NCBI GenBank assembly: GCA_903939845.1
Contig: CAJAIJ010000018.1
Coordinates: forward strand, 1-64,000
Direction: 5' to 3'
DNA: 64,000 nucleotides
Source: an uncultured Solirubrobacterales bacterium
GTDB taxonomy: Bacteria > Actinomycetota > Thermoleophilia > Solirubrobacterales > 70-9
Position numbers and translations under genes: made by a program. Positions 1 to 64,000 of this stretch are shown here, in pieces. The first letter of the stretch is position 1; the number at the start of each line of letters is the position of its first letter. The notes beneath the pieces were generated by a model, which made no database searches, was not told where the DNA came from, and saw only the letters and a program-made list of their open reading frames with translations.

Positions 1-39
1 GAAACCTTCCCGGAAGTTCCGGCCCCAAGGAGGGACCTG

Positions 40-453
40 ATGTTCACTCGTATCGACCACATCGGAGTTGCCGTCGAAGACCTCGACTCCGCGATCAAGC
101 TCTACGAGCGGAGCTTCGAGATGGAGTTGGCCCACCGCGAGTCGGTCGAGTCCCAGGGCGTCGAGGCCGTCCTGCTGGATGTCGGCGACGGCCACATCGA
201 GCTGCTCGCTCCGCTCGGACCAGACACCCCGGTCGGGAAATTCATCGCCAAGAAGGGGCCGGGCATCCATCACGTGGCCTATGCAGTCGAAGACATCGAT
301 GTGGCCCTCGAACAGGTCAAGGCGGCCGGGCTGAAACTGATCGACGAGGAGCCCAGGACCGGAATCCGGCGAAGCAAGGTCGCTTTTCTCCATCCTTCGG
401 CCACGGGCTCCGTCCTGACCGAGATCGTCCAGCCGGCGGCGGAGGCTCACTGA
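40..453 (+). CDS. mce: Methylmalonyl-CoA epimerase
   Basis: A 137-aa protein of the vicinal oxygen chelate (VOC) fold, the usual length for methylmalonyl-CoA epimerase, which interconverts (S)- and (R)-methylmalonyl-CoA in the propionyl-CoA to succinyl-CoA route. Two VOC half-repeats are visible, each opening with the typical His stretch (IDHIGVAVEDL at 5-15; GIHHVAYAVEDI at 75-86). The expected metal ligands are H7, E54, H77 or H78, and E128 in LTEIVQP. The ATG follows AAGGAGG (27-33) at a 6-nt spacing. The next gene overlaps its stop codon by one base (TGATG), so they are probably co-translated. Carboxylase subunits of the same pathway are at 46.2 and 52.8 kb. Confidence 0.93.
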   Translation: MFTRIDHIGVAVEDLDSAIKLYERSFEMELAHRESVESQGVEAVLLDVGDGHIELLAPLGPDTPVGKFIAKKGPGIHHVAYAVEDIDVALEQVKAAGLKLIDEEPRTGIRRSKVAFLHPSATGSVLTEIVQPAAEAH

Positions 454-671
454 TGGCCTCCGAGAGCCACCGGGTCGAGATCGGGTTCGAGGGAGGCCAG
501 GTCGTCGCGGCCAAGCTCGATGACGATCAGGTCAAGGCCCTGAGGAAGACGATCGGCAAGGAGGGGACGCACGAATTCGAGTCCGAGGGCGAGACCGTGA
601 TCCTCGACGTCTCGAAGGTCATCTTCGTTCGGATCCTCGCCGACGAGAGCCGTCTCGGCTTCCGGGGCTGA
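453..671 (+). CDS. Small conserved-looking protein coupled to mce
   Basis: A 72-aa acidic protein I cannot assign to a family. Its ATG overlaps the stop codon of the epimerase gene (TGATG at 451-455), which suggests translational coupling and argues that the frame is real. It has no signal peptide or membrane segment. Alternating hydrophobic residues (VEIGFEGGQVVAAKL near the N-terminus, ETVILDVSKVIFVRIL near the C-terminus) suggest a small beta-rich domain. It might accompany the epimerase, but nothing in the sequence shows how. Confidence 0.7.
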   Translation: MASESHRVEIGFEGGQVVAAKLDDDQVKALRKTIGKEGTHEFESEGETVILDVSKVIFVRILADESRLGFRG

Positions 672-730
672 GGCGGGCCAGCAGCGATTCCGAAGCTGGA
701 TCCAAGAGTGGTTGCCGGACCGCACACCCG

Positions 731-1240
731 ATGAAGAACCTCGATCTCTCCCTGCTCCGCACCATGCGGACCCGGTGGCACACCCCGTTCCTGGAACGGG
801 TCGCGATGCTGCTCAGCAAGGCCGGCGAGAACGCCTACATCTGGTTCGCCATCGGAGTGATCGGGGCGATCGTCGACCCTGACCGCAGGTGGCAATGGGT
901 AGTGGCCGCTCTGACTGGACCGGTCGCGATCGTCCTCAACTTCGGGATCAAGCTCATCTTCAAGCGGCCCCGGCCCCAGCTAGAAGGTCTGCCTCCACTC
1001 GGCGGGGCCCCGTCCTCGCTCTCGTTCCCCTCGGCCCACGCGACGGCCTCTTTCGCCTCGGCGACGGTCGTGACCAGGATCGCGCCTGAGCTGGCTCCGG
1101 CCGTATTCGGCCTGGCAACGCTGATGGCGCTGACGCGCCCGTATCTCGGCATGCACTACCCGAGCGACATCGTCGCCGGGGCCGGACTCGGAGCCGTGCT
1201 CGGTCTGATCGTGCCGCTGCCCGACGCGGGAGGTACGTGA
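731..1240 (+). CDS. PAP2-family membrane phosphatase
   Basis: A 169-aa polytopic protein of the phosphatidic acid phosphatase type 2 family. The three catalytic motifs are present: KX6RP in KLIFKRPRP, PSAH in FPSAHA (PSGH in many members), and RX5HX3D in RPYLGMHYPSD. Such enzymes remove phosphate from lipid phosphates, including undecaprenyl pyrophosphate, on the outer face of the membrane. Substrate cannot be read from sequence. About four to five hydrophobic segments fit a compact family member. No good Shine-Dalgarno precedes the ATG. The stop codon overlaps the ychF ATG (TGATG at 1238-1242). Confidence 0.85.
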   Translation: MKNLDLSLLRTMRTRWHTPFLERVAMLLSKAGENAYIWFAIGVIGAIVDPDRRWQWVVAALTGPVAIVLNFGIKLIFKRPRPQLEGLPPLGGAPSSLSFPSAHATASFASATVVTRIAPELAPAVFGLATLMALTRPYLGMHYPSDIVAGAGLGAVLGLIVPLPDAGGT

Positions 1241-2316
1241 TGAAAGTCGGGATCGTCGGGATGCCCAATGCCGGCAAGTCGACCCTGTTCAACGCGCTGA
1301 CCAGGGGCGGCGCACAGACCGGTGACTACCCCTTCACGACGATCGAGCCGAACGTAGCCGTGGCAGAGGTACCGGACGAACGGCTGGACCGGTTGGTCGA
1401 AACCCTGAACAGCAGCAAGGTGACGAGGGCGACGATCGACTTCCACGACATCGCCGGCCTCGTCAAGGGCGCCTCCGAAGGTGAGGGACTCGGCAACCAG
1501 TTCCTCGCATCGATCCGGGAGACCGACGCGATCTGCCACGTGGTCCGTGCCCACTCCGACGAGGGCGTCCCCCACCCCGACGGATCGGTGGACCCGATCA
1601 GGGACATCGAGACGATCGAGACCGAGCTCGTGCTGGCCGACTTCGACCAGACCGAGAGGAGGCTCGAACGGGTCACCAAGCAGGCCCGTTCCGGAGACGC
1701 CGAGGCGATCGCCGAGAAGGAGTGGCTCGAACGGGTCAAGGATGCCCTCGCCGAGGGAAGGCCGGTCCGCTCGGTTCCTGCACCCGAGAGCGCGCCGGCC
1801 GCAGTCCGACACCTCCAGGCCCTCACCTCCAAACCGATGCTCTACGTGGTCAACGTCGACGAGGGCGAGGCCGAGGTTCCCGCGGACATCGCCAGACACG
1901 CGAGCGACAACGGTGCCGTTGCGATCGCACTCAGCCACCGGATCGAGGGCGAACTGGCCGAGCTCGACCCGACCGAGGCCGAGGAGATGCGGGAGTCCTA
2001 CGGAATCGAATCCGACTCGGGACTGGAAAAGCTGGTCAAGGCGGCCTGGGAGTTGCTCGGCCTGATCACCTTCTTCACCGCCGGCGAGGAGACCGAGGCA
2101 GTGGCCCGGAGCCTGCCAAGGGGAGGCACGTCCTGGGATGCCGCCGGGACGATCCACACCGACATCCAGGATGGATTCGTCAAGGCCGAAGTGATCGGGT
2201 GGGAAGAGCTGGTCGAGTTCGGCAGCTACGCGGCGGCCCGTGATGCCGGCCGCTTGAGGATCGAAGGCCGGGACTACGTAGTCGAAGACGGCGACGTAAT
2301 CACGATCAAGGTCTGA
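1240..2316 (+). CDS. ychF: Ribosome-binding ATPase YchF
   Basis: A 358-aa Obg-family P-loop protein with the YchF layout: G domain, inserted coiled coil, and a C-terminal TGS domain (DYVVEDGDVITIKV end). Walker A is GMPNAGKST near the start. The G4 motif reads NVDE rather than NKxD, which is the YchF hallmark for ATP instead of GTP. YchF binds ribosomes and affects stress responses. A GTG at 1237 is in frame, but the ATG at 1240 sits 6 nt after GGGAGG (1228-1233) and is preferred. The ATG shares a base with the stop codon of the PAP2 phosphatase gene. Confidence 0.95.
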   Translation: MKVGIVGMPNAGKSTLFNALTRGGAQTGDYPFTTIEPNVAVAEVPDERLDRLVETLNSSKVTRATIDFHDIAGLVKGASEGEGLGNQFLASIRETDAICHVVRAHSDEGVPHPDGSVDPIRDIETIETELVLADFDQTERRLERVTKQARSGDAEAIAEKEWLERVKDALAEGRPVRSVPAPESAPAAVRHLQALTSKPMLYVVNVDEGEAEVPADIARHASDNGAVAIALSHRIEGELAELDPTEAEEMRESYGIESDSGLEKLVKAAWELLGLITFFTAGEETEAVARSLPRGGTSWDAAGTIHTDIQDGFVKAEVIGWEELVEFGSYAAARDAGRLRIEGRDYVVEDGDVITIKV

Positions 2317-2421
2317 GTCCGGCCGGGCCTCGCGTCCGGAACGGGCCTTCGGGGATGTTCTAATCTGGCCCGACCGGCCCGGCATCAGACGAGGCCGAGA
2401 GCGAACCCGAGGAGGTTTCAG
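2317..2421 (+). promoter_or_regulatory. Candidate promoter and RBS of the aldehyde dehydrogenase
   Basis: A TANNNT box (TAATCT, 2361-2366) would start a leader of roughly 50 nt that carries GGAGG at 2411-2415, 6 nt before the GTG start. This is one of the conventional leadered genes in the window. Confidence 0.45.
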
Positions 2422-3843
2422 GTGGACTACAAACTGCTCCTGGCAGGAGAGTGGATCGAGACCGGCGAGTGGTCCGAGGTCCTGAGCCCGTACGACGAGT
2501 CGGTGGTGGGCAGGGTCGCCCAGGGCGACGAGCAGACCGTAGCCCGGGCCGTCGATGCCGCTCAGCAGGCCTTCGAGGCCGGCGACTTCCCCCAGTTCGC
2601 CAGGGCAGAGATCCTCGACCGGGCGGCCGATCTGGTCCGGGAGCGCCGGGACGATCTTGCAGAGACGATCGCCCGCGAGGCCGGCAAGCCGATCAAGACC
2701 GCGACCGTGGAGGCGACCCGGTGCGTCGACACACTCAAGTTCGCCGCGACCGAGGCAAGGAAGCTGACCGGCGAGACCGTGCCGATGGAGGCCTCGTCGG
2801 CCGGGATCGGGAAGCTGGCCGTGGTGCTGCGGGTGCCTTACGGGGTCGTCGGAGCGATCAGCCCGTTCAACTTCCCCCTCAATCTGGTTGCCCACAAACT
2901 CGGTCCCGCGATCGCGGCAGGTAACGCGGTGGTGCTGAAGCCGGCCGGCCAGACACCGATCAGCGCCCTGAAGCTGGCCGAGGTGTTCGTCGATGCCGGC
3001 CTTCCGGCGGGCTGGCTCAGCGTGATCCCGGGCAGCGGATCCAAGGTCGGCAACGCCCTTGTGGAGAACGACCTGGTCAGGGCGATCACCTTCACCGGGT
3101 CGGTCCCGGTCGGCTGGGGCATCCAGAGCAAGGTTCCCCACAAGAAGGTCAACCTGGAACTCGGATCGAACGCACCGTTGATCGTCAACGAGGACGGCGA
3201 CTGGGAGACGGCTGCCGACAAGGCCCAGATACATGCCTTCTCCCACGCCGGCCAGAGCTGCATCTCGACCCAGCGAATCCTCCTGCACGAGGCGATCGCG
3301 GACCGCTTCATCGAACGGCTGGTGAAGAACGTCGAGGGGCTGGTGATCGGGGATCCGATGGACCCGGCGACGGACGTCGGCCCCCTGATCGACCGGGGCG
3401 AGCGCGACCGGGTGAAGACCTGGATCGACGAGGCGGCCGCCCAGGGCGGGGAGATCCTGGTCGGCGGCGAGCTGGTGGACGAGGACAGGTGCCTCGCCCC
3501 GACCCTCGTCGAACACCCCGATCGGGACTCGAAGGTCTGGTGCGAGGAGATCTTCGGTCCCGTAGCGACCGTGGACAGGTTCGCCGAGTTCGAGCAGGGG
3601 CTGGCGATGGCCAACGATTCGAAGTTCGGCCTCCAGGCCGGAGTCTTCACCAGAGACATCGGCAATGCCCTGAAGGCGGCCAACACGCTCGAGTTCGGCG
3701 GGGTTCTGGTCAACGAGATCCCGACCTTCCGTGCAGACCAGCAGCCTTACGGCGGGGTCAAGGACTCCGGCAACACTCGTGAAGGTCCGGCCTATGGCGT
3801 CCTCGAATTGACCGAGGAACGGATGGTCAGCTTCCAGGGCTAG
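2422..3843 (+). CDS. NAD(P)-dependent aldehyde dehydrogenase (lactaldehyde dehydrogenase/GapN-like)
   Basis: A 473-aa aldehyde dehydrogenase that oxidises an aldehyde to the acid. Catalytic Cys280 lies in SHAGQSCIS and the general base Glu246 in LELGSNAP; SPFNFPLNL and the FTGS turn of the dinucleotide site are present. Overall it resembles archaeal lactaldehyde dehydrogenases and non-phosphorylating glyceraldehyde-3-phosphate dehydrogenases more than betaine aldehyde dehydrogenases. The substrate is not established. The GTG start has a well-placed GGAGG. The gene stands alone between ychF and a secreted phosphoesterase. It could take the aldehyde made by the ThDP decarboxylase at 11 kb, but the distance makes that only a suggestion. 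Confidence 0.9.
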   Translation: MDYKLLLAGEWIETGEWSEVLSPYDESVVGRVAQGDEQTVARAVDAAQQAFEAGDFPQFARAEILDRAADLVRERRDDLAETIAREAGKPIKTATVEATRCVDTLKFAATEARKLTGETVPMEASSAGIGKLAVVLRVPYGVVGAISPFNFPLNLVAHKLGPAIAAGNAVVLKPAGQTPISALKLAEVFVDAGLPAGWLSVIPGSGSKVGNALVENDLVRAITFTGSVPVGWGIQSKVPHKKVNLELGSNAPLIVNEDGDWETAADKAQIHAFSHAGQSCISTQRILLHEAIADRFIERLVKNVEGLVIGDPMDPATDVGPLIDRGERDRVKTWIDEAAAQGGEILVGGELVDEDRCLAPTLVEHPDRDSKVWCEEIFGPVATVDRFAEFEQGLAMANDSKFGLQAGVFTRDIGNALKAANTLEFGGVLVNEIPTFRADQQPYGGVKDSGNTREGPAYGVLELTEERMVSFQG

Positions 3844-3915
3844 AGCTCTGGCAACGACCGCCTCGCTCGTCTAGGGTGGATCGGTCGGCACTCGCAGCAA
3901 GGGGAGGCATCGAAG

Positions 3916-6114
3916 ATGGGCAGGAGCAAGTGGATTCTCGCCGTTTCGGCGTTCGTGATCACTTTCGGCCTCACGGTCGCGGTCGGAAGCGGAGGACTCG
4001 GCAGCTCGCCACCGACGACCCTGGACCGGACGATCGTGCCGAACGGGGAAGCATCGTTCGGGACCCTGGAGATCGGACCGGGCGAGGACTACGGGCTCCG
4101 TGATGCCATGAGCGACGGAGCCGGCTTCGGCGAGGCTCAGGCCGGCCGGTTCGAGCGACGGCGGCACCTCTCCTACTTCGGACAGCTCACGGACATCCAC
4201 CTGACGGACGAGGAGAGCCCGGCCCGGGTCGAGTTCCTGGACCCGGACGGAGGAGCTTTCAGCTCGGCCTGGCGCCCAGGCGAGGCGATGGGCCCCTTCG
4301 AGGCGAAGACGATGGTCGACCGGATGAACCAGCTCGCTTCCGGGTCCCCCAACGGTGCCGGAAAGCGGATGGACTTCCTGGTCAACTCCGGCGACGTCGC
4401 GGACAACCAGCAGTACAACGAGGTGCTCTGGAACCGGCAACTGCTCGAGGGCGGCACCATCGATCCCGGGTCCGGAACCGATCCGACCGCCTCGATCGGC
4501 ACCAACCCGCTCTGCCCGGTCGGACTCGAGATCCAGGATGGCAACGATCCCGACGCCTACACGGGCGTCCAGGACATCGACGACTGGGAGGTCGGTACAC
4601 CGGGCTACTTCTACGACCCCGACCAGCCCGCACCGTTCGGACCGGATCCCGAGGAGGTGAGCCCCTACTGGGCGGCCCCGACGTGGCCCGGACTCATGGA
4701 CAGGGCCCAGGAGCCGTTCACATCCCCCGGAGCCGATGTGCCGACCTATGTACTTGCCGGCAACCACGACGGCCTCGTGCAGGGGAATGCGTGGGCGACG
4801 AGCACCTTCAACCAACTTGCCACCGGCTGCCTGAAGCCGCTCAACGACGCCACCGAGAACAGCGGTATCTCGAACGGGCCGCTCTTCGATCTGGTCGTCA
4901 ACCCGAACCTGACCGTCGACGGGATGCTCGATCTCTACGAGCAGAACCCCGATCTATTCGTCGGCGTTCCGCCCGATCCAGACCGGCGCCTGATCTCGAA
5001 GAAGTCGTTCAAGCAGGTCTTCCAGTCCGGCAATGACCCGCGTGGGCATGGGTTCGACTTCGTGGACCGGGCCGAACTGAGGGCCTCCGCCGGCACCGCG
5101 AGCTACTACTCGTTCTCTCCGCGGCGAGGCCTGAGGGTCGTGGTTCTCGACACGGTCTCGGAGGGAGGGAGGATCTTCTCCTCGAGCTCCGGAAACATCG
5201 ACGCCCCCCAGTTCTCATGGCTCGAAGGTCAGCTGCAGAAGGCGACCCGGAGCAACGAACTGGTGGTGGTCTTCTCCCATCACCCGATCTCCAGCCTCAC
5301 CGCCGATGTTCCCGACGAAGAGGCACCGTCCTGCGCCGAGGTCGACGCCGCACTGGCTGTGGGATGCGACTCCGATCCACGGGGCTCGACTCCGGTCAAG
5401 CTCAGCTCAGACGCCTCCAGTCTGATGCACCGGTTCCCCCACGCAATCGCCTGGATTGGCGGCCACACGCACCAGAACCGGATCCGCCCCTACACGGCGC
5501 CGGGCGGCGAGTCCGGCTTCTGGAGCATCGAGACCTCCTCCCTCGCCGACTGGCCCAAGCAGGGGAGGCTGGTGGACCTGTTCGACAACCGGGACGGAAC
5601 GCTGTCTCTGTTCACGACCATGGTCGATCATGCCGCCCCGGTGCCCACACCCGAACCGGGCACTCCCGCGAGCGGGATGTCGGTCGAGGACATCTCGGCG
5701 ATCGGCCGGACGGTCTCCTTCAACGACACCCAGGGTGGTTCGGGCGGCGAGGGCCAGGCAGATGACCGGAACGTCGAGATGGTCATGAGGGACCCCCGCC
5801 GAACCGACCCCACCCTCTACCTCTGGGGTCCGAAGCCGACCCGGGTCGGGGTGAAGGCCGGTCGCAAGGCGACGGTGGCGATCCGGGTGACGAACGAGGG
5901 CCGGTCCTCCACCGGCCGGACGAAGGTCGTGGCGCGCACCGGACGTCGCGATCTTCTGGTCGGATCGCCGGCGAGGATCCCCGCTCTGGAAGTCGGTCAG
6001 ACGACGACGATCAGGGTCGAGGTCAGGGCAGTGCGAGGGACGCGCGGCAAGCGTTCGGTCACGGTCACGGTCGCCGGCAGGTCGATCACCATCCCGGTCA
6101 CCGTCCGCCGCTGA
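3916..6114 (+). CDS. Exported metallophosphoesterase, PPA1498-like, with a C-terminal CARDB-like domain
   Basis: A 732-aa calcineurin-like phosphoesterase. The N-terminus has a short basic stretch and a hydrophobic segment (about 6-25), so export is likely. The metal-binding motifs occur in order: GQLTDIHL (D93, H95), NSGDVADN, LAGNHDG, FSHHP and GGHTHQN. The domain is interrupted by long insertions, as in the family annotated as metallophosphoesterase PPA1498. The last 110 residues form a CARDB/Ig-like adhesion module rich in Arg and Val. The ATG is preceded by GGGGAGG (3901-3907) and a TAGGGT box (3872-3877). The substrate is unknown. The end is convergent with the ABC transporter genes, 18 bp away. 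Confidence 0.85.
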   Translation: MGRSKWILAVSAFVITFGLTVAVGSGGLGSSPPTTLDRTIVPNGEASFGTLEIGPGEDYGLRDAMSDGAGFGEAQAGRFERRRHLSYFGQLTDIHLTDEESPARVEFLDPDGGAFSSAWRPGEAMGPFEAKTMVDRMNQLASGSPNGAGKRMDFLVNSGDVADNQQYNEVLWNRQLLEGGTIDPGSGTDPTASIGTNPLCPVGLEIQDGNDPDAYTGVQDIDDWEVGTPGYFYDPDQPAPFGPDPEEVSPYWAAPTWPGLMDRAQEPFTSPGADVPTYVLAGNHDGLVQGNAWATSTFNQLATGCLKPLNDATENSGISNGPLFDLVVNPNLTVDGMLDLYEQNPDLFVGVPPDPDRRLISKKSFKQVFQSGNDPRGHGFDFVDRAELRASAGTASYYSFSPRRGLRVVVLDTVSEGGRIFSSSSGNIDAPQFSWLEGQLQKATRSNELVVVFSHHPISSLTADVPDEEAPSCAEVDAALAVGCDSDPRGSTPVKLSSDASSLMHRFPHAIAWIGGHTHQNRIRPYTAPGGESGFWSIETSSLADWPKQGRLVDLFDNRDGTLSLFTTMVDHAAPVPTPEPGTPASGMSVEDISAIGRTVSFNDTQGGSGGEGQADDRNVEMVMRDPRRTDPTLYLWGPKPTRVGVKAGRKATVAIRVTNEGRSSTGRTKVVARTGRRDLLVGSPARIPALEVGQTTTIRVEVRAVRGTRGKRSVTVTVAGRSITIPVTVRR

Positions 6115-6132
6115 GCGGAATCGTCCGGCCGT

Positions 6133-6879
6133 TCAGGAGTCGAGACGACCGTCGGTGATTCGAACGGTGCGGTCGGCGTAGCGGGTGATCCGATCGTCGT
6201 GCGTGACGATGATCGCGGCCGTGCCACGACTCTTCATCTCGTCCCGTATCAACCCCACGGTCTGCTCCCCTAACTTGGTGTCGAGGGCCGAAGTCGGCTC
6301 GTCGAACATCACCAGAGCCGGCTCGTTCATCAATGCCCGACCGATCGCTACACGTTGCTTCTGGCCCCCGGAAAGCTCGGACGGGAGGTTCGAGGCGCGG
6401 TCCGAAAGACCGAGTTCGTCCAGCAGCTGGTCGGCTCTGGCCGCGGCACGCTTTCGATCGCGCCTACCGATCTCATCGACCACCAGAAGGTTCTCTCGAG
6501 CGGTCAGGAACGGAATCAGATTCACGGTCTGAAAGACGAACCCGACCGATTCCCTCCGGAAGTCGGTCAGCTGACGGGGCGAGTAGTCCGAGATGTCCTT
6601 GCCGGAGACGACGACCCGGCCCGACGTCGGGGAGAGGATCCCGCCCGCGATCGAGCAGAGCGTCGTCTTTCCGGATCCGGAGGGTCCGACCAGCGCGATG
6701 ATCTCGTCCCGGCCGAGGGTCAGGTCGGCACGGTCGAGGGCGACCACCTCGGAGTCACCGACCCGGTAGGTCTTCCTTACCTCCTCGAGGGTCAGGGCGG
6801 GGACGTCGGCGAGGGCTTCCGCCTCGACCCCGGGCCTCTGTTCGTCCAGAGCGTTCACGTTCTCTCCTCCATTCTCCAT
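6133..6879 (-). CDS. ABC transporter ATP-binding protein (MacB/LolD type)
   Basis: A 248-aa ABC ATPase with Walker A GPSGSGKTT, the Q-loop in FVFQTVNL, signature LSGGQKQRV, Walker B followed by DEPTSALD, and the switch His in VTHDD. The short form and sequence match the LolD/MacB/FtsE branch that powers FtsX-type permeases, consistent with two such permeases directly upstream. The ATG at 6879 is 2 bp after the permease stop and 8 nt after GGAGGAGGG. A GTG at 6858, 6 nt after GGAGGA, is an equally good alternative that would shorten the N-terminus by seven residues. Confidence 0.92.
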   Translation of the reverse strand: MENGGENVNALDEQRPGVEAEALADVPALTLEEVRKTYRVGDSEVVALDRADLTLGRDEIIALVGPSGSGKTTLCSIAGGILSPTSGRVVVSGKDISDYSPRQLTDFRRESVGFVFQTVNLIPFLTARENLLVVDEIGRRDRKRAAARADQLLDELGLSDRASNLPSELSGGQKQRVAIGRALMNEPALVMFDEPTSALDTKLGEQTVGLIRDEMKSRGTAAIIVTHDDRITRYADRTVRITDGRLDS

Positions 6880-6881
6880 GT

Positions 6882-7991
6882 TCACTGCCCTCCTCCGATC
6901 GCCGTGGCCGGATCTACCTTCAGGACTCTCCGGAAGGAAAAGGCACACCCGATGAATGCGGCCAACAGGAGGAAGGCGGCGCTTCCGAGGACCCGGCCGA
7001 GCGAGGCGACGAAGGGAATCGAGCCCGGAGGAATCAGGGCCGCGAGCAGGAAGGCGGCAAGTCCGCCGATGATGCAGGCAACCAGCGTGACCACGAACGC
7101 CTGGACCAACACCCCGGCGAACAGGGATGAGGAACTGGCCCCCAGCGCCTTGAGGACCCCGTAGAGGGGCGTCCTCTCGACCGTGATCAGGGCAAAGAAG
7201 AGCGCCACCACGAGGATCGCCACCAGCACCGTGATCCCGATGATCTGGTTGAAGACGGCCTGCTGCTGCGACACCCCCGGAAGGGCATCGATGGCCTGGT
7301 CGATCGTGAGGCTCGAAGTCACCTCCCCGGTGGCGCGGTCGATCCGGGTCGCCACCCCTCCGACGGGTCCGATCGTCTGAACGATCAGTGCCTGAACCAC
7401 GTCGGGGCCGACCCTCGCACCTGGCTGATTCTTGGCGAGGACGGTGCGCCAGGTGTCGAGCGACCCCCAGAGCGTCCCCTGGCCGGCATACCTCGAGTCG
7501 GTCGCGAATCCGATCACTTCGACCCTCGACCGAGCCGGGCCGATCAGAAGGGTCGATCCGACCCCGACGCCGTCGGCCTCCAGTGATTCATCGGCGATCA
7601 CCTTCCCGGCAGGGGGTGGTGGGCCGATGTCGCTCGGCGGAATCTCGTAACCGAACAGCACCACCGGGAAGAGGTCCCTCGGGCCGGAATCGGAGAGCCG
7701 TGCGCCCAGCTGGACCGAACCCAGCCCTCCTGCCCTCTTCACCCCCTCGACGCCTTCCACCTGCCGTGCGGTCGAGGGTTCGATCCGACTGCGGACTATC
7801 GAGTCCCTCGAGGTCGAGGAGAACACGATCAGCTCGCCCTTCTGGGCCCTGAGTGCCCCGGTGCTGCTCCCGGTCAACCCGTCGAGCAGGCCACCGAGGA
7901 ACATGACCAGGATCGCGATCAGGGTGAGGATCACGGCCGCGACCGTGAACCTCCCCGGCCTCCGTCTCAGCTCTCTCAGGGCGATCCTCAT
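6882..7991 (-). CDS. FtsX-like ABC transporter permease (second of pair)
   Basis: A 369-aa permease: one N-terminal transmembrane helix (about 15-38), a large extracytoplasmic MacB-like domain, and three C-terminal helices of the FtsX fold. It probably dimerises with the product of the preceding gene and works with the ATPase that follows. Such transporters move lipids, lipoproteins or peptides, or drive mechanical work on the envelope. The frame stays open far upstream, but ATG 7991 overlaps the stop codon of the first permease (ATGA, 7988-7991) and begins a standard MRIALREL-type N-terminus, so this start is preferred. Confidence 0.9.
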   Translation of the reverse strand: MRIALRELRRRPGRFTVAAVILTLIAILVMFLGGLLDGLTGSSTGALRAQKGELIVFSSTSRDSIVRSRIEPSTARQVEGVEGVKRAGGLGSVQLGARLSDSGPRDLFPVVLFGYEIPPSDIGPPPPAGKVIADESLEADGVGVGSTLLIGPARSRVEVIGFATDSRYAGQGTLWGSLDTWRTVLAKNQPGARVGPDVVQALIVQTIGPVGGVATRIDRATGEVTSSLTIDQAIDALPGVSQQQAVFNQIIGITVLVAILVVALFFALITVERTPLYGVLKALGASSSSLFAGVLVQAFVVTLVACIIGGLAAFLLAALIPPGSIPFVASLGRVLGSAAFLLLAAFIGCAFSFRRVLKVDPATAIGGGQ

Positions 7992-9127
7992 ATGCCCCCG
8001 TCCCCCTTGGTCGCCTCGATCGGATCGATCGCCAGGACCCTCCTCGCCGCCACCAACGCACTGAGGACCCCCAGCGAGAGCAAGAGGGCCGACCAGACCA
8101 GAACCGCCTGCGGGTCGAAGCTCAGATCGACACTGCCGGCTCGGGCCTGCGAGAGCGGCGTGTAGAGGGCGACTCCGATCACGAGGCCGAGGCCGACGAC
8201 GACTACCACCTGGAACATCAGGGACCGGACCAGCCTTCCGGCCGGAGCACCCACAGCCCTGAGCAGGACCAGCGAAGACGACTTCTGGAGCGTGACGATC
8301 AGGAAGAAGAGGCCGGTGACGAGGGGTACGACCATGCCGAACAGCAGGAAGATCACCTGGAAGGAGGACCGGACCTCGGCAACTCCGGGAGTGAGCTCTG
8401 CCGCCTCGGCCCTGGTCAGGGCGTCGGCCTGTGGATTCGCACGATTGGCCCTCGATGCGAGCTCCTCCGGGGTCACTCCCTCGACCGGAGCCAGTCCGAT
8501 CACGCTGGGCAGCACTGCCCCTGCGTCGGGATTCGCCGTCCGCACTGCCGCCACATAGGTCTCCCACTTCGTGAACAGGGTCGGCGTGACCTGAAGCTGT
8601 GCCTTCTCGGCCAAGCCGACGACCTCGATCACCTCGGGACCTTCAGGTCCCCCCTCGACTCCTCCCGGGGGAAGCACCCGGACCCGGTCACCGACCGAGA
8701 AGTCGGCTGCGGATCCGACCGCTTCGTCCAGCGAGTTCGGCAGCCTGCCCCCGCTCAGGGGCTGTGGGGCGCCGAGGTCCGCTCGCTCGTACCCGATGAT
8801 CGCGGCGTCAGAGTCCTCCCGGCTCCCGGACACCCGGACCGTGAAGGTCCCCTGACCGATCTTCCCCGAAGACGAGACCCCGTCCACACCTTCGACCGCC
8901 TTCTGGAGGTCGGGCGGAATCAGGCTCCCCTGAAGGGTCTTCTGGCCGTCGACGCTGTAGACGAGGACTGGCGCCGACTGGCGTTCGATCGCACCGATGA
9001 AGGAGGTGATCAATCCATTCTGGATCGCCTGCTGGGCAAGGATCAGGAGCACCAGCAGGGCGATGGCCGAAATCAGCAGGCCGAACCGGACCTTTGCCCG
9101 GCGCATCTCCTTGAGGGCGAGGAACAC
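7988..9127 (-). CDS. FtsX-like ABC transporter permease (first of pair)
   Basis: A 379-aa permease with one N-terminal helix (about 14-34), an extracytoplasmic MacB-like domain, and three C-terminal helices. It has the same plan as the next gene but is clearly diverged from it, which fits a heterodimeric transporter. The cytoplasmic N-terminus (MFLALKEMRRAK) resembles DevC-type permeases. It starts 14 bp after the fumC stop codon, so it may belong to a longer transcript with the lipoprotein and fumarase genes. It overlaps the next gene by 4 bp. Confidence 0.9.
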   Translation of the reverse strand: MFLALKEMRRAKVRFGLLISAIALLVLLILAQQAIQNGLITSFIGAIERQSAPVLVYSVDGQKTLQGSLIPPDLQKAVEGVDGVSSSGKIGQGTFTVRVSGSREDSDAAIIGYERADLGAPQPLSGGRLPNSLDEAVGSAADFSVGDRVRVLPPGGVEGGPEGPEVIEVVGLAEKAQLQVTPTLFTKWETYVAAVRTANPDAGAVLPSVIGLAPVEGVTPEELASRANRANPQADALTRAEAAELTPGVAEVRSSFQVIFLLFGMVVPLVTGLFFLIVTLQKSSSLVLLRAVGAPAGRLVRSLMFQVVVVVGLGLVIGVALYTPLSQARAGSVDLSFDPQAVLVWSALLLSLGVLSALVAARRVLAIDPIEATKGDGGI

Positions 9128-9141
9128 TCGTCGATCAGCCG

Positions 9142-10467
9142 TCAGGAGTCATGCGGGCGGGCCATGCCGTGATGGTCCAGGGCGGCATCGAGGGTCGCCT
9201 CGTCGACTCCGAGCTCCAGCGCGACCTCCCTGAGTCCCCGACCGGAGGCGGCCGCCTCCTTGACGATCTCGGTCGCCCGGTCGTAACCGATGTGAGGGTT
9301 GAGCGCGGTCGCGGTCGCGAGCGTCGCCTCGGCATGAGCGAGGTTGCTCTCGATGTCGGCCTCTATCCCGGCGATGCACTTCTCCTCGAACAGGCGGGAG
9401 GCCGACGTGAGGATCTCGATCGAGTCGAGCAGGTTCCGGGCGATCAATGGAACGCGAACATTGAGCTCGAACTGTCCCTGGGAGCCGGCCATCGTTATGG
9501 CCGCGTCGTTGCCGACGACCTGGGCGGCGACCTGGATCACGACCTCGGGAATGACCGGGTTGACCTTGCCGGGCATGATCGAGGAACCCTTCTGGAGCTC
9601 GGGCAGCCTCAGCTCGGCAAGGCCTGCCCGCGGTCCCGAACTCATCAGGGCGATGTCGTTGGCGATCTTGTTGAGAGATACGGCGTAGACCTTGAGCATC
9701 CCCGAGAGCTCGACCAGCGAGTCCCGGTTCGCCTGGGCCTCGAAACGATCGTCGGGGCCCTCGATCGAGAGCCCGGAACCGTCCGTGAGCAGCTTCCTGA
9801 CCCCTGCGGCGAAGTCGGGATGGGTGTTCAGGCCGGTGCCGGTGGCGGTGCCGCCGAGCGGAATCTGTCCGACCCGGCCGAGCGTCGACTCGATCCGGTC
9901 GGCACCGAGCGAGACCTGCGAGGCGTATCCGGCGAACTCCTGGCCCAGAGTGACCGGGACCGCATCCATCAGATGGGTTCGACCGGCCTTGACGACGTCA
10001 CGGAACTCCACGGCCTTCGCCTCGAAGGCCTCGGCGAGAGCCCGAATGGCCGGCAGCAGGTCGGAAGTGACCCGATCGAGTGCCGCGAGATGCACGGCCG
10101 AGGGGAACACGTCGTTGGAGGACTGGCCCATGTTCACGTGATCGTTCGGATGAACGCCTTCCCCGGCCAGGTTCGCGATCACCTCGTTCGCATTCATGTT
10201 CGAAGAAGTTCCGGAGCCGGTCTGGAAGACGTCGACCGGGAAGTGCCTGTCATGGCGCCCCTCGCCGACCTCGTCGCCTGCCGAGGCCACGCGGTCCGCG
10301 ATCCCGGCGTCGAGCAGTCCGAGGTCGGCGTTGGTCCTGGCGGCGGCCGCCTTGACCTTGCCCAGCCAATGGATTACGGATGCCGGAACGGTCTCGCCCG
10401 AGACCGGGAAGTTCTCCACGGCCTTGGTCGTCTCGCCTCCCCACAGATCCTGTTCGCTCTCACTCAT
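9142..10467 (-). CDS. fumC: Class II fumarate hydratase
   Basis: A 441-aa member of the aspartase/fumarase superfamily, slightly shorter than E. coli FumC (467 aa). It catalyses fumarate to malate in the TCA cycle. The superfamily signature GSSIMPGKVN is intact and lies in the catalytic loop. The other conserved blocks, TGSGTSSNMN and GRTHLMDA, match fumarases rather than aspartases or argininosuccinate lyases. A purine-rich GAGGGGTGAG stretch precedes the ATG. The gene lies between a lipoprotein gene and an ABC transporter on the same strand. Confidence 0.95.
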   Translation of the reverse strand: MSESEQDLWGGETTKAVENFPVSGETVPASVIHWLGKVKAAAARTNADLGLLDAGIADRVASAGDEVGEGRHDRHFPVDVFQTGSGTSSNMNANEVIANLAGEGVHPNDHVNMGQSSNDVFPSAVHLAALDRVTSDLLPAIRALAEAFEAKAVEFRDVVKAGRTHLMDAVPVTLGQEFAGYASQVSLGADRIESTLGRVGQIPLGGTATGTGLNTHPDFAAGVRKLLTDGSGLSIEGPDDRFEAQANRDSLVELSGMLKVYAVSLNKIANDIALMSSGPRAGLAELRLPELQKGSSIMPGKVNPVIPEVVIQVAAQVVGNDAAITMAGSQGQFELNVRVPLIARNLLDSIEILTSASRLFEEKCIAGIEADIESNLAHAEATLATATALNPHIGYDRATEIVKEAAASGRGLREVALELGVDEATLDAALDHHGMARPHDS

Positions 10468-10508
10468 ATCTCACCCCTCGCTCTCTCTTTGCCGACGGAC
10501 GCCCGGCC

Positions 10509-10982
10509 TCAGCCGAGTTCCCTCCCGGCCTCGTATCCGATTGCGTAGTGCGACTCGGCAGCGCCCGATCGATCCACGCCATTGGTGGCGGCATTCCGGA
10601 TCCGGTCGACCAGTGCAGCGTGAATCCCCTCGGTGTCCTCGGAGCCACGCTCGACCGCTCCGACCAGGTAGCCGGCCCTGATCGCGGCTGCGATCCCTGC
10701 AACCCCGGGCCTCTTCGCCTCGGAGCTCAGTCGGGTCGCGACCTCGACCGCGTCGGTTCCGAACTCCATCAGGTCGGCGTTGGACTGGCTCGGCACCAGG
10801 CAGCTCGATATCGGGATCCGTCCGTTGATCCGGACCGGCTGGGGAGCCGACTCGAGGGCCTTCTCGAGCTTTGCCGGACCCTCGATACAGGCGGTCGGGG
10901 TGGCGATCTCCTCTTCCCCGGCACAGGCCGCCGCAGACAGAGCCAGCACTGGAATGAGGAGGATCGTTGCGGCCCGGATCAT
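10509..10982 (-). CDS. Putative lipoprotein of unknown function
   Basis: A 157-aa protein with a lipoprotein-type signal (MIRAATILLIPVLALSAAAC) whose Cys near residue 20 is a plausible lipidation site, though Ala at -3 of the lipobox is not ideal. The mature part is helical and acidic, with no family I recognise. The frame is open upstream, but the signal peptide fixes the start at ATG 10982, or GTG 10985 one codon earlier. The nearest -10-like element is a weak TAAAGA (10993-10998). It is the first gene of the minus-strand run leading to fumC and is divergent from the ThDP enzyme. Confidence 0.65.
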   Translation of the reverse strand: MIRAATILLIPVLALSAAACAGEEEIATPTACIEGPAKLEKALESAPQPVRINGRIPISSCLVPSQSNADLMEFGTDAVEVATRLSSEAKRPGVAGIAAAIRAGYLVGAVERGSEDTEGIHAALVDRIRNAATNGVDRSGAAESHYAIGYEAGRELG

Positions 10983-11052
10983 CACCGCCACATCTTTACA
11001 GCCGGAGCCGTCAGGCGGTTCGGGGAGACGATCCCGGCCGGTCCTGCCGTTA

Positions 11053-11058
11053 TAGGGT
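11053..11058 (+). promoter_or_regulatory. Leaderless -10 box of the ThDP decarboxylase gene
   Basis: TAGGGT lies 6 nt before the ATG at 11065. There is no Shine-Dalgarno between them, so the transcript probably begins at or next to the A of the ATG. Confidence 0.6.
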
Positions 11059-11064
11059 GGCGCC

Positions 11065-12666
11065 ATGCCCACCGTGCGAGAAGTCACATACGACCTGTTC
11101 CGCAAACACTCGATGACGACGATGTTCGGCAACCCGGGATCGACCGAGCTGCCGATGCTCCAGGACTACCCCGACGACTTCGAGTACGTCCTCGGACTCC
11201 AGGAGGCGGCCGTGGTCGGAATGGCCGACGGCTACGCGCAGGCCACCGGCAGGCCGTCGCTGGTCAACCTCCACACGGCTCCCGGCCTCGGCAACGCGGT
11301 CGGGGCGATCTTCAACGCCCAGGCGAACCACTCCCCGGTGGTGATCACTGTCGGCCAGCAGGTCCGGGCCCAGATCGGAATACAGGCGAACCTGACGAAC
11401 CGCGACGCGATCCGGGTCGCCGACCCGTACGTGAAATTCGCCTACGAGCCGGCCCGCGCCGAAGACGTCCCCCAGGCACTGGCCCGGGCTATCCATCTTG
11501 CGACGCTGCCGCCGAAGGGCCCGGTCATGGTTTCGATCCCGATGGACGATTGGGACATGGAGATGTCGGCCACCGATGCCGCCCTGATCGTCGCCCGCGA
11601 CGTCGAGGGAGGATCGGGTCCCGATCGGGCCGCGATCGCCGCTCTGGCCGAGAGACTTGCCGGTGCTTCGAACCCGGTGTTGATCGCCGGCCCGGACATC
11701 GATGCCTCGGGCGCCTGGGATGAGGCGATCCGGCTGGCAGAGTCCCAGTCGCTTCCCGTCTGGGCCTCGCCGGCCCCGGGTGGCGGACGGATCGGATTCC
11801 CGGAAAGGCACACATCATTCAGGGGGATCCTGCCGCCCGCGATCGGACCGGCCGGCCAGTCCCTTGAAGGGCACGATCTGGTCCTGGTAGTCGGTTCGTC
11901 GGTGTTCCCCTACTACCCCTACCTGCCCGGGCCGTTCCTGCCGGAAGGAACCGATCTGGTCGCGATCACTTCGGACCCGGACGAGGCCGCCCGGGCTCCG
12001 ATGGGCGATGCGATCGTCGGCGACGTGAAGCTCGCCCTCAACGACCTCAACGACCTGCTCGAGGACTCGGACCGTCCGGCACCGGAGTCGATCGGCGACC
12101 CACCGGTGCCCGAGGAATCCGATCCGGTCAGCCCCTCGATGGTTCACTCGATCCTCCGCAGGACCCTGCCAGAAGATGGAATCGCGGTTCTCGAAGCACC
12201 TTCGGCGACGCTTTCGTTCCGCAGCCAGATGAGGATCTCGAACCCCGGTAGCTATTTCTTCGGGGCAGGCGGCGGACTCGGCTTCGGCCTTTCGGCCGCG
12301 GTCGGAGTCCAGATGGCCCATCCCGAACGGCAGGTCGTCTGCGTGATCGGCGAGGGATCGGTCCAGTACGCCGTCACGGCCTTCTGGACCGCTGCGACCT
12401 ATCGGGTGCCGGTGGTCTTCCTGGTCGAGAGGAACGAGGAATACGCGATCCTGAAGTGGTTCCAGGACATCGAGCAGCTGACCGGCTCGCCCGGCCTCGA
12501 CCTCCCGGCACTGGACACGGCCGCGATCGCTTCCGGCTACGGCATCGAGAGCACGGTCGCCCGGACTCCGGAAGAGATAGAGGCTGCGCTCTCGGACGCC
12601 TTCGGCGCGACCGATGGACCGAGGCTGATCGAGGTCCCGGTCAGCAAGGGCATCTCGCTGTTCTAG
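11065..12666 (+). CDS. Benzoylformate decarboxylase-like ThDP enzyme
   Basis: A 533-aa thiamine-diphosphate enzyme very close along its whole length to benzoylformate decarboxylase (MdlC), which makes aldehydes from 2-oxoacids. Key residues keep the P. putida numbering near the start: S26 in FGNPGSTELP, E47 in GLQEA and H70 in NLHTA. Three differences stand out. The second active-site His of MdlC (H281, in a VFRYHQY segment) aligns with Tyr284. The Mg-binding GDG is GEG (E430). The metal-loop Thr aligns with Glu. It may therefore use another 2-oxoacid or catalyse another ThDP reaction. A 2-hydroxyacid dehydrogenase-like gene follows 10 bp later. Confidence 0.85.
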   Translation: MPTVREVTYDLFRKHSMTTMFGNPGSTELPMLQDYPDDFEYVLGLQEAAVVGMADGYAQATGRPSLVNLHTAPGLGNAVGAIFNAQANHSPVVITVGQQVRAQIGIQANLTNRDAIRVADPYVKFAYEPARAEDVPQALARAIHLATLPPKGPVMVSIPMDDWDMEMSATDAALIVARDVEGGSGPDRAAIAALAERLAGASNPVLIAGPDIDASGAWDEAIRLAESQSLPVWASPAPGGGRIGFPERHTSFRGILPPAIGPAGQSLEGHDLVLVVGSSVFPYYPYLPGPFLPEGTDLVAITSDPDEAARAPMGDAIVGDVKLALNDLNDLLEDSDRPAPESIGDPPVPEESDPVSPSMVHSILRRTLPEDGIAVLEAPSATLSFRSQMRISNPGSYFFGAGGGLGFGLSAAVGVQMAHPERQVVCVIGEGSVQYAVTAFWTAATYRVPVVFLVERNEEYAILKWFQDIEQLTGSPGLDLPALDTAAIASGYGIESTVARTPEEIEAALSDAFGATDGPRLIEVPVSKGISLF

Positions 12667-12669
12667 GCT
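12664..12669 (+). promoter_or_regulatory. Leaderless -10 box overlapping the preceding stop codon
   Basis: TAGGCT begins with the TAG stop codon of the ThDP enzyme gene and lies 7 nt before the ATG at 12677. The FAD/Fe-S gene may thus be transcribed leaderlessly as well as by read-through. Confidence 0.55.
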
Positions 12670-12676
12670 TCCGGGC

Positions 12677-15622
12677 ATGGCTACCGTCCTGAACGACCCG
12701 AACGAGGCGACAGGACCGGCGGCGGCCCTCGCCCCGGAACCGGGTCCGTCCGCACCCGACCGGGCGCCGGACTGGGTCGCTGATGGCACTCCGGAGCCGC
12801 TCAGATCCGAGCTGATCGCACTTCTGGGCGAGGACCGGGTCCTGACCAGGGCATCGGACATCGTCCGGTATGCCTCCGACGCGAGCCCCTACCGCTACTT
12901 CCCGAAGGCGATCGTGATGGCTCACGACGCCGACGACGTCGCGAAGACGATGCGGTTCGGTCGAGAGATGGGCGTCCCGGTCGTCTTCAGGGCCGGAGGC
13001 TCGAGCCTCAACGGCCAGAGCCAGGGCGACGGGATCCTGATCGACGTCCGGAGGCACTTCGGTGGGATCGAAGTCCTCGACGACGGCCGTGCCGCATCGA
13101 TCGCACCAGGGGTGATCCTCGGCCATGCAAACCGGGTCCTCGAGCCCTACGGCTACCGCCTGGGACCGGATCCGGCCTCGACCGAGATCGCCACGGTCGG
13201 CGGGGTGGTCGCCAACAACTCGGGCGGGATGAGATGCGGCACCACCGAGGATTCCTACTCGACCGTCACCGGAATGACCTTCGTGACGCCATCCGGAACC
13301 GTGATCGACACCACCGCCCCGGGCGCCGAGGAGGAGTTCGAGTCCTCCGAACCCGAACTCGCCAGGGGCCTGATGGAGATCCGTGAAGAAATCCTGGCCG
13401 ACCCCGACCTCACCGACCTGATCCGGCGCAAGTTCGAGATCAAGAACACGATCGGCTACCGACTGTGCGCCTTCCTCCATGCCGAGACCCCGATGGAGAT
13501 CTTCCGGAGGCTCATCGTCGGCTCCGAGGGAACCCTGGCCTTCATCGCCCGGGTTCGGTACGAAACGGTCCCGGTCCCCCGGAAGACGACTCTGGCCTGG
13601 ATGCATTTCCCCGACATCGCCTCGGCGACCGCACCGGTTCAGGATCTGGTCGCGGCCGGCGCCTCTGCGGTCGAGTTGATGGTGGCTCCGGCCCTGATCA
13701 CGGCGTCGTGGAACATGCCGGGCGCGCCGGAGCACTGGAAGGAACTGGACCCGGCCTCGGCCGCCCTCCTGGTCGAGTTCGGTGGGCCGGACGACGACGC
13801 CCTGGACGAGGCCGAGAAGCGGGCGTTCGGAGTGATCGATGGTCACGAGCTGATCAGGGATGTCGAGTTCAGCCGGGACGAAGAAACGGTCGAGATCAAC
13901 TGGCGGGTCCGTGAAGGCCTTCACGGTCTGATCGGAAAGATCAGGCCGGCCGGGACTTCCCTGATCGTCGAGGACGTCTGTGTGAGGCCGGCCCGGATCG
14001 CCGAGGCGGCGGAAGAGATCAGGGCTCTTCTCGGAAAGCACGAGTTCCTGCCCGGGGTGGCGGGGCACGCTTCGGTCGGAAACCTCCACTTCATGCTGAC
14101 GCCCGACTTCGGCCAGGAGAAAGACCTCGAGCGATACGAGGCATTCATGGATGACCTGGTCGACTTGATCTGCTCCAAGTACGAGGGGTCTCTCAAGGCC
14201 GAGCACGGGACCGGGATGAACATGGCCCCCTATGTGGAGAAGGAATGGGGCGAGAAGGCGGTGTCACTGATGTGGCGGATCAAGGAGCTCGCCGACCCGG
14301 ACGGCCTGCTCGGTCCGGGCGTTGTCCTGAATCGCGACCCCGACTGCCACCTGAAGAACCTCAAGACCACTCCGCAGGCATCGGAGACGGTCGACAGCTG
14401 TGTCGAGTGTGGCTTCTGCGAGCCGGTCTGCCCCTCTCGCAACCTGACCACCACGCCCCGCCAGAGGATCGTGCTGAGAAGGGAGATGGTCCGCCAGGGC
14501 GGCGACGGACCGGTCCTTAGGGCTCTGCTCGATGAGTTCGAATACGACTCTCTCCAGACCTGCGCGGCAGACGGCTCCTGCCAGATGTCCTGTCCGGTCG
14601 GGATCGACACGGGAGCCTTCGTCAAGGAGTTCCGTCGGCAGCAGAAGACGCCGGCTCAGGAGAAGAGGGCTCTCCGGGCTGCGAAGAAGTGGGCCTCGGT
14701 CGAACGGCTTGCCCGGGGCGGCCTCAGAGTCGCCTCGGCACTGTCCAGGGTCGTCGGCGACGGCGGGGTCAGAGACCTGAGCAGGGCGGCCAGGGCCGTC
14801 GGTGGTGATGAGCTCGTCCCCGAGTGGGGCGAAGGGATCCCCGGTCCGGCCGGGCCCCACCTTCCCCGAACCTCGAGGGAGGAGGCAGCGGCCGTCTACC
14901 TGCCGGCCTGCATCAACCGGATCTTCGGACGGCCCGACGGTGCTCCCGGCGACCTCTCGGTTCCGGAAGCGCTGGTCGCAGTCTCGGCCCGGGCCGGAAA
15001 GCCGGTCTGGATCCCTGACGACGTAGCCGGGACCTGCTGCTCGGTTCCGTTCAGCTCGAAGGGCTTCGCAGACGCCCACCGCTTCAAGGCCAACGAGACG
15101 GTCGAAAAACTCTGGAGATGGACCGACGAGGGCCGTCTGCCGGTGGTGATGGATGCCTCGTCGTGCAGCCACGGCCTCACGGAATTCGGCGAGGGCATCC
15201 TGACCGAGGAGAACGCCGCCCGACACGCCGAGATAGAGATCCTCGACTCGGTGGTCTGGGCCGAGCGACACCTGCTCGACGGCCTCGAGGTTTCCTCGCC
15301 GGTGCCGTCGGTGACCCTCCACCCCACGTGTTCGGGCCGGCAGATGGGCCTCGACTGGAGCCTCGAGCGGGTGGCGGGCGCGATCGCAGACCAGGTGGCC
15401 GTCCCGGCCGGAGCCAACTGCTGCGGGTTTGCCGGCGACCGGGGCATGCTCCATCCCGAGCTGACCGCAAGCGCCACCGCCGAGGAAGCGGCAGAGGTCG
15501 GGGTAGCACCCACCGATCGGTATGCCTCGACCAACCGGACCTGCGAGATCGGAATGCAGCGCGCCACGGGTGAGACATACGAGTCCCTGATCGGCCTGCT
15601 CGAAGAGGCAACCCGGGACTGA
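12677..15622 (+). CDS. FAD-binding and Fe-S 2-hydroxyacid dehydrogenase (D-lactate dehydrogenase-like)
   Basis: A 981-aa fusion of three parts. Residues about 50-530 form a vanillyl-alcohol-oxidase-type FAD domain and its cap (FRAGGSSLNGQS; TVGGVVANNSGGM). Residues about 570-645 hold ferredoxin-type cysteines (CVECGFCEPVC from C575; CAADGSCQMSC from C629). The C-terminal third has CCG-type motifs (TCCSVPFSSKGF, HPTCSGRQMG, NCCGFAGDRG) as in GlpC and heterodisulfide reductase subunits. Such proteins oxidise D-2-hydroxyacids such as D-lactate and pass electrons to quinone or cytochrome. The pairing with the preceding decarboxylase suggests hydroxyacid to oxoacid to aldehyde. The ATG has no Shine-Dalgarno but a TAGGCT box 7 nt upstream. 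Confidence 0.88.
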   Translation: MATVLNDPNEATGPAAALAPEPGPSAPDRAPDWVADGTPEPLRSELIALLGEDRVLTRASDIVRYASDASPYRYFPKAIVMAHDADDVAKTMRFGREMGVPVVFRAGGSSLNGQSQGDGILIDVRRHFGGIEVLDDGRAASIAPGVILGHANRVLEPYGYRLGPDPASTEIATVGGVVANNSGGMRCGTTEDSYSTVTGMTFVTPSGTVIDTTAPGAEEEFESSEPELARGLMEIREEILADPDLTDLIRRKFEIKNTIGYRLCAFLHAETPMEIFRRLIVGSEGTLAFIARVRYETVPVPRKTTLAWMHFPDIASATAPVQDLVAAGASAVELMVAPALITASWNMPGAPEHWKELDPASAALLVEFGGPDDDALDEAEKRAFGVIDGHELIRDVEFSRDEETVEINWRVREGLHGLIGKIRPAGTSLIVEDVCVRPARIAEAAEEIRALLGKHEFLPGVAGHASVGNLHFMLTPDFGQEKDLERYEAFMDDLVDLICSKYEGSLKAEHGTGMNMAPYVEKEWGEKAVSLMWRIKELADPDGLLGPGVVLNRDPDCHLKNLKTTPQASETVDSCVECGFCEPVCPSRNLTTTPRQRIVLRREMVRQGGDGPVLRALLDEFEYDSLQTCAADGSCQMSCPVGIDTGAFVKEFRRQQKTPAQEKRALRAAKKWASVERLARGGLRVASALSRVVGDGGVRDLSRAARAVGGDELVPEWGEGIPGPAGPHLPRTSREEAAAVYLPACINRIFGRPDGAPGDLSVPEALVAVSARAGKPVWIPDDVAGTCCSVPFSSKGFADAHRFKANETVEKLWRWTDEGRLPVVMDASSCSHGLTEFGEGILTEENAARHAEIEILDSVVWAERHLLDGLEVSSPVPSVTLHPTCSGRQMGLDWSLERVAGAIADQVAVPAGANCCGFAGDRGMLHPELTASATAEEAAEVGVAPTDRYASTNRTCEIGMQRATGETYESLIGLLEEATRD

Positions 15623-15680
15623 CCGACCCGACGAAGGCCTCCTCGACCGGTAGCCCGGTCGAGCCGCGTTCGCCGACCAG

Positions 15681-15686
15681 TAACTT
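15681..15686 (+). promoter_or_regulatory. Leaderless -10 box of a short leader ORF
   Basis: TAACTT lies 6 nt before the ATG at 15693, matching the arrangement seen before many full-length genes in the window. It is the only such box just upstream of the PQQ propeller gene. Confidence 0.5.
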
Positions 15687-15692
15687 CTTCGC

Positions 15693-15755
15693 ATGGAAGT
15701 CGAAGCAGCAACCGTGTCCTCGGAGGAGCCGATGGCCGGGACCTCACCCTCATGA
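15693..15755 (+). CDS. 20-codon leader ORF upstream of the PQQ propeller gene
   Basis: A 20-aa frame beginning MEVEAATVSS and ending AGTSPS. Three facts support it: a TAACTT box 6 nt before its ATG, a strong internal GGAGGAG (15722-15728) ahead of an in-frame ATG at 15732, and a stop codon that overlaps the propeller ATG (ATGA, 15752-15755). The propeller ATG has no Shine-Dalgarno in position, so termination-reinitiation from this ORF is the simplest way to translate it. The peptide has no signal, Cys or His run. Any regulatory role is unproven. Confidence 0.45.
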   Translation: MEVEAATVSSEEPMAGTSPS

Positions 15756-17032
15756 GGCAGATCCCGAAGCATTACCTCGCGCTCGCCGCGTTCCTGATCG
15801 GGATTTCAATCGTGTTCGCCGCCTGGTCGGCGCTGAAGCGACCGGATGACGTCCGCAACGAGAACGCGGGCTTCGTGGCCGAGGCCCCGGCTCCCGAGAA
15901 AGCGCCGAAGAAGAAGTCCTCCACGGTTCCGTGGCCTATGTATGGATACGACCGGGCCCGGACCAGGAACCTCCAGGTCGACATCCGGGGGCCCTTCGAG
16001 CGGGTCTGGAGGTATGGCGACAAGACCCTGCTGGAGTTCCCCCCGATCTACGCCGGCGGCAAGCTCTGGCTGATCGACAACGACGCCCGGGTCTTCTCCT
16101 TCGATGCGAAGACCGGCAAGATCCTCTGGACGAAACGGGTCGGGAGATTGAATGCCTCCTCGCCTGCCTACCGGAACGGCTTCATCTACCTGGTCAATCT
16201 GGAGCCGGGTCAGGTCATGAAGCTGAACGCCGACACAGGCAAGACGGTCTGGCGACGCGACCTTCCCGGCCGGTCGGAATCGTCGCCGGTGATCCGGGGC
16301 AAGACCCTCTACTTCGGTTGCGAGAACGGTCAGCTCTTTGCCCTCGACACCCGCAACGGAAAGACGAAGTGGGCGACCTGGCTCGGGGGTGAGGTTAAGG
16401 CGGCTCCGGCCCTCTACCGGGGGATCCTCTATGTCGGCGATTACGGAGGAAACATGAACGCCGTCAACGCCCGGACCGGCAAGGTGAAATGGCAGAGCGG
16501 ATCCCAGGGATCCGGGTTCGGCACCGGCGGACGGTTCTATTCGACCCCGGCCGTGGCCTTCGGCCGGGTGTTCTCCGGCAACAACGACGGCCGGATCTAC
16601 AGCTACGACATCCGGGACGGGACCCTGGCCTGGAGCTACTCGACCGGCGGTTACGTCTACTCGGGGCCGGCCGTGACCCGGACCAAGAGGACTCCGCCCA
16701 CCGTCTTCATCGGATCCTTCGACGGCAACATCTACGCGCTGAACGCCAAGACGGGTAGCACCAGATGGTCGAAACCCGTCGGGGGTCAGGTGATCGGATC
16801 ATTGACGGTGCTCGGAGAGACCGTCTACATCGCCGAGTTCTCGAACACGACCACTCTGGGCTACGACACACGCACCGGTCGGCAGGTGTTCGAATACCCG
16901 ACCGGGACCTACACCCCGATCATCTCCGACGGCAAGTGGCTCTTCCTGACCGGCTACTCGAGCCTGCACGCGCTCGAGCCGGTGAAGCGCAACAAGGGCA
17001 AGGCCCGGGCAAAGGCGAGAAAGGCGAACTAG
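15752..17032 (+). CDS. Membrane-anchored PQQ-like beta-propeller protein
   Basis: A 426-aa protein with an N-terminal transmembrane anchor (about 8-28), a short linker, and a beta-propeller built from PQQ-enzyme/BamB-like repeats. The repeats show the pattern ALDTRNGKTKW, AVNARTGKVKW, ALNAKTGSTRW, each about 40-50 residues apart. The C-terminus is very basic. No quinoprotein catalytic residues are evident, so a scaffold or binding role outside the membrane is more likely than alcohol dehydrogenase activity. The ATG overlaps the stop codon of the 20-codon ORF upstream. It is convergent with two SDR genes. Confidence 0.82.
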   Translation: MRQIPKHYLALAAFLIGISIVFAAWSALKRPDDVRNENAGFVAEAPAPEKAPKKKSSTVPWPMYGYDRARTRNLQVDIRGPFERVWRYGDKTLLEFPPIYAGGKLWLIDNDARVFSFDAKTGKILWTKRVGRLNASSPAYRNGFIYLVNLEPGQVMKLNADTGKTVWRRDLPGRSESSPVIRGKTLYFGCENGQLFALDTRNGKTKWATWLGGEVKAAPALYRGILYVGDYGGNMNAVNARTGKVKWQSGSQGSGFGTGGRFYSTPAVAFGRVFSGNNDGRIYSYDIRDGTLAWSYSTGGYVYSGPAVTRTKRTPPTVFIGSFDGNIYALNAKTGSTRWSKPVGGQVIGSLTVLGETVYIAEFSNTTTLGYDTRTGRQVFEYPTGTYTPIISDGKWLFLTGYSSLHALEPVKRNKGKARAKARKAN

Positions 17033-17060
17033 GCACGGCGGTGTCCGGGCCGGGCCCGGT

Positions 17061-17912
17061 TCAGCCGTTGCGGCCCGTTCTCGCCTCGGCTTCCCGGACG
17101 ATCTCGGCGACCTGGGGATCTGCCTCGAAGCGGCGGTCGACCAGGGGGCCGATCAACCCTCGCAGGAAAAACAGGGCCTTCCACTCGAACGGAACGATCA
17201 CCCGTGGTGGCCGTTTAATTGCGGCCTCGATCAGGGCACGCCCGGCCCTCGACACGGGGATCTGTCTGGTCAGGAAGGTCGGCACCGCCTCCTTCCGGAA
17301 TCGATCCACCACGGGATCCTCGAATGCGTCCCTGACCAGGGCCGTCTTGATCCATCCGAAGTAGGCGACCGTGGCACTCGCACCTCTGGGCTCGAGCTCG
17401 GCCCTCAGCGACCTGCCGAGGGCCTCGACTCCGGCCTTGGCGGTGGCATAAGAGCTGTTGAGGACCCCGTTCATGAAGGCGTAGGAGGAGGAGACGAGGA
17501 TGAACTGGCCGTGGTTGGCGACCACCTGTTCCATCCCGGCCCTGACGGTGTTGAAGACCCCGAAGAGGTTCACCGCCAGCACCCTGTCCCAGGCCTCGGG
17601 GTCGACCGTGAGCACCGTCTCTATCGGTGGCCCGATGCCGGCGTTGGCGACCACCACGTCGACCCTGCCGAACCGCTCGATCGCCCCATCGAAAGCGGCC
17701 CTGACCTGATCGAACTCGGCGACGTCGACCACGAACCCGGCTGCGTCCGGGCCGACCGCATGGACGGCGCGATCGACGGCATCGCGGTCGAGGTCACAGA
17801 TGGCGACCTTCGCGCCGAGCGCCTGAGCCTGAAGGGCCGTCTCGAGTCCGATCCCGGCAGCACCGCCGGTGATGAAGAAGACCTGACCCTCGAGCGCACG
17901 GGCCCCGGTCAT
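17061..17912 (-). CDS. Short-chain dehydrogenase/reductase
   Basis: A 283-aa classical SDR with the Rossmann motif TGGAAGIG, NAG in VVANAGIG, and the catalytic Ser-Tyr-Lys set in SSSYAFMNG and SSYATAKAG. An acidic residue after beta-strand 2 (CDLDRD) suggests NAD(H) rather than NADP(H). The C-terminal 60 residues extend the core and contain a hydrophobic, aromatic stretch (FEWKALFFLRGLIGPL) that may attach to membrane or lipid. The substrate is unknown. The start overlaps the end of a close paralogue by 4 bp, so the two are probably expressed together. Confidence 0.9.
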   Translation of the reverse strand: MTGARALEGQVFFITGGAAGIGLETALQAQALGAKVAICDLDRDAVDRAVHAVGPDAAGFVVDVAEFDQVRAAFDGAIERFGRVDVVVANAGIGPPIETVLTVDPEAWDRVLAVNLFGVFNTVRAGMEQVVANHGQFILVSSSYAFMNGVLNSSYATAKAGVEALGRSLRAELEPRGASATVAYFGWIKTALVRDAFEDPVVDRFRKEAVPTFLTRQIPVSRAGRALIEAAIKRPPRVIVPFEWKALFFLRGLIGPLVDRRFEADPQVAEIVREAEARTGRNG

Positions 17913-18781
17913 CGCTCGCCATCCCTGCCGGCCATGTCCCGATCCTCGATCTGTCTGATCATCATCGCTGCCCGGTAGTTCCTCTGAAGCATCCGATCCG
18001 AGAGAGGCATCAGCAGGCCGCGGAGATAGAACGGGATCTTCCAGATCCAGGGCTCGATCACGGTCGGTCTTCCTTCGGCGATCCCGTCAACCAGCGCCCG
18101 GGCGGCCTTCCCGACAGGGATCGGTCTGGTCAGGAGGCCCGGCGCGACCTCGCGTCTGAAATCGTCAGCGATCGGGTTGTCGAACACCTCACCGATCAGG
18201 CCTGTCTCGACGTAGCCGAAGAAGGCCGTCGTCACTCCTGCTCCATGGGAGGCAAGCTCGACCCCCAGCCCCCGACCGAAGGCCTCGACGGCAGACTTCG
18301 ATACGGCGTAGCTCGAGTTCAGGACCCCGTTCACATGGGAGTAGGACGAGGCGATCAGGACGACCCGTCCGCGATTGGCAACAACTTCCGGAAGACCCGC
18401 CTTGACGGTTCTGAACACCCCGCTGAGATTCACCTTCACGACCGCCTCCCACCGCTCGGGATCCAGGGCCCTGGTGGTCGTCTTCGGGGGTGTGATCCCG
18501 GCGTTGGCGACCACGAAGTCGACCTTTCCGAACCTCTCGCGGGTCGTGGCCACGGCTGACTCCATCGCCGAGAGGTCGGTCACATCGGCCGGTATCCCGA
18601 GGGCGGCGTCACCCAGTGCGGCGGCTGCCGTCTCGACCTCCGAGGGATCGAGGTCGACCAGGGCCACCGCGGCTCCGCGATCGATCGCGATCCGGGCCGT
18701 CTCGAGTCCGATTCCCCTGGCGGCGCCCGTAATCAGAAAGACCTTGCCGGCGAGGTCCCCCGTAAGGTCGTTGAAGGCCAT
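17909..18781 (-). CDS. Short-chain dehydrogenase/reductase, paralogue of its neighbour
   Basis: A 290-aa classical SDR with TGAARGIG, VVANAGIT, and catalytic Ser, Tyr and Lys in ASSYSHVNG and SSYAVSKSA. Both proteins share the block NGVLNSSYA, the VDLD/CDLD cofactor region and the aromatic C-terminal extension (WIWKIPFYLRGLLMPL), so they look like an old tandem duplication. NAD(H) preference is likely. The ATG at 18781 has a TAACCT box 6 nt upstream and no Shine-Dalgarno. It is transcribed away from ileS across a 47-bp gap. Confidence 0.9.
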   Translation of the reverse strand: MAFNDLTGDLAGKVFLITGAARGIGLETARIAIDRGAAVALVDLDPSEVETAAAALGDAALGIPADVTDLSAMESAVATTRERFGKVDFVVANAGITPPKTTTRALDPERWEAVVKVNLSGVFRTVKAGLPEVVANRGRVVLIASSYSHVNGVLNSSYAVSKSAVEAFGRGLGVELASHGAGVTTAFFGYVETGLIGEVFDNPIADDFRREVAPGLLTRPIPVGKAARALVDGIAEGRPTVIEPWIWKIPFYLRGLLMPLSDRMLQRNYRAAMMIRQIEDRDMAGRDGER

Positions 18782-18787
18782 CGCGGC

Positions 18788-18793
18788 AGGTTA
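18788..18793 (-). promoter_or_regulatory. Leaderless -10 box of the SDR pair
   Basis: Read on the minus strand, TAACCT is followed by 6 nt and then the ATG at 18781. It lies in the same 47-bp gap as the ileS box. Confidence 0.6.
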
Positions 18794-18814
18794 TCGGCAG
18801 GGCGCCGCCACAGA

Positions 18815-18820
18815 TAGCAT
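18815..18820 (+). promoter_or_regulatory. Leaderless -10 box of ileS
   Basis: TAGCAT is followed by 8 nt and the ileS ATG at 18829, with no Shine-Dalgarno between. Confidence 0.6.
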
Positions 18821-18828
18821 CACCGACC

Positions 18829-21800
18829 ATGCCCTCGTTCAAGCCGGTAGACCCGAAGCAGTCCTTCCCGGAGATGGAAGAGGCGATCGCCCTTCGCTGG
18901 AAGGATGAGAACGTCTTCCGGCGCTCGGAGGAACAGCGGGCCGGGGCCGAGATCTGGAGCTTCTACGAAGGGCCCCCCACCGCGAACGGTCGCCCCGGTT
19001 CCCACCATGTGCTCTCGAGGGTGTTCAAGGACATCTACCCCCGCTACCGCACCATGCGCGGCTACCGGGTCCCCCGGAAGGCCGGCTGGGACTGCCACGG
19101 CCTGCCGGTCGAGCTCGAGGTCGAGAAGGAACTCGGGATCTCCTCGAAGCAGGAGATCGAGGACTACGGCATCGCCGAGTTCAACGCCAAATGCCGCGAG
19201 TCCGTGTTCACATATGTAGAGGAGTGGAACCGGCTGACCGAGCGGATCGGCTTCTGGATCGACCTCGACGACCCCTACGTGACCCTCGAAGACGACTACA
19301 TCGAGTCGGTCTGGTGGTCGCTGAAGAAGATGCATGACGAGGGCCTGCTCTACGAGGGCCACCGGGTGTCTCCTTACTGCCCCAGATGCGGCACCGCGCT
19401 CTCCTCCCACGAGGTCGCGCTCGGATACCGCGACGTGACCGACCCTTCCGTCTATGTCCGGTTCCCCCTCCTGGGTGACGACGGAAAGCCCGACGGCGAC
19501 TCGCTGCTGGTCTGGACCACCACTCCCTGGACGCTTCCCGGCAACTATGCGGTCGCGCTGAACCCGGGGGTCAATTACGTCCGGGTCGAAGAGGGCGGGG
19601 AGTCACTGATCCTGGCGGCCGATCTGGTCGAGAAGGTTTTCGGAGAGGGTCGAACACCTGACGGGAAGATCGATGCCGCTTCCCTGATCGGCCGGTCCTA
19701 CGCGGGTCCGGTGTTCGAGATGGCCGACGGTGGTTCGGGTGCCTTCGAGGTGATTGCCGGCGACTTCGTGACCACCGAAGACGGGACCGGCCTGGTCCAC
19801 ATTGCGCCTGCCTACGGTGAGGACGACTACCGGGTGGCGATCGAGAGCGGCCTCTACGACCCGGTGTCGGGCGAGACCCCGCTCTACAACCCGGTTGCCC
19901 CGGACGGCAGCTTCACCGAGCAGCTACCGGCCTTCGCCGGCAGGTTCGTGAAGGACGCCGAGGTGACCGCGGGCCTGATCGCCGAACTCGAGCGCAGGGG
20001 ACTGCTGTTCAGGTCCGAGGAATACGAGCACTCCTACCCCCACTGCTGGCGTTGTTCCACCCCGCTGCTCTACTACGCGAAGGCGAGTTGGTACATCGCC
20101 ACCTCCGGCGCCCGTGACCGGATGCTCGCCGGGAATGCCGACATCGGTTGGCACCCCGAACACATCCGCGACGGCAGGTTCGGCAAGTGGCTCGAGAACA
20201 ACATCGACTGGGCCCTGTCGAGGGACCGTTACTGGGGAACGCCCCTCCCGATCTGGGAGTGCGACGCCGAGGGCTGTGACGAGACGGTCTGCATCGGCTC
20301 GGTCGAACAGCTCCGCGATCTGGCCGGCGAGGTTCCGGACGACCTGCACCGTCCATGGATCGACGAAGTGACCTGGGCCTGCGAGTGCGGCGGGCGCATG
20401 AAGAGGGTCGAATCGGTGATCGACACCTGGTACGACTCGGGCGCGATGCCGTTCGCCCAGTTCCACTACCCGTTCGAGAATCGGGAGGAGTTCGAGGAAC
20501 GGTTCCCGGCCGACTTCATCTGCGAGGCGATCGATCAGACGCGAGGGTGGTTCTACACACTGCTTGCCGAGTCGACCCTCCTCTTCGACCAACCGGCCTA
20601 TCTCAACTGCGTCTGCCTGGGCCTGATCCTCGATGCCGAGGGTCAGAAGATGTCGAAGAGCAAGGGCAACGTCGTCACCCCCTGGGAGGTCCTGGACCGG
20701 TTCGGAGCGGATGCCTTCAGGTGGTATCTGTTCACGGCGCAGCAGCCCTGGTCCGGCTACCGGTTCTCGATGGACGCCATCTCCGAAGCACTCCGGAGCT
20801 TCTTACTTACCCTCTGGAACACCTACTCGTTCTGGGTGCTCTACGCCAATGCCGACGGGGTCGGATCTTCCGTTCCCCCGGGGCCTCCCGCCGAGGCATC
20901 GGATCTCGATCGTTGGGCGCTCTCGAGGCTCCAGGCGACCACCGAGGCCGTCACCCGACAGATGGACGAATTCGATTGCACTGCGGCAGGCCGGGAGATC
21001 GCAGCCTACGTCGAGGAACTCTCCAACTGGTACGTGAGGCTTTCCCGCCGCAGGTTCTGGGAGGGCGACCGGGCGGCCTTCAAAACCCTGAGGCACTGCC
21101 TGGTCGAGGTCTCGAAGCTGCTCGCACCGTTCACGCCCTTCATCGCCGATGAGATCTACTCGAACCTGGTCGGAGGAGACGACGGCGCGTTCGGGGATCT
21201 TCCGGACTCCGTCCATCTCGCCGACTTCCCCGAGCCCGATTCATCCCTTCGGGACGAGGGCCTCGAGGCAGCGATGGAGGCAGCCCGCAGGACGGTCGAG
21301 CTCGGGCGGGCAGGACGGGCACAGGCCGGCGCAAAGGTCCGCCAGCCCCTGCGCCGTGCCGTGATCGTCGCAACCGAGGCCGAAAGGATCCAGATCGAGG
21401 CCCAGTCCGAGCTGATCAGGTCGGAGCTGAACGTCAGGGAGCTCGAGTTCGTCTCGGATCAATCCGACCTGGTCAGCCACTCGGTCAAGCCGAACTTCCG
21501 AACGCTGGGACCGAAGTTCGGCAAGGAGATGCCACTGGTCGCTGCGGCGGTAGGAGCACTCGATCCCGATCATGTCGTCGAAGCGATCGAGGGTGATCGG
21601 ACGGTCGGGATCAACGTCGGCGGGACAGACCACACTCTGGCCCCCGAGGACCTGCTGCTGGAGATGGAGCCGCTCGACGGCTATCAGGTCGAGGCCCAGG
21701 CCGGACACGCGGTCGCTCTGGCCCTGGACCTCGACGATGAGCTGATCAGGGAGGGCCTGGCCAGAGAGATCGTTCACGCGGTCCAGAATGGCCGACGCAA

Positions 21801-22038
21801 CGCCGGCCTCGAGATCACGGACCGGATCGGGCTGGATCTCGGCGGGGACGAGCGGCTGGTCGAGGCAGCCCGGGAACACACCTCCTACATCTCCGACGAA
21901 GTGCTTGCGACTTCGGTCACCTTCGACGGCGGCTCGGGAGATACGAGCGAGACGGTCCAGGTCGACGGTATGGACCTCGTGATCGGGATCGGCAAGACCG
22001 CTTGCCCCGGCCCGGCAGGGACTCCGGCGAGCCCTTGA
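18829..22038 (+). CDS. ileS: Isoleucyl-tRNA synthetase, type 2
   Basis: A 1069-aa class I aminoacyl-tRNA synthetase that charges tRNA-Ile. The HIGH box reads GSHH in ANGRPGSHHVLSR, and the second signature is KMSKS (607-611) in EGQKMSKSKGN. The editing-domain start (CHGLPVELEVEK), the WYDSGAMP segment and a long C-terminal anticodon-binding region are present. Length and the HIGH variant fit the eukaryote-like type 2 enzymes, which are generally less sensitive to mupirocin than type 1. The start ATG has a leaderless-type box. The stop codon overlaps the TTG start proposed for the next gene. Confidence 0.96.
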   Translation: MPSFKPVDPKQSFPEMEEAIALRWKDENVFRRSEEQRAGAEIWSFYEGPPTANGRPGSHHVLSRVFKDIYPRYRTMRGYRVPRKAGWDCHGLPVELEVEKELGISSKQEIEDYGIAEFNAKCRESVFTYVEEWNRLTERIGFWIDLDDPYVTLEDDYIESVWWSLKKMHDEGLLYEGHRVSPYCPRCGTALSSHEVALGYRDVTDPSVYVRFPLLGDDGKPDGDSLLVWTTTPWTLPGNYAVALNPGVNYVRVEEGGESLILAADLVEKVFGEGRTPDGKIDAASLIGRSYAGPVFEMADGGSGAFEVIAGDFVTTEDGTGLVHIAPAYGEDDYRVAIESGLYDPVSGETPLYNPVAPDGSFTEQLPAFAGRFVKDAEVTAGLIAELERRGLLFRSEEYEHSYPHCWRCSTPLLYYAKASWYIATSGARDRMLAGNADIGWHPEHIRDGRFGKWLENNIDWALSRDRYWGTPLPIWECDAEGCDETVCIGSVEQLRDLAGEVPDDLHRPWIDEVTWACECGGRMKRVESVIDTWYDSGAMPFAQFHYPFENREEFEERFPADFICEAIDQTRGWFYTLLAESTLLFDQPAYLNCVCLGLILDAEGQKMSKSKGNVVTPWEVLDRFGADAFRWYLFTAQQPWSGYRFSMDAISEALRSFLLTLWNTYSFWVLYANADGVGSSVPPGPPAEASDLDRWALSRLQATTEAVTRQMDEFDCTAAGREIAAYVEELSNWYVRLSRRRFWEGDRAAFKTLRHCLVEVSKLLAPFTPFIADEIYSNLVGGDDGAFGDLPDSVHLADFPEPDSSLRDEGLEAAMEAARRTVELGRAGRAQAGAKVRQPLRRAVIVATEAERIQIEAQSELIRSELNVRELEFVSDQSDLVSHSVKPNFRTLGPKFGKEMPLVAAAVGALDPDHVVEAIEGDRTVGINVGGTDHTLAPEDLLLEMEPLDGYQVEAQAGHAVALALDLDDELIREGLAREIVHAVQNGRRNAGLEITDRIGLDLGGDERLVEAAREHTSYISDEVLATSVTFDGGSGDTSETVQVDGMDLVIGIGKTACPGPAGTPASP

Positions 22039-23060
22039 CCCACGGCTTGATCGACCGTGCCCTGGGACTGGGTGTCGTCCCCGACGGTCTCGTCCGGAAG
22101 GCAGCCCGACGGGCAGCCAGGTCGCGAATCTCACGGGAGCTGGAGGGCGGGATCGAGGCCCAGCAGGAGCGCCTCAACGACCTGATCATCCGGATGTCGA
22201 CCGGGCCGATCGCCGAGAAGGCCGACTCGGCCAATACCCAGCACTACGAGGTTCCCAGTTCCTTCTTCCGGACCTTCCTGGGACCCCACCTCAAATACAG
22301 CGCCTGTTACTGGCCGACCGCAACGACGACCCTCTCCGAGGCCGAGGAATACACCCTCGATCTCTGCTGTCGACGAGCCGGGATCGTCGACGGGATGGAC
22401 CTGCTCGACCTCGGGTGCGGCTGGGGCTCGATGTCCCTCTGGATGGCCGAACATTTCCCGGGCTCGAGAATCGTGGCGGTTTCGAACTCGTCCACCCAGA
22501 AGGCCTCGATCGAGAAGGATGCCGATCGACGGGGCCTGACCAACATCGAGGTCGTGACCGCCGACATCAACGATTTCGAACCGGGCCGCAAGTTCGACCG
22601 GGTCATCTCGATCGAGATGTTCGAACACCTCCGGAACTGGGATCTACTGCTCGGGAGAATCGCCTCATGGCTCGAGCCGGGAGGGCGGCTGTTCGTCCAT
22701 GTCTTCTCCCACCGGAGGTTCGCCTACCGGTTCACCGACTCCTGGTTCGCCGACCGCTTCTTCACGGCTGGAACGATGCCGTCACAGGAGCTGATGCTCT
22801 GGTTCCAGAGGGCGATGAGGGTCGAGCGCCGCTGGGATTTCGACGGGACCCACTACGCCCGGACCCTGGAGGCGTGGCTCGACCGGCTCGACTCGAACCC
22901 CAACGATGCGCTCGGAACGCTCCCCGGCAGCTCACGCGAAAGAAGGACCGCTCTGGCACAGTGGCGCGTCTTCCTGATGGCGGCAGCCGAGACCTGGGCC
23001 TTCAACCAGGGACAGGACTGGACGGTGAGCCACTACCTGCTCGCCCCCCGAAACGACTGA
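22035..23060 (+). CDS. Cyclopropane-fatty-acyl-phospholipid synthase-like methyltransferase
   Basis: A 341-aa SAM-dependent methyltransferase of the CFA synthase/mycolic acid cyclopropane synthase group. The region HYEVPSSFFRTFLG precedes the SAM-binding motif LLDLGCGWGS (about residue 125). These enzymes methylenate or methylate unsaturated acyl chains in membrane lipids. The substrate is not known here. No ATG is available. I chose the TTG at 22035 because it overlaps the ileS stop codon (TTGA) and gives a normal N-terminus. An in-frame TTG at 22002, inside ileS, is less likely. Confidence 0.83.
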   Translation: MTHGLIDRALGLGVVPDGLVRKAARRAARSRISRELEGGIEAQQERLNDLIIRMSTGPIAEKADSANTQHYEVPSSFFRTFLGPHLKYSACYWPTATTTLSEAEEYTLDLCCRRAGIVDGMDLLDLGCGWGSMSLWMAEHFPGSRIVAVSNSSTQKASIEKDADRRGLTNIEVVTADINDFEPGRKFDRVISIEMFEHLRNWDLLLGRIASWLEPGGRLFVHVFSHRRFAYRFTDSWFADRFFTAGTMPSQELMLWFQRAMRVERRWDFDGTHYARTLEAWLDRLDSNPNDALGTLPGSSRERRTALAQWRVFLMAAAETWAFNQGQDWTVSHYLLAPRND

Positions 23061-23087
23061 GGCGGCCTGGCCGGTCCGCCCGTTTCG

Positions 23088-23267
23088 TCAGGACGACTCG
23101 GGGTCCGGGATTATGAAATCGGTCTTTGCCGAATCGGAGAACTTCACCCAGCAGTGACCGCGCGGCGCCCCGGCCACTTCGACCAGGGCGTCCTCGATCC
23201 GCTTGGCTATCTCGGCCTTCTGCTCGTCCGACCTGCCCTCGAGCAGGTGGATCTCGACGAACGGCAC
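23088..23267 (-). CDS. 4-oxalocrotonate tautomerase-like small protein
   Basis: A 59-aa protein, too short for many gene finders. It begins MPFVEIHLLEGR, so after Met removal Pro becomes the N-terminal residue, the catalytic base of 4-oxalocrotonate tautomerase-like enzymes. Length and the beta-alpha-beta pattern (EQKAEIAKRIEDALVEV helix) fit the 4-OT subfamily. The GTG start lies 6 nt after the trxA stop codon on the same strand, so it is probably the second gene of a trxA transcript. Substrate unknown; many such proteins are promiscuous. It is convergent with the methyltransferase gene. Confidence 0.78.
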   Translation of the reverse strand: MPFVEIHLLEGRSDEQKAEIAKRIEDALVEVAGAPRGHCWVKFSDSAKTDFIIPDPESS

Positions 23268-23273
23268 CGCTAC

Positions 23274-23603
23274 TCAGGCGCCGAGGACGGGATCGAGCTG
23301 CTCGAGAAGCTTCCGCTTCGGCATCGCCCCGACCATCTTGCCGACCATGTTGCCGTCCTTGAACAGCACCATCGTCGGGATCGACATCACCTCGAACTGG
23401 GCGGCCGTCTGCTGGTTGTCGTCGACGTTGACGCTGACTACCCGAATGTCGTCACGCTCGTCGTTGATTTCCTCGAGGACCGGAGTCAGTACTCGGCAGG
23501 GACCGCACCACGGTGCCCAGAAGTCGACCAGTGTGGCTCCGGGCTGGTCGATCACGTCGGACTGGAAGGAAGCGTCTGTAACTTCGGGAAGGCTGCCTGA
23601 CAT
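23274..23603 (-). CDS. trxA: Thioredoxin
   Basis: A 109-aa thioredoxin with the redox motif WCGPC in FWAPWCGPCRVL and the cis-Pro loop in SIPTMVLFKDG, both as in canonical TrxA. It reduces protein disulfides in the cytoplasm and can donate electrons to enzymes such as APS reductase, which is encoded at 48.6 kb. AGGAG is well placed before the ATG. A complete promoter with a 17-bp spacer lies upstream. Confidence 0.95.
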   Translation of the reverse strand: MSGSLPEVTDASFQSDVIDQPGATLVDFWAPWCGPCRVLTPVLEEINDERDDIRVVSVNVDDNQQTAAQFEVMSIPTMVLFKDGNMVGKMVGAMPKRKLLEQLDPVLGA

Positions 23604-23651
23604 CGTTTTGGTCTCCTGATCGGTTCGGGTCTCTGGACCCCGGGGACGATA

Positions 23652-23664
23652 ACCGCTGAGCGGT
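23652..23664. promoter_or_regulatory. 13-bp palindrome in the trxA leader
   Basis: ACCGCTGAGCGGT is a perfect inverted repeat around a central G, lying between the trxA -10 box and its start codon. It could be an operator or a small leader hairpin. No regulator is suggested by sequence alone. Confidence 0.35.
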
Positions 23665-23675
23665 CACCTCGACAC

Positions 23676-23704
23676 ACTATACAAAATGAAGTGAGGTGAT
23701 GCAA
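23676..23704 (-). promoter_or_regulatory. Promoter of trxA
   Basis: On the minus strand TTGCAT (23704-23699), a 17-bp spacer and TATAGT (23681-23676) make one of the best housekeeping-type promoters seen in the window. Transcription would start about 65 nt before the trxA ATG, leaving a leader with a palindrome and a ribosome-binding site. The surrounding AT content is clearly above the local level. Confidence 0.65.
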
Positions 23705-23719
23705 GCAGGCCCTACCGGG

Positions 23720-24454
23720 TCAGGACTTGCGCTTGAGCCTGAGGGCCGGAACCCGCCAGATCGCCTCGACGACGATCGCCGGACCCATCTTCGACCGGCC
23801 CTCGACCCGTTCCGAGAAGACGATCGGCACCTCGACCACGGTCAGCCCGGCCTGGACTGCACGCCAGGTCAGCTCGACCTGGAACGAATAGCCGGCCGAT
23901 CCGATCGAGGCGAGGTCGATGATCCCGAGTGCACTCGCCCTCCAGCACTTGAAACCACCGGTCAGATCCCGCTGGGGAACACCGAGGATCGTCGACGAGT
24001 AGAGGCTCCCACCTCTGGAGAGGACTCTCCGCAGGGGTCCCCACTCTTCCACCGCTCCTCCCTCGACGTATCGCGAACCGATCACGAGATCGGCCCGCTC
24101 GGCCGCCCGGATCAGTTCAGGCAGGCTGGCCGGGTCATGCGAGAAATCGGCATCCATCTGGACCACCCTTGCGGCGCCGGCTTCGAGAGCCCGTTCGAAC
24201 CCGGCGATCAGGGCACCGCCGAGTCCGTCCTTGACCGGCCTGTGCAGGACTTCGACGAAATCCGAGGCGGCCGAAAGCCGGTCGAGGATCTCTCCGGTCC
24301 CGTCGGGCGAACCATCGTCGACGAAAAGGATCCGGTCACCGGGTTCGAGCCGTTCGGCAACGGCCTCCGCCATCGCCTCGACGTTCCCGGCCTCGTCGTA
24401 GGTCGGGATGACGACCCAGGTCGGACCGGATTCCGTTCCATCGATCTCCGACAC
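23720..24454 (-). CDS. Polyprenol-phosphate mannosyltransferase-like GT2
   Basis: A 244-aa family 2 glycosyltransferase like dolichol/polyprenol monophosphomannose synthase (Dpm1/Ppm1), which moves mannose or another hexose from a nucleotide sugar to polyprenyl phosphate. Motifs are VVIPTYDEAGN, FVDDGSPDGT, the metal-binding QMDADFSHD, and the LTGGFKCWR block. It has no C-terminal membrane helices, as in the soluble Dpm1 type. The GTG at 24454 is chosen because a TAGGCT box lies 7 nt upstream and it avoids overlap with the divergent polX gene. Lipid-linked sugars of this kind are donors for GT-C enzymes such as those proposed at 58-63 kb. Confidence 0.88.
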   Translation of the reverse strand: MSEIDGTESGPTWVVIPTYDEAGNVEAMAEAVAERLEPGDRILFVDDGSPDGTGEILDRLSAASDFVEVLHRPVKDGLGGALIAGFERALEAGAARVVQMDADFSHDPASLPELIRAAERADLVIGSRYVEGGAVEEWGPLRRVLSRGGSLYSSTILGVPQRDLTGGFKCWRASALGIIDLASIGSAGYSFQVELTWRAVQAGLTVVEVPIVFSERVEGRSKMGPAIVVEAIWRVPALRLKRKS

Positions 24455-24461
24455 GGACGGG

Positions 24462-24467
24462 AGCCTA
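24462..24467 (-). promoter_or_regulatory. Leaderless -10 box of the GT2 gene
   Basis: TAGGCT on the minus strand, then 7 nt, then the GTG at 24454. It was used to choose the start codon. Confidence 0.55.
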
Positions 24468-24514
24468 GCCGAGAGGCGAGCCTGCAGTCCGACCTCGACT
24501 ACCGGGTCCCTGCG

Positions 24515-24520
24515 TAACCT
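24515..24520 (+). promoter_or_regulatory. Leaderless -10 box of polX
   Basis: TAACCT, then 7 nt, then the GTG at 24528. The two divergent boxes lie in a 73-bp gap. Confidence 0.55.
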
Positions 24521-24527
24521 TCGGCGG

Positions 24528-26240
24528 GTGACCAACGCCGAGATAGCTGCAGCCCTCGACGAGCTCGCCGTTCTCTACCAACTCGACGGCGCGGATCGTT
24601 ACCGGGTGCTCGCGTATGTCAACTCGGCCCGCACGATCAAGTCAGAGGGTCGGTCGGTCGAGGAGATGGCCCGCGAGGGGACGGTCACCGACCTGCCCGG
24701 GGTCGGCAAGACCCTCGAGGAGAAGATCCTGGCCCTGATCGACACCGGGGAGATCCCGGCAGCCGCGAAGCTCAAGGAGAAGATCCCGCCCGGACTGATC
24801 GAGATCAACCGGATCCCGGGTCTCGGGCCGAAGACGGTCAGGAGGCTCCACGACGAACTCGGAGTGGACGGACCGGATGACCTTCGAAAAGCGGCCGAGG
24901 CCGGCAAGGTGCGGGAGCTGAAGGGGCTCGGACCGAAGGTCGAGGAGAAGATCCTGGCGGGGCTGGACCGGCTCGAGGCCGAGCCGGAGGGACCGGCGCG
25001 AAAGCGCCTGGACGAAGTGCTCCCGGTTGCGGTCGAGCTGGTCGAGGCCCTCCGTGCGGAGCCGGCCTGCGACCGGGCCGAGATCGCCGGTTCGGCACGC
25101 AGGTGGGCCGACACCTGCAAGGACATCGACCTGATCGCGACCTCGGATGATCCGACGGCTCTCTCGACCGCGATCTCCCGGCACCCCTCGATCGCCGAAC
25201 CGGGGAACCCGGGCGAGAACGGGGTGAAGCTGGTCACCCACTCCGGGATCGGGGTCGACGTCAGGATCGTCGCCCCGGACGCCTACGGCAACCTGCTCCA
25301 GCACTTCACCGGTTCGGCCGCCCACAACACGGAACTCCGGGAGGCGGCCGTGGCCGCTGGCCTCCACGTCTCCGAGCACGGGATCACCTCGGACGACACC
25401 GGGGAGACCGAACGCTTCGCGACCGAGGAAGAGGTCTACGAGAGGCTGGGTTACGAGTTCATAGTGCCGGAGCTGAGGGAGGGCCGGGGCGAGCTAGAAG
25501 CAGCCCGCGAGGGCCGCCTTCCGAACCTGGTCACGAGGGAGATGATCAAGGGCGACCTCCACTCCCACACCACTCTTTCCGACGGGAAGGCCACCCTCGA
25601 AGAGATGGCAGAGGCCGCGATCGATCTGGGCTACGCCTACCTGGCGCTGACCGACCACTCCGCCTCACACGGGTTCGGGAACAACGTCACTGCCGAACGC
25701 CTCTGGAAGAGGATCGAGGAGGTGCGGGAATTCAATGAAGCCCTGGAAGGAAACGACTTCCGGCTGCTGGTCGGATCCGAGGTCAACATCGGGACCGACG
25801 GAGCGCTCGACTACGACGACGACCTGCTGGCCGAGCTCGACTGGGTGATCGCCTCGATCCACACCTCGTTCCGTGACGATGCCGAGTTCATGACCTCGAG
25901 GATGATCGCGGCAATCGAGCACTCCGAAGTCGACTGCATCGGCCACCCGACCGGGCGACTCCTGACCAGGCGCGATCCCTACCCGTTGGACATCGAGAAG
26001 GTGATCGAGGCGGCTGCGGCCAGCGACACCGCAATGGAGATCAACGGCAACCCCCACCGACGCGACCTCTCTGACGTCCATGCCCGCCTGGCTGCCGAGG
26101 CCGGGGTGAAGATCGTGCTCAACACCGACGCCCATGCTCCCGTCCACTTCGACTTCATGGTCTACGCGGTCGCCACGGCCCGACGGGCATGGCTGGAGCC
26201 GAACGACGTGCTCAACACCGGGCCGTGGTGGAAGGACTGA
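24528..26240 (+). CDS. polX: Family X DNA polymerase with PHP domain
   Basis: A 570-aa PolX, an enzyme of gap-filling DNA repair with 3'-5' exonuclease activity in its PHP domain. In order: helix-hairpin-helix segments (GVGKTLEEKI, PGLGPKTVRRL, KGLGPKVEEKI), the nucleotidyltransferase signature GSARR followed by DIDL, and a C-terminal PHP domain from about 340 with DLHSHTTLSDG, LTDHSASHG, GSEVNIG, DCIGHPTGR and NTDAH. All expected PHP metal ligands seem present, so the nuclease should be active. An open frame extends upstream, but the GTG at 24528 begins the standard N-terminus and has a leaderless box. Confidence 0.94.
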   Translation: MTNAEIAAALDELAVLYQLDGADRYRVLAYVNSARTIKSEGRSVEEMAREGTVTDLPGVGKTLEEKILALIDTGEIPAAAKLKEKIPPGLIEINRIPGLGPKTVRRLHDELGVDGPDDLRKAAEAGKVRELKGLGPKVEEKILAGLDRLEAEPEGPARKRLDEVLPVAVELVEALRAEPACDRAEIAGSARRWADTCKDIDLIATSDDPTALSTAISRHPSIAEPGNPGENGVKLVTHSGIGVDVRIVAPDAYGNLLQHFTGSAAHNTELREAAVAAGLHVSEHGITSDDTGETERFATEEEVYERLGYEFIVPELREGRGELEAAREGRLPNLVTREMIKGDLHSHTTLSDGKATLEEMAEAAIDLGYAYLALTDHSASHGFGNNVTAERLWKRIEEVREFNEALEGNDFRLLVGSEVNIGTDGALDYDDDLLAELDWVIASIHTSFRDDAEFMTSRMIAAIEHSEVDCIGHPTGRLLTRRDPYPLDIEKVIEAAAASDTAMEINGNPHRRDLSDVHARLAAEAGVKIVLNTDAHAPVHFDFMVYAVATARRAWLEPNDVLNTGPWWKD

Positions 26241-26273
26241 GGGGAAGAGGACTCCTGGATCCGGAGGCCGATC

Positions 26274-26822
26274 TCAAAGGGTCGTGAAGCCCGGGGATCG
26301 AATCAGCTTTACCGGCCTCAACGCAGAACCGGACTCGACGAGGAAACGGACGCCATCCCTCCCCTCGATCGCCAGCACCGCCGACTCCCGGTTGCGCCAG
26401 GCCAATGCGACCAGAAGCGCATAACCCGATCCGATCACCGCAACCTCGGGCAGGAAGATCCCGAGCCCGCCGGCGATCACCACGGCGACCAGGATCGGCC
26501 AGAGCCTGGCCAGCGCGATCCGGCCCGGGGCGGGTAGCGAGACGCCGGGGCCGCCCGGACCCACCGTCCGGGCCTCGGCAAGAGTCCTGCGAACTCCTTC
26601 GGCGACCCGGCCGGCCGAGCCCGAGACGGTTCCGATCACCGCTGCAGCGATCCACCAGACGACGGCCACGGTGACGATCAGCCCGTCGGCACCTGCCCGC
26701 TGGATACCGATCACCGAAACTGCGGCCAACGCGGTCGCTGCGCCGGCGACGAGGAAGACGGTGGATCTCAGCAGCTCCGAGTAGGGCACCTGCCCGGGGA
26801 CCTCCTCAGGACGATTCCCCAA
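26274..26822 (-). CDS. Small integral membrane protein, unknown
   Basis: A 182-aa protein with about four hydrophobic segments: 19-40, 48-66, and two between about 105 and 145. The tail is short and soluble. I do not recognise the family. Its start lies inside the end of the trehalose-phosphatase gene (17-bp overlap, same strand), so it is probably translated from the same message. It is convergent with polX. No catalytic or binding motif is visible. Confidence 0.7.
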   Translation of the reverse strand: MGNRPEEVPGQVPYSELLRSTVFLVAGAATALAAVSVIGIQRAGADGLIVTVAVVWWIAAAVIGTVSGSAGRVAEGVRRTLAEARTVGPGGPGVSLPAPGRIALARLWPILVAVVIAGGLGIFLPEVAVIGSGYALLVALAWRNRESAVLAIEGRDGVRFLVESGSALRPVKLIRSPGFTTL

Positions 26823-27600
26823 CAGCGAGGAACTCGACCAGGTCGAGCCACTCGTCGGGGTCGTCGAGCACGATGTCTGCCATCTCGACCAGCTCCGGTG
26901 GTCCCTCCTCTGAGGCCACGGCGACCAGGACGAGACGGGAGATTTCCCCCCGATCCTTCATCTCGCGAAGTCTGATTGCGGCATCGAGATCGGTTCGATC
27001 GTCACCGGCGAAGGCCACGGTCTCGACCCCGGTTCCTTCGAGCAGATGCTCGACCGCACCGGCCTTTCCCTCCATGCCACGCGGCCTGAGCTCGAGGACC
27101 TTGCGACCCCAGTGGATCGCCAGACCGGCCTGCTCGGCCTCGGTCGCGATCTCCTGGACCTGTGCCTCGGTCCTCTCGTCCGCTCCCCTCCAGTGGAGGG
27201 CCTGAATGGGCCCCTTGTCCTCGATCCGGATTCCCGCAGCCACCCAGAACGGGTTGTCGTGCTGACGGACGAAGTCGGCCGGTCTCCGGACCTCATCCGG
27301 ATCGAGCTGGACCGTCGGCTTCTCCCCCTCGGGAGCGATCAGTTCGAGGCCGTGGTTCCCGAAATACGTGATCGAGTCGACCCCGACCATGCTTCTGGCA
27401 ACCCGGGCCGGCCTGCCACTCACACAGGCGACGGTGCCGAACCGGTCGCCCAGGATCTCGAGACTCTTCCTCGCCCGAGCCGGGACCTTCGCCCTCTCCG
27501 GCCTGCCGACGATCCTGCAGAGGGTCCCGTCGATGTCCGTGATCAGGGCCGAGGTGGCCGGGTCTTCGAGCAGGATCGATATCTGGGAGCGACGGTCCAT
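26806..27600 (-). CDS. otsB: Trehalose-6-phosphate phosphatase
   Basis: A 264-aa HAD-superfamily phosphatase of the OtsB type, which releases trehalose from trehalose 6-phosphate. The nucleophile motif is DIDGTLCRI near the N-terminus; CVSGRP, FGNHGLE and the metal-binding GDDRTD follow in the expected order. No trehalose-phosphate synthase (OtsA) is in the window, so the partner must be elsewhere. The frame is open far upstream across divergent genes; ATG 27600 is the only start that fits the family N-terminus. A GATACT element sits 6 nt upstream of it. Confidence 0.9.
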   Translation of the reverse strand: MDRRSQISILLEDPATSALITDIDGTLCRIVGRPERAKVPARARKSLEILGDRFGTVACVSGRPARVARSMVGVDSITYFGNHGLELIAPEGEKPTVQLDPDEVRRPADFVRQHDNPFWVAAGIRIEDKGPIQALHWRGADERTEAQVQEIATEAEQAGLAIHWGRKVLELRPRGMEGKAGAVEHLLEGTGVETVAFAGDDRTDLDAAIRLREMKDRGEISRLVLVAVASEEGPPELVEMADIVLDDPDEWLDLVEFLAVGESS

Positions 27601-27605
27601 GTCCT

Positions 27606-27612
27606 TAGTATC
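27606..27612. promoter_or_regulatory. Overlapping divergent -10 boxes in an 18-bp gap
   Basis: On the plus strand TAGTAT (27606-27611) is 7 nt before the ATG at 27619. On the minus strand GATACT (27612-27607) is 6 nt before the ATG at 27600, a weaker match. The same seven bases would serve both directions, so the two promoters could not be occupied at once. Confidence 0.5.
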
Positions 27613-27618
27613 GCCGGG

Positions 27619-27981
27619 ATGGACCGCGAAAGGTTGATCAAGTTGTTGGTGGTCGGTACCGCTGCCGGCGCCTTCAGCGGCCTGTTCGGGGTCGGAGGCG
27701 GGACCGTGATCGTCCCGTTGCTGATCGCGTTCCTCGCCTTTCCGGAGAGATTGGCCACCGGAACCAGTCTCGCCGCGATCGTCCTGATCGCCCTCTTCGC
27801 GGTCATCACCTTCTCCTTCTACGGCGAGGTCGACATCGAGACGGGCGTGATCCTCTCGATCCCGGCGGTCTTCGGGGTCATCGCAGGAACCGCCCTCCAG
27901 CAGCGAATTCCGGAGCGTTCCATCTCGATCCTGTTCTCGATCCTCCTGGTCGGGGTCGCCGTCCAGATGTTCTTCTTCTGA
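27619..27981 (+). CDS. Half-length TauE/SafE (DUF81) membrane protein, first of pair
   Basis: A 120-aa membrane protein matching one repeat of the TauE/SafE anion permease family, whose usual members are about 250 aa with two such repeats. The repeat signature GLFGVGGGTVIVP is near the N-terminus and about four helices follow. A second half-length gene starts 5 bp downstream. Together they would make one complete permease as a heterodimer. TauE/SafE proteins are linked to export of sulfite, sulfoacetate and related anions, but substrate cannot be inferred here. Confidence 0.82.
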   Translation: MDRERLIKLLVVGTAAGAFSGLFGVGGGTVIVPLLIAFLAFPERLATGTSLAAIVLIALFAVITFSFYGEVDIETGVILSIPAVFGVIAGTALQQRIPERSISILFSILLVGVAVQMFFF

Positions 27982-27986
27982 TCGCG

Positions 27987-28388
27987 ATGGATCTCGTTCT
28001 CGCACTCGCAGTCTGTGCCCTGGGTGGGGTCGTCGCCGGTCTGATCGGGGTCGGCGGAGGAGTGATCTTCGTCCCGGCGATGGTCATCTTCCTCTCGATG
28101 GACCAGATCGAAGCCGAGGCGACCTCGCTGCTGATGATCGCGATCGTCTCGCTGTTCGGTACATGGCGTCAGCGGGGCTACGGCAACGTCGATCTCAGGG
28201 ACGCCATCCTGATCGGCGTGCTCTCCCCGATAGGAGTCGTGTTCGGGGTAGTGCTGGCAAACGAACTTCCCGAGAGAGCGCTCAAGGTCGCCTTCGGAGT
28301 GCTCGTCCTCTACGTAGCCTGGCGCCTCATGAAGAAGGCCCTGCGACCCGACCGCCCGGAGCCCGAGGGCAGCTCCGGGCAAGGCTGA
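27987..28388 (+). CDS. Half-length TauE/SafE (DUF81) membrane protein, second of pair
   Basis: A 133-aa protein with the family repeat signature GLIGVGGGVIFVP and about four helices, ending in a short charged tail. It is a diverged sequence relative to the first half gene, in the way the two repeats of a full-length permease differ. A stop codon and 5 bp separate the two frames, and neither shows damage, so this is a split architecture rather than a frameshifted single gene. The ArfB-like gene follows after 10 bp. Confidence 0.82.
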   Translation: MDLVLALAVCALGGVVAGLIGVGGGVIFVPAMVIFLSMDQIEAEATSLLMIAIVSLFGTWRQRGYGNVDLRDAILIGVLSPIGVVFGVVLANELPERALKVAFGVLVLYVAWRLMKKALRPDRPEPEGSSGQG

Positions 28389-28398
28389 GCGGTACTTC

Positions 28399-28812
28399 TT
28401 GGCCGACGGGATCAGACCGAATGGCGGGCCCTTCATCCCGCTCTCGGAGATCGAGATGAAGACCTCGCGTTCGTCGGGACCCGGCGGCCAGCACGCCAAC
28501 GTGACCGCCTCCCGGGTCGAGGCCGTGTTCGACGTCGCCGCGTCGAACTCGCTCAGCCCGACCCTCAAGACCCAGATCATCAGGAAGGCCGGGCCGGTGG
28601 TCCGGGCCGTATCCCAGGATGCCCGCTCCCAGACGCGCAACCGGGCACTGGCCCTCGATCGCCTGGAGGGAAAGCTCACCGAGGCCCTCCGTGTTCCCCG
28701 CAGACGGAGGCCGACCCGTCCCACCCGGTCCTCGAAACAGAAGCGACTCGATTCGAAGCGTCGGCGCTCCGAGACGAAGCGGTCCCGGGGGCGTCCCGAT
28801 TTCGATGATTGA
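28399..28812 (+). CDS. arfB: ArfB-like peptidyl-tRNA hydrolase (ribosome rescue)
   Basis: A 137-aa release-factor-like protein. The catalytic GGQ is at 29-31 in SGPGGQHANV, and the C-terminal 40 residues are strongly basic (RRRRPTRPTR, SKRRRSETKR), as in ArfB/YaeJ, where the tail occupies the empty mRNA channel of stalled ribosomes. It lacks the codon-recognition domains of RF1/RF2. The only suitable start is TTG 28399, 10 bp after the preceding gene, with no strong Shine-Dalgarno, so the first few residues are uncertain. Confidence 0.87.
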   Translation: MADGIRPNGGPFIPLSEIEMKTSRSSGPGGQHANVTASRVEAVFDVAASNSLSPTLKTQIIRKAGPVVRAVSQDARSQTRNRALALDRLEGKLTEALRVPRRRRPTRPTRSSKQKRLDSKRRRSETKRSRGRPDFDD

Positions 28813-28905
28813 CGTCAGATCCGGCTGCCACCACCGACTCAATCGGGGCATCCTGAACATCGCCTAACCTCAGTTGGCTACCGGCAAGGCCGGGGAAGAG
28901 AAGAC

Positions 28906-30087
28906 ATGCACGAGATCAAATGCCCGCATTGCGGAAAAGCTTTCAACGTCGATGAGGCCGGCTACGCCGAGATCCTGAGGCAGGTGCGGGACGAGGCCTT
29001 CGACAAGGCGCTGCACGAACGCCTGGAGCTCGCCGAGCAGGAGAAGAAGGCCGCCATCGAGCTGGCCGAGGCCAAGGTCACCGGTGAGCTCAAGGACGAC
29101 GTTGCCAGGAAGAACGCCGAGATCGAACGACTCAAGGCGGAGCTGGACAAGGCCGATGTCACCGGAAGGCTCGCGCTCAAGGAGGCCCTTGGCGAAGTCG
29201 AGAAGGAAAGGGATGACCTCAAACGGGACCTCGATGCCAAGGACAACGAGAAGGAACTGCTCGAGAGGTCGCTCAAGGAGAAGTACGAGACCCAGATAAA
29301 GGACCGTGATGACGCGATCGAGCGCCTGAAGGACATGAAGGCGAAGCTGTCGACCAAGATGGTCGGCGAGTCCCTCGAGCAGCACTGCGAGGTCGAGTTC
29401 AACAAGATCCGGGCGGGCGCTTTCCCGAACGCCGATTTCGCCAAGGACAACGACGCCAGTGGCGGCACCAAGGGCGACTTCATCTTCCGGGAGTCCGACG
29501 ATGACGGCACCGAGTTCATCTCGATCATGTTCGAGATGAAGAACGAACTCGACGAGGGTTCGAACAAGAAGAAGAACGAGGACTTCTTCAAGAAGCTGGA
29601 CGAGGACCGGACCAAGAAGGGCTGCGAGTACGCCGTGCTGGTCTCGCTGCTGGAGCCCGACAACGAGCTCTACAACACCGGCATCGTCGATGTCTCACAT
29701 CTCTACCCGAGGATGTACGTGATCCGGCCGCAGTTCTTCATTCCGATCATCACGCTGATCCGCAACGAGGCCTACAAGACCCTGAAGCTGAAGTCAGAGC
29801 TGGCCCTGGTCAGGGCACAGAACATCGACGTCACGAACTTCGAGGAAAAGCTCGAGACCTTCAAGACGGGGTTCGAGAAGAACTACGACCTGGCATCGCG
29901 CAAGTTCCACACGGCGATCGACGAGATCGACAAGTCCATCAAGGCCCTGGAGAAGACCAAGGAGAACCTGCTCGGTTCCGAGAGGAATCTCCGTCTGGCC
30001 AACGACAAGGCTCAGGACGTGACGGTGAAGAAGCTCACCCGCGGCAATCCGACGATGACCGAGAAGTTCAAGGACCTTTCGGACTAG
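28906..30087 (+). CDS. DUF2130 coiled-coil protein with a nuclease-like ExK motif
   Basis: A 393-aa protein of the DUF2130 family. It opens with a CxxC knuckle (KCPHCGKAF), continues as a long highly charged coiled coil (about 28-150), and then a globular part with [15 protein letters not shown] and KGDFIFRE followed by FEMKNE. The order Glu helix, D191, and E210-x-K212 resembles the PD-(D/E)XK nuclease core; this is my reading, not an established fact here. A further helical region closes the protein. It is convergent with the next gene, and both stop codons use the same CTAG. Confidence 0.85.
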
Positions 30088-31022
30088 TTGATCCCGTGCT
30101 CGAGGGCCGTCTTGACCTGGGCATCGAGGGCATTGAGGCGATACAGGGCGATCGCCTCCGCGGAAGGAAAGGACCGGAGCCTGAGGGGATCGGTCCCGTG
30201 GTGACACATCACCACCGAGAGCAGGTCATCCCTGAGCGAGGGATCGAGGTCGGAGGCGGCCCGGTTGATCAGCTCGGCACCGATCTGCAGGTGTCCCAAT
30301 GCCTTGCCCCGTTCGCTTAGTCCGATCTCGGCCCCGTAGGTGAACTCGCCCGTCTTGCCGATGTCGTGGATCAGCGCTGCGGCCATCAGGAGATCGGAAT
30401 TGAGCTTCGGGTGGAGCTGGCACGTTTCGCCGACCAGCGTCCCGACCGCGACGGTGTGCTCCATGAGCCCGCCGATGTAGGCGTGGTGACCGGCCCGGGT
30501 GCACGGCGCATTCCGGAACTCGGCCGCCGTCTCGCCCTCGAAAAGGAGCGACTTGACCACCGCCTGGAGACCGGGTTCATAGACCTCTCCGGTCAGGTGC
30601 TCGAGGAATCCCTCGAGCTCCTCGCGACTTCGGTAGGCCGTCGGGAGGAACTCGGCCGGATCGACCTCGGCCGGATCGACTCTCTCGGCCTTCTCGATCT
30701 CGGCGGTCAACTGGCCACGAAAGAGTTCGGCCCTGCCCGAGACGAGGAGCACATCCCCCCGCTCGAACCCGAGGCCGATCCGGTCGGCGTCCCTGAACAG
30801 CCGGCCGGTGATCGAACCGGTCCTGTCCCTCAGTTCGAGACCGAGGTATGCCGAACCGTTCCTCGCGACCAGGCGATCCTTCCTCGCGCAGGCGTAACGG
30901 CCGGTGAAGTTGCGTCCGGGCGTCAACTCGGACACGGTCGGGCCGACCCGATGGGGTTCCGAGTTGGGTGTCGCTGCAGCCTCCACGACCCCATCCTTAC
31001 CGAACTTCCAGACGAGCGCCAT
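30084..31022 (-). CDS. YhaM-like 3'-5' exoribonuclease (OB fold plus HD domain)
   Basis: A 312-aa protein with an N-terminal OB-fold nucleic-acid-binding region (about 28-115, [20 protein letters not shown]) and a C-terminal HD phosphohydrolase domain. HD ligands are seen in [20 protein letters not shown] and VMCHHG. This arrangement is that of YhaM, which degrades RNA and single-stranded DNA from the 3' end. It shares its stop region with DUF2130 and is divergent from the PAC2 gene across 16 bp. No leaderless box precedes its ATG. Confidence 0.88.
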
Positions 31023-31026
31023 CGTC

Positions 31027-31032
31027 TAAGGT
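31027..31032 (+). promoter_or_regulatory. Leaderless -10 box of the PAC2 gene
   Basis: TAAGGT, then 6 nt, then the ATG at 31039. The divergent YhaM-like gene starts only 16 bp away. Confidence 0.55.
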
Positions 31033-31038
31033 GAACCG

Positions 31039-31902
31039 ATGGACCACCTGAAGTGGAGATCGACCCCACCACAGCTCAGGGAGCCGGTGATGGTCTGTGC
31101 TTTCAGAGGTTGGAACGACGCCGCCTCCTCGGCCACCACGGCTCTGGAGACGCTGACCGAGTCACTGCCGTCGAAGACGATCGCCGAGATCGATCCCGAG
31201 GATTTCTACGACTTCCAGGCGACCCGACCGAAGATCAAGGTCTCGGACGGCACCCACCGCCACATCGAGTGGCCCGCCACCACCTTCACGGTCGCATCGG
31301 CCGAGGCGGCGCGGCGCGACCTGGTTCTGGTCGACGGAGTCGAGCCGAACCTGAAGTGGCGCTCCTACTCCGAAGCGGTGCTCGCAGTGGCCGAGCGGCT
31401 CGGGGTGGAGCGCGTGGTCGTCCTGGGCTCGTTGATCGCCGAGGTGGCACACACGCTCCCGGTCCCGATCACCGGTCTTGCTTCGGACCCTGAACTCGTG
31501 GCACAGCTCGACCTCGATCGGTCCAACTACGAGGGCCCCACCGGCATCGTCGGCGTGATCCACGATCTGTGTCGACGGGAGGGAGTCCCCTCGGTCTCGC
31601 TCTGGGCCGCGATCCCTCACTACGTGTCTGCGGTTCCGAGTCCGAAAGCTGCCCTGGCCCTGAGCGAGCGGCTCGAGAAGGTCACGGGAGTGGCGGCCGA
31701 CAATTCGGGACTGATCGAAGAGACCCTCGAGTACGAGGAACAGATCGGACGTGCCGTCGCGGCCGATCCCGAAGTCCAGGAACTCGTCGGACGGATCGAA
31801 CAGCAGCAGCGCGACCGGGCCGAGGCCCCGGGTGAGGTCCCGAGCGGCGAGGTGATCGCCTCCGAGTTCCAGAGATTCCTGAGACAGCGAGAGTCGGACT
31901 AG
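31039..31902 (+). CDS. PAC2-family protein
   Basis: A 287-aa protein of the PAC2 (proteasome assembly chaperone 2-like) family, common in archaea and actinobacteria. Family landmarks are the N-terminal FRGWNDAASSAT and the core segments VVLGSLIAEVAHTLPVPITG and SLWAAIPHYVSAVPSPKAAL. The C-terminal 60 residues form a charged helix. The biochemical role in bacteria is not firmly known. No proteasome genes are in the window. Its 3' end faces the helicase-nuclease gene at 15 bp. Confidence 0.88.
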   Translation: MDHLKWRSTPPQLREPVMVCAFRGWNDAASSATTALETLTESLPSKTIAEIDPEDFYDFQATRPKIKVSDGTHRHIEWPATTFTVASAEAARRDLVLVDGVEPNLKWRSYSEAVLAVAERLGVERVVVLGSLIAEVAHTLPVPITGLASDPELVAQLDLDRSNYEGPTGIVGVIHDLCRREGVPSVSLWAAIPHYVSAVPSPKAALALSERLEKVTGVAADNSGLIEETLEYEEQIGRAVAADPEVQELVGRIEQQQRDRAEAPGEVPSGEVIASEFQRFLRQRESD

Positions 31903-31917
31903 GCCGGAAGTCCGGGC

Positions 31918-34900
31918 TCAGGCCTCGGAGGCCGGGCAGACGGTCCGGAAGTCGCACCAGCTGCACACCTCGGGCGATGGACGGGGCTCGAAGTCCTGTC
32001 CCATCACTCCCTCGCCTACCTCGAGAGCCGTCCGCTCGACCCTCTCTCGATCGTCTGAACCGGCACCGATCTCCACCTTCGCGCCCTCGAGGACGTAGTA
32101 GTAGCTCAGGGTCGAGGCATCCACGTCCCAGGCCTCCTGGGCACCGAGCCGATAGAGGGCGAGCTGGATATCTCCTCCGGTCCGGTCGGGCTCGACCTTC
32201 TTTCCAGTCTTGTAATCGATGATCTCGTAGGTGCCGTCGGGCCTGCGATCGACCCTGTCGACCCGACCCCTCAGGTAGTGGGGTCCGACCCTGAACTCGA
32301 ACTGTCGCTCCAGCCAGACGGGTTCGGAGTCCGACTTCTGCTCGGCCTCCCAGTAGACATCCATCGCGGCCCTCGCACGCTCGCGGAACTGGACCTCGTC
32401 GAGCGACTCGCCGAGACCGGCACGGCGCCACCCGGTCTCCACCATCTCGACCAGACCTTCACGGCTCGCGGTGGCCCCGTCGACGTGGAACCGCTGCAGC
32501 ACGTTGTGGATCAGGATCCCGAACTTCTGGTTCACGGTCGGAGGGTTGGGGATCGAGAAGACCCGCGCAAACTTGTATTTCAGCGGGCAGGTCAGGTAGA
32601 GGTCGATGTCGGTGGCCGAGAGTCGGAGATTCCCGCCGCGCTTGGGCAGGAAGGCGGCGAGGGAGGGCTCCTCGCGCGAATCGATCAGCCCCTCGCGGCG
32701 GCCCCGCTCGACCTCGTTGGCGATCAGGAAGGGGTCGAGGGTCGACTTCTCGAGCTCTGCCAGCTGCTCGGGGGTTGCGACCTGGGCCAACAGGCCGTTG
32801 ACGGCATCGAGCGCCTCCGGGTCGGCCCCCTCGCCGGGACGCTGGGCCAGGGCGGCGAGCTTGAGCAGCTCGAGGTAGCGGGTGATAGCCCGGTTGATGT
32901 CGACGGTCGTGTCGAGCCGGGGCTCGTTCATCTCGCGACCGACCTTCCAGGAAGCCTCGACCACTTCGTCGCGCATCATCCGGTAGGTGGCATGGAGGTC
33001 CTCGGCCGGTCCGAACAGCTCCTCTTCGTGAACCTCCTCGATCGCCTTGACCACTCCGAGGGCGACCTCCTGGAGATCCGGCCCCGACCCGACGGCGCGG
33101 CGGTCGGTGTCGACCCGGGAGAAGACGACCTCGTCGCCGGCAGCGGCCAGTGCCGCCGCCAGGGCCGGCCGGTCCCGCTCGCCGACGGTCTCGTTGCCGA
33201 GGAGGTAGATCCGCCGCCACGAGGCTCCCCTGACCTCGTTGCGCCCGATGATCCTGACCTTGCCCCGGACCGGGATCAGTGGGCCGTTCATCACCTCGAG
33301 TCCTCCCTCGGCTAGGGCGGCCAGGAACGAGGCGAACTCGCGGGTCGAACCATCCGGCTCACGCCGGCTCCACGAAGCCGCGACCTCGGCCAGCCTCGAC
33401 AGGGCGATCAGCCGCTCGGCCGTCTCGGGCTTGGCCGAGAAGAGGCCCTGGCGACGGAACCCGACCCGCTCGATCAGTCGCCTCACGAAGACGTCGGGCC
33501 GGTGGGTCTCCAGCGCTCCGGCAGCGGCCCGGTAGAGGTCGAGGAACTCGGTCAGCCGCTCACGGGCCTCCGGGGTTACCCGGGGACTCTCGAGTGCCGC
33601 CTCCGAGGCAGAGAGCAGGTCGACCTTCCGGCGCCTCGCGATCGTGTTGAGCTGAGCGAGGTCGACCGGCCTGAGGTTTATCGGTGGCCGGGTCAGGGCC
33701 CTGGTCACGGCCGCCGCATCCTCGGGGTCGTTCAGAGCCCTGAGCCAGGCGATCGTGTCGCGGACCTCGGGCTCCCGGAAGAAGGCCGAGCCGCCCGAGA
33801 TGACCGAGGAAACACCCCGTTCGGCCAGCGCAGCCTGGACCGGGAGGCCGTCCCTGTTCGGATCCCCGATCACGATCGCGACCGAATCCGGGGTGGCACC
33901 TTCCGAAATCAGGTGTTCGACCTCACGGGCGACGGCCTGGGCCTCGGCCTGCGCCGTGGAGGAGCGCCAGAACCTGATCGTCCCCCCACCATCCCCCGGA
34001 ACCCAGGAGATGCCTGAATCATCGAGAGGACCGAGCATGGCTCTGGCCGCGGCGATCTGATCGGCCCCCAGTCTGGGCGACCGCTCCATGGTCAGCCTGG
34101 TTGCCTCGGATGCGAAGTCGGGAACGATCTCCTCCAGTCGCCGCCCTCCGCCGAGCGGGTCGACAGCGACCACGGTCGACTCGGCCGTCCTCGAGAGCCT
34201 GTTGAGGAGCTCGGCCCTCGGCGGTGTGAGTCCGTCGGCCTCATCGACGAGGAGGTGCGGCCAGGTCCCACCGACCACCGACGCGATCTCCTGATCCGAA
34301 GCGAGCAGGTCGCTCGCGAGCCGACAGAGGTCGACCGGGTCGAGGCACCCGAGATCGGCCAGCATCTCGTCGTGGAACGAGACCAGGTCGTCGAGTTCGC
34401 GGTCGAGCCTGGGGTCGTCGGAAAAGGGCTCCTCCCCGATGTCGAGGCCGGCCTTGCGCCGGTCGATCGCGACCAGGAGATGGCGCAGCAGGCCGGTCGG
34501 GTTGCCTCTGATCTGGTGATGACGCAGGGGCAGTCGGTCGAACCGCACGCTGAGCAGAGCGAGCCGTTCGGCCGTGCCGACCACCTCGAAGTCGGGATCG
34601 ACCCCGACCGCCGGGCCCCACCGTCTCAGCAGGCGCTCGGCCAGTCCCTCCCAGGTCTCGACCATCAGCTCGTCATAGGGGGCAGTCAGACGGGCCTCGA
34701 GTTCGCGCCGATGAGCCTCGAGAGCGATTCCGGTCGAGACCACGAGGGCCACGCCCGAAGGTGCCTCGCCCTTTCCGGCAAGGGCGACCAGTCGCTGGTT
34801 CAAGGCGGTGCTCTTGCCCGAGCCGGGCGGACCTTCGATCACCAGCGCCCGGCCAGAGAAGGTCGCAACATCTGCCTGCTCAGGGGCAAGTGCGGGGTTG

Positions 34901-34926
34901 AGGGCCGCTTTCCGCTCCTGTGTCAC
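31918..34926 (-). CDS. UvrD-type helicase fused to a RecB-type nuclease (Adn/AddB-like)
   Basis: A 1002-aa protein with an N-terminal superfamily 1 helicase region (Walker A EGPPGSGKST near residue 30, motif II LLVDEADGL) and a C-terminal PD-(D/E)XK nuclease (GRVDRVDRRPDG then IDYKTGK). Four cysteines bracket the nuclease (LTCPLKYKF and CSWCDFRTVC), the arrangement that holds a 4Fe-4S cluster in AddB and Adn proteins. It probably acts at DNA double-strand ends. Motif II departs from the usual DExQ, so motor activity may be reduced. No partner subunit lies next to it. The GTG at 34926 has a TACGGT box 7 nt upstream; a GTG at 34935 is an alternative. Confidence 0.86.
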   Translation of the reverse strand: MTQERKAALNPALAPEQADVATFSGRALVIEGPPGSGKSTALNQRLVALAGKGEAPSGVALVVSTGIALEAHRRELEARLTAPYDELMVETWEGLAERLLRRWGPAVGVDPDFEVVGTAERLALLSVRFDRLPLRHHQIRGNPTGLLRHLLVAIDRRKAGLDIGEEPFSDDPRLDRELDDLVSFHDEMLADLGCLDPVDLCRLASDLLASDQEIASVVGGTWPHLLVDEADGLTPPRAELLNRLSRTAESTVVAVDPLGGGRRLEEIVPDFASEATRLTMERSPRLGADQIAAARAMLGPLDDSGISWVPGDGGGTIRFWRSSTAQAEAQAVAREVEHLISEGATPDSVAIVIGDPNRDGLPVQAALAERGVSSVISGGSAFFREPEVRDTIAWLRALNDPEDAAAVTRALTRPPINLRPVDLAQLNTIARRRKVDLLSASEAALESPRVTPEARERLTEFLDLYRAAAGALETHRPDVFVRRLIERVGFRRQGLFSAKPETAERLIALSRLAEVAASWSRREPDGSTREFASFLAALAEGGLEVMNGPLIPVRGKVRIIGRNEVRGASWRRIYLLGNETVGERDRPALAAALAAAGDEVVFSRVDTDRRAVGSGPDLQEVALGVVKAIEEVHEEELFGPAEDLHATYRMMRDEVVEASWKVGREMNEPRLDTTVDINRAITRYLELLKLAALAQRPGEGADPEALDAVNGLLAQVATPEQLAELEKSTLDPFLIANEVERGRREGLIDSREEPSLAAFLPKRGGNLRLSATDIDLYLTCPLKYKFARVFSIPNPPTVNQKFGILIHNVLQRFHVDGATASREGLVEMVETGWRRAGLGESLDEVQFRERARAAMDVYWEAEQKSDSEPVWLERQFEFRVGPHYLRGRVDRVDRRPDGTYEIIDYKTGKKVEPDRTGGDIQLALYRLGAQEAWDVDASTLSYYYVLEGAKVEIGAGSDDRERVERTALEVGEGVMGQDFEPRPSPEVCSWCDFRTVCPASEA

Positions 34927-34933
34927 CTCCTCC

Positions 34934-34939
34934 ACCGTA
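34934..34939 (-). promoter_or_regulatory. Leaderless -10 box of the helicase-nuclease gene
   Basis: TACGGT on the minus strand, then 7 nt (GGAGGAG), then GTG at 34926. The purine-rich spacer is too close to the start to act as a normal Shine-Dalgarno. Confidence 0.5.
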
Positions 34940-35039
34940 GCCGAAAAGGGGTGGCGCCCGGGGTCCTTTCGGCCGCTCTCTGCGGCCTCGATCAGCGGGA
35001 CACCGGGCCGGCGCGAGGTCCGGCCCGCACCGGTCCGAA

Positions 35040-35045
35040 TAGCAT
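35040..35045 (+). promoter_or_regulatory. Leaderless -10 box of the IMPase-family gene
   Basis: TAGCAT, then 7 nt, then the ATG at 35053; identical hexamer to the ileS box. Confidence 0.6.
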
Positions 35046-35052
35046 CAGGACG

Positions 35053-35898
35053 ATGAGCCAGACCGAATGGACCCCCGAGCTGACCGACCTCTGGCTGGCG
35101 TCCTGCCGAAAGATCATCGAGGGTCAGGTCCCGCTCTTCGAGGAGTCGCGGACGATCGCCGAGCGCCATCACTACGAAGGCGTCGGCGAAGGTGGCGACA
35201 ACACCCTGCGTCTCGACCGTCAATGCGAGGACGTGGTCTTCGAAGAGATGGAGCACCTGGCGGCCGACGGGCTCTCGTTCACCGTCATCTCGGAGGAACG
35301 GGGAACGGTCGCATTCAACGGAGGCGACGGCCTGACCGTCGTGGTCGATCCGATCGACGGATCGCTCAACGTCAGGAGGACGCTCCCGTCCCACAGCCTC
35401 TCGATCGCGGTCGCGACCGGGGACGCGATGGACTCGGTCGCGTTCGGCTTCGTCCATGACTTCGGATCGGGTGAGGAGTTCAGTGCTTCGATCGGCGCCG
35501 GTGCCTTCCTCGACGGCCGCCGGCTCGAAGTCGAGGATCCGGGGAATGTCGAAATGCTCGAGCTGGTCGGGGTCGAAGGGGCAGAGCCGGGCGCCTTCCT
35601 GCCTTTCGTCGAAGGCCTGGCGGGCTCCGTCTACCGCCTGCGGTGCGTCGGCTCACTCGCGATAACGGTCTCCTGGCTGGCCGCCTCCCGGATAGACGCG
35701 ATGACCTCTCCCCACCCGTCGCGCTCGGTCGACGTGGCTGCCGCCCAGTTGATTGCGAGGGAGGCCGGAGCTCTGGTCGAACTCGGCGAGGGCGACCTCT
35801 CGGCCATCGGCCTCGGGCTGGAGAAGCGATTTCCGGTCATGGGTTCCACCTCTGCCGGCGGACTCGAGATCGTCCGGCGGGCCAGACCGGCCGCCTGA
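35053..35898 (+). CDS. Inositol monophosphatase-family phosphatase
   Basis: A 281-aa protein of the lithium-sensitive phosphatase superfamily (inositol monophosphatase, FBPase and PAP phosphatase). The metal-binding motif VVDPIDGSLN and the upstream Glu in VISEERG are intact. The usual C-terminal WDxAAG is degenerate (SVDVAAAQL), so the substrate may be atypical. Candidates are inositol phosphate, fructose bisphosphate or 3'-phosphoadenosine 5'-phosphate; the last would link it to CysC at 50.5 kb, but no residue proves it. The start is the ATG with the leaderless box; the frame is open further upstream across the helicase gene. Confidence 0.85.
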   Translation: MSQTEWTPELTDLWLASCRKIIEGQVPLFEESRTIAERHHYEGVGEGGDNTLRLDRQCEDVVFEEMEHLAADGLSFTVISEERGTVAFNGGDGLTVVVDPIDGSLNVRRTLPSHSLSIAVATGDAMDSVAFGFVHDFGSGEEFSASIGAGAFLDGRRLEVEDPGNVEMLELVGVEGAEPGAFLPFVEGLAGSVYRLRCVGSLAITVSWLAASRIDAMTSPHPSRSVDVAAAQLIAREAGALVELGEGDLSAIGLGLEKRFPVMGSTSAGGLEIVRRARPAA

Positions 35899-36095
35899 GC
35901 GTTCGGGTCCACCCCCAGCCGACCGTCACACCTTCCTTCCGACTCGTCCCAGGCGAAAGTGACTCCGAACTCGGGGATGGGGCCGCTGGGGCGGGAGCGC
36001 ACCTTTCCTTTCACAATCTCGTGCATCTCTTTTTGGCTCTGTAACGAACCTTTTTTAACCCTCCGGCCTGTGTGACGCACGTACGCAGAAAACCG

Positions 36096-36123
36096 GAACA
36101 GGTGTTCGTATCGGTGCTACTCT
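36096..36123 (+). promoter_or_regulatory. LexA-type box and -10 element before the histone-like gene
   Basis: GAACAGGTGTTC (36096-36107) matches GAAC-N4-GTTC, the core of the SOS box bound by LexA in Gram-positive bacteria. It ends 10 bp before TACTCT (36118-36123), a TANNNT -10 element, so a bound repressor would cover the -35 region. The leader after the predicted start site is about 50 nt and holds AGGAG (36166-36170). A match of this core occurs by chance about once per 64 kb, so the position matters more than the match itself. Confidence 0.45.
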
Positions 36124-36178
36124 CTGAACATCCTTAGAACTAAGTAACTCTCGAAACAGAAAGACAGGAGCTCACAGA

Positions 36179-36757
36179 ATGGCTACCGAGACCAAGAAGA
36201 AGCCCGCCAAGAAGACCACCAAGACCACCGCGAAGAAGTCGACTGCCAAGAAGACCACCGCCAAGAAGCCGACGGCTACCGCGAAGAAGGCGAAGAAGGT
36301 GGAGCAGCCGAAGACTCCGGCAGATCGCGCCAAAGCTGCCGTCGACGTCCCGGTGGGTGCTGCCCTCAACCTGACCGAGAAGGTCTCCGAGGTCATCGAG
36401 GAGTGGAGTGACCAGGCCACCGCCGAGAAGAAGGTCGAGAAGTACAGGGCGAACCTGACCAAGACCTTCAAGAAGGCGGAGCGCCGCGGAACCCGGGCCC
36501 GCCGGAAGGCGACCAAGAAGGTCGAGAAGACCTACAACCGCCTCGAGAAGAACGCCCGCAAGCAGCAGAAGACGGTCGAGAAGCAGATCAGGACCACCAA
36601 CCAGGACCTGACCAAGCGAATCGACAGCCGGGTGGACGAGGTCTCGAAGCGGGCCGAGAAGGCTCAGGCCGAGGTCTCCAGGCTGGCCGAGACCCAGGGC
36701 AAGAAGGCCCAGGAGGTCGTCAACCGAGTGACGGATCAGCTGACCTCGCTGGTCTGA
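36179..36757 (+). CDS. Histone H1-like, phasin-like basic protein
   Basis: A 192-aa very basic protein in two parts. Residues 1-50 are a low-complexity Lys/Ala/Thr tail (KKTTAKK, AKKPTATAKK) like the tail of histone H1 and actinobacterial HupB or phasin PhaF. Residues about 55-190 form a long amphipathic helix with repeated Lys/Glu heptads (AEKKVEKYRANLTKTFKKAE) resembling phasins or apolipoproteins. A role in nucleoid organisation or in binding storage granules would fit. Codon use is strongly biased to AAG, GCC and ACC, as in a highly expressed gene. AGGAG lies 8 nt before the ATG. A possible LexA box precedes the promoter. Confidence 0.82.
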   Translation: MATETKKKPAKKTTKTTAKKSTAKKTTAKKPTATAKKAKKVEQPKTPADRAKAAVDVPVGAALNLTEKVSEVIEEWSDQATAEKKVEKYRANLTKTFKKAERRGTRARRKATKKVEKTYNRLEKNARKQQKTVEKQIRTTNQDLTKRIDSRVDEVSKRAEKAQAEVSRLAETQGKKAQEVVNRVTDQLTSLV

Positions 36758-36860
36758 GACTCAACACTTAGCCCGCCGTCCGACGGAGAGCGGACGACGG
36801 AGAAGCCTGCTGACCCATCTCCCATACGTCAGCAGGAAGCAGTACCTCTCCTCCCTCGCC

Positions 36861-36884
36861 AACGGCCCCGTCTCCGGGGCCGTT
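36861..36884. terminator. Perfect 10-bp hairpin between convergent genes
   Basis: AACGGCCCCG-TCTC-CGGGGCCGTT forms a perfect 10-bp stem with a 4-nt loop, 104 bp after the histone-like gene and 97 bp before the end of the oppositely oriented secreted-protein gene. It lacks a T tract on either side, so efficient intrinsic termination is uncertain. It could also be a processing or transcript-end structure. Confidence 0.45.
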
Positions 36885-36960
36885 GGCTCGTACGGATTCA
36901 TTTGGGCCCCGTCTCCGGGGCCGTTGGCTCGTACGGATTCATTTGGGCCCCGTCTCCGGG
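36864..36960. repeat. 41-bp tandem repeat carrying the hairpin, 2.4 copies
   Basis: Copies begin at 36864, 36905 and 36946 with an exact 41-bp period. Each contains GGCCCCGTCTCCGGGGCC (the third only in part) followed in the first two by GTTGGCTCGTACGGATTCA. Because each unit includes a stem-loop, the array is a row of two full hairpins and one shorter one. The copies are essentially identical, which points to recent duplication by slippage. Confidence 0.9.
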
Positions 36961-36980
36961 ACCAGGCCCTTCGGTGCCGG

Positions 36981-39830
36981 TCAGGGCACCACAACCACGG
37001 CAACCGGGCGAGAGGCCGAGGGAGCGAAGGGCCAACCGGCCTCCCCGAGGGATAGGGCCCTGAAGAAAATCTGCTGACGGGACGTGATCGTCCTGAAGCG
37101 GTAGGTGAAAGCGAAGGCGCCCGATTGACTGCTGTTGACGATCTCGACCGGTCGCCACGACCGACGGGACGGATCGAAGTACTGGATCACGATCTTCTTG
37201 CCCCCCGGCGGCACGGTCATTCCGGGGCCCGACACCGACCCCACCATCCGAGTTGGAACCCGGTTCCTCGTGACCCGATCTCGAACGGAGAAACGGACTC
37301 GATCGGCGAACGAGAGCGACACCCAACGGGAAGAGGTTCGGCCGTTCAGGCGATCCCCGGAGAAGGTAGCCCTGACTCGACGGGAGGGCCCTTCCGGGAG
37401 CTGGATCGAGAAGGATCCGTCTTCGGCGACCTGCACGGTCGTCTTCCGTTCCGGGAGCCCGGATCCCTGAGGGAATGACTCCTCGACCGTCACCAGGGCA
37501 TCACGATCGAGTCGACCGGATGAGACGGAGAGTCGCCCGAAGAGTGCCGCCCCAGAGCTTCCGACTACCGCCGGGGAGCGGGTCCCGGCCTCATCGGCCA
37601 CTTGGAGCGAAAGGGTGGCCGACGACTTCAGCGGCAGTCGGAGGGGAGTGCTGGAGATCGAGACCTCTCGATTTCCGGCTCCATCGATCGCCTCGGCCCG
37701 AATTACGTATTCACCGGGTGGAAGGTCGTCCGAAGGAATCAGTGCCTCCAGTCTGTCCGACTTCATGGTCGTGGCAAGAGTTCGAAAGTCCGCCCGGGCA
37801 CCCTTCGGTCCGATCGAGAGTTCGCCATCAGCGAGACCCGATGCCTCGTCATCGACCAAGGCGACCACCCTCTCGGGGTCGAGCGGATCGACCGACGGGC
37901 TGAACCTCACGGATGGCGGAGTGGAGTCGATCCTGACCACCGTCCTGTCGGGCCTCTCACCCGCCGTCCCGTTGCGCCTGGTCGAGTTCCCGGCGAGATC
38001 TCTTGCGAAATACTCGACCTCTGTCACTCCTTCCCGGGTCACGGTCAAGCTCGAGCTGTCTCCCACTTCGACCTGCGGTTCCAGCCCGGCAACCCCGACC
38101 CCGGTGATAGGGACGTCGCCATCCATCGGATCGGGCGCCATTCCGGAGAGCCTGTCGGTCGAGACCGCCGTAAGGGTCACGGGTCGATCCGACCACTCTG
38201 CCGAATTGCCTTCGAGCCGCACCGTCGGGTCGGTGAGGTCGACCCTGACCCTCGTCACACCGGGATTCCTCGAGGGGATCATGGCTCCCGAGACCGCCAC
38301 GGCCGAGACCGTGTTCTCGCCCTCGACCAGACCATCGAGCAGGGCCTGACCTTCGTTCGGACCTCCGAGCCAGGAGAGCTCGGAGAGCCTGCAGATACTG
38401 CCTCGGCAGGGCGGCCGGACGCCGAGATCGGAGCTCGTGACGGCGAAACCTGCGATCCCGGAGGGGCCGGAACCAGAAGCCTGGATCACAGACTGGGAGA
38501 GCGGGAGCTCGGAGCGAGAGACCCACCCGGGTCGAGCGGCAGGGGTCACGTCGGGCGGGGGCCGGTCATCGAACCTGACCTGTGTGTTCGCAGTCGCCCC
38601 GGCATTGCCGGCCGCATCGATCAGGCCGACCTCGAGCCTGTAGCTGCCGGGCTCCGGGAACGGAATCTCTCTGGCCTGGTCGCCCTCGCTTGCATCAGAG
38701 GGCATCGTGTCGGTGGCCACTACCTGCCCGGTCGCAACGCTCCTCAGCCGGTAGAACGCTTTGCTGAGGGGTGACCCGGAATCCTCGGGAAGGGACCAGC
38801 CCGCGGTGAAACGGTCCCGGGAGGTCCAGCCCGGTCCCGGATCGGTTTCGAGGTCGAGAGGCGGTGGCGGTGGCCTGCGGTCCACTCTGAGCTCGACTCT
38901 TTCGGTGCAGCTCTGATTGCCCGTGCCTGCGACGGAGGAAAAGTCGACCGCACAGGCACGGATGCCGTTGACTCCCTCCCTGAATGGCGGCTCTGAGGTT
39001 TCGAACGTGCCCGACTGGATTCGAGCGGCAGGACATGGCGAAAGCTCGGCCGCCTGCCCGTCGATGATCCCGGAGCAGGCGATTCTGGGAGTAGCGACCG
39101 GAAATCCGTTTACGAGGAAGTAGAGATCGGCCACTCCCGTCCCACTATCCCTGGCCGCGGCTGTCCAGCCGGGCCACTCCCGCGCCCACTCCTTTCGCAA
39201 CGAGAGCTCGGCGACATCACCGGTGATGTCCACCGAAGGAGGCGTTCCATCCCGCCCGACTATTTCGAGCCGATCCATCTGGATGAAGGCCTTGACCGAG
39301 TCCGGCCGGTTGGGACAGCCGCCCGAGCGATCACAGGAGAGCGTGAGCCCCAGCGACGAAGCGGTTGCACCGGCGGGTGGCCAGACGAAGGTGGCAACAG
39401 AGCCGTCGAGATCGGATCCGCCCAGAACCTTCTCCTCCACACCCCCCGACTTCCCGACGAGCGAGGTCCGGATGCCGTTTGCATCCTTCATTCTGACCCG
39501 ACCGGTCACTTCGACCATCGAGACTTCCGGCGGGGCATCCCAGATCATCCTCCCGCCCTGCCCGAAGCCTGCCGAAGCGCCGTCACGATCCTGGTAGAGA
39601 CCGACAACTCCGTTACCGGCCGCGTGACAGCCGGCCACGAGGTGGAGCCATGGCCCGGCTCCGGAATCCGTGAACTGAGCAGGGAGGCGAGCAACCGAGG
39701 TGCCGGGACAGAGCTTGGCCGTAACCTCGCCTGCCGAGGCAGGGGTTGGTCGAGCGAAGAGCCCGGCCGCGAAGGTCAACAGCAAGAGCAGAGCCAAGAC
39801 TCGGACCCGAGTAGAGGTGGAGAAGTTCAT
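36981..39830 (-). CDS. Large secreted protein with Ig-like repeats
   Basis: A 949-aa exported protein with a clear Sec signal (basic NFSTSTRVR, hydrophobic core, cleavage near PTPASAG). The mature chain begins with a lectin- or jelly-roll-like region up to about 190, then a series of Ig/fibronectin-like beta modules with recurring phrases (DGTPPSVDI, DRRPPPPPLDL, DLTDPTVRLEGN, IDSTPPSVRFSPS). No catalytic motif is visible. Cysteine pairs in the first half suggest disulfides. I prefer ATG 39830; a TTG at 39851 overlaps the stop codon of the upstream sigma gene (TTGA). Either way the gene directly follows the sigma/anti-sigma fusion on one transcript. Confidence 0.8.
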   Translation of the reverse strand: MNFSTSTRVRVLALLLLLTFAAGLFARPTPASAGEVTAKLCPGTSVARLPAQFTDSGAGPWLHLVAGCHAAGNGVVGLYQDRDGASAGFGQGGRMIWDAPPEVSMVEVTGRVRMKDANGIRTSLVGKSGGVEEKVLGGSDLDGSVATFVWPPAGATASSLGLTLSCDRSGGCPNRPDSVKAFIQMDRLEIVGRDGTPPSVDITGDVAELSLRKEWAREWPGWTAAARDSGTGVADLYFLVNGFPVATPRIACSGIIDGQAAELSPCPAARIQSGTFETSEPPFREGVNGIRACAVDFSSVAGTGNQSCTERVELRVDRRPPPPPLDLETDPGPGWTSRDRFTAGWSLPEDSGSPLSKAFYRLRSVATGQVVATDTMPSDASEGDQAREIPFPEPGSYRLEVGLIDAAGNAGATANTQVRFDDRPPPDVTPAARPGWVSRSELPLSQSVIQASGSGPSGIAGFAVTSSDLGVRPPCRGSICRLSELSWLGGPNEGQALLDGLVEGENTVSAVAVSGAMIPSRNPGVTRVRVDLTDPTVRLEGNSAEWSDRPVTLTAVSTDRLSGMAPDPMDGDVPITGVGVAGLEPQVEVGDSSSLTVTREGVTEVEYFARDLAGNSTRRNGTAGERPDRTVVRIDSTPPSVRFSPSVDPLDPERVVALVDDEASGLADGELSIGPKGARADFRTLATTMKSDRLEALIPSDDLPPGEYVIRAEAIDGAGNREVSISSTPLRLPLKSSATLSLQVADEAGTRSPAVVGSSGAALFGRLSVSSGRLDRDALVTVEESFPQGSGLPERKTTVQVAEDGSFSIQLPEGPSRRVRATFSGDRLNGRTSSRWVSLSFADRVRFSVRDRVTRNRVPTRMVGSVSGPGMTVPPGGKKIVIQYFDPSRRSWRPVEIVNSSQSGAFAFTYRFRTITSRQQIFFRALSLGEAGWPFAPSASRPVAVVVVP

Positions 39831-39847
39831 GTCGACGCCCGGCACTG

Positions 39848-41227
39848 TCAAGGCTGGAACTCCCCGGACAATGGTGTGGAAGCGGGGCGCTGCGATTCGA
39901 CCCTCGGGGTCGGCGGGGGCGTCGGGGCCGCAGCAGGCACGGGGACCGGCGCACCGGCGCCCTCAGGGGCGAACTCGGTCGCCACCGGCTCGGGCGGTTC
40001 GGTTTCAGCCGGAACGCTCGGCCGTTCCGACGACGGCTCGACCCGGTTGGGGGTCGTATCGGTGTCAGGTCGACCTGACACCGGGGCAGGGGTTGGATCG
40101 ACCGTTAGCCGGGGGCCGACCTGCTCGACACGCCTTTCGATCGTCCGGGCCGGGGGTGGCATCTCCGAGTTCTCCATCGGCACTGGAAGGACCCCCGCGG
40201 CCACACATGCGGCAGCCCCTCCGGCCGTCCCGACACAGATAGCAGTCAACTTGGCCAGCCCCGCCGCGCCGGCTCCTCGTATCCCACCCGAGGCAAGCGT
40301 TGCCCCGAGCCCGGCATCCTGTCCCGGAAGCAGGGCGCTCGCCCTGGTCCAGATCGCCGCGACGAGCCCGTCGACCCACTCGGCGACACGCCCGGAGATT
40401 CCCTCAGGTGCGATATCGCTCGCGACCGGTGCGCCCGGAGCCAATGCAGCGACTCTCGACGGGATCGACCGGTATTCCCGAAGGGTCGCCCGGCACGAAC
40501 CACAGACGGCAAGGTGGTTGCGGACGGTCGCCACCTCTTTGGCATCGAGTTCACCATCGGCGCAGGCCGAAATGAGGGGGACGACCGCTTCACAACGCTT
40601 GCCGGCTTCGGATTCCTCGACCACCGACCTCAATCTCGCTCTTCCTTCGGCGAGGCATCTGTTGACTTTGGTCCGCGTCCAGCCGTTGATCGCACCTATC
40701 TCTGCATACGAGTAACCATGGGCGAGCTGGGTAAGGGCCTTCAGTTCCTGTGGCTTGAGAAGGGCCAGGGCCTCGCGACCACGCTCGATCCTCTCGCGGC
40801 GCACGACCAGCTCCGAGGGTCCATCGGAACCGGAAGGCAGGTCCGCGACCCAGTCCCGATCTCCCTGACCGTCTCCATGGGGATCCGGTGCCGGGCGAGC
40901 CAGAACCCTTTCGCGACTTCGTCTGATCGCCAGAGCCTCGTTGCGCACGACCGTTCGGGCCCAGGGCAGAAGGCGTCTGGCGTCTGCAGTCGGAGCTTTC
41001 AGAAGCAGGATTTCGATCCCGCGCTGGACTGCATCCTCCGCGTCATCCGAACAGATCGAAACCCGACGGGCGCTGGCCCTCAGCTGGGACTCGTGATCGC
41101 GAACGAGTTCGACCGCAACCCGCCGCCGCTCGGCCGGAGTCGGGGCGTCGCTCCCGGCCCAGCCTTCCGATGCCGCGTGATCCCGGCCCGGTGTTTCTCC
41201 TCGTTCGACCTTTTCAGAAACTCCCAC
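39848..41227 (-). CDS. ECF sigma factor fused to a zf-HC2 anti-sigma-like domain with possible membrane anchor
   Basis: A 459-aa fusion. Residues about 38-105 are sigma-70 region 2 and about 145-200 region 4 (helix-turn-helix GYSYAEIGAINGWTRTKVNR). Residues about 212-250 have the zinc-binding anti-sigma pattern (C222, H238, C242, C245 in NHLAVCGSC). A hydrophobic, Ala/Gly-rich stretch (about 323-348) may cross the membrane, and the last 110 residues are Pro/Glu/Thr-rich and disordered. A sigma factor carrying its own inhibitor and anchor would need release to act. The GTG at 41227 is preferred because GGAGGG lies 5 nt upstream; a TTG at 41269 is also in frame. It is followed by the large secreted protein. 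Confidence 0.82.
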   Translation of the reverse strand: MGVSEKVERGETPGRDHAASEGWAGSDAPTPAERRRVAVELVRDHESQLRASARRVSICSDDAEDAVQRGIEILLLKAPTADARRLLPWARTVVRNEALAIRRSRERVLARPAPDPHGDGQGDRDWVADLPSGSDGPSELVVRRERIERGREALALLKPQELKALTQLAHGYSYAEIGAINGWTRTKVNRCLAEGRARLRSVVEESEAGKRCEAVVPLISACADGELDAKEVATVRNHLAVCGSCRATLREYRSIPSRVAALAPGAPVASDIAPEGISGRVAEWVDGLVAAIWTRASALLPGQDAGLGATLASGGIRGAGAAGLAKLTAICVGTAGGAAACVAAGVLPVPMENSEMPPPARTIERRVEQVGPRLTVDPTPAPVSGRPDTDTTPNRVEPSSERPSVPAETEPPEPVATEFAPEGAGAPVPVPAAAPTPPPTPRVESQRPASTPLSGEFQP

Positions 41228-41597
41228 GGGGGCCCTCCGAGCACCTTCCCGATTTCCCAGAACGTGCAACCCCCGCGCTCGTCAACACCGAGAAGTGGCG
41301 AGGTCGCGGTCGAGCGAAACGACAATGTGCCCGGACTGGCCCGATACACGAAGAGAACGACTTGTCCGAAGATCGTGTCATTTCCCTTTCATAGGCCGAA
41401 ACGGAGATGAACTCTCCCCCACCCACTGATGGCCTAATTACGTAAATAGCGACCTTTTTTCAAAGTCATGCAAATAGCGTGAACTTTTCCCGGTCAAGTC
41501 CTGTGGCCCAGGCAGAAGCTCCCGTCTCCGGGGCCGATCGGTTGCAGCGAAATGACGGCGAGGGCGGAAGGTCGGGCCTCCAATACCATCGCTGACG
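41228..41597. other. 370-bp divergent intergenic region with an AT-rich island
   Basis: The stretch between the sigma-fusion gene and the UXS gene has no convincing coding frame. Around 41430-41490 it is unusually AT-rich and holds a direct repeat AAATAGCG (41444-41451 and 41472-41479, 28 bp apart), the palindrome TTACGTAA (41439-41446) and a T6 run. This is a likely promoter/operator zone for the sigma operon, but no clear -35/-10 pair could be assigned. CCCGTCTCCGGGGCCG at 41521-41536 repeats the hairpin core of the 36.9-kb array. Confidence 0.4.
41584..41589 (+). promoter_or_regulatory. Leaderless -10 box of the UXS gene
   Basis: TACCAT, then 8 nt, then the ATG at 41598; no Shine-Dalgarno between. 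Confidence 0.55.
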
Positions 41598-42545
41598 ATG
41601 AGCACCTGCATAGTCACCGGAGGAGCCGGCTTCGTCGGCTCCCATCTCTGCGACCACCTGCTGGCCCGGGGCCACCATGTGATCTGCATCGACAACCTCG
41701 ACACCGGATCGCTGAGGAACATCGACCACATCGAGTCCGACCGGTTCCAGTTCCTGAATCTCGACGTCACCGAGAAAGTCTGGATAGAGGAGGACGTGGA
41801 CTTCGTCTACCACCTCGCATCCCCCGCCAGTCCGATCGACTACCTGCGGCTACCGCTTCAGACCCTCAAGGTCGGCGCCCAGGGCACCTGGCACATGCTC
41901 GGGGTGGCCAAGTTCAAGCGGGCCCGGTTCCTGCTGGCCTCGACCTCGGAGGTTTACGGCGACCCCCAGGTCCACCCCCAGCCAGAGGAGTACTGGGGCA
42001 ACGTGAACCCGATCGGGCCGCGAGGGGTCTACGACGAGGCGAAGCGTTACGCCGAAGCTTTGACGATGGCCTACCACCGCCAGCAGGGCGTGGACACCGC
42101 GATCGTGAGGATCTTCAACACCTACGGACCGAGGATGCGTCCGCACGATGGGCGGGCAGTTCCGACCTTCCTCCGTCAGGCCCTGCTTGGTCAGGACCTG
42201 ACGGTCTTCGGGGACGGCAGCCAGACCCGGTCCTTCTGTTACGTGGACGACCTGGTCGAGGGCCTGATCGGCCTTGCCGAATCGGAAGAGCACCTGCCCG
42301 TCAACATCGGCAACCCGGACGAGTTCACCCTGAAGGAGCTGGCCGAGAAGGTGATCGAGGCGACCGGAGCCGATTCGGGCATCGTCTACGAGCCGCTGCC
42401 GACCGATGATCCCCAGGTCCGCAGGCCCGACATCACGAGGGCCCGAGAGATCCTCGACTGGGAGCCGAGCACCGCGCTGGAGGACGGCCTCGCGAAGACC
42501 GTCGAGCTCTCCGGCGTGGACGGCCTGGTCGGCCGGGCAGACTGA
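41598..42545 (+). CDS. UDP-glucuronate decarboxylase (UDP-xylose synthase)
   Basis: A 315-aa extended SDR. The Rossmann motif is GGAGFVGSH and the catalytic Tyr-Lys is in [11 protein letters not shown]. The blocks [25 protein letters not shown] and VNPIGPR are diagnostic for UDP-xylose synthase, which converts UDP-glucuronate to UDP-xylose, rather than for dTDP-glucose dehydratases. The C-terminal [16 protein letters not shown] is also typical. UDP-xylose or its 4-keto intermediate feeds surface glycan synthesis. The next gene, 54 bp on, is a second nucleotide-sugar reductase-like enzyme. Confidence 0.92.
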
Positions 42546-42599
42546 ACGTCGGCCCGAAGGCGAGGAGGATCGGGCCGTGACCGGGACTCGGGAAACAGA

Positions 42600-43484
42600 A
42601 TGAAGGTCCTGCTGACCGGCGCCGGCGGCTTCCTCGGCGGGGCCCTCGCAACCGAGCTGGAGGCCAGGGGGCACGAGATCTCAGGGCTCGGGTTGAGCGG
42701 ACGGGGCGGGTGGCCCGCCGTTGACCTCACCGATCCCGGTGCGGCTGCGGAGGCAGTCCGCCAGAGCTCACCCGAGATCGTCGTCCATATGGCCGGGCAG
42801 CCGTTGCCGGCAGCGGCGGAGGCCGATCCGGACGGAGCCTTCCGGGCGAATGCCGCCTCTACCTGGAACCTGCTGGAAGCGGTATCGGTCCAGGCCCCCA
42901 GGGCCTTCTTCGTGCTCGGCTCCAGTGCGGCGGTCTACGGCCGGCCCGACCCGGCCATCGCCGGTCGGGTGTCGGAGGAGGCGCCGGTCGAGCCGATCTC
43001 GATCTATGGGGCCTCGAAGGCCGCGGCAGAGATGGTCACCGGTGGCTACGGGGCTGCCGGAAGCCCGTCGGTGGCGATCCTGAGAACCTTCAATCTGGTC
43101 GGCCCGGGACAGCGCAAGGGCGTCGCGGCAGACCTCGTCGCGGCAGCCAGGGATGGTCGTGGGGTCCATGCGGCGGCCCACAACCCGTCCGCAACGAGGG
43201 ACTTCACCGATGTCAGGGATGCCGCAAGGGCGATCGCGCTGGTGGCCGAAACAAGGGCGAAGGGCACCTACAACCTGTGCAGCGGCTCCGCGGTCCGCAT
43301 CTCCGAGCTGGCCGATGTCGTGGTGGCAACGGCAGGTGTCGGGAGTGACGGGCAGGTGACGAGCGGGTCCGACCGATCCGAGGACATCCTGGTGGGCGAC
43401 CCGACGAAACTTCAGGAAGCGGTTGGCTGGCAGGCTGGGATCCCATTGGCCGAAAGCCTCGAGGCGATGCTGGCCGAGTCCTGA
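42600..43484 (+). CDS. NAD-dependent epimerase/dehydratase (GDP-4-keto-6-deoxymannose reductase-like)
   Basis: A 294-aa extended SDR with the Rossmann motif TGAGGFLGG, HMAGQPLP, a catalytic Ser in LGSSAAVYG, and Tyr-Lys in IYGASKAAAE. FNLVGPGQ and the DFTDVRD block resemble Rmd, the reductase that makes GDP-D-rhamnose from GDP-4-keto-6-deoxymannose. The assignment rests on overall resemblance, and other nucleotide-sugar substrates are possible. It lies between UXS and a convergent polyprenol-phosphate glycosyltransferase, so a role in envelope glycan precursors is likely. Confidence 0.82.
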   Translation: MKVLLTGAGGFLGGALATELEARGHEISGLGLSGRGGWPAVDLTDPGAAAEAVRQSSPEIVVHMAGQPLPAAAEADPDGAFRANAASTWNLLEAVSVQAPRAFFVLGSSAAVYGRPDPAIAGRVSEEAPVEPISIYGASKAAAEMVTGGYGAAGSPSVAILRTFNLVGPGQRKGVAADLVAAARDGRGVHAAAHNPSATRDFTDVRDAARAIALVAETRAKGTYNLCSGSAVRISELADVVVATAGVGSDGQVTSGSDRSEDILVGDPTKLQEAVGWQAGIPLAESLEAMLAES

Positions 43485-43509
43485 GCCCGGGACCGAACCG
43501 GCCGGAGGT

Positions 43510-44499
43510 TCAGGCCTCTACCCGGGAGTCGTCCCGGTCGGCCGACACGCCGATCAGAGCCGATACAAGCGCATGCTCGACCGCGGCACCCGAGGCCTCG
43601 CGTCGATTCAGCACCATGATCTGGGCGAGGAGCCCGAGTGAGAGGAGCTGCACCCCGACCACGATCAAAAGGACTCCGAGGAAGAGCAGAGGCCGGTCCC
43701 CGATCGAGGTGCCTCCGATCCAGATCGCGGTCAGATAGAGGCTGATCGCGATTCCGAGGATCACGAGCACCGCCCCCAGACCGCCGAAGAGATGCAGTGG
43801 CCGGTTCTGGTAGCGGCCGAGGAAGAAGACCGTCACCAGGTCGAGCGCACCCCTGAGGTAGCGCTCGAGCCCGAACCGGGACTTCCCGAACTGGCGGGCG
43901 CGGTGGTTGACCGGAACCTCGGTCACGGTCCAGCCCTGCTGGTCGGCAAGGACCGGCATGAACCGGTGCATCTCGCCGTAGACCTCGATCGAACGGGCAC
44001 AGTCGCCTCGATAGGCCTTGAAGCCGCAGTTCATGTCATGCATCCGGACACCGGTCATCAGGCTGGTGAAGCCGTTGAAGACCTTCGATGCGAGCCGGCG
44101 AGTCCATGGATCCTGACGATCCCGCTTCCAGCCCGAGACCAGGTCGTATCCCTCGTCGATCTCGGCAAGGAGTGCCGGAATGTCGGCGGGGTCGTCCTGC
44201 CCGTCACCGTCGATCGTGATGATGAGCCTGGAATCGGTCGAGTCGAACCCGACCGCCAGAGCTGCCGATTTGCCGAAGTTACGCCTGAGGCCGACGCAGC
44301 CGAGGCGATCGTCCGTAGTGGCGAGTTCGGCGATCAGCTCGGGGGTGCCGTCGGAGGAGCCGTCGTCGACGACGACGATCTCGTAGTCGAGCCCGAGCGG
44401 CCCGCAGGCGGCATGGATCTCCTCGATCAGGCCCGGCAGAGCCTCGCTCTCGTCGTAGGCCGGGATAATCACCGTCAGGTCTGCAGCACTCATTCCCAT
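43510..44499 (-). CDS. Membrane GT2 polyprenol-phosphate glycosyltransferase (ArnC/GtrB-like)
   Basis: A 329-aa family 2 glycosyltransferase with VIIPAYDESEA, VDDGSSDGT, the metal-binding TIDGDGQDDP and NCGFKAYRGD. Two C-terminal transmembrane helices (about 230-255 and 267-292) follow, as in ArnC, GtrB and DPMS-type enzymes that load a sugar onto undecaprenyl phosphate at the membrane. A 35-residue cytoplasmic tail is extra. It is convergent with the UXS/reductase pair (25 bp), so it may use their product. The ATG at 44499 is chosen to fit the family N-terminus; the ATG at 44493 is two codons downstream. Confidence 0.88.
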   Translation of the reverse strand: MGMSAADLTVIIPAYDESEALPGLIEEIHAACGPLGLDYEIVVVDDGSSDGTPELIAELATTDDRLGCVGLRRNFGKSAALAVGFDSTDSRLIITIDGDGQDDPADIPALLAEIDEGYDLVSGWKRDRQDPWTRRLASKVFNGFTSLMTGVRMHDMNCGFKAYRGDCARSIEVYGEMHRFMPVLADQQGWTVTEVPVNHRARQFGKSRFGLERYLRGALDLVTVFFLGRYQNRPLHLFGGLGAVLVILGIAISLYLTAIWIGGTSIGDRPLLFLGVLLIVVGVQLLSLGLLAQIMVLNRREASGAAVEHALVSALIGVSADRDDSRVEA

Positions 44500-44639
44500 A
44501 TCTTGCGGGAACTCTGCCGACTTCGGGGCGCGGTTGCCGTCCGATCCGGCCGGATGGGAGGAAATGACCAGCAGCAACGCCCCGGGAGGCCACTGCCGCA
44601 CCGCAACTAGGCTTGGTCAGTGGTGTTCATGGGTCGATG

Positions 44640-44663
44640 AGTGATAGTCATCACTGTTACACT
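44640..44663 (+). promoter_or_regulatory. Candidate operator and -10 element of the secreted CARDB-like protein
   Basis: AGTGAT-AGTC-ATCACT (44640-44655) is an inverted repeat lying immediately upstream of TACACT (44658-44663), a -10-like hexamer. The resulting leader of about 95 nt carries AAGGAGA before the ATG at 44765. The repeat would overlap the -35 position, a common place for a repressor. Confidence 0.35.
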
Positions 44664-44764
44664 GACTCGTCCACCTTCCGAGGAGCGGGCCCCGGTGAAG
44701 CCAAAGTGGCCGAACGGACTTGCTGGGAGGGGAAAATGAAGCAAGACCAATACAAGGAGACACG

Positions 44765-46051
44765 ATGAGTTCTTCAACAAGCATCAGGGGGGCGGCTGGC
44801 CGCAGGGTCGGAATTCTGCTCCTCGGGCTCGCCCTCGCATGTGTCGGCGCACTTTCGTTTGCCGGCAGCCAGGCCAAGGCGGTCCCATTCTCGATGGATT
44901 TCGACAGCGGACAGGTGAACCTGGGCTTCGCGTTCAAGGGAGCGGAGATTCTTCCGGCCCCCACGACGCTCGGTTCTACCCCGCTTCCGGACCTCTGGGA
45001 GGCAAGGGCGACCCAGTCGACCCCGGGCACGGGAACCGCGCCGAACAGCTTGGGTTCGTTCAAGCCGGTCGGCTGCCTCTCGCAGGTGACCTTCTCGGCC
45101 GAGTCGGGTACCGCAGTGCCGAACGACGGTCAGTCCGGCAGGCCTCTGGTCGTGAACCCGGACTACCCGTGTGGACCGAACCCGACCGCAGCGACGGTCA
45201 GTGGTGACCTCAACCCGGCAAACGGCGAGATCCTGATCGACGACACCGAGTTCCAGTTCCCGATCATGGTCGTTCCGAACCCGCTCGACGGGTCGCCGGT
45301 TCCGATCACGCTGGCAGCAGGTGACGACCTCGTCGGCACGGCCGACGAGGAGGGCAACCTCAACCTGGAAGGTCCGGTCGAGGTCAGGGTTCTGACCGGT
45401 CTGGCATCCAACCCGCTGGGCACCTACTGCCAGCTGCCGCTTCCGAACAGGAACGCTGACGGAACGGGCTCGGGCCCGCTCAAGCTGACCTCCAGCTACT
45501 CGCTGCCGGTCGCTGTCGGGTTCAACGGAACGCCGTTCACCACTCTGGCCGGACCGGGCGCCGTCACTGGCACCTGGAACGTCACTCAGGACTCCGTGGC
45601 CATCGGTGGCGCGGACTGTGCCACGGTCAACTCCGTGTCGAAGGGCCTCGGCGGAATCTGGCTCGGCGCTGGAATCGATGAGCCGGCCCCGTTCCCGACC
45701 TGTCAGGACCTCGACAAGGTAGGCACCTTCCCGAACTGCTCCGATGCGGTAGCAGCTCTGGGCGGCGTCACCGTCACCGGTCCGAGCAAGGTCAAGCGCG
45801 GCAAGGTCGCTTCCTACAAGGTGAAGGTGACCAACACCGGCACCGCTGATGCGACCGGTGTCAGGCTCGCCATCTCCGGTAGGGGAGTGAGCCTGAACAC
45901 GTCGGTCGGAAGCATCACGGCCGGTGGTTCACGCACCGTCACGGTGAAGGCCAAGTTCAAGACGGCTGGCAAGGTCAAGGCGACCTTCAAGGCCACCTCG
46001 AGCAACGCCGGAACCAAGTCGGCTACCAAGACGATTACCGTCACCAAGTAG
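44765..46051 (+). CDS. Secreted protein with a C-terminal CARDB-like domain
   Basis: A 428-aa exported protein with a Sec signal (RGAAGRRVGILLLG..., cleavage near SQAKA). The central 250 residues are beta-rich, Pro/Gly/Thr-rich and of no family I recognise; they have paired cysteines (GCLSQ, DYPCGPN, GTYCQL, GGADCATV). The last 90 residues are a CARDB-like Ig module (GKVASYKVKVTNTGTADATG) with a highly basic, Lys/Thr-rich finish similar in style to the tail of the phosphoesterase at 4-6 kb. AAGGAGA lies about 5 nt before the ATG. A strong terminator follows. Codon use suggests good expression. Confidence 0.8.
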   Translation: MSSSTSIRGAAGRRVGILLLGLALACVGALSFAGSQAKAVPFSMDFDSGQVNLGFAFKGAEILPAPTTLGSTPLPDLWEARATQSTPGTGTAPNSLGSFKPVGCLSQVTFSAESGTAVPNDGQSGRPLVVNPDYPCGPNPTAATVSGDLNPANGEILIDDTEFQFPIMVVPNPLDGSPVPITLAAGDDLVGTADEEGNLNLEGPVEVRVLTGLASNPLGTYCQLPLPNRNADGTGSGPLKLTSSYSLPVAVGFNGTPFTTLAGPGAVTGTWNVTQDSVAIGGADCATVNSVSKGLGGIWLGAGIDEPAPFPTCQDLDKVGTFPNCSDAVAALGGVTVTGPSKVKRGKVASYKVKVTNTGTADATGVRLAISGRGVSLNTSVGSITAGGSRTVTVKAKFKTAGKVKATFKATSSNAGTKSATKTITVTK

Positions 46052-46078
46052 CACCGACGCATCGCGTTTCACGGAAAA

Positions 46079-46103
46079 GGGCGGCCTCCGGGCCGCCCTT
46101 TTT
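46079..46103 (+). terminator. Intrinsic terminator after the secreted CARDB-like gene
   Basis: GGGCGGCC-TCCG-GGCCGCCC followed by TTTTT: an 8-bp GC stem, 4-nt loop and T tract, starting 27 bp after the stop codon. Confidence 0.88.
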
Positions 46104-46188
46104 CTTGCCCTCTTCGAGTCGCCCGACCGAGCGACGCCTGGCGTTCGGAGGGAGGCCGGGCGCGACCCCCTCTCACGGTCGGTCTGAT

Positions 46189-46194
46189 TAGACT
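46189..46194 (+). promoter_or_regulatory. Candidate leaderless -10 box of pccB
   Basis: TAGACT, then 9 nt, then the ATG at 46204. The spacing is at the long end, so a leader of one to three bases is possible. Confidence 0.45.
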
Positions 46195-46203
46195 GCCCGG
46201 GCG

Positions 46204-47772
46204 ATGAGGAACAAGAGTCCGGAGACACACGAAGAGAAACTTGCCTACCTGAGGGACCTGCGTGAACAGGCCCTCCATTCGGCTTCCGAGGAGGCCGTCG
46301 AGAAGCAGCACTCCAAGGGCAAACTGACCGCACGAGAGCGGATCGAGAAGCTGCTCGATCCCGTATCTTTCGAGGAACTCGACACCTTCGTCAGGCACCG
46401 GACCTACGACTTCGAGATGAACAAGCGGAGGCCCTGGGGAGACGCCGTGATCACCGGCTACGGGACGATCGACGGACGCAAGGTATTCGTCTTCTCCCAG
46501 GACTTCACCGTGTTCGGCGGCTCACTGGGCGAGGTGATGGCCGAGAAGATGTGCAAGGTGATGGATCTGGCCGCCAAGGTCGGCGCCCCGGTGATCGGCC
46601 TGAATGACTCCGGCGGCGCCCGGATCCAGGAGGGGGTTGTCTCTCTCGGTGCCTACGGCGACGTCTTCGTGCGGAACGTCCAGAGCTCGGGCGTGATCCC
46701 GCAGATCAGCGTGATCATGGGTCCGTGTGCCGGAGGGGCCGTCTACTCCCCGGCGATGACCGACTTCATCTTCATGGTCAAAGAGACCTCCCACATGTTC
46801 ATCACGGGCCCCGAGGTGATCAAGACCGTGACCGGCGAGGAAGTCGAGTTCGAGGAGCTGGGCGGGGCGATGACCCACAACTCGAAGTCCGGTGTGGCCC
46901 ACTTCGCGGCCGAGGACGAAGAGAGCTGCCTCGAGGACGTCCGCTACCTGATGAGCTTCCTGCCGCTCAACAACCTCGAGGAGCCGCCGCACTTCCCGTC
47001 GGCCGATGACCCCGACCGCGAGGACCCTGAACTCGACACCTTCGTCCCGGACGACCCGAACAAGCCGTACGACATGCGCGAGGTCGTCAAGCGGATTGTG
47101 GACGACGAAGAGTTCTTCGAGGTCCACGAACACTTCGCCAAGAACATCATCTGCGGGTTCTCCCGCCTCGATGGTTACCCGGTTGGCGTGGTCGGCAACC
47201 AGCCCTCCTTCAAGGCCGGCGTGCTCGACATCGAGGCCTCCGAGAAGGCGGCCCGGTTCGTCCGGACCTGCGACGCCTTCAACATCCCGCTGCTGACCTT
47301 CACCGACGTGCCGGGCTTCATGCCGGGCACCGACCAGGAGTGGGGCGGGATCATCCGGCGCGGGGCGAAGCTGCTCTACGCCTTCACCGAGGCAACGGTG
47401 CCGAAGCTGACGGTGGTGGTCCGCAAGGCATACGGCGGTGCCTATGACGTCATGGCCTCGAAGCACATGCTGGCCGACTTCAACTTCGCCTGGCCGACCG
47501 CCGAAGTCGCCGTGATGGGCCCCGAGGGTGCCGTCAACATCATCTACCGCAAGGACATCGCCGACTCGCCCACGCCCGAAGAGCGGCGCGAGACACTGAT
47601 CGCCGATTACAAGGCCCACTTCGCCAACCCGTACTCGGCCGCCGAGCGGGGATACATCGACGACGTGATCGAGCCGCGCCAGACCCGGCCGAAGCTGATC
47701 AAGGCTCTCAGGACCCTGAGGACCAAGCGGGTGGCCCAGCCGAAGCGCAAGCACGGCAACATCCCGCTCTGA
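46204..47772 (+). CDS. pccB: Acyl-CoA (propionyl-CoA) carboxylase beta subunit
   Basis: A 522-aa carboxyltransferase subunit of the biotin-dependent acyl-CoA carboxylases. Landmarks are [13 protein letters not shown], the oxyanion-hole region [25 protein letters not shown], and [13 protein letters not shown] with [10 protein letters not shown] in the second half. The overall sequence is that of the propionyl-CoA carboxylase beta chain. It transfers carboxyl from carboxybiotin to propionyl-CoA, giving methylmalonyl-CoA, the substrate of the epimerase at 40. An epsilon subunit follows directly; the biotin-carrying subunit is at 52847. Confidence 0.94.
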
Positions 47773-47794
47773 GCAGGAACCAGAGGGGACGAGG

Positions 47795-48013
47795 ATGGCC
47801 AGAGCGACTACCCGGATAGAGATCGGCAAAGGTCCCACTTCGGAGGCCGAGGCTGCCGCGGTAGCCGCCGCGATCGAACGTTTCGCGGCCGATACCGCGC
47901 CGCCCCCCGCCACATCCGGGCAGGGGATGGATCCCTGGCTGAAGGCGGCCCTGATCGATGGTGTGAGCGCCAAGGTCGAGTTCGGGCCCGGGAGCCCGAT
48001 CGGCCGCGACTGA
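47795..48013 (+). CDS. Acyl-CoA carboxylase epsilon subunit-like protein
   Basis: A 72-aa protein in the position and form of the actinobacterial AccE/PccE epsilon subunit: an N-terminal strand, a short helix (SEAEAAAVAAAIERF), a flexible Pro/Ala link, and a C-terminal segment around WLKAALIDGV. These subunits bind the carboxyltransferase beta hexamer and stabilise or activate the complex. It is 22 bp after pccB with a purine-rich GAGGGGACGAGG before the ATG. The match is by pattern and context, since the family is poorly conserved. Confidence 0.75.
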   Translation: MARATTRIEIGKGPTSEAEAAAVAAAIERFAADTAPPPATSGQGMDPWLKAALIDGVSAKVEFGPGSPIGRD

Positions 48014-48131
48014 TCCCGAAGCCGGCAGGGACTTCACAGAGGCTGTAATAGTGGATGTCGAACGAGTTCGGGCCATCGCCTGACGCCGATGAAGCGGCGG
48101 TCGGAGCCGGCCGGACAGGAGGAGGCAAGAG

Positions 48132-48341
48132 ATGGCAGTCGTGAAGATAATCGAGCTGGTCGGGAGCTCCCGAATCTCGACCGACGACGCAGCGCAGCAG
48201 GCGCTGAAGCAGGCGCAGGACTCGATCCGGAACATCAGGGCGGTGGACATCGTCTCGACCGGGATCAGAGGCGAGAACCTGGACGAGTACCGGGCCCACG
48301 TGAGGGTCGCCTTCCTGGTCGAGGGCAGCGAGGTCAACTGA
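48132..48341 (+). CDS. Dodecin
   Basis: A 69-aa dodecin, the small flavin- or CoA-binding protein that assembles into a hollow dodecamer. The typical start VVKIIELVGSS, the helix DDAAQQALKQAQDSIRNI, and the strand YRAHVRVAFLVE are all present. The Trp that stacks on flavin in many dodecins is not seen at its usual place (VDIVSTGIRG), so ligand preference may differ. AGGAGGAGG precedes the ATG. It probably buffers flavin or CoA near an acyl-CoA carboxylase. Confidence 0.9.
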   Translation: MAVVKIIELVGSSRISTDDAAQQALKQAQDSIRNIRAVDIVSTGIRGENLDEYRAHVRVAFLVEGSEVN

Positions 48342-48358
48342 GACGGCCCGGATGCGGT

Positions 48359-48381
48359 GGCCTCGGTCGAGGCCCCCTTTT
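48359..48381 (+). terminator. Terminator after the dodecin gene
   Basis: GGCCTC-GGTC-GAGGCC followed by CCCTTTT: a 6-bp stem and short T tract 18 bp after the stop codon. It separates the carboxylase/dodecin genes from the sulfate genes. Confidence 0.65.
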
Positions 48382-48577
48382 CATGCCGTTTCGAAGGCCC
48401 TGACCCGGTGAAAAGGGTCGGTCAGACGAAGCCGGCCTTTGTGCCGGAGGTCGGTCACGGGTATCTTGGATTGGACGTGATTCTCGTTTTCCGGTCGAAA
48501 AGCGGACCCTGGGTCCGACGGATACCGGTGTCCCCGGAGGCTCAGCCCTGCCCGGGCACCGGATCGGAGGGCTCGGC

Positions 48578-49300
48578 ATGGAGCCGCTGACCCAGCCCGA
48601 GACGCCCGAGATCGAGCGGGCCCAGGCCCGATTCGACACCGAGGAGATCGCCGACACGCTCGAGCCGATGAGTGCCTCGGAGGTCCTGGAGTGGGCCTTC
48701 GAACAGTTCGGCGAGGACCTCTACTTCGCGTGCTCCTTCCAGAAGACGAGTTCGATCATGCTCCACCTGGCGACCGAGATAAACCCTGATGCCAGGTTCT
48801 TCTACCTCGACACCGACCTGCTCTTCCCCGAGACCTACGCGATCCGGGACCGGCTGGCCGAACGTTTCGGGGTCGAGTTCGAGCGGTTCCACAACATCTC
48901 TCTCGAGGAACAGGCCGATCTGTACGGAGACCGTCTCTGGAAGACCAACCCGGACGCCTGCTGCGCGATCCGGAAGGTCGACCCGATGAAGCGGGCTCTC
49001 TCCTCGGTCGACTGTTGGGTTTCCGGGATCCGGAGGGAAGACTCGATGACCCGGGCCAACGCCCCGAAGTTCGCCTGGGACCACAGGTTCAAGCTCTGGA
49101 AGCTGAACCCGCTGGCCGACTGGACCGAGCGAGACGTCTGGAATCACCTCAACCGTCACGGAATTCCCTACAACCCCCTGCACGACCAAGGCTACCCGTC
49201 GATCGGATGCACCCACTGCACGCTTCCGGTCCATCCCGGCCAGTCGGCCAGGGACGGACGGTGGTTCGGCTCCGGCAAGATCGAGTGCGGAATCAACTGA
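48578..49300 (+). CDS. cysH: Assimilatory APS reductase (CysH family)
   Basis: A 240-aa reductase of the CysH family that forms sulfite from activated sulfate with thioredoxin as donor. It has the catalytic C-terminal KIECGIN (C237) and also the paired cysteines C128-C129 and C211/C214 (GCTHC) that bind a 4Fe-4S cluster. That set marks enzymes using APS rather than PAPS. SFQKTSS is the PP-loop-like nucleotide site. GGAGGG (48566-48571) lies 6 nt before the ATG. A TATCTT element (48462-48467) may start a leader of about 100 nt. Confidence 0.93.
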   Translation: MEPLTQPETPEIERAQARFDTEEIADTLEPMSASEVLEWAFEQFGEDLYFACSFQKTSSIMLHLATEINPDARFFYLDTDLLFPETYAIRDRLAERFGVEFERFHNISLEEQADLYGDRLWKTNPDACCAIRKVDPMKRALSSVDCWVSGIRREDSMTRANAPKFAWDHRFKLWKLNPLADWTERDVWNHLNRHGIPYNPLHDQGYPSIGCTHCTLPVHPGQSARDGRWFGSGKIECGIN

Positions 49301-49316
49301 TGTAGGGATTCACCCA

Positions 49317-49445
49317 ATGGCCGGAAGGTGCCCTGAGCGGCTTTTCGGCTACCGTCCTTCGTCCCGATCACCCCTCGGAGGCACCCGATCGGGCGGCAAA
49401 CCGGGCCATCTGGCCCCGAACGAGATGCGAGCGAAAAAAAGATGA
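49317..49445 (+). CDS. Possible 42-codon leader ORF before sat
   Basis: A 42-aa Arg/Gly/Pro-rich frame whose TGA overlaps the sat ATG (ATGA, 49442-49445). The sat ATG has no clear Shine-Dalgarno, so coupled translation from this frame would explain its expression. Upstream of its ATG is TAGGGA at an 8-nt spacing, one base off the leaderless box. A frame of this length can occur by chance in GC-rich DNA, hence the low confidence. Confidence 0.25.
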   Translation: MAGRCPERLFGYRPSSRSPLGGTRSGGKPGHLAPNEMRAKKR

Positions 49446-50521
49446 GCGAAAAGAGACTTACCCTCAACGAGCGCCAGACGGCCGACTTCGAGATGATCGC
49501 GATCGGCGGCTTTGCGCCGCTGACCGGATTCCAGGGATCCGAGGACTGGCGGAACGTCTGCGGCCAGATGCGGACCTCCGATGGCGCGATCTGGCCGATC
49601 CCGATCACGCTCGCGACCGACTTCGAGTGCGAGGCCGGCGATGTGGTCGAGCTCTCTTCAGACGAGGGCAAGCACCTCGGCCGGATCACGGTCAACGAAG
49701 TCTTCGAGAAGGATCTGGAATACGAGGCCGAGCACGTCTACCGGACCAAGGACACCGAGCATCCCGGAGTCGCAGCGATCTACGAGGAAGGCAGCCGGTG
49801 CATCGCAGGCCCGATCGAGGTCGATGCCCTGCCAGACCACGAGGAAGCGTTCATGCGTCGCTACCTCACCCCGGAGGAGTCGAGGAAGGCATTCGAGGAG
49901 CGCGGATGGAAGCGCATCGTCGCCTTCCAGACGCGGAACCCGATCCACAGGGCCCATGAGTATCTGACCAAGGCCGCCCTCGAGACCTGCGACGGACTCT
50001 TCATCCACCCCCTGATCGGGAAGACGAAGCCCGGAGACATTCCGGCCGACGTTCGGATGAAGTGCTACGAGGTCCTGATGGAGGACTACTACCCGGCCGA
50101 CCGGGTGATCCTCGGAGTGAAGCCGGCCAAGATGCACTACGCCGGACCTCGCGAGGCAGTCCTGCACGCGATCATCCGGCGGAACTACGGAGCCACCCAC
50201 TTCATCGTGGGACGTGATCACGCCGGAGCGGGTGATTACTACGGCACCTACGATGCCCAGCTGATCTTCGACGAGATCGACACCGACGAACTCGGTATCG
50301 AGCCGTTGATGTTCGAGCACACTTTCTGGTGCAACGAGTGCGAAGGGCTTGCTTCCGGCAAGACCTGTCCTCACGACTCCGAGGCCCATCTGTTCCTCTC
50401 GGGAACGAAGGTCCGCGAGATGCTCGGCAACGGCGAGATGCCGCCGCCCGAGTTCTCCAGACCCGAGGTCGCCCAGATATTGATCGACGCATACAGCAAC
50501 GAAGACCAGGAGGAAAACTGA
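49442..50521 (+). CDS. sat: Sulfate adenylyltransferase (ATP sulfurylase)
   Basis: A 359-aa homomeric ATP sulfurylase that makes APS from sulfate and ATP. The active-site motifs are FQTRNPIHRAHE and VGRDHAGAG; a zinc-type cysteine pair (CNECEGLASGKTCPH) is near the C-terminus, as in bacterial homomeric Sat. It is somewhat shorter at the N-terminus than many (about 390-aa) homologues. There is no heterodimeric CysDN here. The ATG lacks an obvious Shine-Dalgarno. cysC follows after 2 bp. Confidence 0.93.
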   Translation: MSEKRLTLNERQTADFEMIAIGGFAPLTGFQGSEDWRNVCGQMRTSDGAIWPIPITLATDFECEAGDVVELSSDEGKHLGRITVNEVFEKDLEYEAEHVYRTKDTEHPGVAAIYEEGSRCIAGPIEVDALPDHEEAFMRRYLTPEESRKAFEERGWKRIVAFQTRNPIHRAHEYLTKAALETCDGLFIHPLIGKTKPGDIPADVRMKCYEVLMEDYYPADRVILGVKPAKMHYAGPREAVLHAIIRRNYGATHFIVGRDHAGAGDYYGTYDAQLIFDEIDTDELGIEPLMFEHTFWCNECEGLASGKTCPHDSEAHLFLSGTKVREMLGNGEMPPPEFSRPEVAQILIDAYSNEDQEEN

Positions 50522-50523
50522 AC

Positions 50524-51069
50524 ATGGCAGGCGAGCAAGGCTTCACGATCTGGTTCACCGGACTCTCCGGTGCCGGCAAGACGACGATTTCCCACATCGT
50601 CTCCGACGAGCTGACCGACCGGGGCAGCAAGCTCGAGATCCTCGACGGCGACGTCGTTAGGGAGAACCTCTCCAAGGGGCTCGGCTTCTCGAAGGAAGAC
50701 CGGGACACCAACATCCGGCGGATCGCCTTCGTCGCCGATCTGCTTTCGCGCAACGACGTCCCGGTGATCACGGCAGCGATCTCGCCCTACCGCGATATCA
50801 GGGACGAAGCCCGGGCAATGATGGGCGACAGGTTCATCGAGGTCTACGTCGAGGCATCTGTCGATGCCTGCGCCGAGCGGGATGTCAAGGGTCTCTACAA
50901 GAAGGCCTTCGCCGGTGAGATCAAGGAGTTCACCGGAGTCTCCGATCCCTACGAGGAGCCGCTGAACCCCGAGGTCGTACTGAAGACCGAGGAGGAGTCC
51001 CCCGAGGAGTCGGCCGCCAAGCTGATCGCCTACCTCGAGGAGCGGGATCTGATCCCGGCCAAGGGCTGA
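50524..51069 (+). CDS. cysC: Adenylylsulfate (APS) kinase
   Basis: A 181-aa APS kinase producing PAPS from APS. The P-loop is GLSGAGKTT (14-22), followed by LDGDVVREN and the lid and FISP-like region AAISPYRD. The ATG lies 10 nt after AGGAGG and 2 bp after the sat stop codon. Because the reductase upstream appears to use APS, this kinase is not needed for reduction and may supply PAPS for sulfation. An intrinsic terminator follows. Confidence 0.93.
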   Translation: MAGEQGFTIWFTGLSGAGKTTISHIVSDELTDRGSKLEILDGDVVRENLSKGLGFSKEDRDTNIRRIAFVADLLSRNDVPVITAAISPYRDIRDEARAMMGDRFIEVYVEASVDACAERDVKGLYKKAFAGEIKEFTGVSDPYEEPLNPEVVLKTEEESPEESAAKLIAYLEERDLIPAKG

Positions 51070-51096
51070 GGCCGACAGGCCGGACTCGCAGCTTTC

Positions 51097-51132
51097 GGGC
51101 CGCGTCCCCCAGGGGGCGCGGCCCTTTTTTTT
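51097..51132 (+). terminator. Strong intrinsic terminator of the sulfate operon
   Basis: GGGCCGCG-T-CCCCC-A-GGGGG-CGCGGCCC followed by eight T: two stacked GC stems and a full T tract, starting 27 bp after the cysC stop codon. It is the best terminator in the window. Confidence 0.93.
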
Positions 51133-51174
51133 CTCACGCACCCGGTCCGGGACCGGGGATTCGTCCGTCTTCCG

Positions 51175-51987
51175 TCAGGCAGAGGGGCGCTCGGGGACCT
51201 CTGGCTCGCCGAGACCGTAGGTGTCGTAGGCGCCGAAGCGGGAGAAGGTCTTGTGGGTGGGTCCATGGAAGTCGGACGACGCCGTGGCCGCGATCCCGAG
51301 CTCCCTCGCTAGCGACAGCAGGTGCTCGGTCTGCTCCTTCGTGTGGGGCGGATAGAAGACCTCGATCCCGCCGATGTCGAGGGACCGGATCAGGTTTTCG
51401 ACCTCGACAGGATCCTTGATGTCCCAGTAGGGATGGGCGATCACGGGCACCCCGCCCGCGTCACGGATCAGCTGACAGGCCTCGGCCGGACTCGGCCACT
51501 CCCTCGCGACGAAGGCCTTGGCCCCGGGGACGAGATACTCCTCGAAGAAGGGACCGAGGTCACCGGTCGCCCCGGCTGCCTTTGCGATGTGGGGCCGGCC
51601 GATCGCGTCGGCCCCTCCGGCCTCCCTGATCGCGTCGTCGAGGGTGACGTCCAGGCCGAAGCCCTGGAGCTTCTCGATGATCGCGGCAGCGCGGTCCACC
51701 CTGCCCTGCTGGGCCTTGACGCAGGCCGGGGCGATCTTCTCGGGGTCGATCCAGTAGCCGCAGATGTGGAGGTCGTCGACCATCTCGTTGGCCGAGGACA
51801 TCTCGATCGCCGGAACGATCTGCACCCCGAGTCGCTCACCGGCCTCGATCGCGGCGGGCACACCGGCCACTCCGTCGTGGTCGGTCAGGGCGAGGACGGT
51901 TACGCCCGCCTCGGCTGCATGTTCGACGACCTCCGCGGGAGGCAGCTGGCCGTCGGAGACGATGGAGTGGCTCTGGAGTTCGATCAT
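51175..51987 (-). CDS. PHP-domain phosphoesterase (RNase AM/TrpH-like)
   Basis: A 270-aa PHP protein related to YciV/TrpH, a group acting on nucleoside 3',5'-bisphosphates and RNA 5' ends. Metal-site motifs are LTDHDGVAG, GRPHIAKA, PVIAHPYWD and ASSDFHGP. The first motif reads LQSHSIVSDG where most PHP proteins have LHxHS, so one His ligand is replaced by Gln. The ATG at 51987 has a TATTCT box 6 nt upstream. It is convergent with the sulfate operon. Confidence 0.85.
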   Translation of the reverse strand: MIELQSHSIVSDGQLPPAEVVEHAAEAGVTVLALTDHDGVAGVPAAIEAGERLGVQIVPAIEMSSANEMVDDLHICGYWIDPEKIAPACVKAQQGRVDRAAAIIEKLQGFGLDVTLDDAIREAGGADAIGRPHIAKAAGATGDLGPFFEEYLVPGAKAFVAREWPSPAEACQLIRDAGGVPVIAHPYWDIKDPVEVENLIRSLDIGGIEVFYPPHTKEQTEHLLSLARELGIAATASSDFHGPTHKTFSRFGAYDTYGLGEPEVPERPSA

Positions 51988-51993
51988 CGGGCG

Positions 51994-51999
51994 AGAATA
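51994..51999 (-). promoter_or_regulatory. Leaderless -10 box of the PHP gene
   Basis: TATTCT on the minus strand, then 6 nt, then the ATG at 51987. Confidence 0.6.
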
Positions 52000-52063
52000 T
52001 GGGAACCGGCCCCGGCTCGGAAGACGGTAAGTGGGGTGCTGCGCCGGAAGCGGGCATCCGGCC

Positions 52064-52789
52064 TCATTTCCGGCGGGTCGTTTCGAGGTAGTGACGCCGA
52101 CGGGACTCGGGAAGGCGCTCTATCGAGTACCTAAGAGCGGTTCGGCCCATGTCGGGGCCATGGGCATCGAGGAAGCCGATGAGAGCGGCCTCGTCTCTCT
52201 TTCCGACCTCTCGCAGCACCCAGCCCGAGGCCTTCTGGACCAGGTCCTCGTGGTCCCCGACCAAAACCTCGGCCATCTCGAGGGCCGGCCCGAGCTGCCC
52301 CAGTCGAACCGGCCCCAGGGTCGAGACGATCGCTATCCGGCGCCGCCAGAGGTTCGGCGAGGAGGCCAGTTTCATGGCAGTCGGCCAGAGCCGCCCCTCG
52401 GCGATCTCGCCCCCGAGGAGCCACGGTGCCGAGATGTCGACCAGATCCCAGTTGTTCACGCCGGCAAGGTTGTCGAGGTAGAACCGGGCGAGGTGACGGC
52501 CGGACCCCGGTTCCGAGCGGTAACGGCCGACCAGGATCCTGAGCGCGACCATCCTCTCCTCGTGAACGGGGCTCTCGAGCAGACGACCGATCGCCGCGAG
52601 CTCGAGGTCCCGCATGGATCTCGCGATCCGATCGAGATCGGGAGCACGGACTCCGACGAAGAGATCGCCCTCCCCGTAATCGCCCGGGCCCGTCTTGAAA
52701 AACCCGGAGAGCTTGCTGGCGACCGAGGGGTCTGCCAGCTCCTCGATCCGGTCACGCACCTCATTCGCCTGGTCTTCGGCGTCACTCAC
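52064..52789 (-). CDS. AlkD-like HEAT-repeat DNA alkylation repair protein
   Basis: A 241-aa all-helical protein of the DNA alkylation repair (AlkD) family, glycosylases that remove alkylated purines without base flipping. Helical HEAT-type repeats run through the chain, and NNWDLVDISAPWLLGG is the family signature that includes the functional Trp and Asp. The open frame extends far upstream across the carboxylase gene; the GTG at 52789 is selected because TACGCT lies 7 nt before it and the N-terminus then fits the family. Confidence 0.87.
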   Translation of the reverse strand: MSDAEDQANEVRDRIEELADPSVASKLSGFFKTGPGDYGEGDLFVGVRAPDLDRIARSMRDLELAAIGRLLESPVHEERMVALRILVGRYRSEPGSGRHLARFYLDNLAGVNNWDLVDISAPWLLGGEIAEGRLWPTAMKLASSPNLWRRRIAIVSTLGPVRLGQLGPALEMAEVLVGDHEDLVQKASGWVLREVGKRDEAALIGFLDAHGPDMGRTALRYSIERLPESRRRHYLETTRRK

Positions 52790-52796
52790 GGCCGGA

Positions 52797-52802
52797 AGCG
52801 TA
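52797..52802 (-). promoter_or_regulatory. Leaderless -10 box of the AlkD-like gene
   Basis: TACGCT on the minus strand, then 7 nt, then GTG at 52789; divergent from the carboxylase box 30 bp away. Confidence 0.5.
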
Positions 52803-52831
52803 CCGGGGAGCCCTCCGGCTTGGTTCCGGAA

Positions 52832-52837
52832 TAGAAT
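52832..52837 (+). promoter_or_regulatory. Candidate leaderless -10 box of the biotin carboxylase gene
   Basis: TAGAAT, close to the TATAAT consensus, then 9 nt, then ATG 52847. No Shine-Dalgarno is present. Confidence 0.5.
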
Positions 52838-52846
52838 CCCGACCCT

Positions 52847-54610
52847 ATGTTCAGCAAGGTCCTGATCGCCAACCGCGGCGAAATCGCTATCCGCGTGGCT
52901 CGGGCTCTTCGAGAGATGGGCATCACCTCGGTGGCCGTCTACTCCGAGGCCGACCGCGAAGCCCCCCATGTCGCCGAGTGCGACGAGGCGTACCTGATCG
53001 GTCCGGCCGTTCCGGCCGAGAGTTACCTCTCGATCGAGAAGATCCTCGACGCCGCGAAGGAATCCGGTGCCGAGGCCATCCACCCCGGATACGGCTTCCT
53101 GGCAGAGAACGCCGACTTCGCACGGGCCTGTGAGGCGGCGGGAATCACCTTCATCGGACCGCCGGCCTCGGCGATCGAGGCGATGGGGTCGAAGACCGGT
53201 GCCCGCGATCTGATGGCTGCGGCCGGAGTCCCGATCGTCCCCGGCGCAACCGAGCCTGCCAAGGACGTCGGAGAGGCCCGCAAGCAGGCCGACGAAGCCG
53301 GATACCCGGTCGCCTGCAAGGCGGTCGGTGGTGGCGGTGGCAAGGGGTTCCGGGTCGCCCTTACCCCTGACGACCTCGAAGAGGCGTTCGAGGGTGCGGC
53401 CCGAGAAGGAGAGAAGTTCTTCTCCGACGACCGGGTCTATGTCGAGCGCTATCTCGAGGATCCCCGACACGTCGAGGTCCAGGTGCTGGCCGATACCCAC
53501 GGCAACGTGATCCATCTCGGTGAGCGCGACTGTTCCGTCCAGCGCAGGCACCAGAAGGTGATCGAAGAGGCTCCGGGTCCGCACGTCGACGAGGAGATGC
53601 GGGAGCGGATCGGGAAGATCGCGACAGACGCCGCCAAGGCCGTCGGCTACTACTCGGCCGGGACGATCGAGGGTATGCAGGTCGGCTCCGAATACTTCTT
53701 CCTCGAGATGAACACCCGGGTCCAGGTCGAGCACTGCGTGACCGAGATGGTCACCGGGTTCGACATCGTCAAGGAGCAGATCCGGATCGCGGCCGGGGAG
53801 CCACTCTCGATCACCCAGGACGAGGTCGAGCTCAGGGGCTGGGCGATCGAGTGCCGGATCAACGCCGAGAAGGCCGACAAGAACTTCGCCCCGGCACCCG
53901 GTGCGATTACCACCTACTCCGAGCCGGCAGGACCGGGCGTCCGGGTCGACTCCGGAGTGGTCGCGGGCTCGGAAGTGACCCCGATGTACGACCCGATGGT
54001 CGCAAAGCTGATCGTCTGGGACCGTGATCGTCAGGCCGCCACGAACCGCATGCTGAGGGCTCTGGACGAATACAGGATCGGAGGACTCTCGACCCTGATC
54101 CCGTTCCACAAGGCACTGCTCAAGACCGAGCAGTGGAGAGACGGGGAGACCTGCCGGGACCTGATGGAAGACAAGGAGTGGCTGAAGACGACGGCCCCCG
54201 AATCTGACGATTCGGCCCCGGGCGGCGACGAAGAGGGCGAGAAGATCGCCCGCGACTACACGGTCGAGGTCTCGGGACGTCGTTTCGACGTCAAGGTCAT
54301 CGGCGACGCAACCGGCCCCGTGGCTCAGGCCGGCGCTCCGGCAGCCCAGAAGGCCCCGAGAAGGGAGCGGAAGTCGGGCGGAAGCAGTGGATCATCGAGT
54401 GCCGACCTCACCGCGCCCCTTCAGGGTTCGATCTTCAAGATCGCGGTCGAACCGGGTGCCGAAGTGGCCGAGGGAGATCTCATCTGCATCATCGAGGCAA
54501 TGAAGATGGAGAACGAGATCACGGCCCACAGGGCCGGCAAGGTGTCGTCCCTGCCGATTTCGGTCGGAGACGCCGTCAGCCCGGGCGACACTCTGGTCAC
54601 GATCGAGTAG
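52847..54610 (+). CDS. Acyl-CoA carboxylase alpha subunit (biotin carboxylase plus biotin carrier)
   Basis: A 587-aa fused subunit. Residues 1-445 are biotin carboxylase (LIANRGEIAIRV, ATP-grasp GGGGKGFR, catalytic FLEMNTRVQVEH). A variable linker rich in Ser, Gly and acidic residues follows, and the last 75 residues are the biotinyl carrier domain with the biotinylated Lys553 in EAMKMEN. It carboxylates biotin and passes it to the beta subunit, presumably PccB at 46.2 kb, since no other beta subunit is in the window. In actinobacteria one alpha subunit often serves several beta subunits. Confidence 0.94.
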   Translation: MFSKVLIANRGEIAIRVARALREMGITSVAVYSEADREAPHVAECDEAYLIGPAVPAESYLSIEKILDAAKESGAEAIHPGYGFLAENADFARACEAAGITFIGPPASAIEAMGSKTGARDLMAAAGVPIVPGATEPAKDVGEARKQADEAGYPVACKAVGGGGGKGFRVALTPDDLEEAFEGAAREGEKFFSDDRVYVERYLEDPRHVEVQVLADTHGNVIHLGERDCSVQRRHQKVIEEAPGPHVDEEMRERIGKIATDAAKAVGYYSAGTIEGMQVGSEYFFLEMNTRVQVEHCVTEMVTGFDIVKEQIRIAAGEPLSITQDEVELRGWAIECRINAEKADKNFAPAPGAITTYSEPAGPGVRVDSGVVAGSEVTPMYDPMVAKLIVWDRDRQAATNRMLRALDEYRIGGLSTLIPFHKALLKTEQWRDGETCRDLMEDKEWLKTTAPESDDSAPGGDEEGEKIARDYTVEVSGRRFDVKVIGDATGPVAQAGAPAAQKAPRRERKSGGSSGSSSADLTAPLQGSIFKIAVEPGAEVAEGDLICIIEAMKMENEITAHRAGKVSSLPISVGDAVSPGDTLVTIE

Positions 54611-54663
54611 GGCCCCGGCCCGACCGATGAGACCATCCGTCGAACGGAGCAATCGGGTCCTCA

Positions 54664-55140
54664 GTGCAGCCTGAAGTACTCCTGAGGATCGCCGGGCCTT
54701 CGGATCTGGAGGCGGTCGTTTCGCTGATCGGATCCTTCAGGGACTACCTGGGGAACGACTCACCCGCTGACGAGGCGATCACCGCCGCAGTCGAGGCTCT
54801 GCTGAATGATCCCGCCACCGAGTTCCTCCTGGCCGGGGAGCCGGGGGTCGGTCTCGCGCAGGTCCGCTACCGGGCATCGGTCTGGACCGGGTCGGATGAC
54901 GCCTGGCTCGAGGACGTATTCGTCCTGGACCGGGCCAGGGGCGAGGGGATTGGCCGGATGTTGGTCGAAGCCGCGATCGGGCAGGCCCGGAAGCGCGGGT
55001 GCGGCCGGATCCAGCTCGAGACGAATGCCGCCAACGAGCCGGCGGTCGAGCTCTACCGGTCATTCGGCTTCAGCCAGAGTCACCTGCCCGAGAGATGGGG
55101 AGAGACTCCCGATGTCTGCATGACGCTCGGTCTGCAGTAG
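54664..55140 (+). CDS. GNAT-family N-acetyltransferase
   Basis: A 158-aa GNAT acyltransferase. The acetyl-CoA-binding motif A is visible as DRARGEGIGRMLVEAA, preceded by the beta-4 strand LEDVFVLD and followed by the C-terminal ANEPAVELYRSFGF, the usual motif B. The substrate is unknown. The GTG at 54664 is the likely start, 54 bp after the carboxylase alpha subunit. It may be co-transcribed with it. Its 3' end is 5 bp from a convergent HAD gene. Confidence 0.85.
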   Translation: MQPEVLLRIAGPSDLEAVVSLIGSFRDYLGNDSPADEAITAAVEALLNDPATEFLLAGEPGVGLAQVRYRASVWTGSDDAWLEDVFVLDRARGEGIGRMLVEAAIGQARKRGCGRIQLETNAANEPAVELYRSFGFSQSHLPERWGETPDVCMTLGLQ

Positions 55141-55145
55141 GCGGC

Positions 55146-55832
55146 TCAGCCGCCGGCGCCGAGCTTCTTCACGGCCTCGCGAAAGTTCTTGACCTCCAAC
55201 GAGGGCCGCTTGCGGTCACCGAGCTTCTCGCCGTGTCGGTTCACCCAGATGACCGGGACCTTCATCTTGATCAGGGGAGCCACGTCGGTGTCGTAGTCGC
55301 ACCCGATGTGCAGCCATCCCTTCTTGCCCCCGATCCTCCGGGCGCACTCCTTGAAGTGAGTCGGGTCGGGCTTGTAGCTCCGGACCTGCTGGGCAGTGAC
55401 GACCAGATCGAGGTCGGTCCTCAGGTGGCGCCGCGAGATCCCGAGCATCTTGTCGTCGACATTGGAGATGATCCCGATGTCGTACTTCTTGCCGAGCCGA
55501 TCCATCGCCGCGTTGGACTCACGGAAAGGCTTCCACCAGGCGATGCTGTCGGGAAGGAACTGGGCGCGAGAGGGCTCGACCTCCCACCCGATCTCACCGG
55601 CGACCTTGATGATGGTCCGGCGCAGAACCTCTGCGTAGAGCTCGTAGGAGCCGGCCATGATTTCGGCCTGAACCTCGAAGAAGCGGGCAAGGAATGCATC
55701 CGTGTCGAAACTGAAGCCGTCCTTCGCCGCTTGAGCAGAGCAGGCCTCGATGATCCCTTTCTCCCAGTCGATAAGGGTTCCGTAGCAGTCCGTGGTCACC
55801 CACTCGATGTTCTTGAGACTTGGAAGCGGCAC
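55146..55832 (-). CDS. HAD-family hydrolase (haloacid dehalogenase type II-like)
   Basis: A 228-aa HAD hydrolase. Motif I is DCYGTLIDW, motif II ISNVDD, motif III SYKPDPTHF and motif IV IGCDYDTDV. DxYGT is typical of the type II dehalogenase group, many of which are phosphatases. A cap domain lies between motifs I and II. The open frame runs far upstream; GTG 55832 is the start giving the normal spacing before motif I, but it has no Shine-Dalgarno or TANNNT box, so the first residues are unsure. It is divergent from sucC. Confidence 0.85.
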   Translation of the reverse strand: MPLPSLKNIEWVTTDCYGTLIDWEKGIIEACSAQAAKDGFSFDTDAFLARFFEVQAEIMAGSYELYAEVLRRTIIKVAGEIGWEVEPSRAQFLPDSIAWWKPFRESNAAMDRLGKKYDIGIISNVDDKMLGISRRHLRTDLDLVVTAQQVRSYKPDPTHFKECARRIGGKKGWLHIGCDYDTDVAPLIKMKVPVIWVNRHGEKLGDRKRPSLEVKNFREAVKKLGAGG

Positions 55833-55895
55833 GCGAGTAGACCCATTATGCCGATAGGCTCCCCGATCGGCGCCCTCGGGTGCCCCTGTCGAAAA

Positions 55896-57065
55896 ATGGA
55901 CCTCCTCGAATACCAGGGAAAAGAACTGTTTTCGCGCCACGGGCTGCCGGTTCCGGCTGGCAGCCATGCCGCAACGCCGGAGGAGGCCGTGAAGGCCGCA
56001 GAGGCCCTGGGCTACCCGGTTGCGATCAAGGCCCAGGTCCTGATCGGTGGTCGAGGCAAGGCCGGGGGAATCAAGATCGCCTCCGACGCGACCGAGGCCC
56101 AGGAGCATGCCGACGCGATCATCGGCATGGACATCACCGGGCCGCACGGCGAGGGTCCGTTCAGGGTCGGAGAACTCTGGGTCGAGGTAGGAACCGAGAT
56201 CGCGGCCGAGTTCTACGCCTCGGTCATCCTCGATCGGTCCGAGAAGAAACTGCTGGTGATGCTCTCGCGCATGGGCGGGATGGATGTCGAGGCGATTGCC
56301 GAGTCCGATCCCGAGGCACTGGTCAAGCGTCATGTCGACCCGATCGACGGCCTCACCGCCGACGCTGCCGCCGAAATCGTCGCGCAGGCCGGCATCCCCG
56401 GTGAATACGCGGACCAGACCGCCACAATCCTTCTGAAGCTGGTCGACGTCGCGATGGCCGAGGACGCGACTCTGATCGAAGTCAACCCTCTGGCGGTCGA
56501 CTCCGCAGGCAAGGTGATCGCGCTCGATTCGAAGGTGACGATCGACGGAAACGCACTGTTCCGCCATCCGGAACTCGAGGAGCTCGCCGGCGACGCCGAC
56601 GGCGACCCCCAGGAGGCAATGGCCCGCGAAAAGGGCCTGACCTACGTCAAGCTCGACGGCGACATCGGGATTCTCGGCAACGGCGCCGGTCTCTGCATGT
56701 CGACGCTCGATGTGGTCGCACAGGCCGGCGGCAGTCCCGCCAACTTCCTCGATGCCGGAGGAGGCTCCAAGGCCGAGGCGATCATCGATGCCCTCGAGGT
56801 GATCACTTCCGACCCCAAGGTCAAGGCAATCCTCTTCAACATCTTCGGAGGAATCACCCGGTGCGATGAGGTGGCCCGGGGAATCATCGAGGCGACAGGG
56901 AAGATCGGGCTCGACCTTCCCCTGGTGGTGCGGCTGGACGGCACCAACTCCGAGGAGGGCCTGGCGCTTCTGGCCGACTCGGGGCTCGGCAACCTCCACT
57001 ACGAGACGACGATGCTCGGAGCGGCCAACAAGGTCGTCGAGCTGGCGAGCGGGAGCGACAGTTGA
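55896..57065 (+). CDS. sucC: Succinyl-CoA synthetase beta subunit (ADP/GDP-forming)
   Basis: A 389-aa ATP-grasp subunit of succinate-CoA ligase, which couples succinyl-CoA hydrolysis to nucleotide phosphorylation in the TCA cycle. It begins MDLLEYQGKELFSRHGL, and the blocks IKAQVLIGGRGKAGG, DIGILGNGAGLCMSTLD and NIFGGITRCDEVA are all typical. The frame is open upstream but only ATG 55896 gives this start. A TAGGCT box (55855-55860) would give a leader of about 30 nt. The stop codon overlaps the sucD start. Confidence 0.96.
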   Translation: MDLLEYQGKELFSRHGLPVPAGSHAATPEEAVKAAEALGYPVAIKAQVLIGGRGKAGGIKIASDATEAQEHADAIIGMDITGPHGEGPFRVGELWVEVGTEIAAEFYASVILDRSEKKLLVMLSRMGGMDVEAIAESDPEALVKRHVDPIDGLTADAAAEIVAQAGIPGEYADQTATILLKLVDVAMAEDATLIEVNPLAVDSAGKVIALDSKVTIDGNALFRHPELEELAGDADGDPQEAMAREKGLTYVKLDGDIGILGNGAGLCMSTLDVVAQAGGSPANFLDAGGGSKAEAIIDALEVITSDPKVKAILFNIFGGITRCDEVARGIIEATGKIGLDLPLVVRLDGTNSEEGLALLADSGLGNLHYETTMLGAANKVVELASGSDS

Positions 57066-57937
57066 GCATCATCATCGATGAAACGACGAAGCTCGTCGTC
57101 TCCGGCCTGACCGGTCGCGAAGGAAGCTTCCACGGACTCCGCAACCGCGATTACGGGACGGATCTGGTGGCCGGCGTCACCCCCGGCAAGGGCGGGCAGG
57201 AGGTCGAGGGCGTACCTGTCTTCGATTCGATCGCCGAGAGCGTCGCCGAAACCGGAGCCAACACCTCGATGATCTTCGTTCCGGCGAGGTTCGCGGCCGC
57301 CTCCATCGACGAGGCGATCGACTCCGGGGTGCGGACCGTGATCGCAATCACCGAGGGAATACCGGTGATGGACATGCTCGGGACCTACTGGAAGGCCCGG
57401 GAGAAGGGGGTCCGGCTGATCGGACCGAACTGCCCCGGCATCCTTTCCCCCGGCAAGGCGAACGTCGGGATCATCCCTGCCCAGTTCTTCGATCCCGGAA
57501 GGATCGGCGTCGTCTCGAAATCCGGCACCCTGACCTACCAGATCGGCAATGAGCTCAAGCAGGCCGGGGAGGGCAACTCCTCGATCGTGGGGATCGGCGG
57601 AGACCCGATCGTCGGATCCGACTTCATCGACATCCTCACCCTGTTCGAACAGGACCCCGATACCGACCTGATCGTGATGGTCGGGGAGATCGGTGGCGAC
57701 GCAGAAGAGCGGGCCGCGGAGTTCATCGCTGCCGAGATCTCCAAGCCGGTCGTTGCCTACATCGCGGGGTTCACTGCACCGCCCGGCAAGCAGATGGGAC
57801 ACGCCGGGGCGATCATTTCGGGTTCCTCGGGAACCGCCCAGGCGAAGAAGGAAGCGCTGGAGGCCAAGGGAGTCAAGGTGGGTGAAAGCCCCACCGAGGC
57901 AGCCGCTCTCGCGGTGGAGACCCTGAACGCGGGCTGA
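57062..57937 (+). CDS. sucD: Succinyl-CoA synthetase alpha subunit
   Basis: A 291-aa CoA-binding subunit of succinate-CoA ligase. The phosphorylated active-site His247 is in GKQMGHAGAIISG; GLTGREGSFH and GPNCPGILSPG form the CoA and phosphate-binding regions. The start is TTG 57062, overlapping the sucC stop codon (TTGA). It is followed after only 4 bp by the first of three large membrane proteins, so these probably share the transcript. Confidence 0.95.
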   Translation: MSIIIDETTKLVVSGLTGREGSFHGLRNRDYGTDLVAGVTPGKGGQEVEGVPVFDSIAESVAETGANTSMIFVPARFAAASIDEAIDSGVRTVIAITEGIPVMDMLGTYWKAREKGVRLIGPNCPGILSPGKANVGIIPAQFFDPGRIGVVSKSGTLTYQIGNELKQAGEGNSSIVGIGGDPIVGSDFIDILTLFEQDPDTDLIVMVGEIGGDAEERAAEFIAAEISKPVVAYIAGFTAPPGKQMGHAGAIISGSSGTAQAKKEALEAKGVKVGESPTEAAALAVETLNAG

Positions 57938-57941
57938 GGAA

Positions 57942-59708
57942 GTGGCCCGGGGGCAGACCCACGAACCGGGCTTCGCAGGGACGACCGCACGACCGGATTC
58001 CGGTGGCAGTGGGTCGGGAAGGGCCTGGATTGCCCTCGGCGCAGGGATGCTGGCCTCGGCCCTGTTAGCTCTGTGGTTCGGTCGGGAGGTCTCGTTTTCG
58101 ATCGACGAGTACTCCTGGATCGCCCTGAGCGCCCGCTTCGGGGTGGGCGAGGCCTTCGCGCCCTATGTCGGTCATCTGATTGCGATCCCGCGCCTCGTCT
58201 ACTGGGCAACACTGGAGACGGTCGGCAACGAGCACTACTGGGTGTTCCAGATCCTGACCCTGATCTCGCTCTTCATCATGATCGGGCTGCTCTTCACCTG
58301 GCTCAGGAAGCGAACCGGGGACCTCGTCGCACTCGCGCCATGCCTGATCCTGCTCATCTTTCCGGTCGACCACCTGCATTACCTGACCGGTAACGGAATG
58401 GTGATCTCGCTGGCTCTGGCCTTCGGGATCGGGGCCCTTCTGGCCTGGGAGCGAAACGATGTGATCGGGGACATCGGGGCATTCGTCCTGCTGCTGCTCG
58501 GGATGATGACCTACACGGTCGCCGTCCCTTTCGCCATCGGCCTGATCGTCGCTGCGGTGGTTCAGAGAGCTCCGGCCAGGGCCTGGGTGGGCGGTCTCCC
58601 GATCATCCTCTTCCTGATCTGGCGCCTGCTCGAAGGGTCGGGGGGCGTGCCGAGCGAGACCGGGAGCATCGAGTGGGACAACCTCCTTCTGATCCCTGCC
58701 TGGTCCTTCCAGTCGCTTGGCGCAATCCTCGCGTCGATGACCGGTCTCGGTTTCGATTTCTCCAACCCTGCAAGCGGACCGGCCCTCGAACAGGGTGCGT
58801 TGATCGGCCCGGTCCTGGCTGTCCTCGGCCTGATCGGCCTGGCCTGGCGCTGGAGACTCGGTCCCCTTCCATCGGGACTCTGGGTGGCACTCGCAATCCT
58901 GCTCGCCCTCTTCTCCTCACAGGCCCTCGTCTGGGGAACTCTCGACGCGAGGAACCCTGGCGCTCCTCGCTACCTCCTTCCGGGTGCCGTCCTCCTGGTC
59001 CTCGTGATCGGAGAGCTCCTGCGCAACGTTCGCCTCGACCGGATCGCGATTGGCGCCCTCTGGGTGGTCACGGCGGCAAGCCTCTCGATCAGCGTCGGAA
59101 TCCTCGCCTCCAGCATCGGATGGCTCGAGACCACCGATAGTTCCGCCAGGGCCGAAGTGACCGCGGTCGAAGTCCTGGAAACCTCCCGCGGTGACCTCCT
59201 GCCGCCGGCGCGACAGCCGCGAGACAGCATCCGGAGCGAATACGACGCCGCAGGTGCCGCCTCATACGGCTACCTGGGCCTCACCTCCGAAGGCATCGAC
59301 GGCCGGCCCGGCTGGGTGGGCGCCAAGGTCGATCGTTTTCTGGTCCAAACGCTCGGAATCGGTCTCTCTCCCCTTGCTCCCGGCCTGACCCCGACTGGGT
59401 GTCGACCGGCCGAGCGGGTGCCTGGCTCCAGGCCGCCGCAGGCAGAGGTGCCCAGTCCGGGCGCAGTGATCCGGTCGACCGAGCCGGTCTCGATCTGGCT
59501 CGGGCGCTTCGGAGCCTGGCCCTCCACCCCGCTCGGTGTGGTCCGGCCCGACGAGCCGAGAAAGCTCCTGCTTCCGTTCGACGAAGGCATCCCTCTCGAC
59601 GGGCGAAGGCGCGACTGGTACATCCAGGCCCGGAAGGAGCAACCGGGCTTCCTGGAAGACGTAGAGCTCTGTGCGCTCGCGCCGAATCAGGGAGGTCCGG
59701 GCCGATGA
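57942..59708 (+). CDS. GT-C-like polytopic membrane protein, first of three paralogues
   Basis: A 588-aa protein with about ten hydrophobic helices in the first 400 residues and a soluble C-terminal part of about 170. Just after the first helix it has an acidic pair, D55-E56 in FSIDEYSW, the place where GT-C glycosyltransferases carry catalytic acids. PYVGHL and HYLTGNG are shared with the next two genes. I do not recognise a named family. The C-terminal part is the most diverged of the three. GTG 57942 lies 4 bp after sucD with GAGGA very close. Confidence 0.75.
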   Translation: MARGQTHEPGFAGTTARPDSGGSGSGRAWIALGAGMLASALLALWFGREVSFSIDEYSWIALSARFGVGEAFAPYVGHLIAIPRLVYWATLETVGNEHYWVFQILTLISLFIMIGLLFTWLRKRTGDLVALAPCLILLIFPVDHLHYLTGNGMVISLALAFGIGALLAWERNDVIGDIGAFVLLLLGMMTYTVAVPFAIGLIVAAVVQRAPARAWVGGLPIILFLIWRLLEGSGGVPSETGSIEWDNLLLIPAWSFQSLGAILASMTGLGFDFSNPASGPALEQGALIGPVLAVLGLIGLAWRWRLGPLPSGLWVALAILLALFSSQALVWGTLDARNPGAPRYLLPGAVLLVLVIGELLRNVRLDRIAIGALWVVTAASLSISVGILASSIGWLETTDSSARAEVTAVEVLETSRGDLLPPARQPRDSIRSEYDAAGAASYGYLGLTSEGIDGRPGWVGAKVDRFLVQTLGIGLSPLAPGLTPTGCRPAERVPGSRPPQAEVPSPGAVIRSTEPVSIWLGRFGAWPSTPLGVVRPDEPRKLLLPFDEGIPLDGRRRDWYIQARKEQPGFLEDVELCALAPNQGGPGR

Positions 59709-61399
59709 CCGGTGCCGAACCCCGCGAGGACGGGAGCAGGACAGGACCGAGGCCCCTCGTCTGGCTGATCTTCCTTGGAGGGATGGTGTTCTCGGCGGCA
59801 CTTTCACTCTGGTTCGGCCGGAACGTGACCTTCACGGGCGACGAGCTTGCGATGCTCTCTCTGGTCGCCGAACTCCAGCCGGGGGAGCTGTTCGAACCGT
59901 ACGTCGGCCACCTGGTTCCGGTCGCCTTCCTGGCCTACAAGGCGCTGCTCGAGACGGTAGGGACGTCGAACTACTACTTCTTCCAGATGATGGCCCTCGG
60001 CTCGATCTTCCTGATGGGAGCGGGGGTGCTCTATTGGGGCTCCAGGAGGGTCCCCGACTGGGTCGCTCTGGCCCCGAGCCTGGTCCTGATCCTGTTCACA
60101 GGCGACCTCCTGCATTACGTCGCAGGCAACGGCTTCACGATCATCTTTGCTCTGGCCTGTGGAGTCTGGGCGATCAACGCCTGGGAGCGGGACACCCGTT
60201 GGGGAGACGTCGCCGCGCTGGTCCTCCTGGCGATCGGGATGATGACCTACACCGTCGGTGTCGCGTTCGCGGTCGGCCTGGTGGTAGCCGCGGTGGTGGG
60301 CGATCGACGCAGGGTCTGGGTCGCGGGGGCCCCACTCCTCGCCTACGCACTCTGGCGAGTCCTGGTCGCATCGAGTAGCGCCGAGGTCGAAGACGTCGGT
60401 CCGGACTGGGTGAACATCTTCCTGCTCCCGGCCTGGTCCTTCCAGGCGATCGGGGGAGTTCTGGAGTCGCTCGTCGGGGTCGGATTCAACTTCAACATCA
60501 AGGAGGGGCTCGATGAAAGCATCTTCACCGGCAACCTCGCCCCGGTCCTGGCGGTGGTATTCCTCGGCCTGATCCTGTGGAGGCTGCGCGAGGGCGGGAT
60601 ACCGAAGACCTTCTGGACCGTTGCTGCGATCGCGGTAGCGATGTTCACCTCACAGGTCCTCGTCTGGGGTTCCTTCGAAGCCCGGGCCGAACCGCTCGAA
60701 CCTCGCTACCTGTACCCGGGGGCCCTGGTCGTGATCCTGATGGGCATCGAACTACTCCGAGGGGTCGAGTGGGACCGGATCAAGCTCGCGATCCTCTGGC
60801 TGGCGACCGCGGTGGCCATAGCCTCTGCGATCGGAGCACTCATCAACTCCGTAGTGAGGTTCGAGGTCGGGACGAACATGAGCAGGGCACAGGCGACCGC
60901 GGCCTACATCCTTCAGACCACGCCGAATCCACCTCCGGTCAACGAGCAGGCCCGTTCCACCATCCGCCGCAGCTTCGACCCGGTCGCCACCCGGGGCTTC
61001 CCGTCCTTCTCCTTCGACGAATCGAAACTCGATGAGGTAGAGCCCCGGTATTCGAAAGAGGTGGACAGCTTCCTTGCCGAATCCCTCCAGTTAGGCCTAC
61101 AGCCGATCCGCCCCGGTGTCGCGACCGGACCCTGTCGCCCGGCAGTCGCCGGCCCGGGACCGTCGGGACGGGCCACGGTCCCATCGGGCGACGCAATCCT
61201 GAAATCGACCCGTGACCTGGAGTTGAGACTCGGTCGCTACGGCAGGAACGCGTCCTGGCCTCTCGGGCCCCTCTGGGCCGATCGGCCTGCCCAGCTCTTC
61301 ATCCCGACCGATGCCGGGACCAGGCCCTGGTTCGTCCAGGTGGATGCCAGCTCGGCAGGTGAGCTTCGGGATCTGGTGATCTGTCGACCGCCCCGGTGA
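59705..61399 (+). CDS. GT-C-like polytopic membrane protein, second of three paralogues
   Basis: A 564-aa paralogue: signal-anchor helix, acidic pair D46-E47 in FTGDELAML, PYVGHLV at about 65-71, HYVAGNG (137-143), further helices to about 390, then a soluble C-terminal domain ending DLVICRPPR. The frame is open further upstream inside the first gene, but ATG 59705 overlaps that gene's stop codon (ATGA) and matches the paralogue N-termini. Its last 200 bases are nearly the same as those of the third gene. Likely an envelope glycosyltransferase or polymerase; substrate unknown. Confidence 0.75.
   Translation: MTGAEPREDGSRTGPRPLVWLIFLGGMVFSAALSLWFGRNVTFTGDELAMLSLVAELQPGELFEPYVGHLVPVAFLAYKALLETVGTSNYYFFQMMALGSIFLMGAGVLYWGSRRVPDWVALAPSLVLILFTGDLLHYVAGNGFTIIFALACGVWAINAWERDTRWGDVAALVLLAIGMMTYTVGVAFAVGLVVAAVVGDRRRVWVAGAPLLAYALWRVLVASSSAEVEDVGPDWVNIFLLPAWSFQAIGGVLESLVGVGFNFNIKEGLDESIFTGNLAPVLAVVFLGLILWRLREGGIPKTFWTVAAIAVAMFTSQVLVWGSFEARAEPLEPRYLYPGALVVILMGIELLRGVEWDRIKLAILWLATAVAIASAIGALINSVVRFEVGTNMSRAQATAAYILQTTPNPPPVNEQARSTIRRSFDPVATRGFPSFSFDESKLDEVEPRYSKEVDSFLAESLQLGLQPIRPGVATGPCRPAVAGPGPSGRATVPSGDAILKSTRDLELRLGRYGRNASWPLGPLWADRPAQLFIPTDAGTRPWFVQVDASSAGELRDLVICRPPR
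61196..61399 (+). repeat. Near-identical 3' segment shared by paralogues 2 and 3 (copy 1)
   Basis: The 3' end of the second membrane-protein gene is repeated at 62875-63081. The core 61268-61341 matches 62947-63020 at 73 of 74 positions, including silent sites, far above the similarity elsewhere in the genes. Confidence 0.9.
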
Positions 61400-63081
61400 C
61401 TCCACCGGCTCGAGAGGGAACGCCGGCGTCGTGGGCGTGGGCGGTCTTCCTGGCCGCGATGGCGCTTTCCTCGATCTTCGTCCTCTGGGTCGGAAAAGAC
61501 GTCAGGTTCACGGCCGACGAGATGACCTTGATCTCGGAGGTCGCCGAGATGAGGGTCGGGGACCTCTTCGATCCCTATGTGGGGCACCTGGTCCTGGTTC
61601 CTCTGCTCGCCTACAAGGTTCTGATCGAGACCGCAGGAACGGGGGCCTACGCCCCATTTCAGCTGTTGACGCTTGCGGCGATCTTTCTTCTCGGTGCCGG
61701 TGTCCTGGTCTGGGGGAGCAGGCGATTGCCGCAGGCGGTCGCCCTCGTCCCCGCCGTCCTGCTCGTCTTCTTCCCTGCCGACGTCCTCCACTTCATCGCC
61801 GGCAACGGCTTCACGGTCGTCCTGCCATTGGCCCTCGGGACCTGGGCCCTGGTTCTATGGGATCGAAGAAGCTCCCTCGGAGACATCGGCGCATCAATCC
61901 TGTTGATCCTCGCGATGTCGACCTACACGGTAGGCGTCGCATTCGCGGTCGGCATCGCGCTCGTTGCCCTGCTCGGGGACAGACGGCGCCTATGGGTCGC
62001 CGGCCTCCCTCTCCTGGCCTACGGGGCATGGAGAGTCCTGATCGCCTCCCAGAGCACCGACGTCGGTGATGTGGGGCCGGTCTGGTCGAACATCCTCCTG
62101 CTCCCGGCATGGGCCTTCCAGTCGGTCGGGGACATCCTCGTAGCGCTGCTGGGCATCGGCTTCGACTTTGCCGGCGCCAGGGATGACGGAGGCAACTCGG
62201 CGGCCGACTTCGCCGCGCCGACCTTTGCCGTCGGGTTCTTCATCTGGGCGATGCTCAGGTTTCGAAGGGGCCCGATGGGCTCCGCCTTCTGGACGGTCTC
62301 CGCGATCTCGATCGCTCTGTTCGCCTCGCAGGTGCTCGTCTGGGGCTCGCTCGAAGGCAGGGGCGAGCCGGGAGAAGAGCGCTACCTGTATCCGGGGGCG
62401 GCGGTCGTTCTTCTGGTTGCCATTGAGCTGGCCCGGGGCATCACCTGGACCAGGGCAGGGCTGGCGACCCTCTGGTCGGCCACCGCGATCGCCCTCGTTT
62501 CGGCCACCGGGTTCCTGATCAACGAAGTCGACCGCAGGGAGGCCGGGACCGGTATGGCCCGGGCCCAGGTGACGGCCATGCAGATCCTCGCGAGCTCTCC
62601 CTCGGCACCACCCGACCTGCAGCGGGCCAAGACCATCGTGAAGAACGAGTTCGATCCAATTGCAACCTCGAGGTTCGAGGATCTCGGTTTCAGCGAGGGG
62701 TCTCTCCCGGCGGTCAGGCCGCTCTTCCGGGGGGAGGTCGACAGCTTCCTCGCCACCGCGCTCGCTCTTGATCTCGAGCGTCTTCCTGTCGGCCGCGAGA
62801 TCGGCCCGTGCAGCCCCGCGCGACGACAGCCCGGGTCTGGATCTCGACGAGCCGTCCTCCCGGACGGCGAGGTGATCCTGAAGTCCACCCGTGACCTGGA
62901 ACTGGGACTCGGTCGCTACGACACCAACGCATCCTGGCCCCTCGGACCCCTCTGGGCCGATCGGCCTGCCCGGCTCTTCATCCCGACCGATGCCGGGACC
63001 AGGCCCTGGTTCGTCCAGGTCGCTGCCGGCTCGGCCGGTGGAGTGGAAGATCTCCTGATCTGTCGACCACCCCGGGATTGA
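61396..63081 (+). CDS. GT-C-like polytopic membrane protein, third of three paralogues
   Basis: A 561-aa paralogue with the same plan: first helix, D41-E42 in FTADEMTLI, PYVGHLV, HFIAGNG, about ten helices, and a C-terminal soluble domain ending LLICRPPRD. The GTG start overlaps the previous stop codon (GTGA), so the three genes are translationally coupled. It is closer to the second copy than to the first. The conserved early acidic pair and the glycine-rich GNG loop suggest that all three are active rather than decayed. Confidence 0.75.
   Translation: MTPPAREGTPASWAWAVFLAAMALSSIFVLWVGKDVRFTADEMTLISEVAEMRVGDLFDPYVGHLVLVPLLAYKVLIETAGTGAYAPFQLLTLAAIFLLGAGVLVWGSRRLPQAVALVPAVLLVFFPADVLHFIAGNGFTVVLPLALGTWALVLWDRRSSLGDIGASILLILAMSTYTVGVAFAVGIALVALLGDRRRLWVAGLPLLAYGAWRVLIASQSTDVGDVGPVWSNILLLPAWAFQSVGDILVALLGIGFDFAGARDDGGNSAADFAAPTFAVGFFIWAMLRFRRGPMGSAFWTVSAISIALFASQVLVWGSLEGRGEPGEERYLYPGAAVVLLVAIELARGITWTRAGLATLWSATAIALVSATGFLINEVDRREAGTGMARAQVTAMQILASSPSAPPDLQRAKTIVKNEFDPIATSRFEDLGFSEGSLPAVRPLFRGEVDSFLATALALDLERLPVGREIGPCSPARRQPGSGSRRAVLPDGEVILKSTRDLELGLGRYDTNASWPLGPLWADRPARLFIPTDAGTRPWFVQVAAGSAGGVEDLLICRPPRD
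62875..63081 (+). repeat. Near-identical 3' segment shared by paralogues 2 and 3 (copy 2)
   Basis: Partner of 61196-61399. Encodes the shared C-terminal stretch STRDLELxLGRY through LICRPPR. Confidence 0.9.
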
Positions 63082-63127
63082 GCGGCCGGATATCATCGGC
63101 TCGAACCCCGACCACGGATCGAGACCG

Positions 63128-64000
63128 ATGCCAGAGACGATCAGCTTTGCCCGAGGAGCACCCAGCCCCGACCTGATTCCGGTCGAGGCCGTCCGCCACG
63201 CCGCAGCAACCGCCCTCGAACAGGACTGGAAGGTCGCGCTCTCCTACGGAGTCGGGATCGGCCACCCGGGGCTTTGCGAGTGGATCGCGGAGAGGCACGA
63301 CCTCCCCGGGGCATCGAACGTGATGGTCACCAACGGCTCGCTCGAAGCCGGGGCGATGATGTTCCGCCACCTGCTCGAGGCCGGGGACAGGGTTGTGGTC
63401 GAACAGCCTTCCTACGACAGGACCCTGCTGCTGCTCGAGCAGATCGGGGTCGAGTTCATCCCCGTCGCACTCGAAGAAGACGGGCTGGACGTCGGGGCGA
63501 TCGAGCGGGCGCTGGAGTCCGGTCCGATCAAGCTGGTCCACGTGATCCCGAACTTCCACAACCCGGCCGGCTGCACACTCTCCGAGGAGAAGCGCCGCCG
63601 GCTGGTGGATCTCGCGACCGAGCATGGATTCACGATCTTCGAAGACGACCCTTACCGGGAGCTGCCGTTCGGTGAAGACCCTCCCCCGACGATGCTCTCG
63701 ATGGACACCACCGACAGGGTGATCCATGCATCTTCATTTTCGAAGACGGTGAGTCCCGGAGTGAGGATGGGCTATCTGGCCGGACCGGAGGAACCGATCG
63801 CGGAGATGGCCAAGGTCGCGAACGAGAACTACATCTCGCCCAACATGCTGGCCGGCTCGATCGTCCTGGAGCTCGCGCACTCGGGCGCTCTGGACCGGAA
63901 CATCGAGACCGTCAAGGTCAAGCTCCAGGAGCGTCGTGACGCACTGGTCGCCGCCCTCGGCAAACACCTCCCCGAGGCGACCTTCGTGCTGCCGGGTGGC
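63128..64000 (+). CDS. PLP-dependent class I/II aminotransferase (truncated by window end)
   Basis: The first 291 residues of a fold-type I aminotransferase; the frame is open to the last base. It begins MPETISFARGAPSPDL, as in 2-aminoadipate/LysN-like and MocR-related aminotransferases without a DNA-binding domain. PLP contacts are PNFHNPAG, FEDDPYREL (Asp/Tyr) and the Schiff-base Lys206 in SSFSKTVSPGVRMGY. The amino donor is unknown. A TATCAT element (63091-63096) may start a leader of about 25 nt; no clear Shine-Dalgarno is seen. Confidence 0.88.
   Translation, partial: MPETISFARGAPSPDLIPVEAVRHAAATALEQDWKVALSYGVGIGHPGLCEWIAERHDLPGASNVMVTNGSLEAGAMMFRHLLEAGDRVVVEQPSYDRTLLLLEQIGVEFIPVALEEDGLDVGAIERALESGPIKLVHVIPNFHNPAGCTLSEEKRRRLVDLATEHGFTIFEDDPYRELPFGEDPPPTMLSMDTTDRVIHASSFSKTVSPGVRMGYLAGPEEPIAEMAKVANENYISPNMLAGSIVLELAHSGALDRNIETVKVKLQERRDALVAALGKHLPEATFVLPGG

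What the first reader, a model, noticed from the sequence alone, without database searches (positions are those of the whole stretch)
36981..41227. ECF sigma factor with built-in anti-sigma domain and anchor, coupled to a giant secreted protein
One 459-aa chain holds sigma regions 2 and 4, a zf-HC2 anti-sigma motif (C222, H238, C242, C245), a candidate membrane segment and a Pro-rich exterior tail. The next gene encodes a 949-aa exported Ig-like protein, either from a TTG overlapping the sigma stop codon or from an ATG 17 bp on. A tethered sigma factor and a surface protein in one operon suggest a self-contained envelope-sensing circuit in which the exported protein is the sensor or the output. 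C-terminally extended ECF groups are known in actinobacteria; this pairing I cannot place.
Basis: partly seen in the sequence, partly recalled or inferred. Interest (0 to 1): 0.7.

Follow-up and report, generated by a model that had tools for sequence, protein, structure and literature searches.

The report
Tethered sigma factor with secreted partner
In a little-studied class of actinobacteria (Thermoleophilia), a gene switch that carries its own brake and appears to be tied to the membrane is inherited together with a large secreted protein, and its outside end carries a conserved C-terminal tag; together they look like a self-contained system for monitoring or remodelling the cell surface.

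Summary
The 459-aa chain (39848-41227, -) joins ECF sigma regions 2 and 4 to a ZAS/zf-HC2 anti-sigma domain, one weakly hydrophobic helix and a Pro-rich tail. The next gene encodes an exported, all-beta, Ig-like protein of about 950 aa. Fusion to a zinc-finger anti-sigma domain is a known kind (ECF48/52/53; IutY works similarly). I found no description of the module itself: (i) the fused sigma is followed by a secreted Ig-like protein in family f1 (15/16 loci), f4 (13/13) and some f2 and sister-order genomes, but in 0/7 f3 loci, so the pairing looks ancestral and sometimes lost; (ii) the sigma's C-terminus ends EFxP-COOH in 44/83 homologues (0.04 expected); (iii) GGGG(A/C)GAG-N17-CTTAG stands before the operon and, in 11 related genomes, before a second secreted paralogue elsewhere, consistent with autoregulation and a small trans regulon. 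Best model: a membrane-tethered sigma/anti-sigma hybrid, released by proteolysis, that drives its own operon and surface proteins. Whether the partner is sensor or output is undecided; I favour output. No experiment exists.

The parts
39848..41227 (-). fused ECF sigma / ZAS anti-sigma / membrane-anchor protein, 459 aa (GTG start; in-frame TTG at 41269 possible)
40907..41107 (-). sigma region 2 (residues ~41-107)
   Evidence: Pfam PF04542 2.5e-8
40631..40777 (-). sigma region 4 (residues ~151-199)
   Evidence: PF08281 sub-threshold, TIGR02937 spans both regions; conserved WTxTKVNRCLxEGR
40493..40594 (-). ZAS / zf-HC2 anti-sigma domain core: C212, H238, C242, C245
   Evidence: PF13490 4.3e-9; invariant in 20 homologues
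40199..40273 (-). candidate single membrane helix (residues 319-343), Arg/Lys on its N-terminal side
39851..40198 (-). disordered Pro-rich tail, predicted exterior, with an internal TEFAPEGAGAPVP copy of the tail motif
39851..39865 (-). conserved C-terminal motif GEFQP-COOH (GEFGP in many relatives)
   Evidence: EFxP at the C-terminus in 44/83 distinct homologues, 0.04 expected; only GEFxP-stop DNA match in the own genome
36981..39851 (-). secreted Ig-like partner, 956 aa from TTG (4-bp overlap with the sigma stop) or 949 aa from ATG 39830
39732..39830 (-). signal peptide of the partner (PASA/GEV)
   Evidence: sequence; helix 9-24 in the model
41390..41419 (-). promoter-like element GGGGAGAG-N17-CTATG

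Best explanation
The gene encodes a sigma/anti-sigma hybrid. Its ZAS domain holds its own sigma regions 2 and 4 inactive, and a single helix anchors the chain with the Pro-rich, EFxP-ended tail outside (inferred from sequence and from known ZAS systems). An envelope signal acting on the tail leads to proteolysis that frees the sigma part, probably by a C-terminal-directed or other site-1 protease and then an M50 site-2 protease (inferred). The freed sigma transcribes from GGGGMGAG-N17-CTTAG its own operon and, in many related species, a second secreted paralogue elsewhere (the shared element is shown; its recognition by this sigma is inferred). The secreted Ig-like proteins are thus first of all the output, cell-surface or exported matrix proteins. 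Because the pair is co-inherited and the tail motif conserved, the operon partner may also bind the tail and set its protease sensitivity (inferred, less certain).
For: Domains and invariant ZAS ligands; helix and disordered tail in the model; conserved C-terminus, kept even in genus g2, where the sigma domain has diverged, and in a sister order. Adjacency f1 15/16, f4 13/13; co-divergence of paralogous pairs; pair-first tree with 6 changes. Promoter-like element at fixed spacing before the operon: 20 loci, chance 0.3% per 700-bp region. Tight pattern in 18 genus genomes: 14 hits against 3 for the reversed control, 9 of them before this operon and 2 before the secreted paralogue. The paralogue has the element in nine genus genomes and in genera g9 and g11. 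A similar GGGGAAA...TTAG pair stands before f2 relatives that lack the partner. The own genome has two M50 proteases and one S41 protease. Precedents: IutY and SCO4117.
Against: No experiment. The hydrophobic segment is weak and topology unproven. M50 and S41 proteases are widespread, so their presence is weak support. The element was first seen by eye in the same loci that were then counted; only the genome scans are an independent test. The own genome lacks the secreted paralogue, so its trans regulon is unknown. In f3 and part of f2 the partner is not adjacent. Unfused relatives of the sigma exist in some f1 genera, so the brake is dispensable there.
Confidence: 0.6

Rival explanations
1. 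The secreted Ig-like protein is the sensor: it binds the conserved tail of the sigma hybrid outside and shields or exposes it to proteases, a one-membrane analogue of cell-surface signalling, in which the FoxA signalling domain protects the FoxR anti-sigma factor.
For: Pair co-inherited, overlapping and co-diverging; tail motif conserved with no obvious other function. A distant relative, G149, carries an Ig-like Big_7 domain in the same chain as sigma, zf-HC2 and a hydrophobic segment. Precedent for tail protection: PMC11637429.
Against: The EFGP tail persists in f3 and f2 genomes without an adjacent partner, so its ligand need not be the neighbour. Paralogous secreted proteins under the same element lie elsewhere, which fits output better. 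The partner diverges much faster than the sigma (49% against 84% identity in one pair of pairs).
Confidence: 0.25
2. The pairing is only co-transcription: the sigma answers to a signal unrelated to the partner, and the C-terminal motif is a recognition tag for a PDZ or tail-specific protease, not for the partner.
For: Motif kept without an adjacent partner; one S41 C-terminal-processing-type protease in the own genome; Prc acts on IutY and FoxR.
Against: Repeated presence of several co-diverging pairs in f4; adjacency kept across several families and a sister order.
Confidence: 0.3
3. The chain is a soluble sigma factor whose zinc domain senses redox or metal in the cytoplasm, and the hydrophobic stretch is not a membrane anchor.
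For: Weak hydrophobicity, reached by 3% of shuffles; low model confidence there.
Against: An uncharged segment of about 20 residues recurs at this place in the homologues, followed by a Pro/Gly/Ser-rich tail; the described groups of this architecture (ECF48/52/53) have membrane helices.
Confidence: 0.12

Closest known systems
ECF52 group, SCO4117 of Streptomyces coelicolor (PMC5826349)
   Same: ECF sigma + zf-HC2 + membrane region + Pro-rich extension in one chain; activation by proteolysis proposed
   Different: SCO4117 carries a carbohydrate-binding module after the Pro-rich region; here the tail ends in EFxP with no such domain, and a separate secreted Ig-like gene follows. Putative SCO4117 motif CSGYN-17-SRHA, not GGGGMGAG-N17-CTTAG
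ECF48 and ECF53 groups (review PMC8999054)
   Same: actinobacterial sigma factors with fused zinc-finger and membrane segment
IutY (ECF243) and FoxI/FoxR/FoxA cell-surface signalling (PMC8999054, PMC11637429)
   Same: IutY is a sigma/anti-sigma hybrid working with a surface protein and freed by Prc and RseP proteolysis
   Different: Gram-negative, TonB-dependent transducer partner; here a ZAS anti-sigma domain and a secreted Ig-like partner
RsrA-type ZAS anti-sigma factors
   Same: C-x25-H-x3-C-x2-C ligand spacing (RsrA spacing from memory)
   Different: here fused behind the sigma factor and followed by a predicted membrane segment

Membership tests
ECF sigma factor | sigma regions 2 and 4, no region 3 | tested here: met
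   TIGR02937 2.8e-12 above cut-off; Sigma70_r2 above, r4_2 below Pfam cut-off; PDB profile match to SigE chains
ZAS anti-sigma domain (zf-HC2) | C...H-x3-C-x2-C zinc motif | tested here: met
   PF13490 4.3e-9; C212, H238, C242, C245 invariant in 20 homologues
ECF52 | zinc finger, membrane region and Pro-rich extension fused to the sigma | tested here: met
   (membrane region by prediction only)
ECF52 | carbohydrate-binding domain in the same chain | tested here: not met
   no Pfam domain after zf-HC2; tail disordered to its end
ECF48 / ECF53 | sequence membership in the published group | not testable with these tools
   group models not held; the 2021 classification paper is not in the library
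IutY-type hybrid (ECF243) | iron-type anti-sigma and TonB-dependent transducer partner | tested here: not met
   anti-sigma domain is zf-HC2; partner is Ig-like and exported
RIP-controlled sigma factor | release by site-1 and site-2 proteolysis | not testable with these tools
   M50 and S41 proteases are present in the genome, which is permissive only

The most novel reading that the evidence does not exclude
A one-membrane form of cell-surface signalling: a membrane-tethered sigma/anti-sigma hybrid whose conserved C-terminal EFGP tag is read by its own co-encoded, fast-evolving secreted Ig-like partner, multiplied in some lineages into several parallel sigma/partner channels.
Probability: 0.25. 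Interest if true: 0.75.

Novelty: new variant of a known kind. Interest (0 to 1): 0.55.

Why it matters
Fused sigma/anti-sigma factors of actinobacteria are known mostly as domain diagrams. Here is a class-wide family with a genetically linked exterior partner, a short conserved C-terminal motif and a candidate promoter, so signal, cleavage and regulon become directly testable. It also gives a handle on surface proteins of the mostly uncultured Thermoleophilia.

Tried and rejected
They look like a different promoter class, possibly housekeeping or PafBC-like, so I left them out. 2) Filing as ECF52: rejected, no carbohydrate-binding domain. 3) PDB fold search of the partner: only generic Ig/FN3-type arrays with low TM-scores. 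4) Unfused sigma relatives in some f1 genera first looked like interrupted genes; they have natural C-termini and nest inside the fused family. 5) Own-genome regulon: the pattern that matches the window site finds only this operon, and the secreted paralogue is absent.

Full report
WHAT IS THERE. The window lies in contig C18 of a 1.9-Mb genome, 92% complete; named relatives are Solirubrobacterales MAGs, class Thermoleophilia. Family codes f1-f5 are the search tool's; f1 is the window's own. On the minus strand, 39848-41227 encodes 459 aa with ECF sigma regions 2 and 4 and zf-HC2, followed at a 4-bp overlap by an exported Ig-like protein (36981-39851). AlphaFold gives confident sigma2, sigma4 and ZAS regions, a low-confidence lone helix at 319-343 and a disordered tail. 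The partner model is a signal helix plus an all-beta array, mean pLDDT 83.6.

THE PAIR IS AN INHERITED UNIT. A partner-profile hit directly downstream of the fused sigma was found in f1 15/16, f4 13/13, f2 2/6 and f3 0/7 distinct loci, and in 11 of 38 further loci, most of them from the named-genome scan. Genus g2 has the pair with a strongly diverged sigma. In f5, of another order, several fused sigmas have a signal-peptide-bearing ORF next to them, two at the 4-bp overlap. f4 genomes carry several paralogous pairs, and sigma and partner distances correlate (r 0.75, 0 of 10,000 permutations). On a quick tree of 90 rows the pair/no-pair state needs 6 changes, with the f3-type rows without a partner in one clade and the unfused sigmas inside the fused family; some deep rows have very long branches, so the root and the deep order are unsure. 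An epimerase gene like the one at 41598-42545 lies upstream in 16 loci, the window included.

THE TAIL. Of 83 distinct fused homologues with a readable end, 44 end EFxP; shuffling the last 100 residues gives 0.04. Genus members also carry an internal copy, e.g. TEFTPEAAGTPVP. The motif persists where no partner is adjacent, so its ligand is not established.

THE PROMOTER-LIKE ELEMENT. GGGG(A/C)GA(G/A)-N17-CTTAG was first seen by eye upstream of genus and family members. A regex found it in 20 upstream regions, against 0.3% per 700 bp in Markov-shuffled sequence. As an independent test, GGGGMGAG-N17-CTTAK in 18 genus genomes gave 14 hits, 3 for the reversed control: 9 sigma operons, 2 secreted paralogues, 2 radA, 1 other. 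The window has GGGGAGAG-N17-CTATG at 41390-41419, the only hit of the looser pattern in its genome. The ~750-aa secreted paralogue carries the element in 8 genus genomes and in G003, and in G027 and G032 of other genera. Of the 15 loci read, three encode a different secreted type without the element, in three my anchor found no ORF, and in L209 it fell on the wrong place. radA, recJ and ssb matches were set aside. f2 relatives without a partner have GGGGAAA...TTAG at a matching offset. This supports autoregulation; recognition by this sigma is not shown.

MECHANISM. Shown by sequence: fused domains, conserved ligands, conserved tail, gene pair, shared element. Inferred: membrane topology, brake function, proteolytic release, promoter recognition, role of the partner. 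M50 proteases (C29, C57) and one S41 protease (C52) are present. Precedents are IutY, cut by Prc and RseP, and SCO4117, and protection of an anti-sigma tail by a surface receptor domain. A relative outside the class, G149, holds sigma, zf-HC2 and a Big_7 Ig-like domain in one chain, a weak fusion hint that exterior Ig domains can serve such sigmas.

LIMITS. Nearly all relatives are MAGs, some with contigs ending inside the pair. Literature searches covered open-licence papers only; the main ECF classification paper was not held, so an existing group name for this family cannot be excluded.

Noticed in passing
L279 (G040:C1:4341500-4354500): The fused sigma gene is split in a single-contig genome: the N-part ends GWSYTKVN and soon a stop, the C-part with a secreted gene after it lies about 9 kb on; the insert holds a phage-capsid-family ORF (PF05065 5.5e-10) and both junctions share the KVN codons. 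Looks like an element inserted in the sigma4 HTH codons.
   Followed up: partly
L096 (G037:C125:22436-31933): Another relative's sigma reading frame breaks in the same HTH codons, next to a large serine recombinase (Resolvase 1.9e-27, Recombinase 3.2e-13). The sigma gene may be a recurrent integration site, reminiscent of skin in sigK.
   Followed up: partly
L059, L072, L039 (G001 contigs C63, C54, C84): Same-genus MAG with the sigma N-part on one contig and two 83%-identical anti-sigma/partner copies on others, broken near the same codons; the ends suggest an IS-like insertion with a TCTCG duplication and short inverted ends.
   Followed up: partly
upstream of radA, L232-L245: radA in 13 of 14 same-genus genomes has a start-proximal GGGG...CTTA-like string with inner GTCC and a TANNNT -10, a separate promoter class.
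   Followed up: partly
upstream of the sigma operon in genus relatives: GCAATTTGC-like palindromes recur upstream of the promoter-like element, and GCAAATG often follows it; meaning unknown.
   Followed up: no
window 41598-44601: Neighbouring genes are two NAD-dependent epimerases and a family-2 glycosyltransferase, a surface-polysaccharide-like setting.
   Followed up: partly
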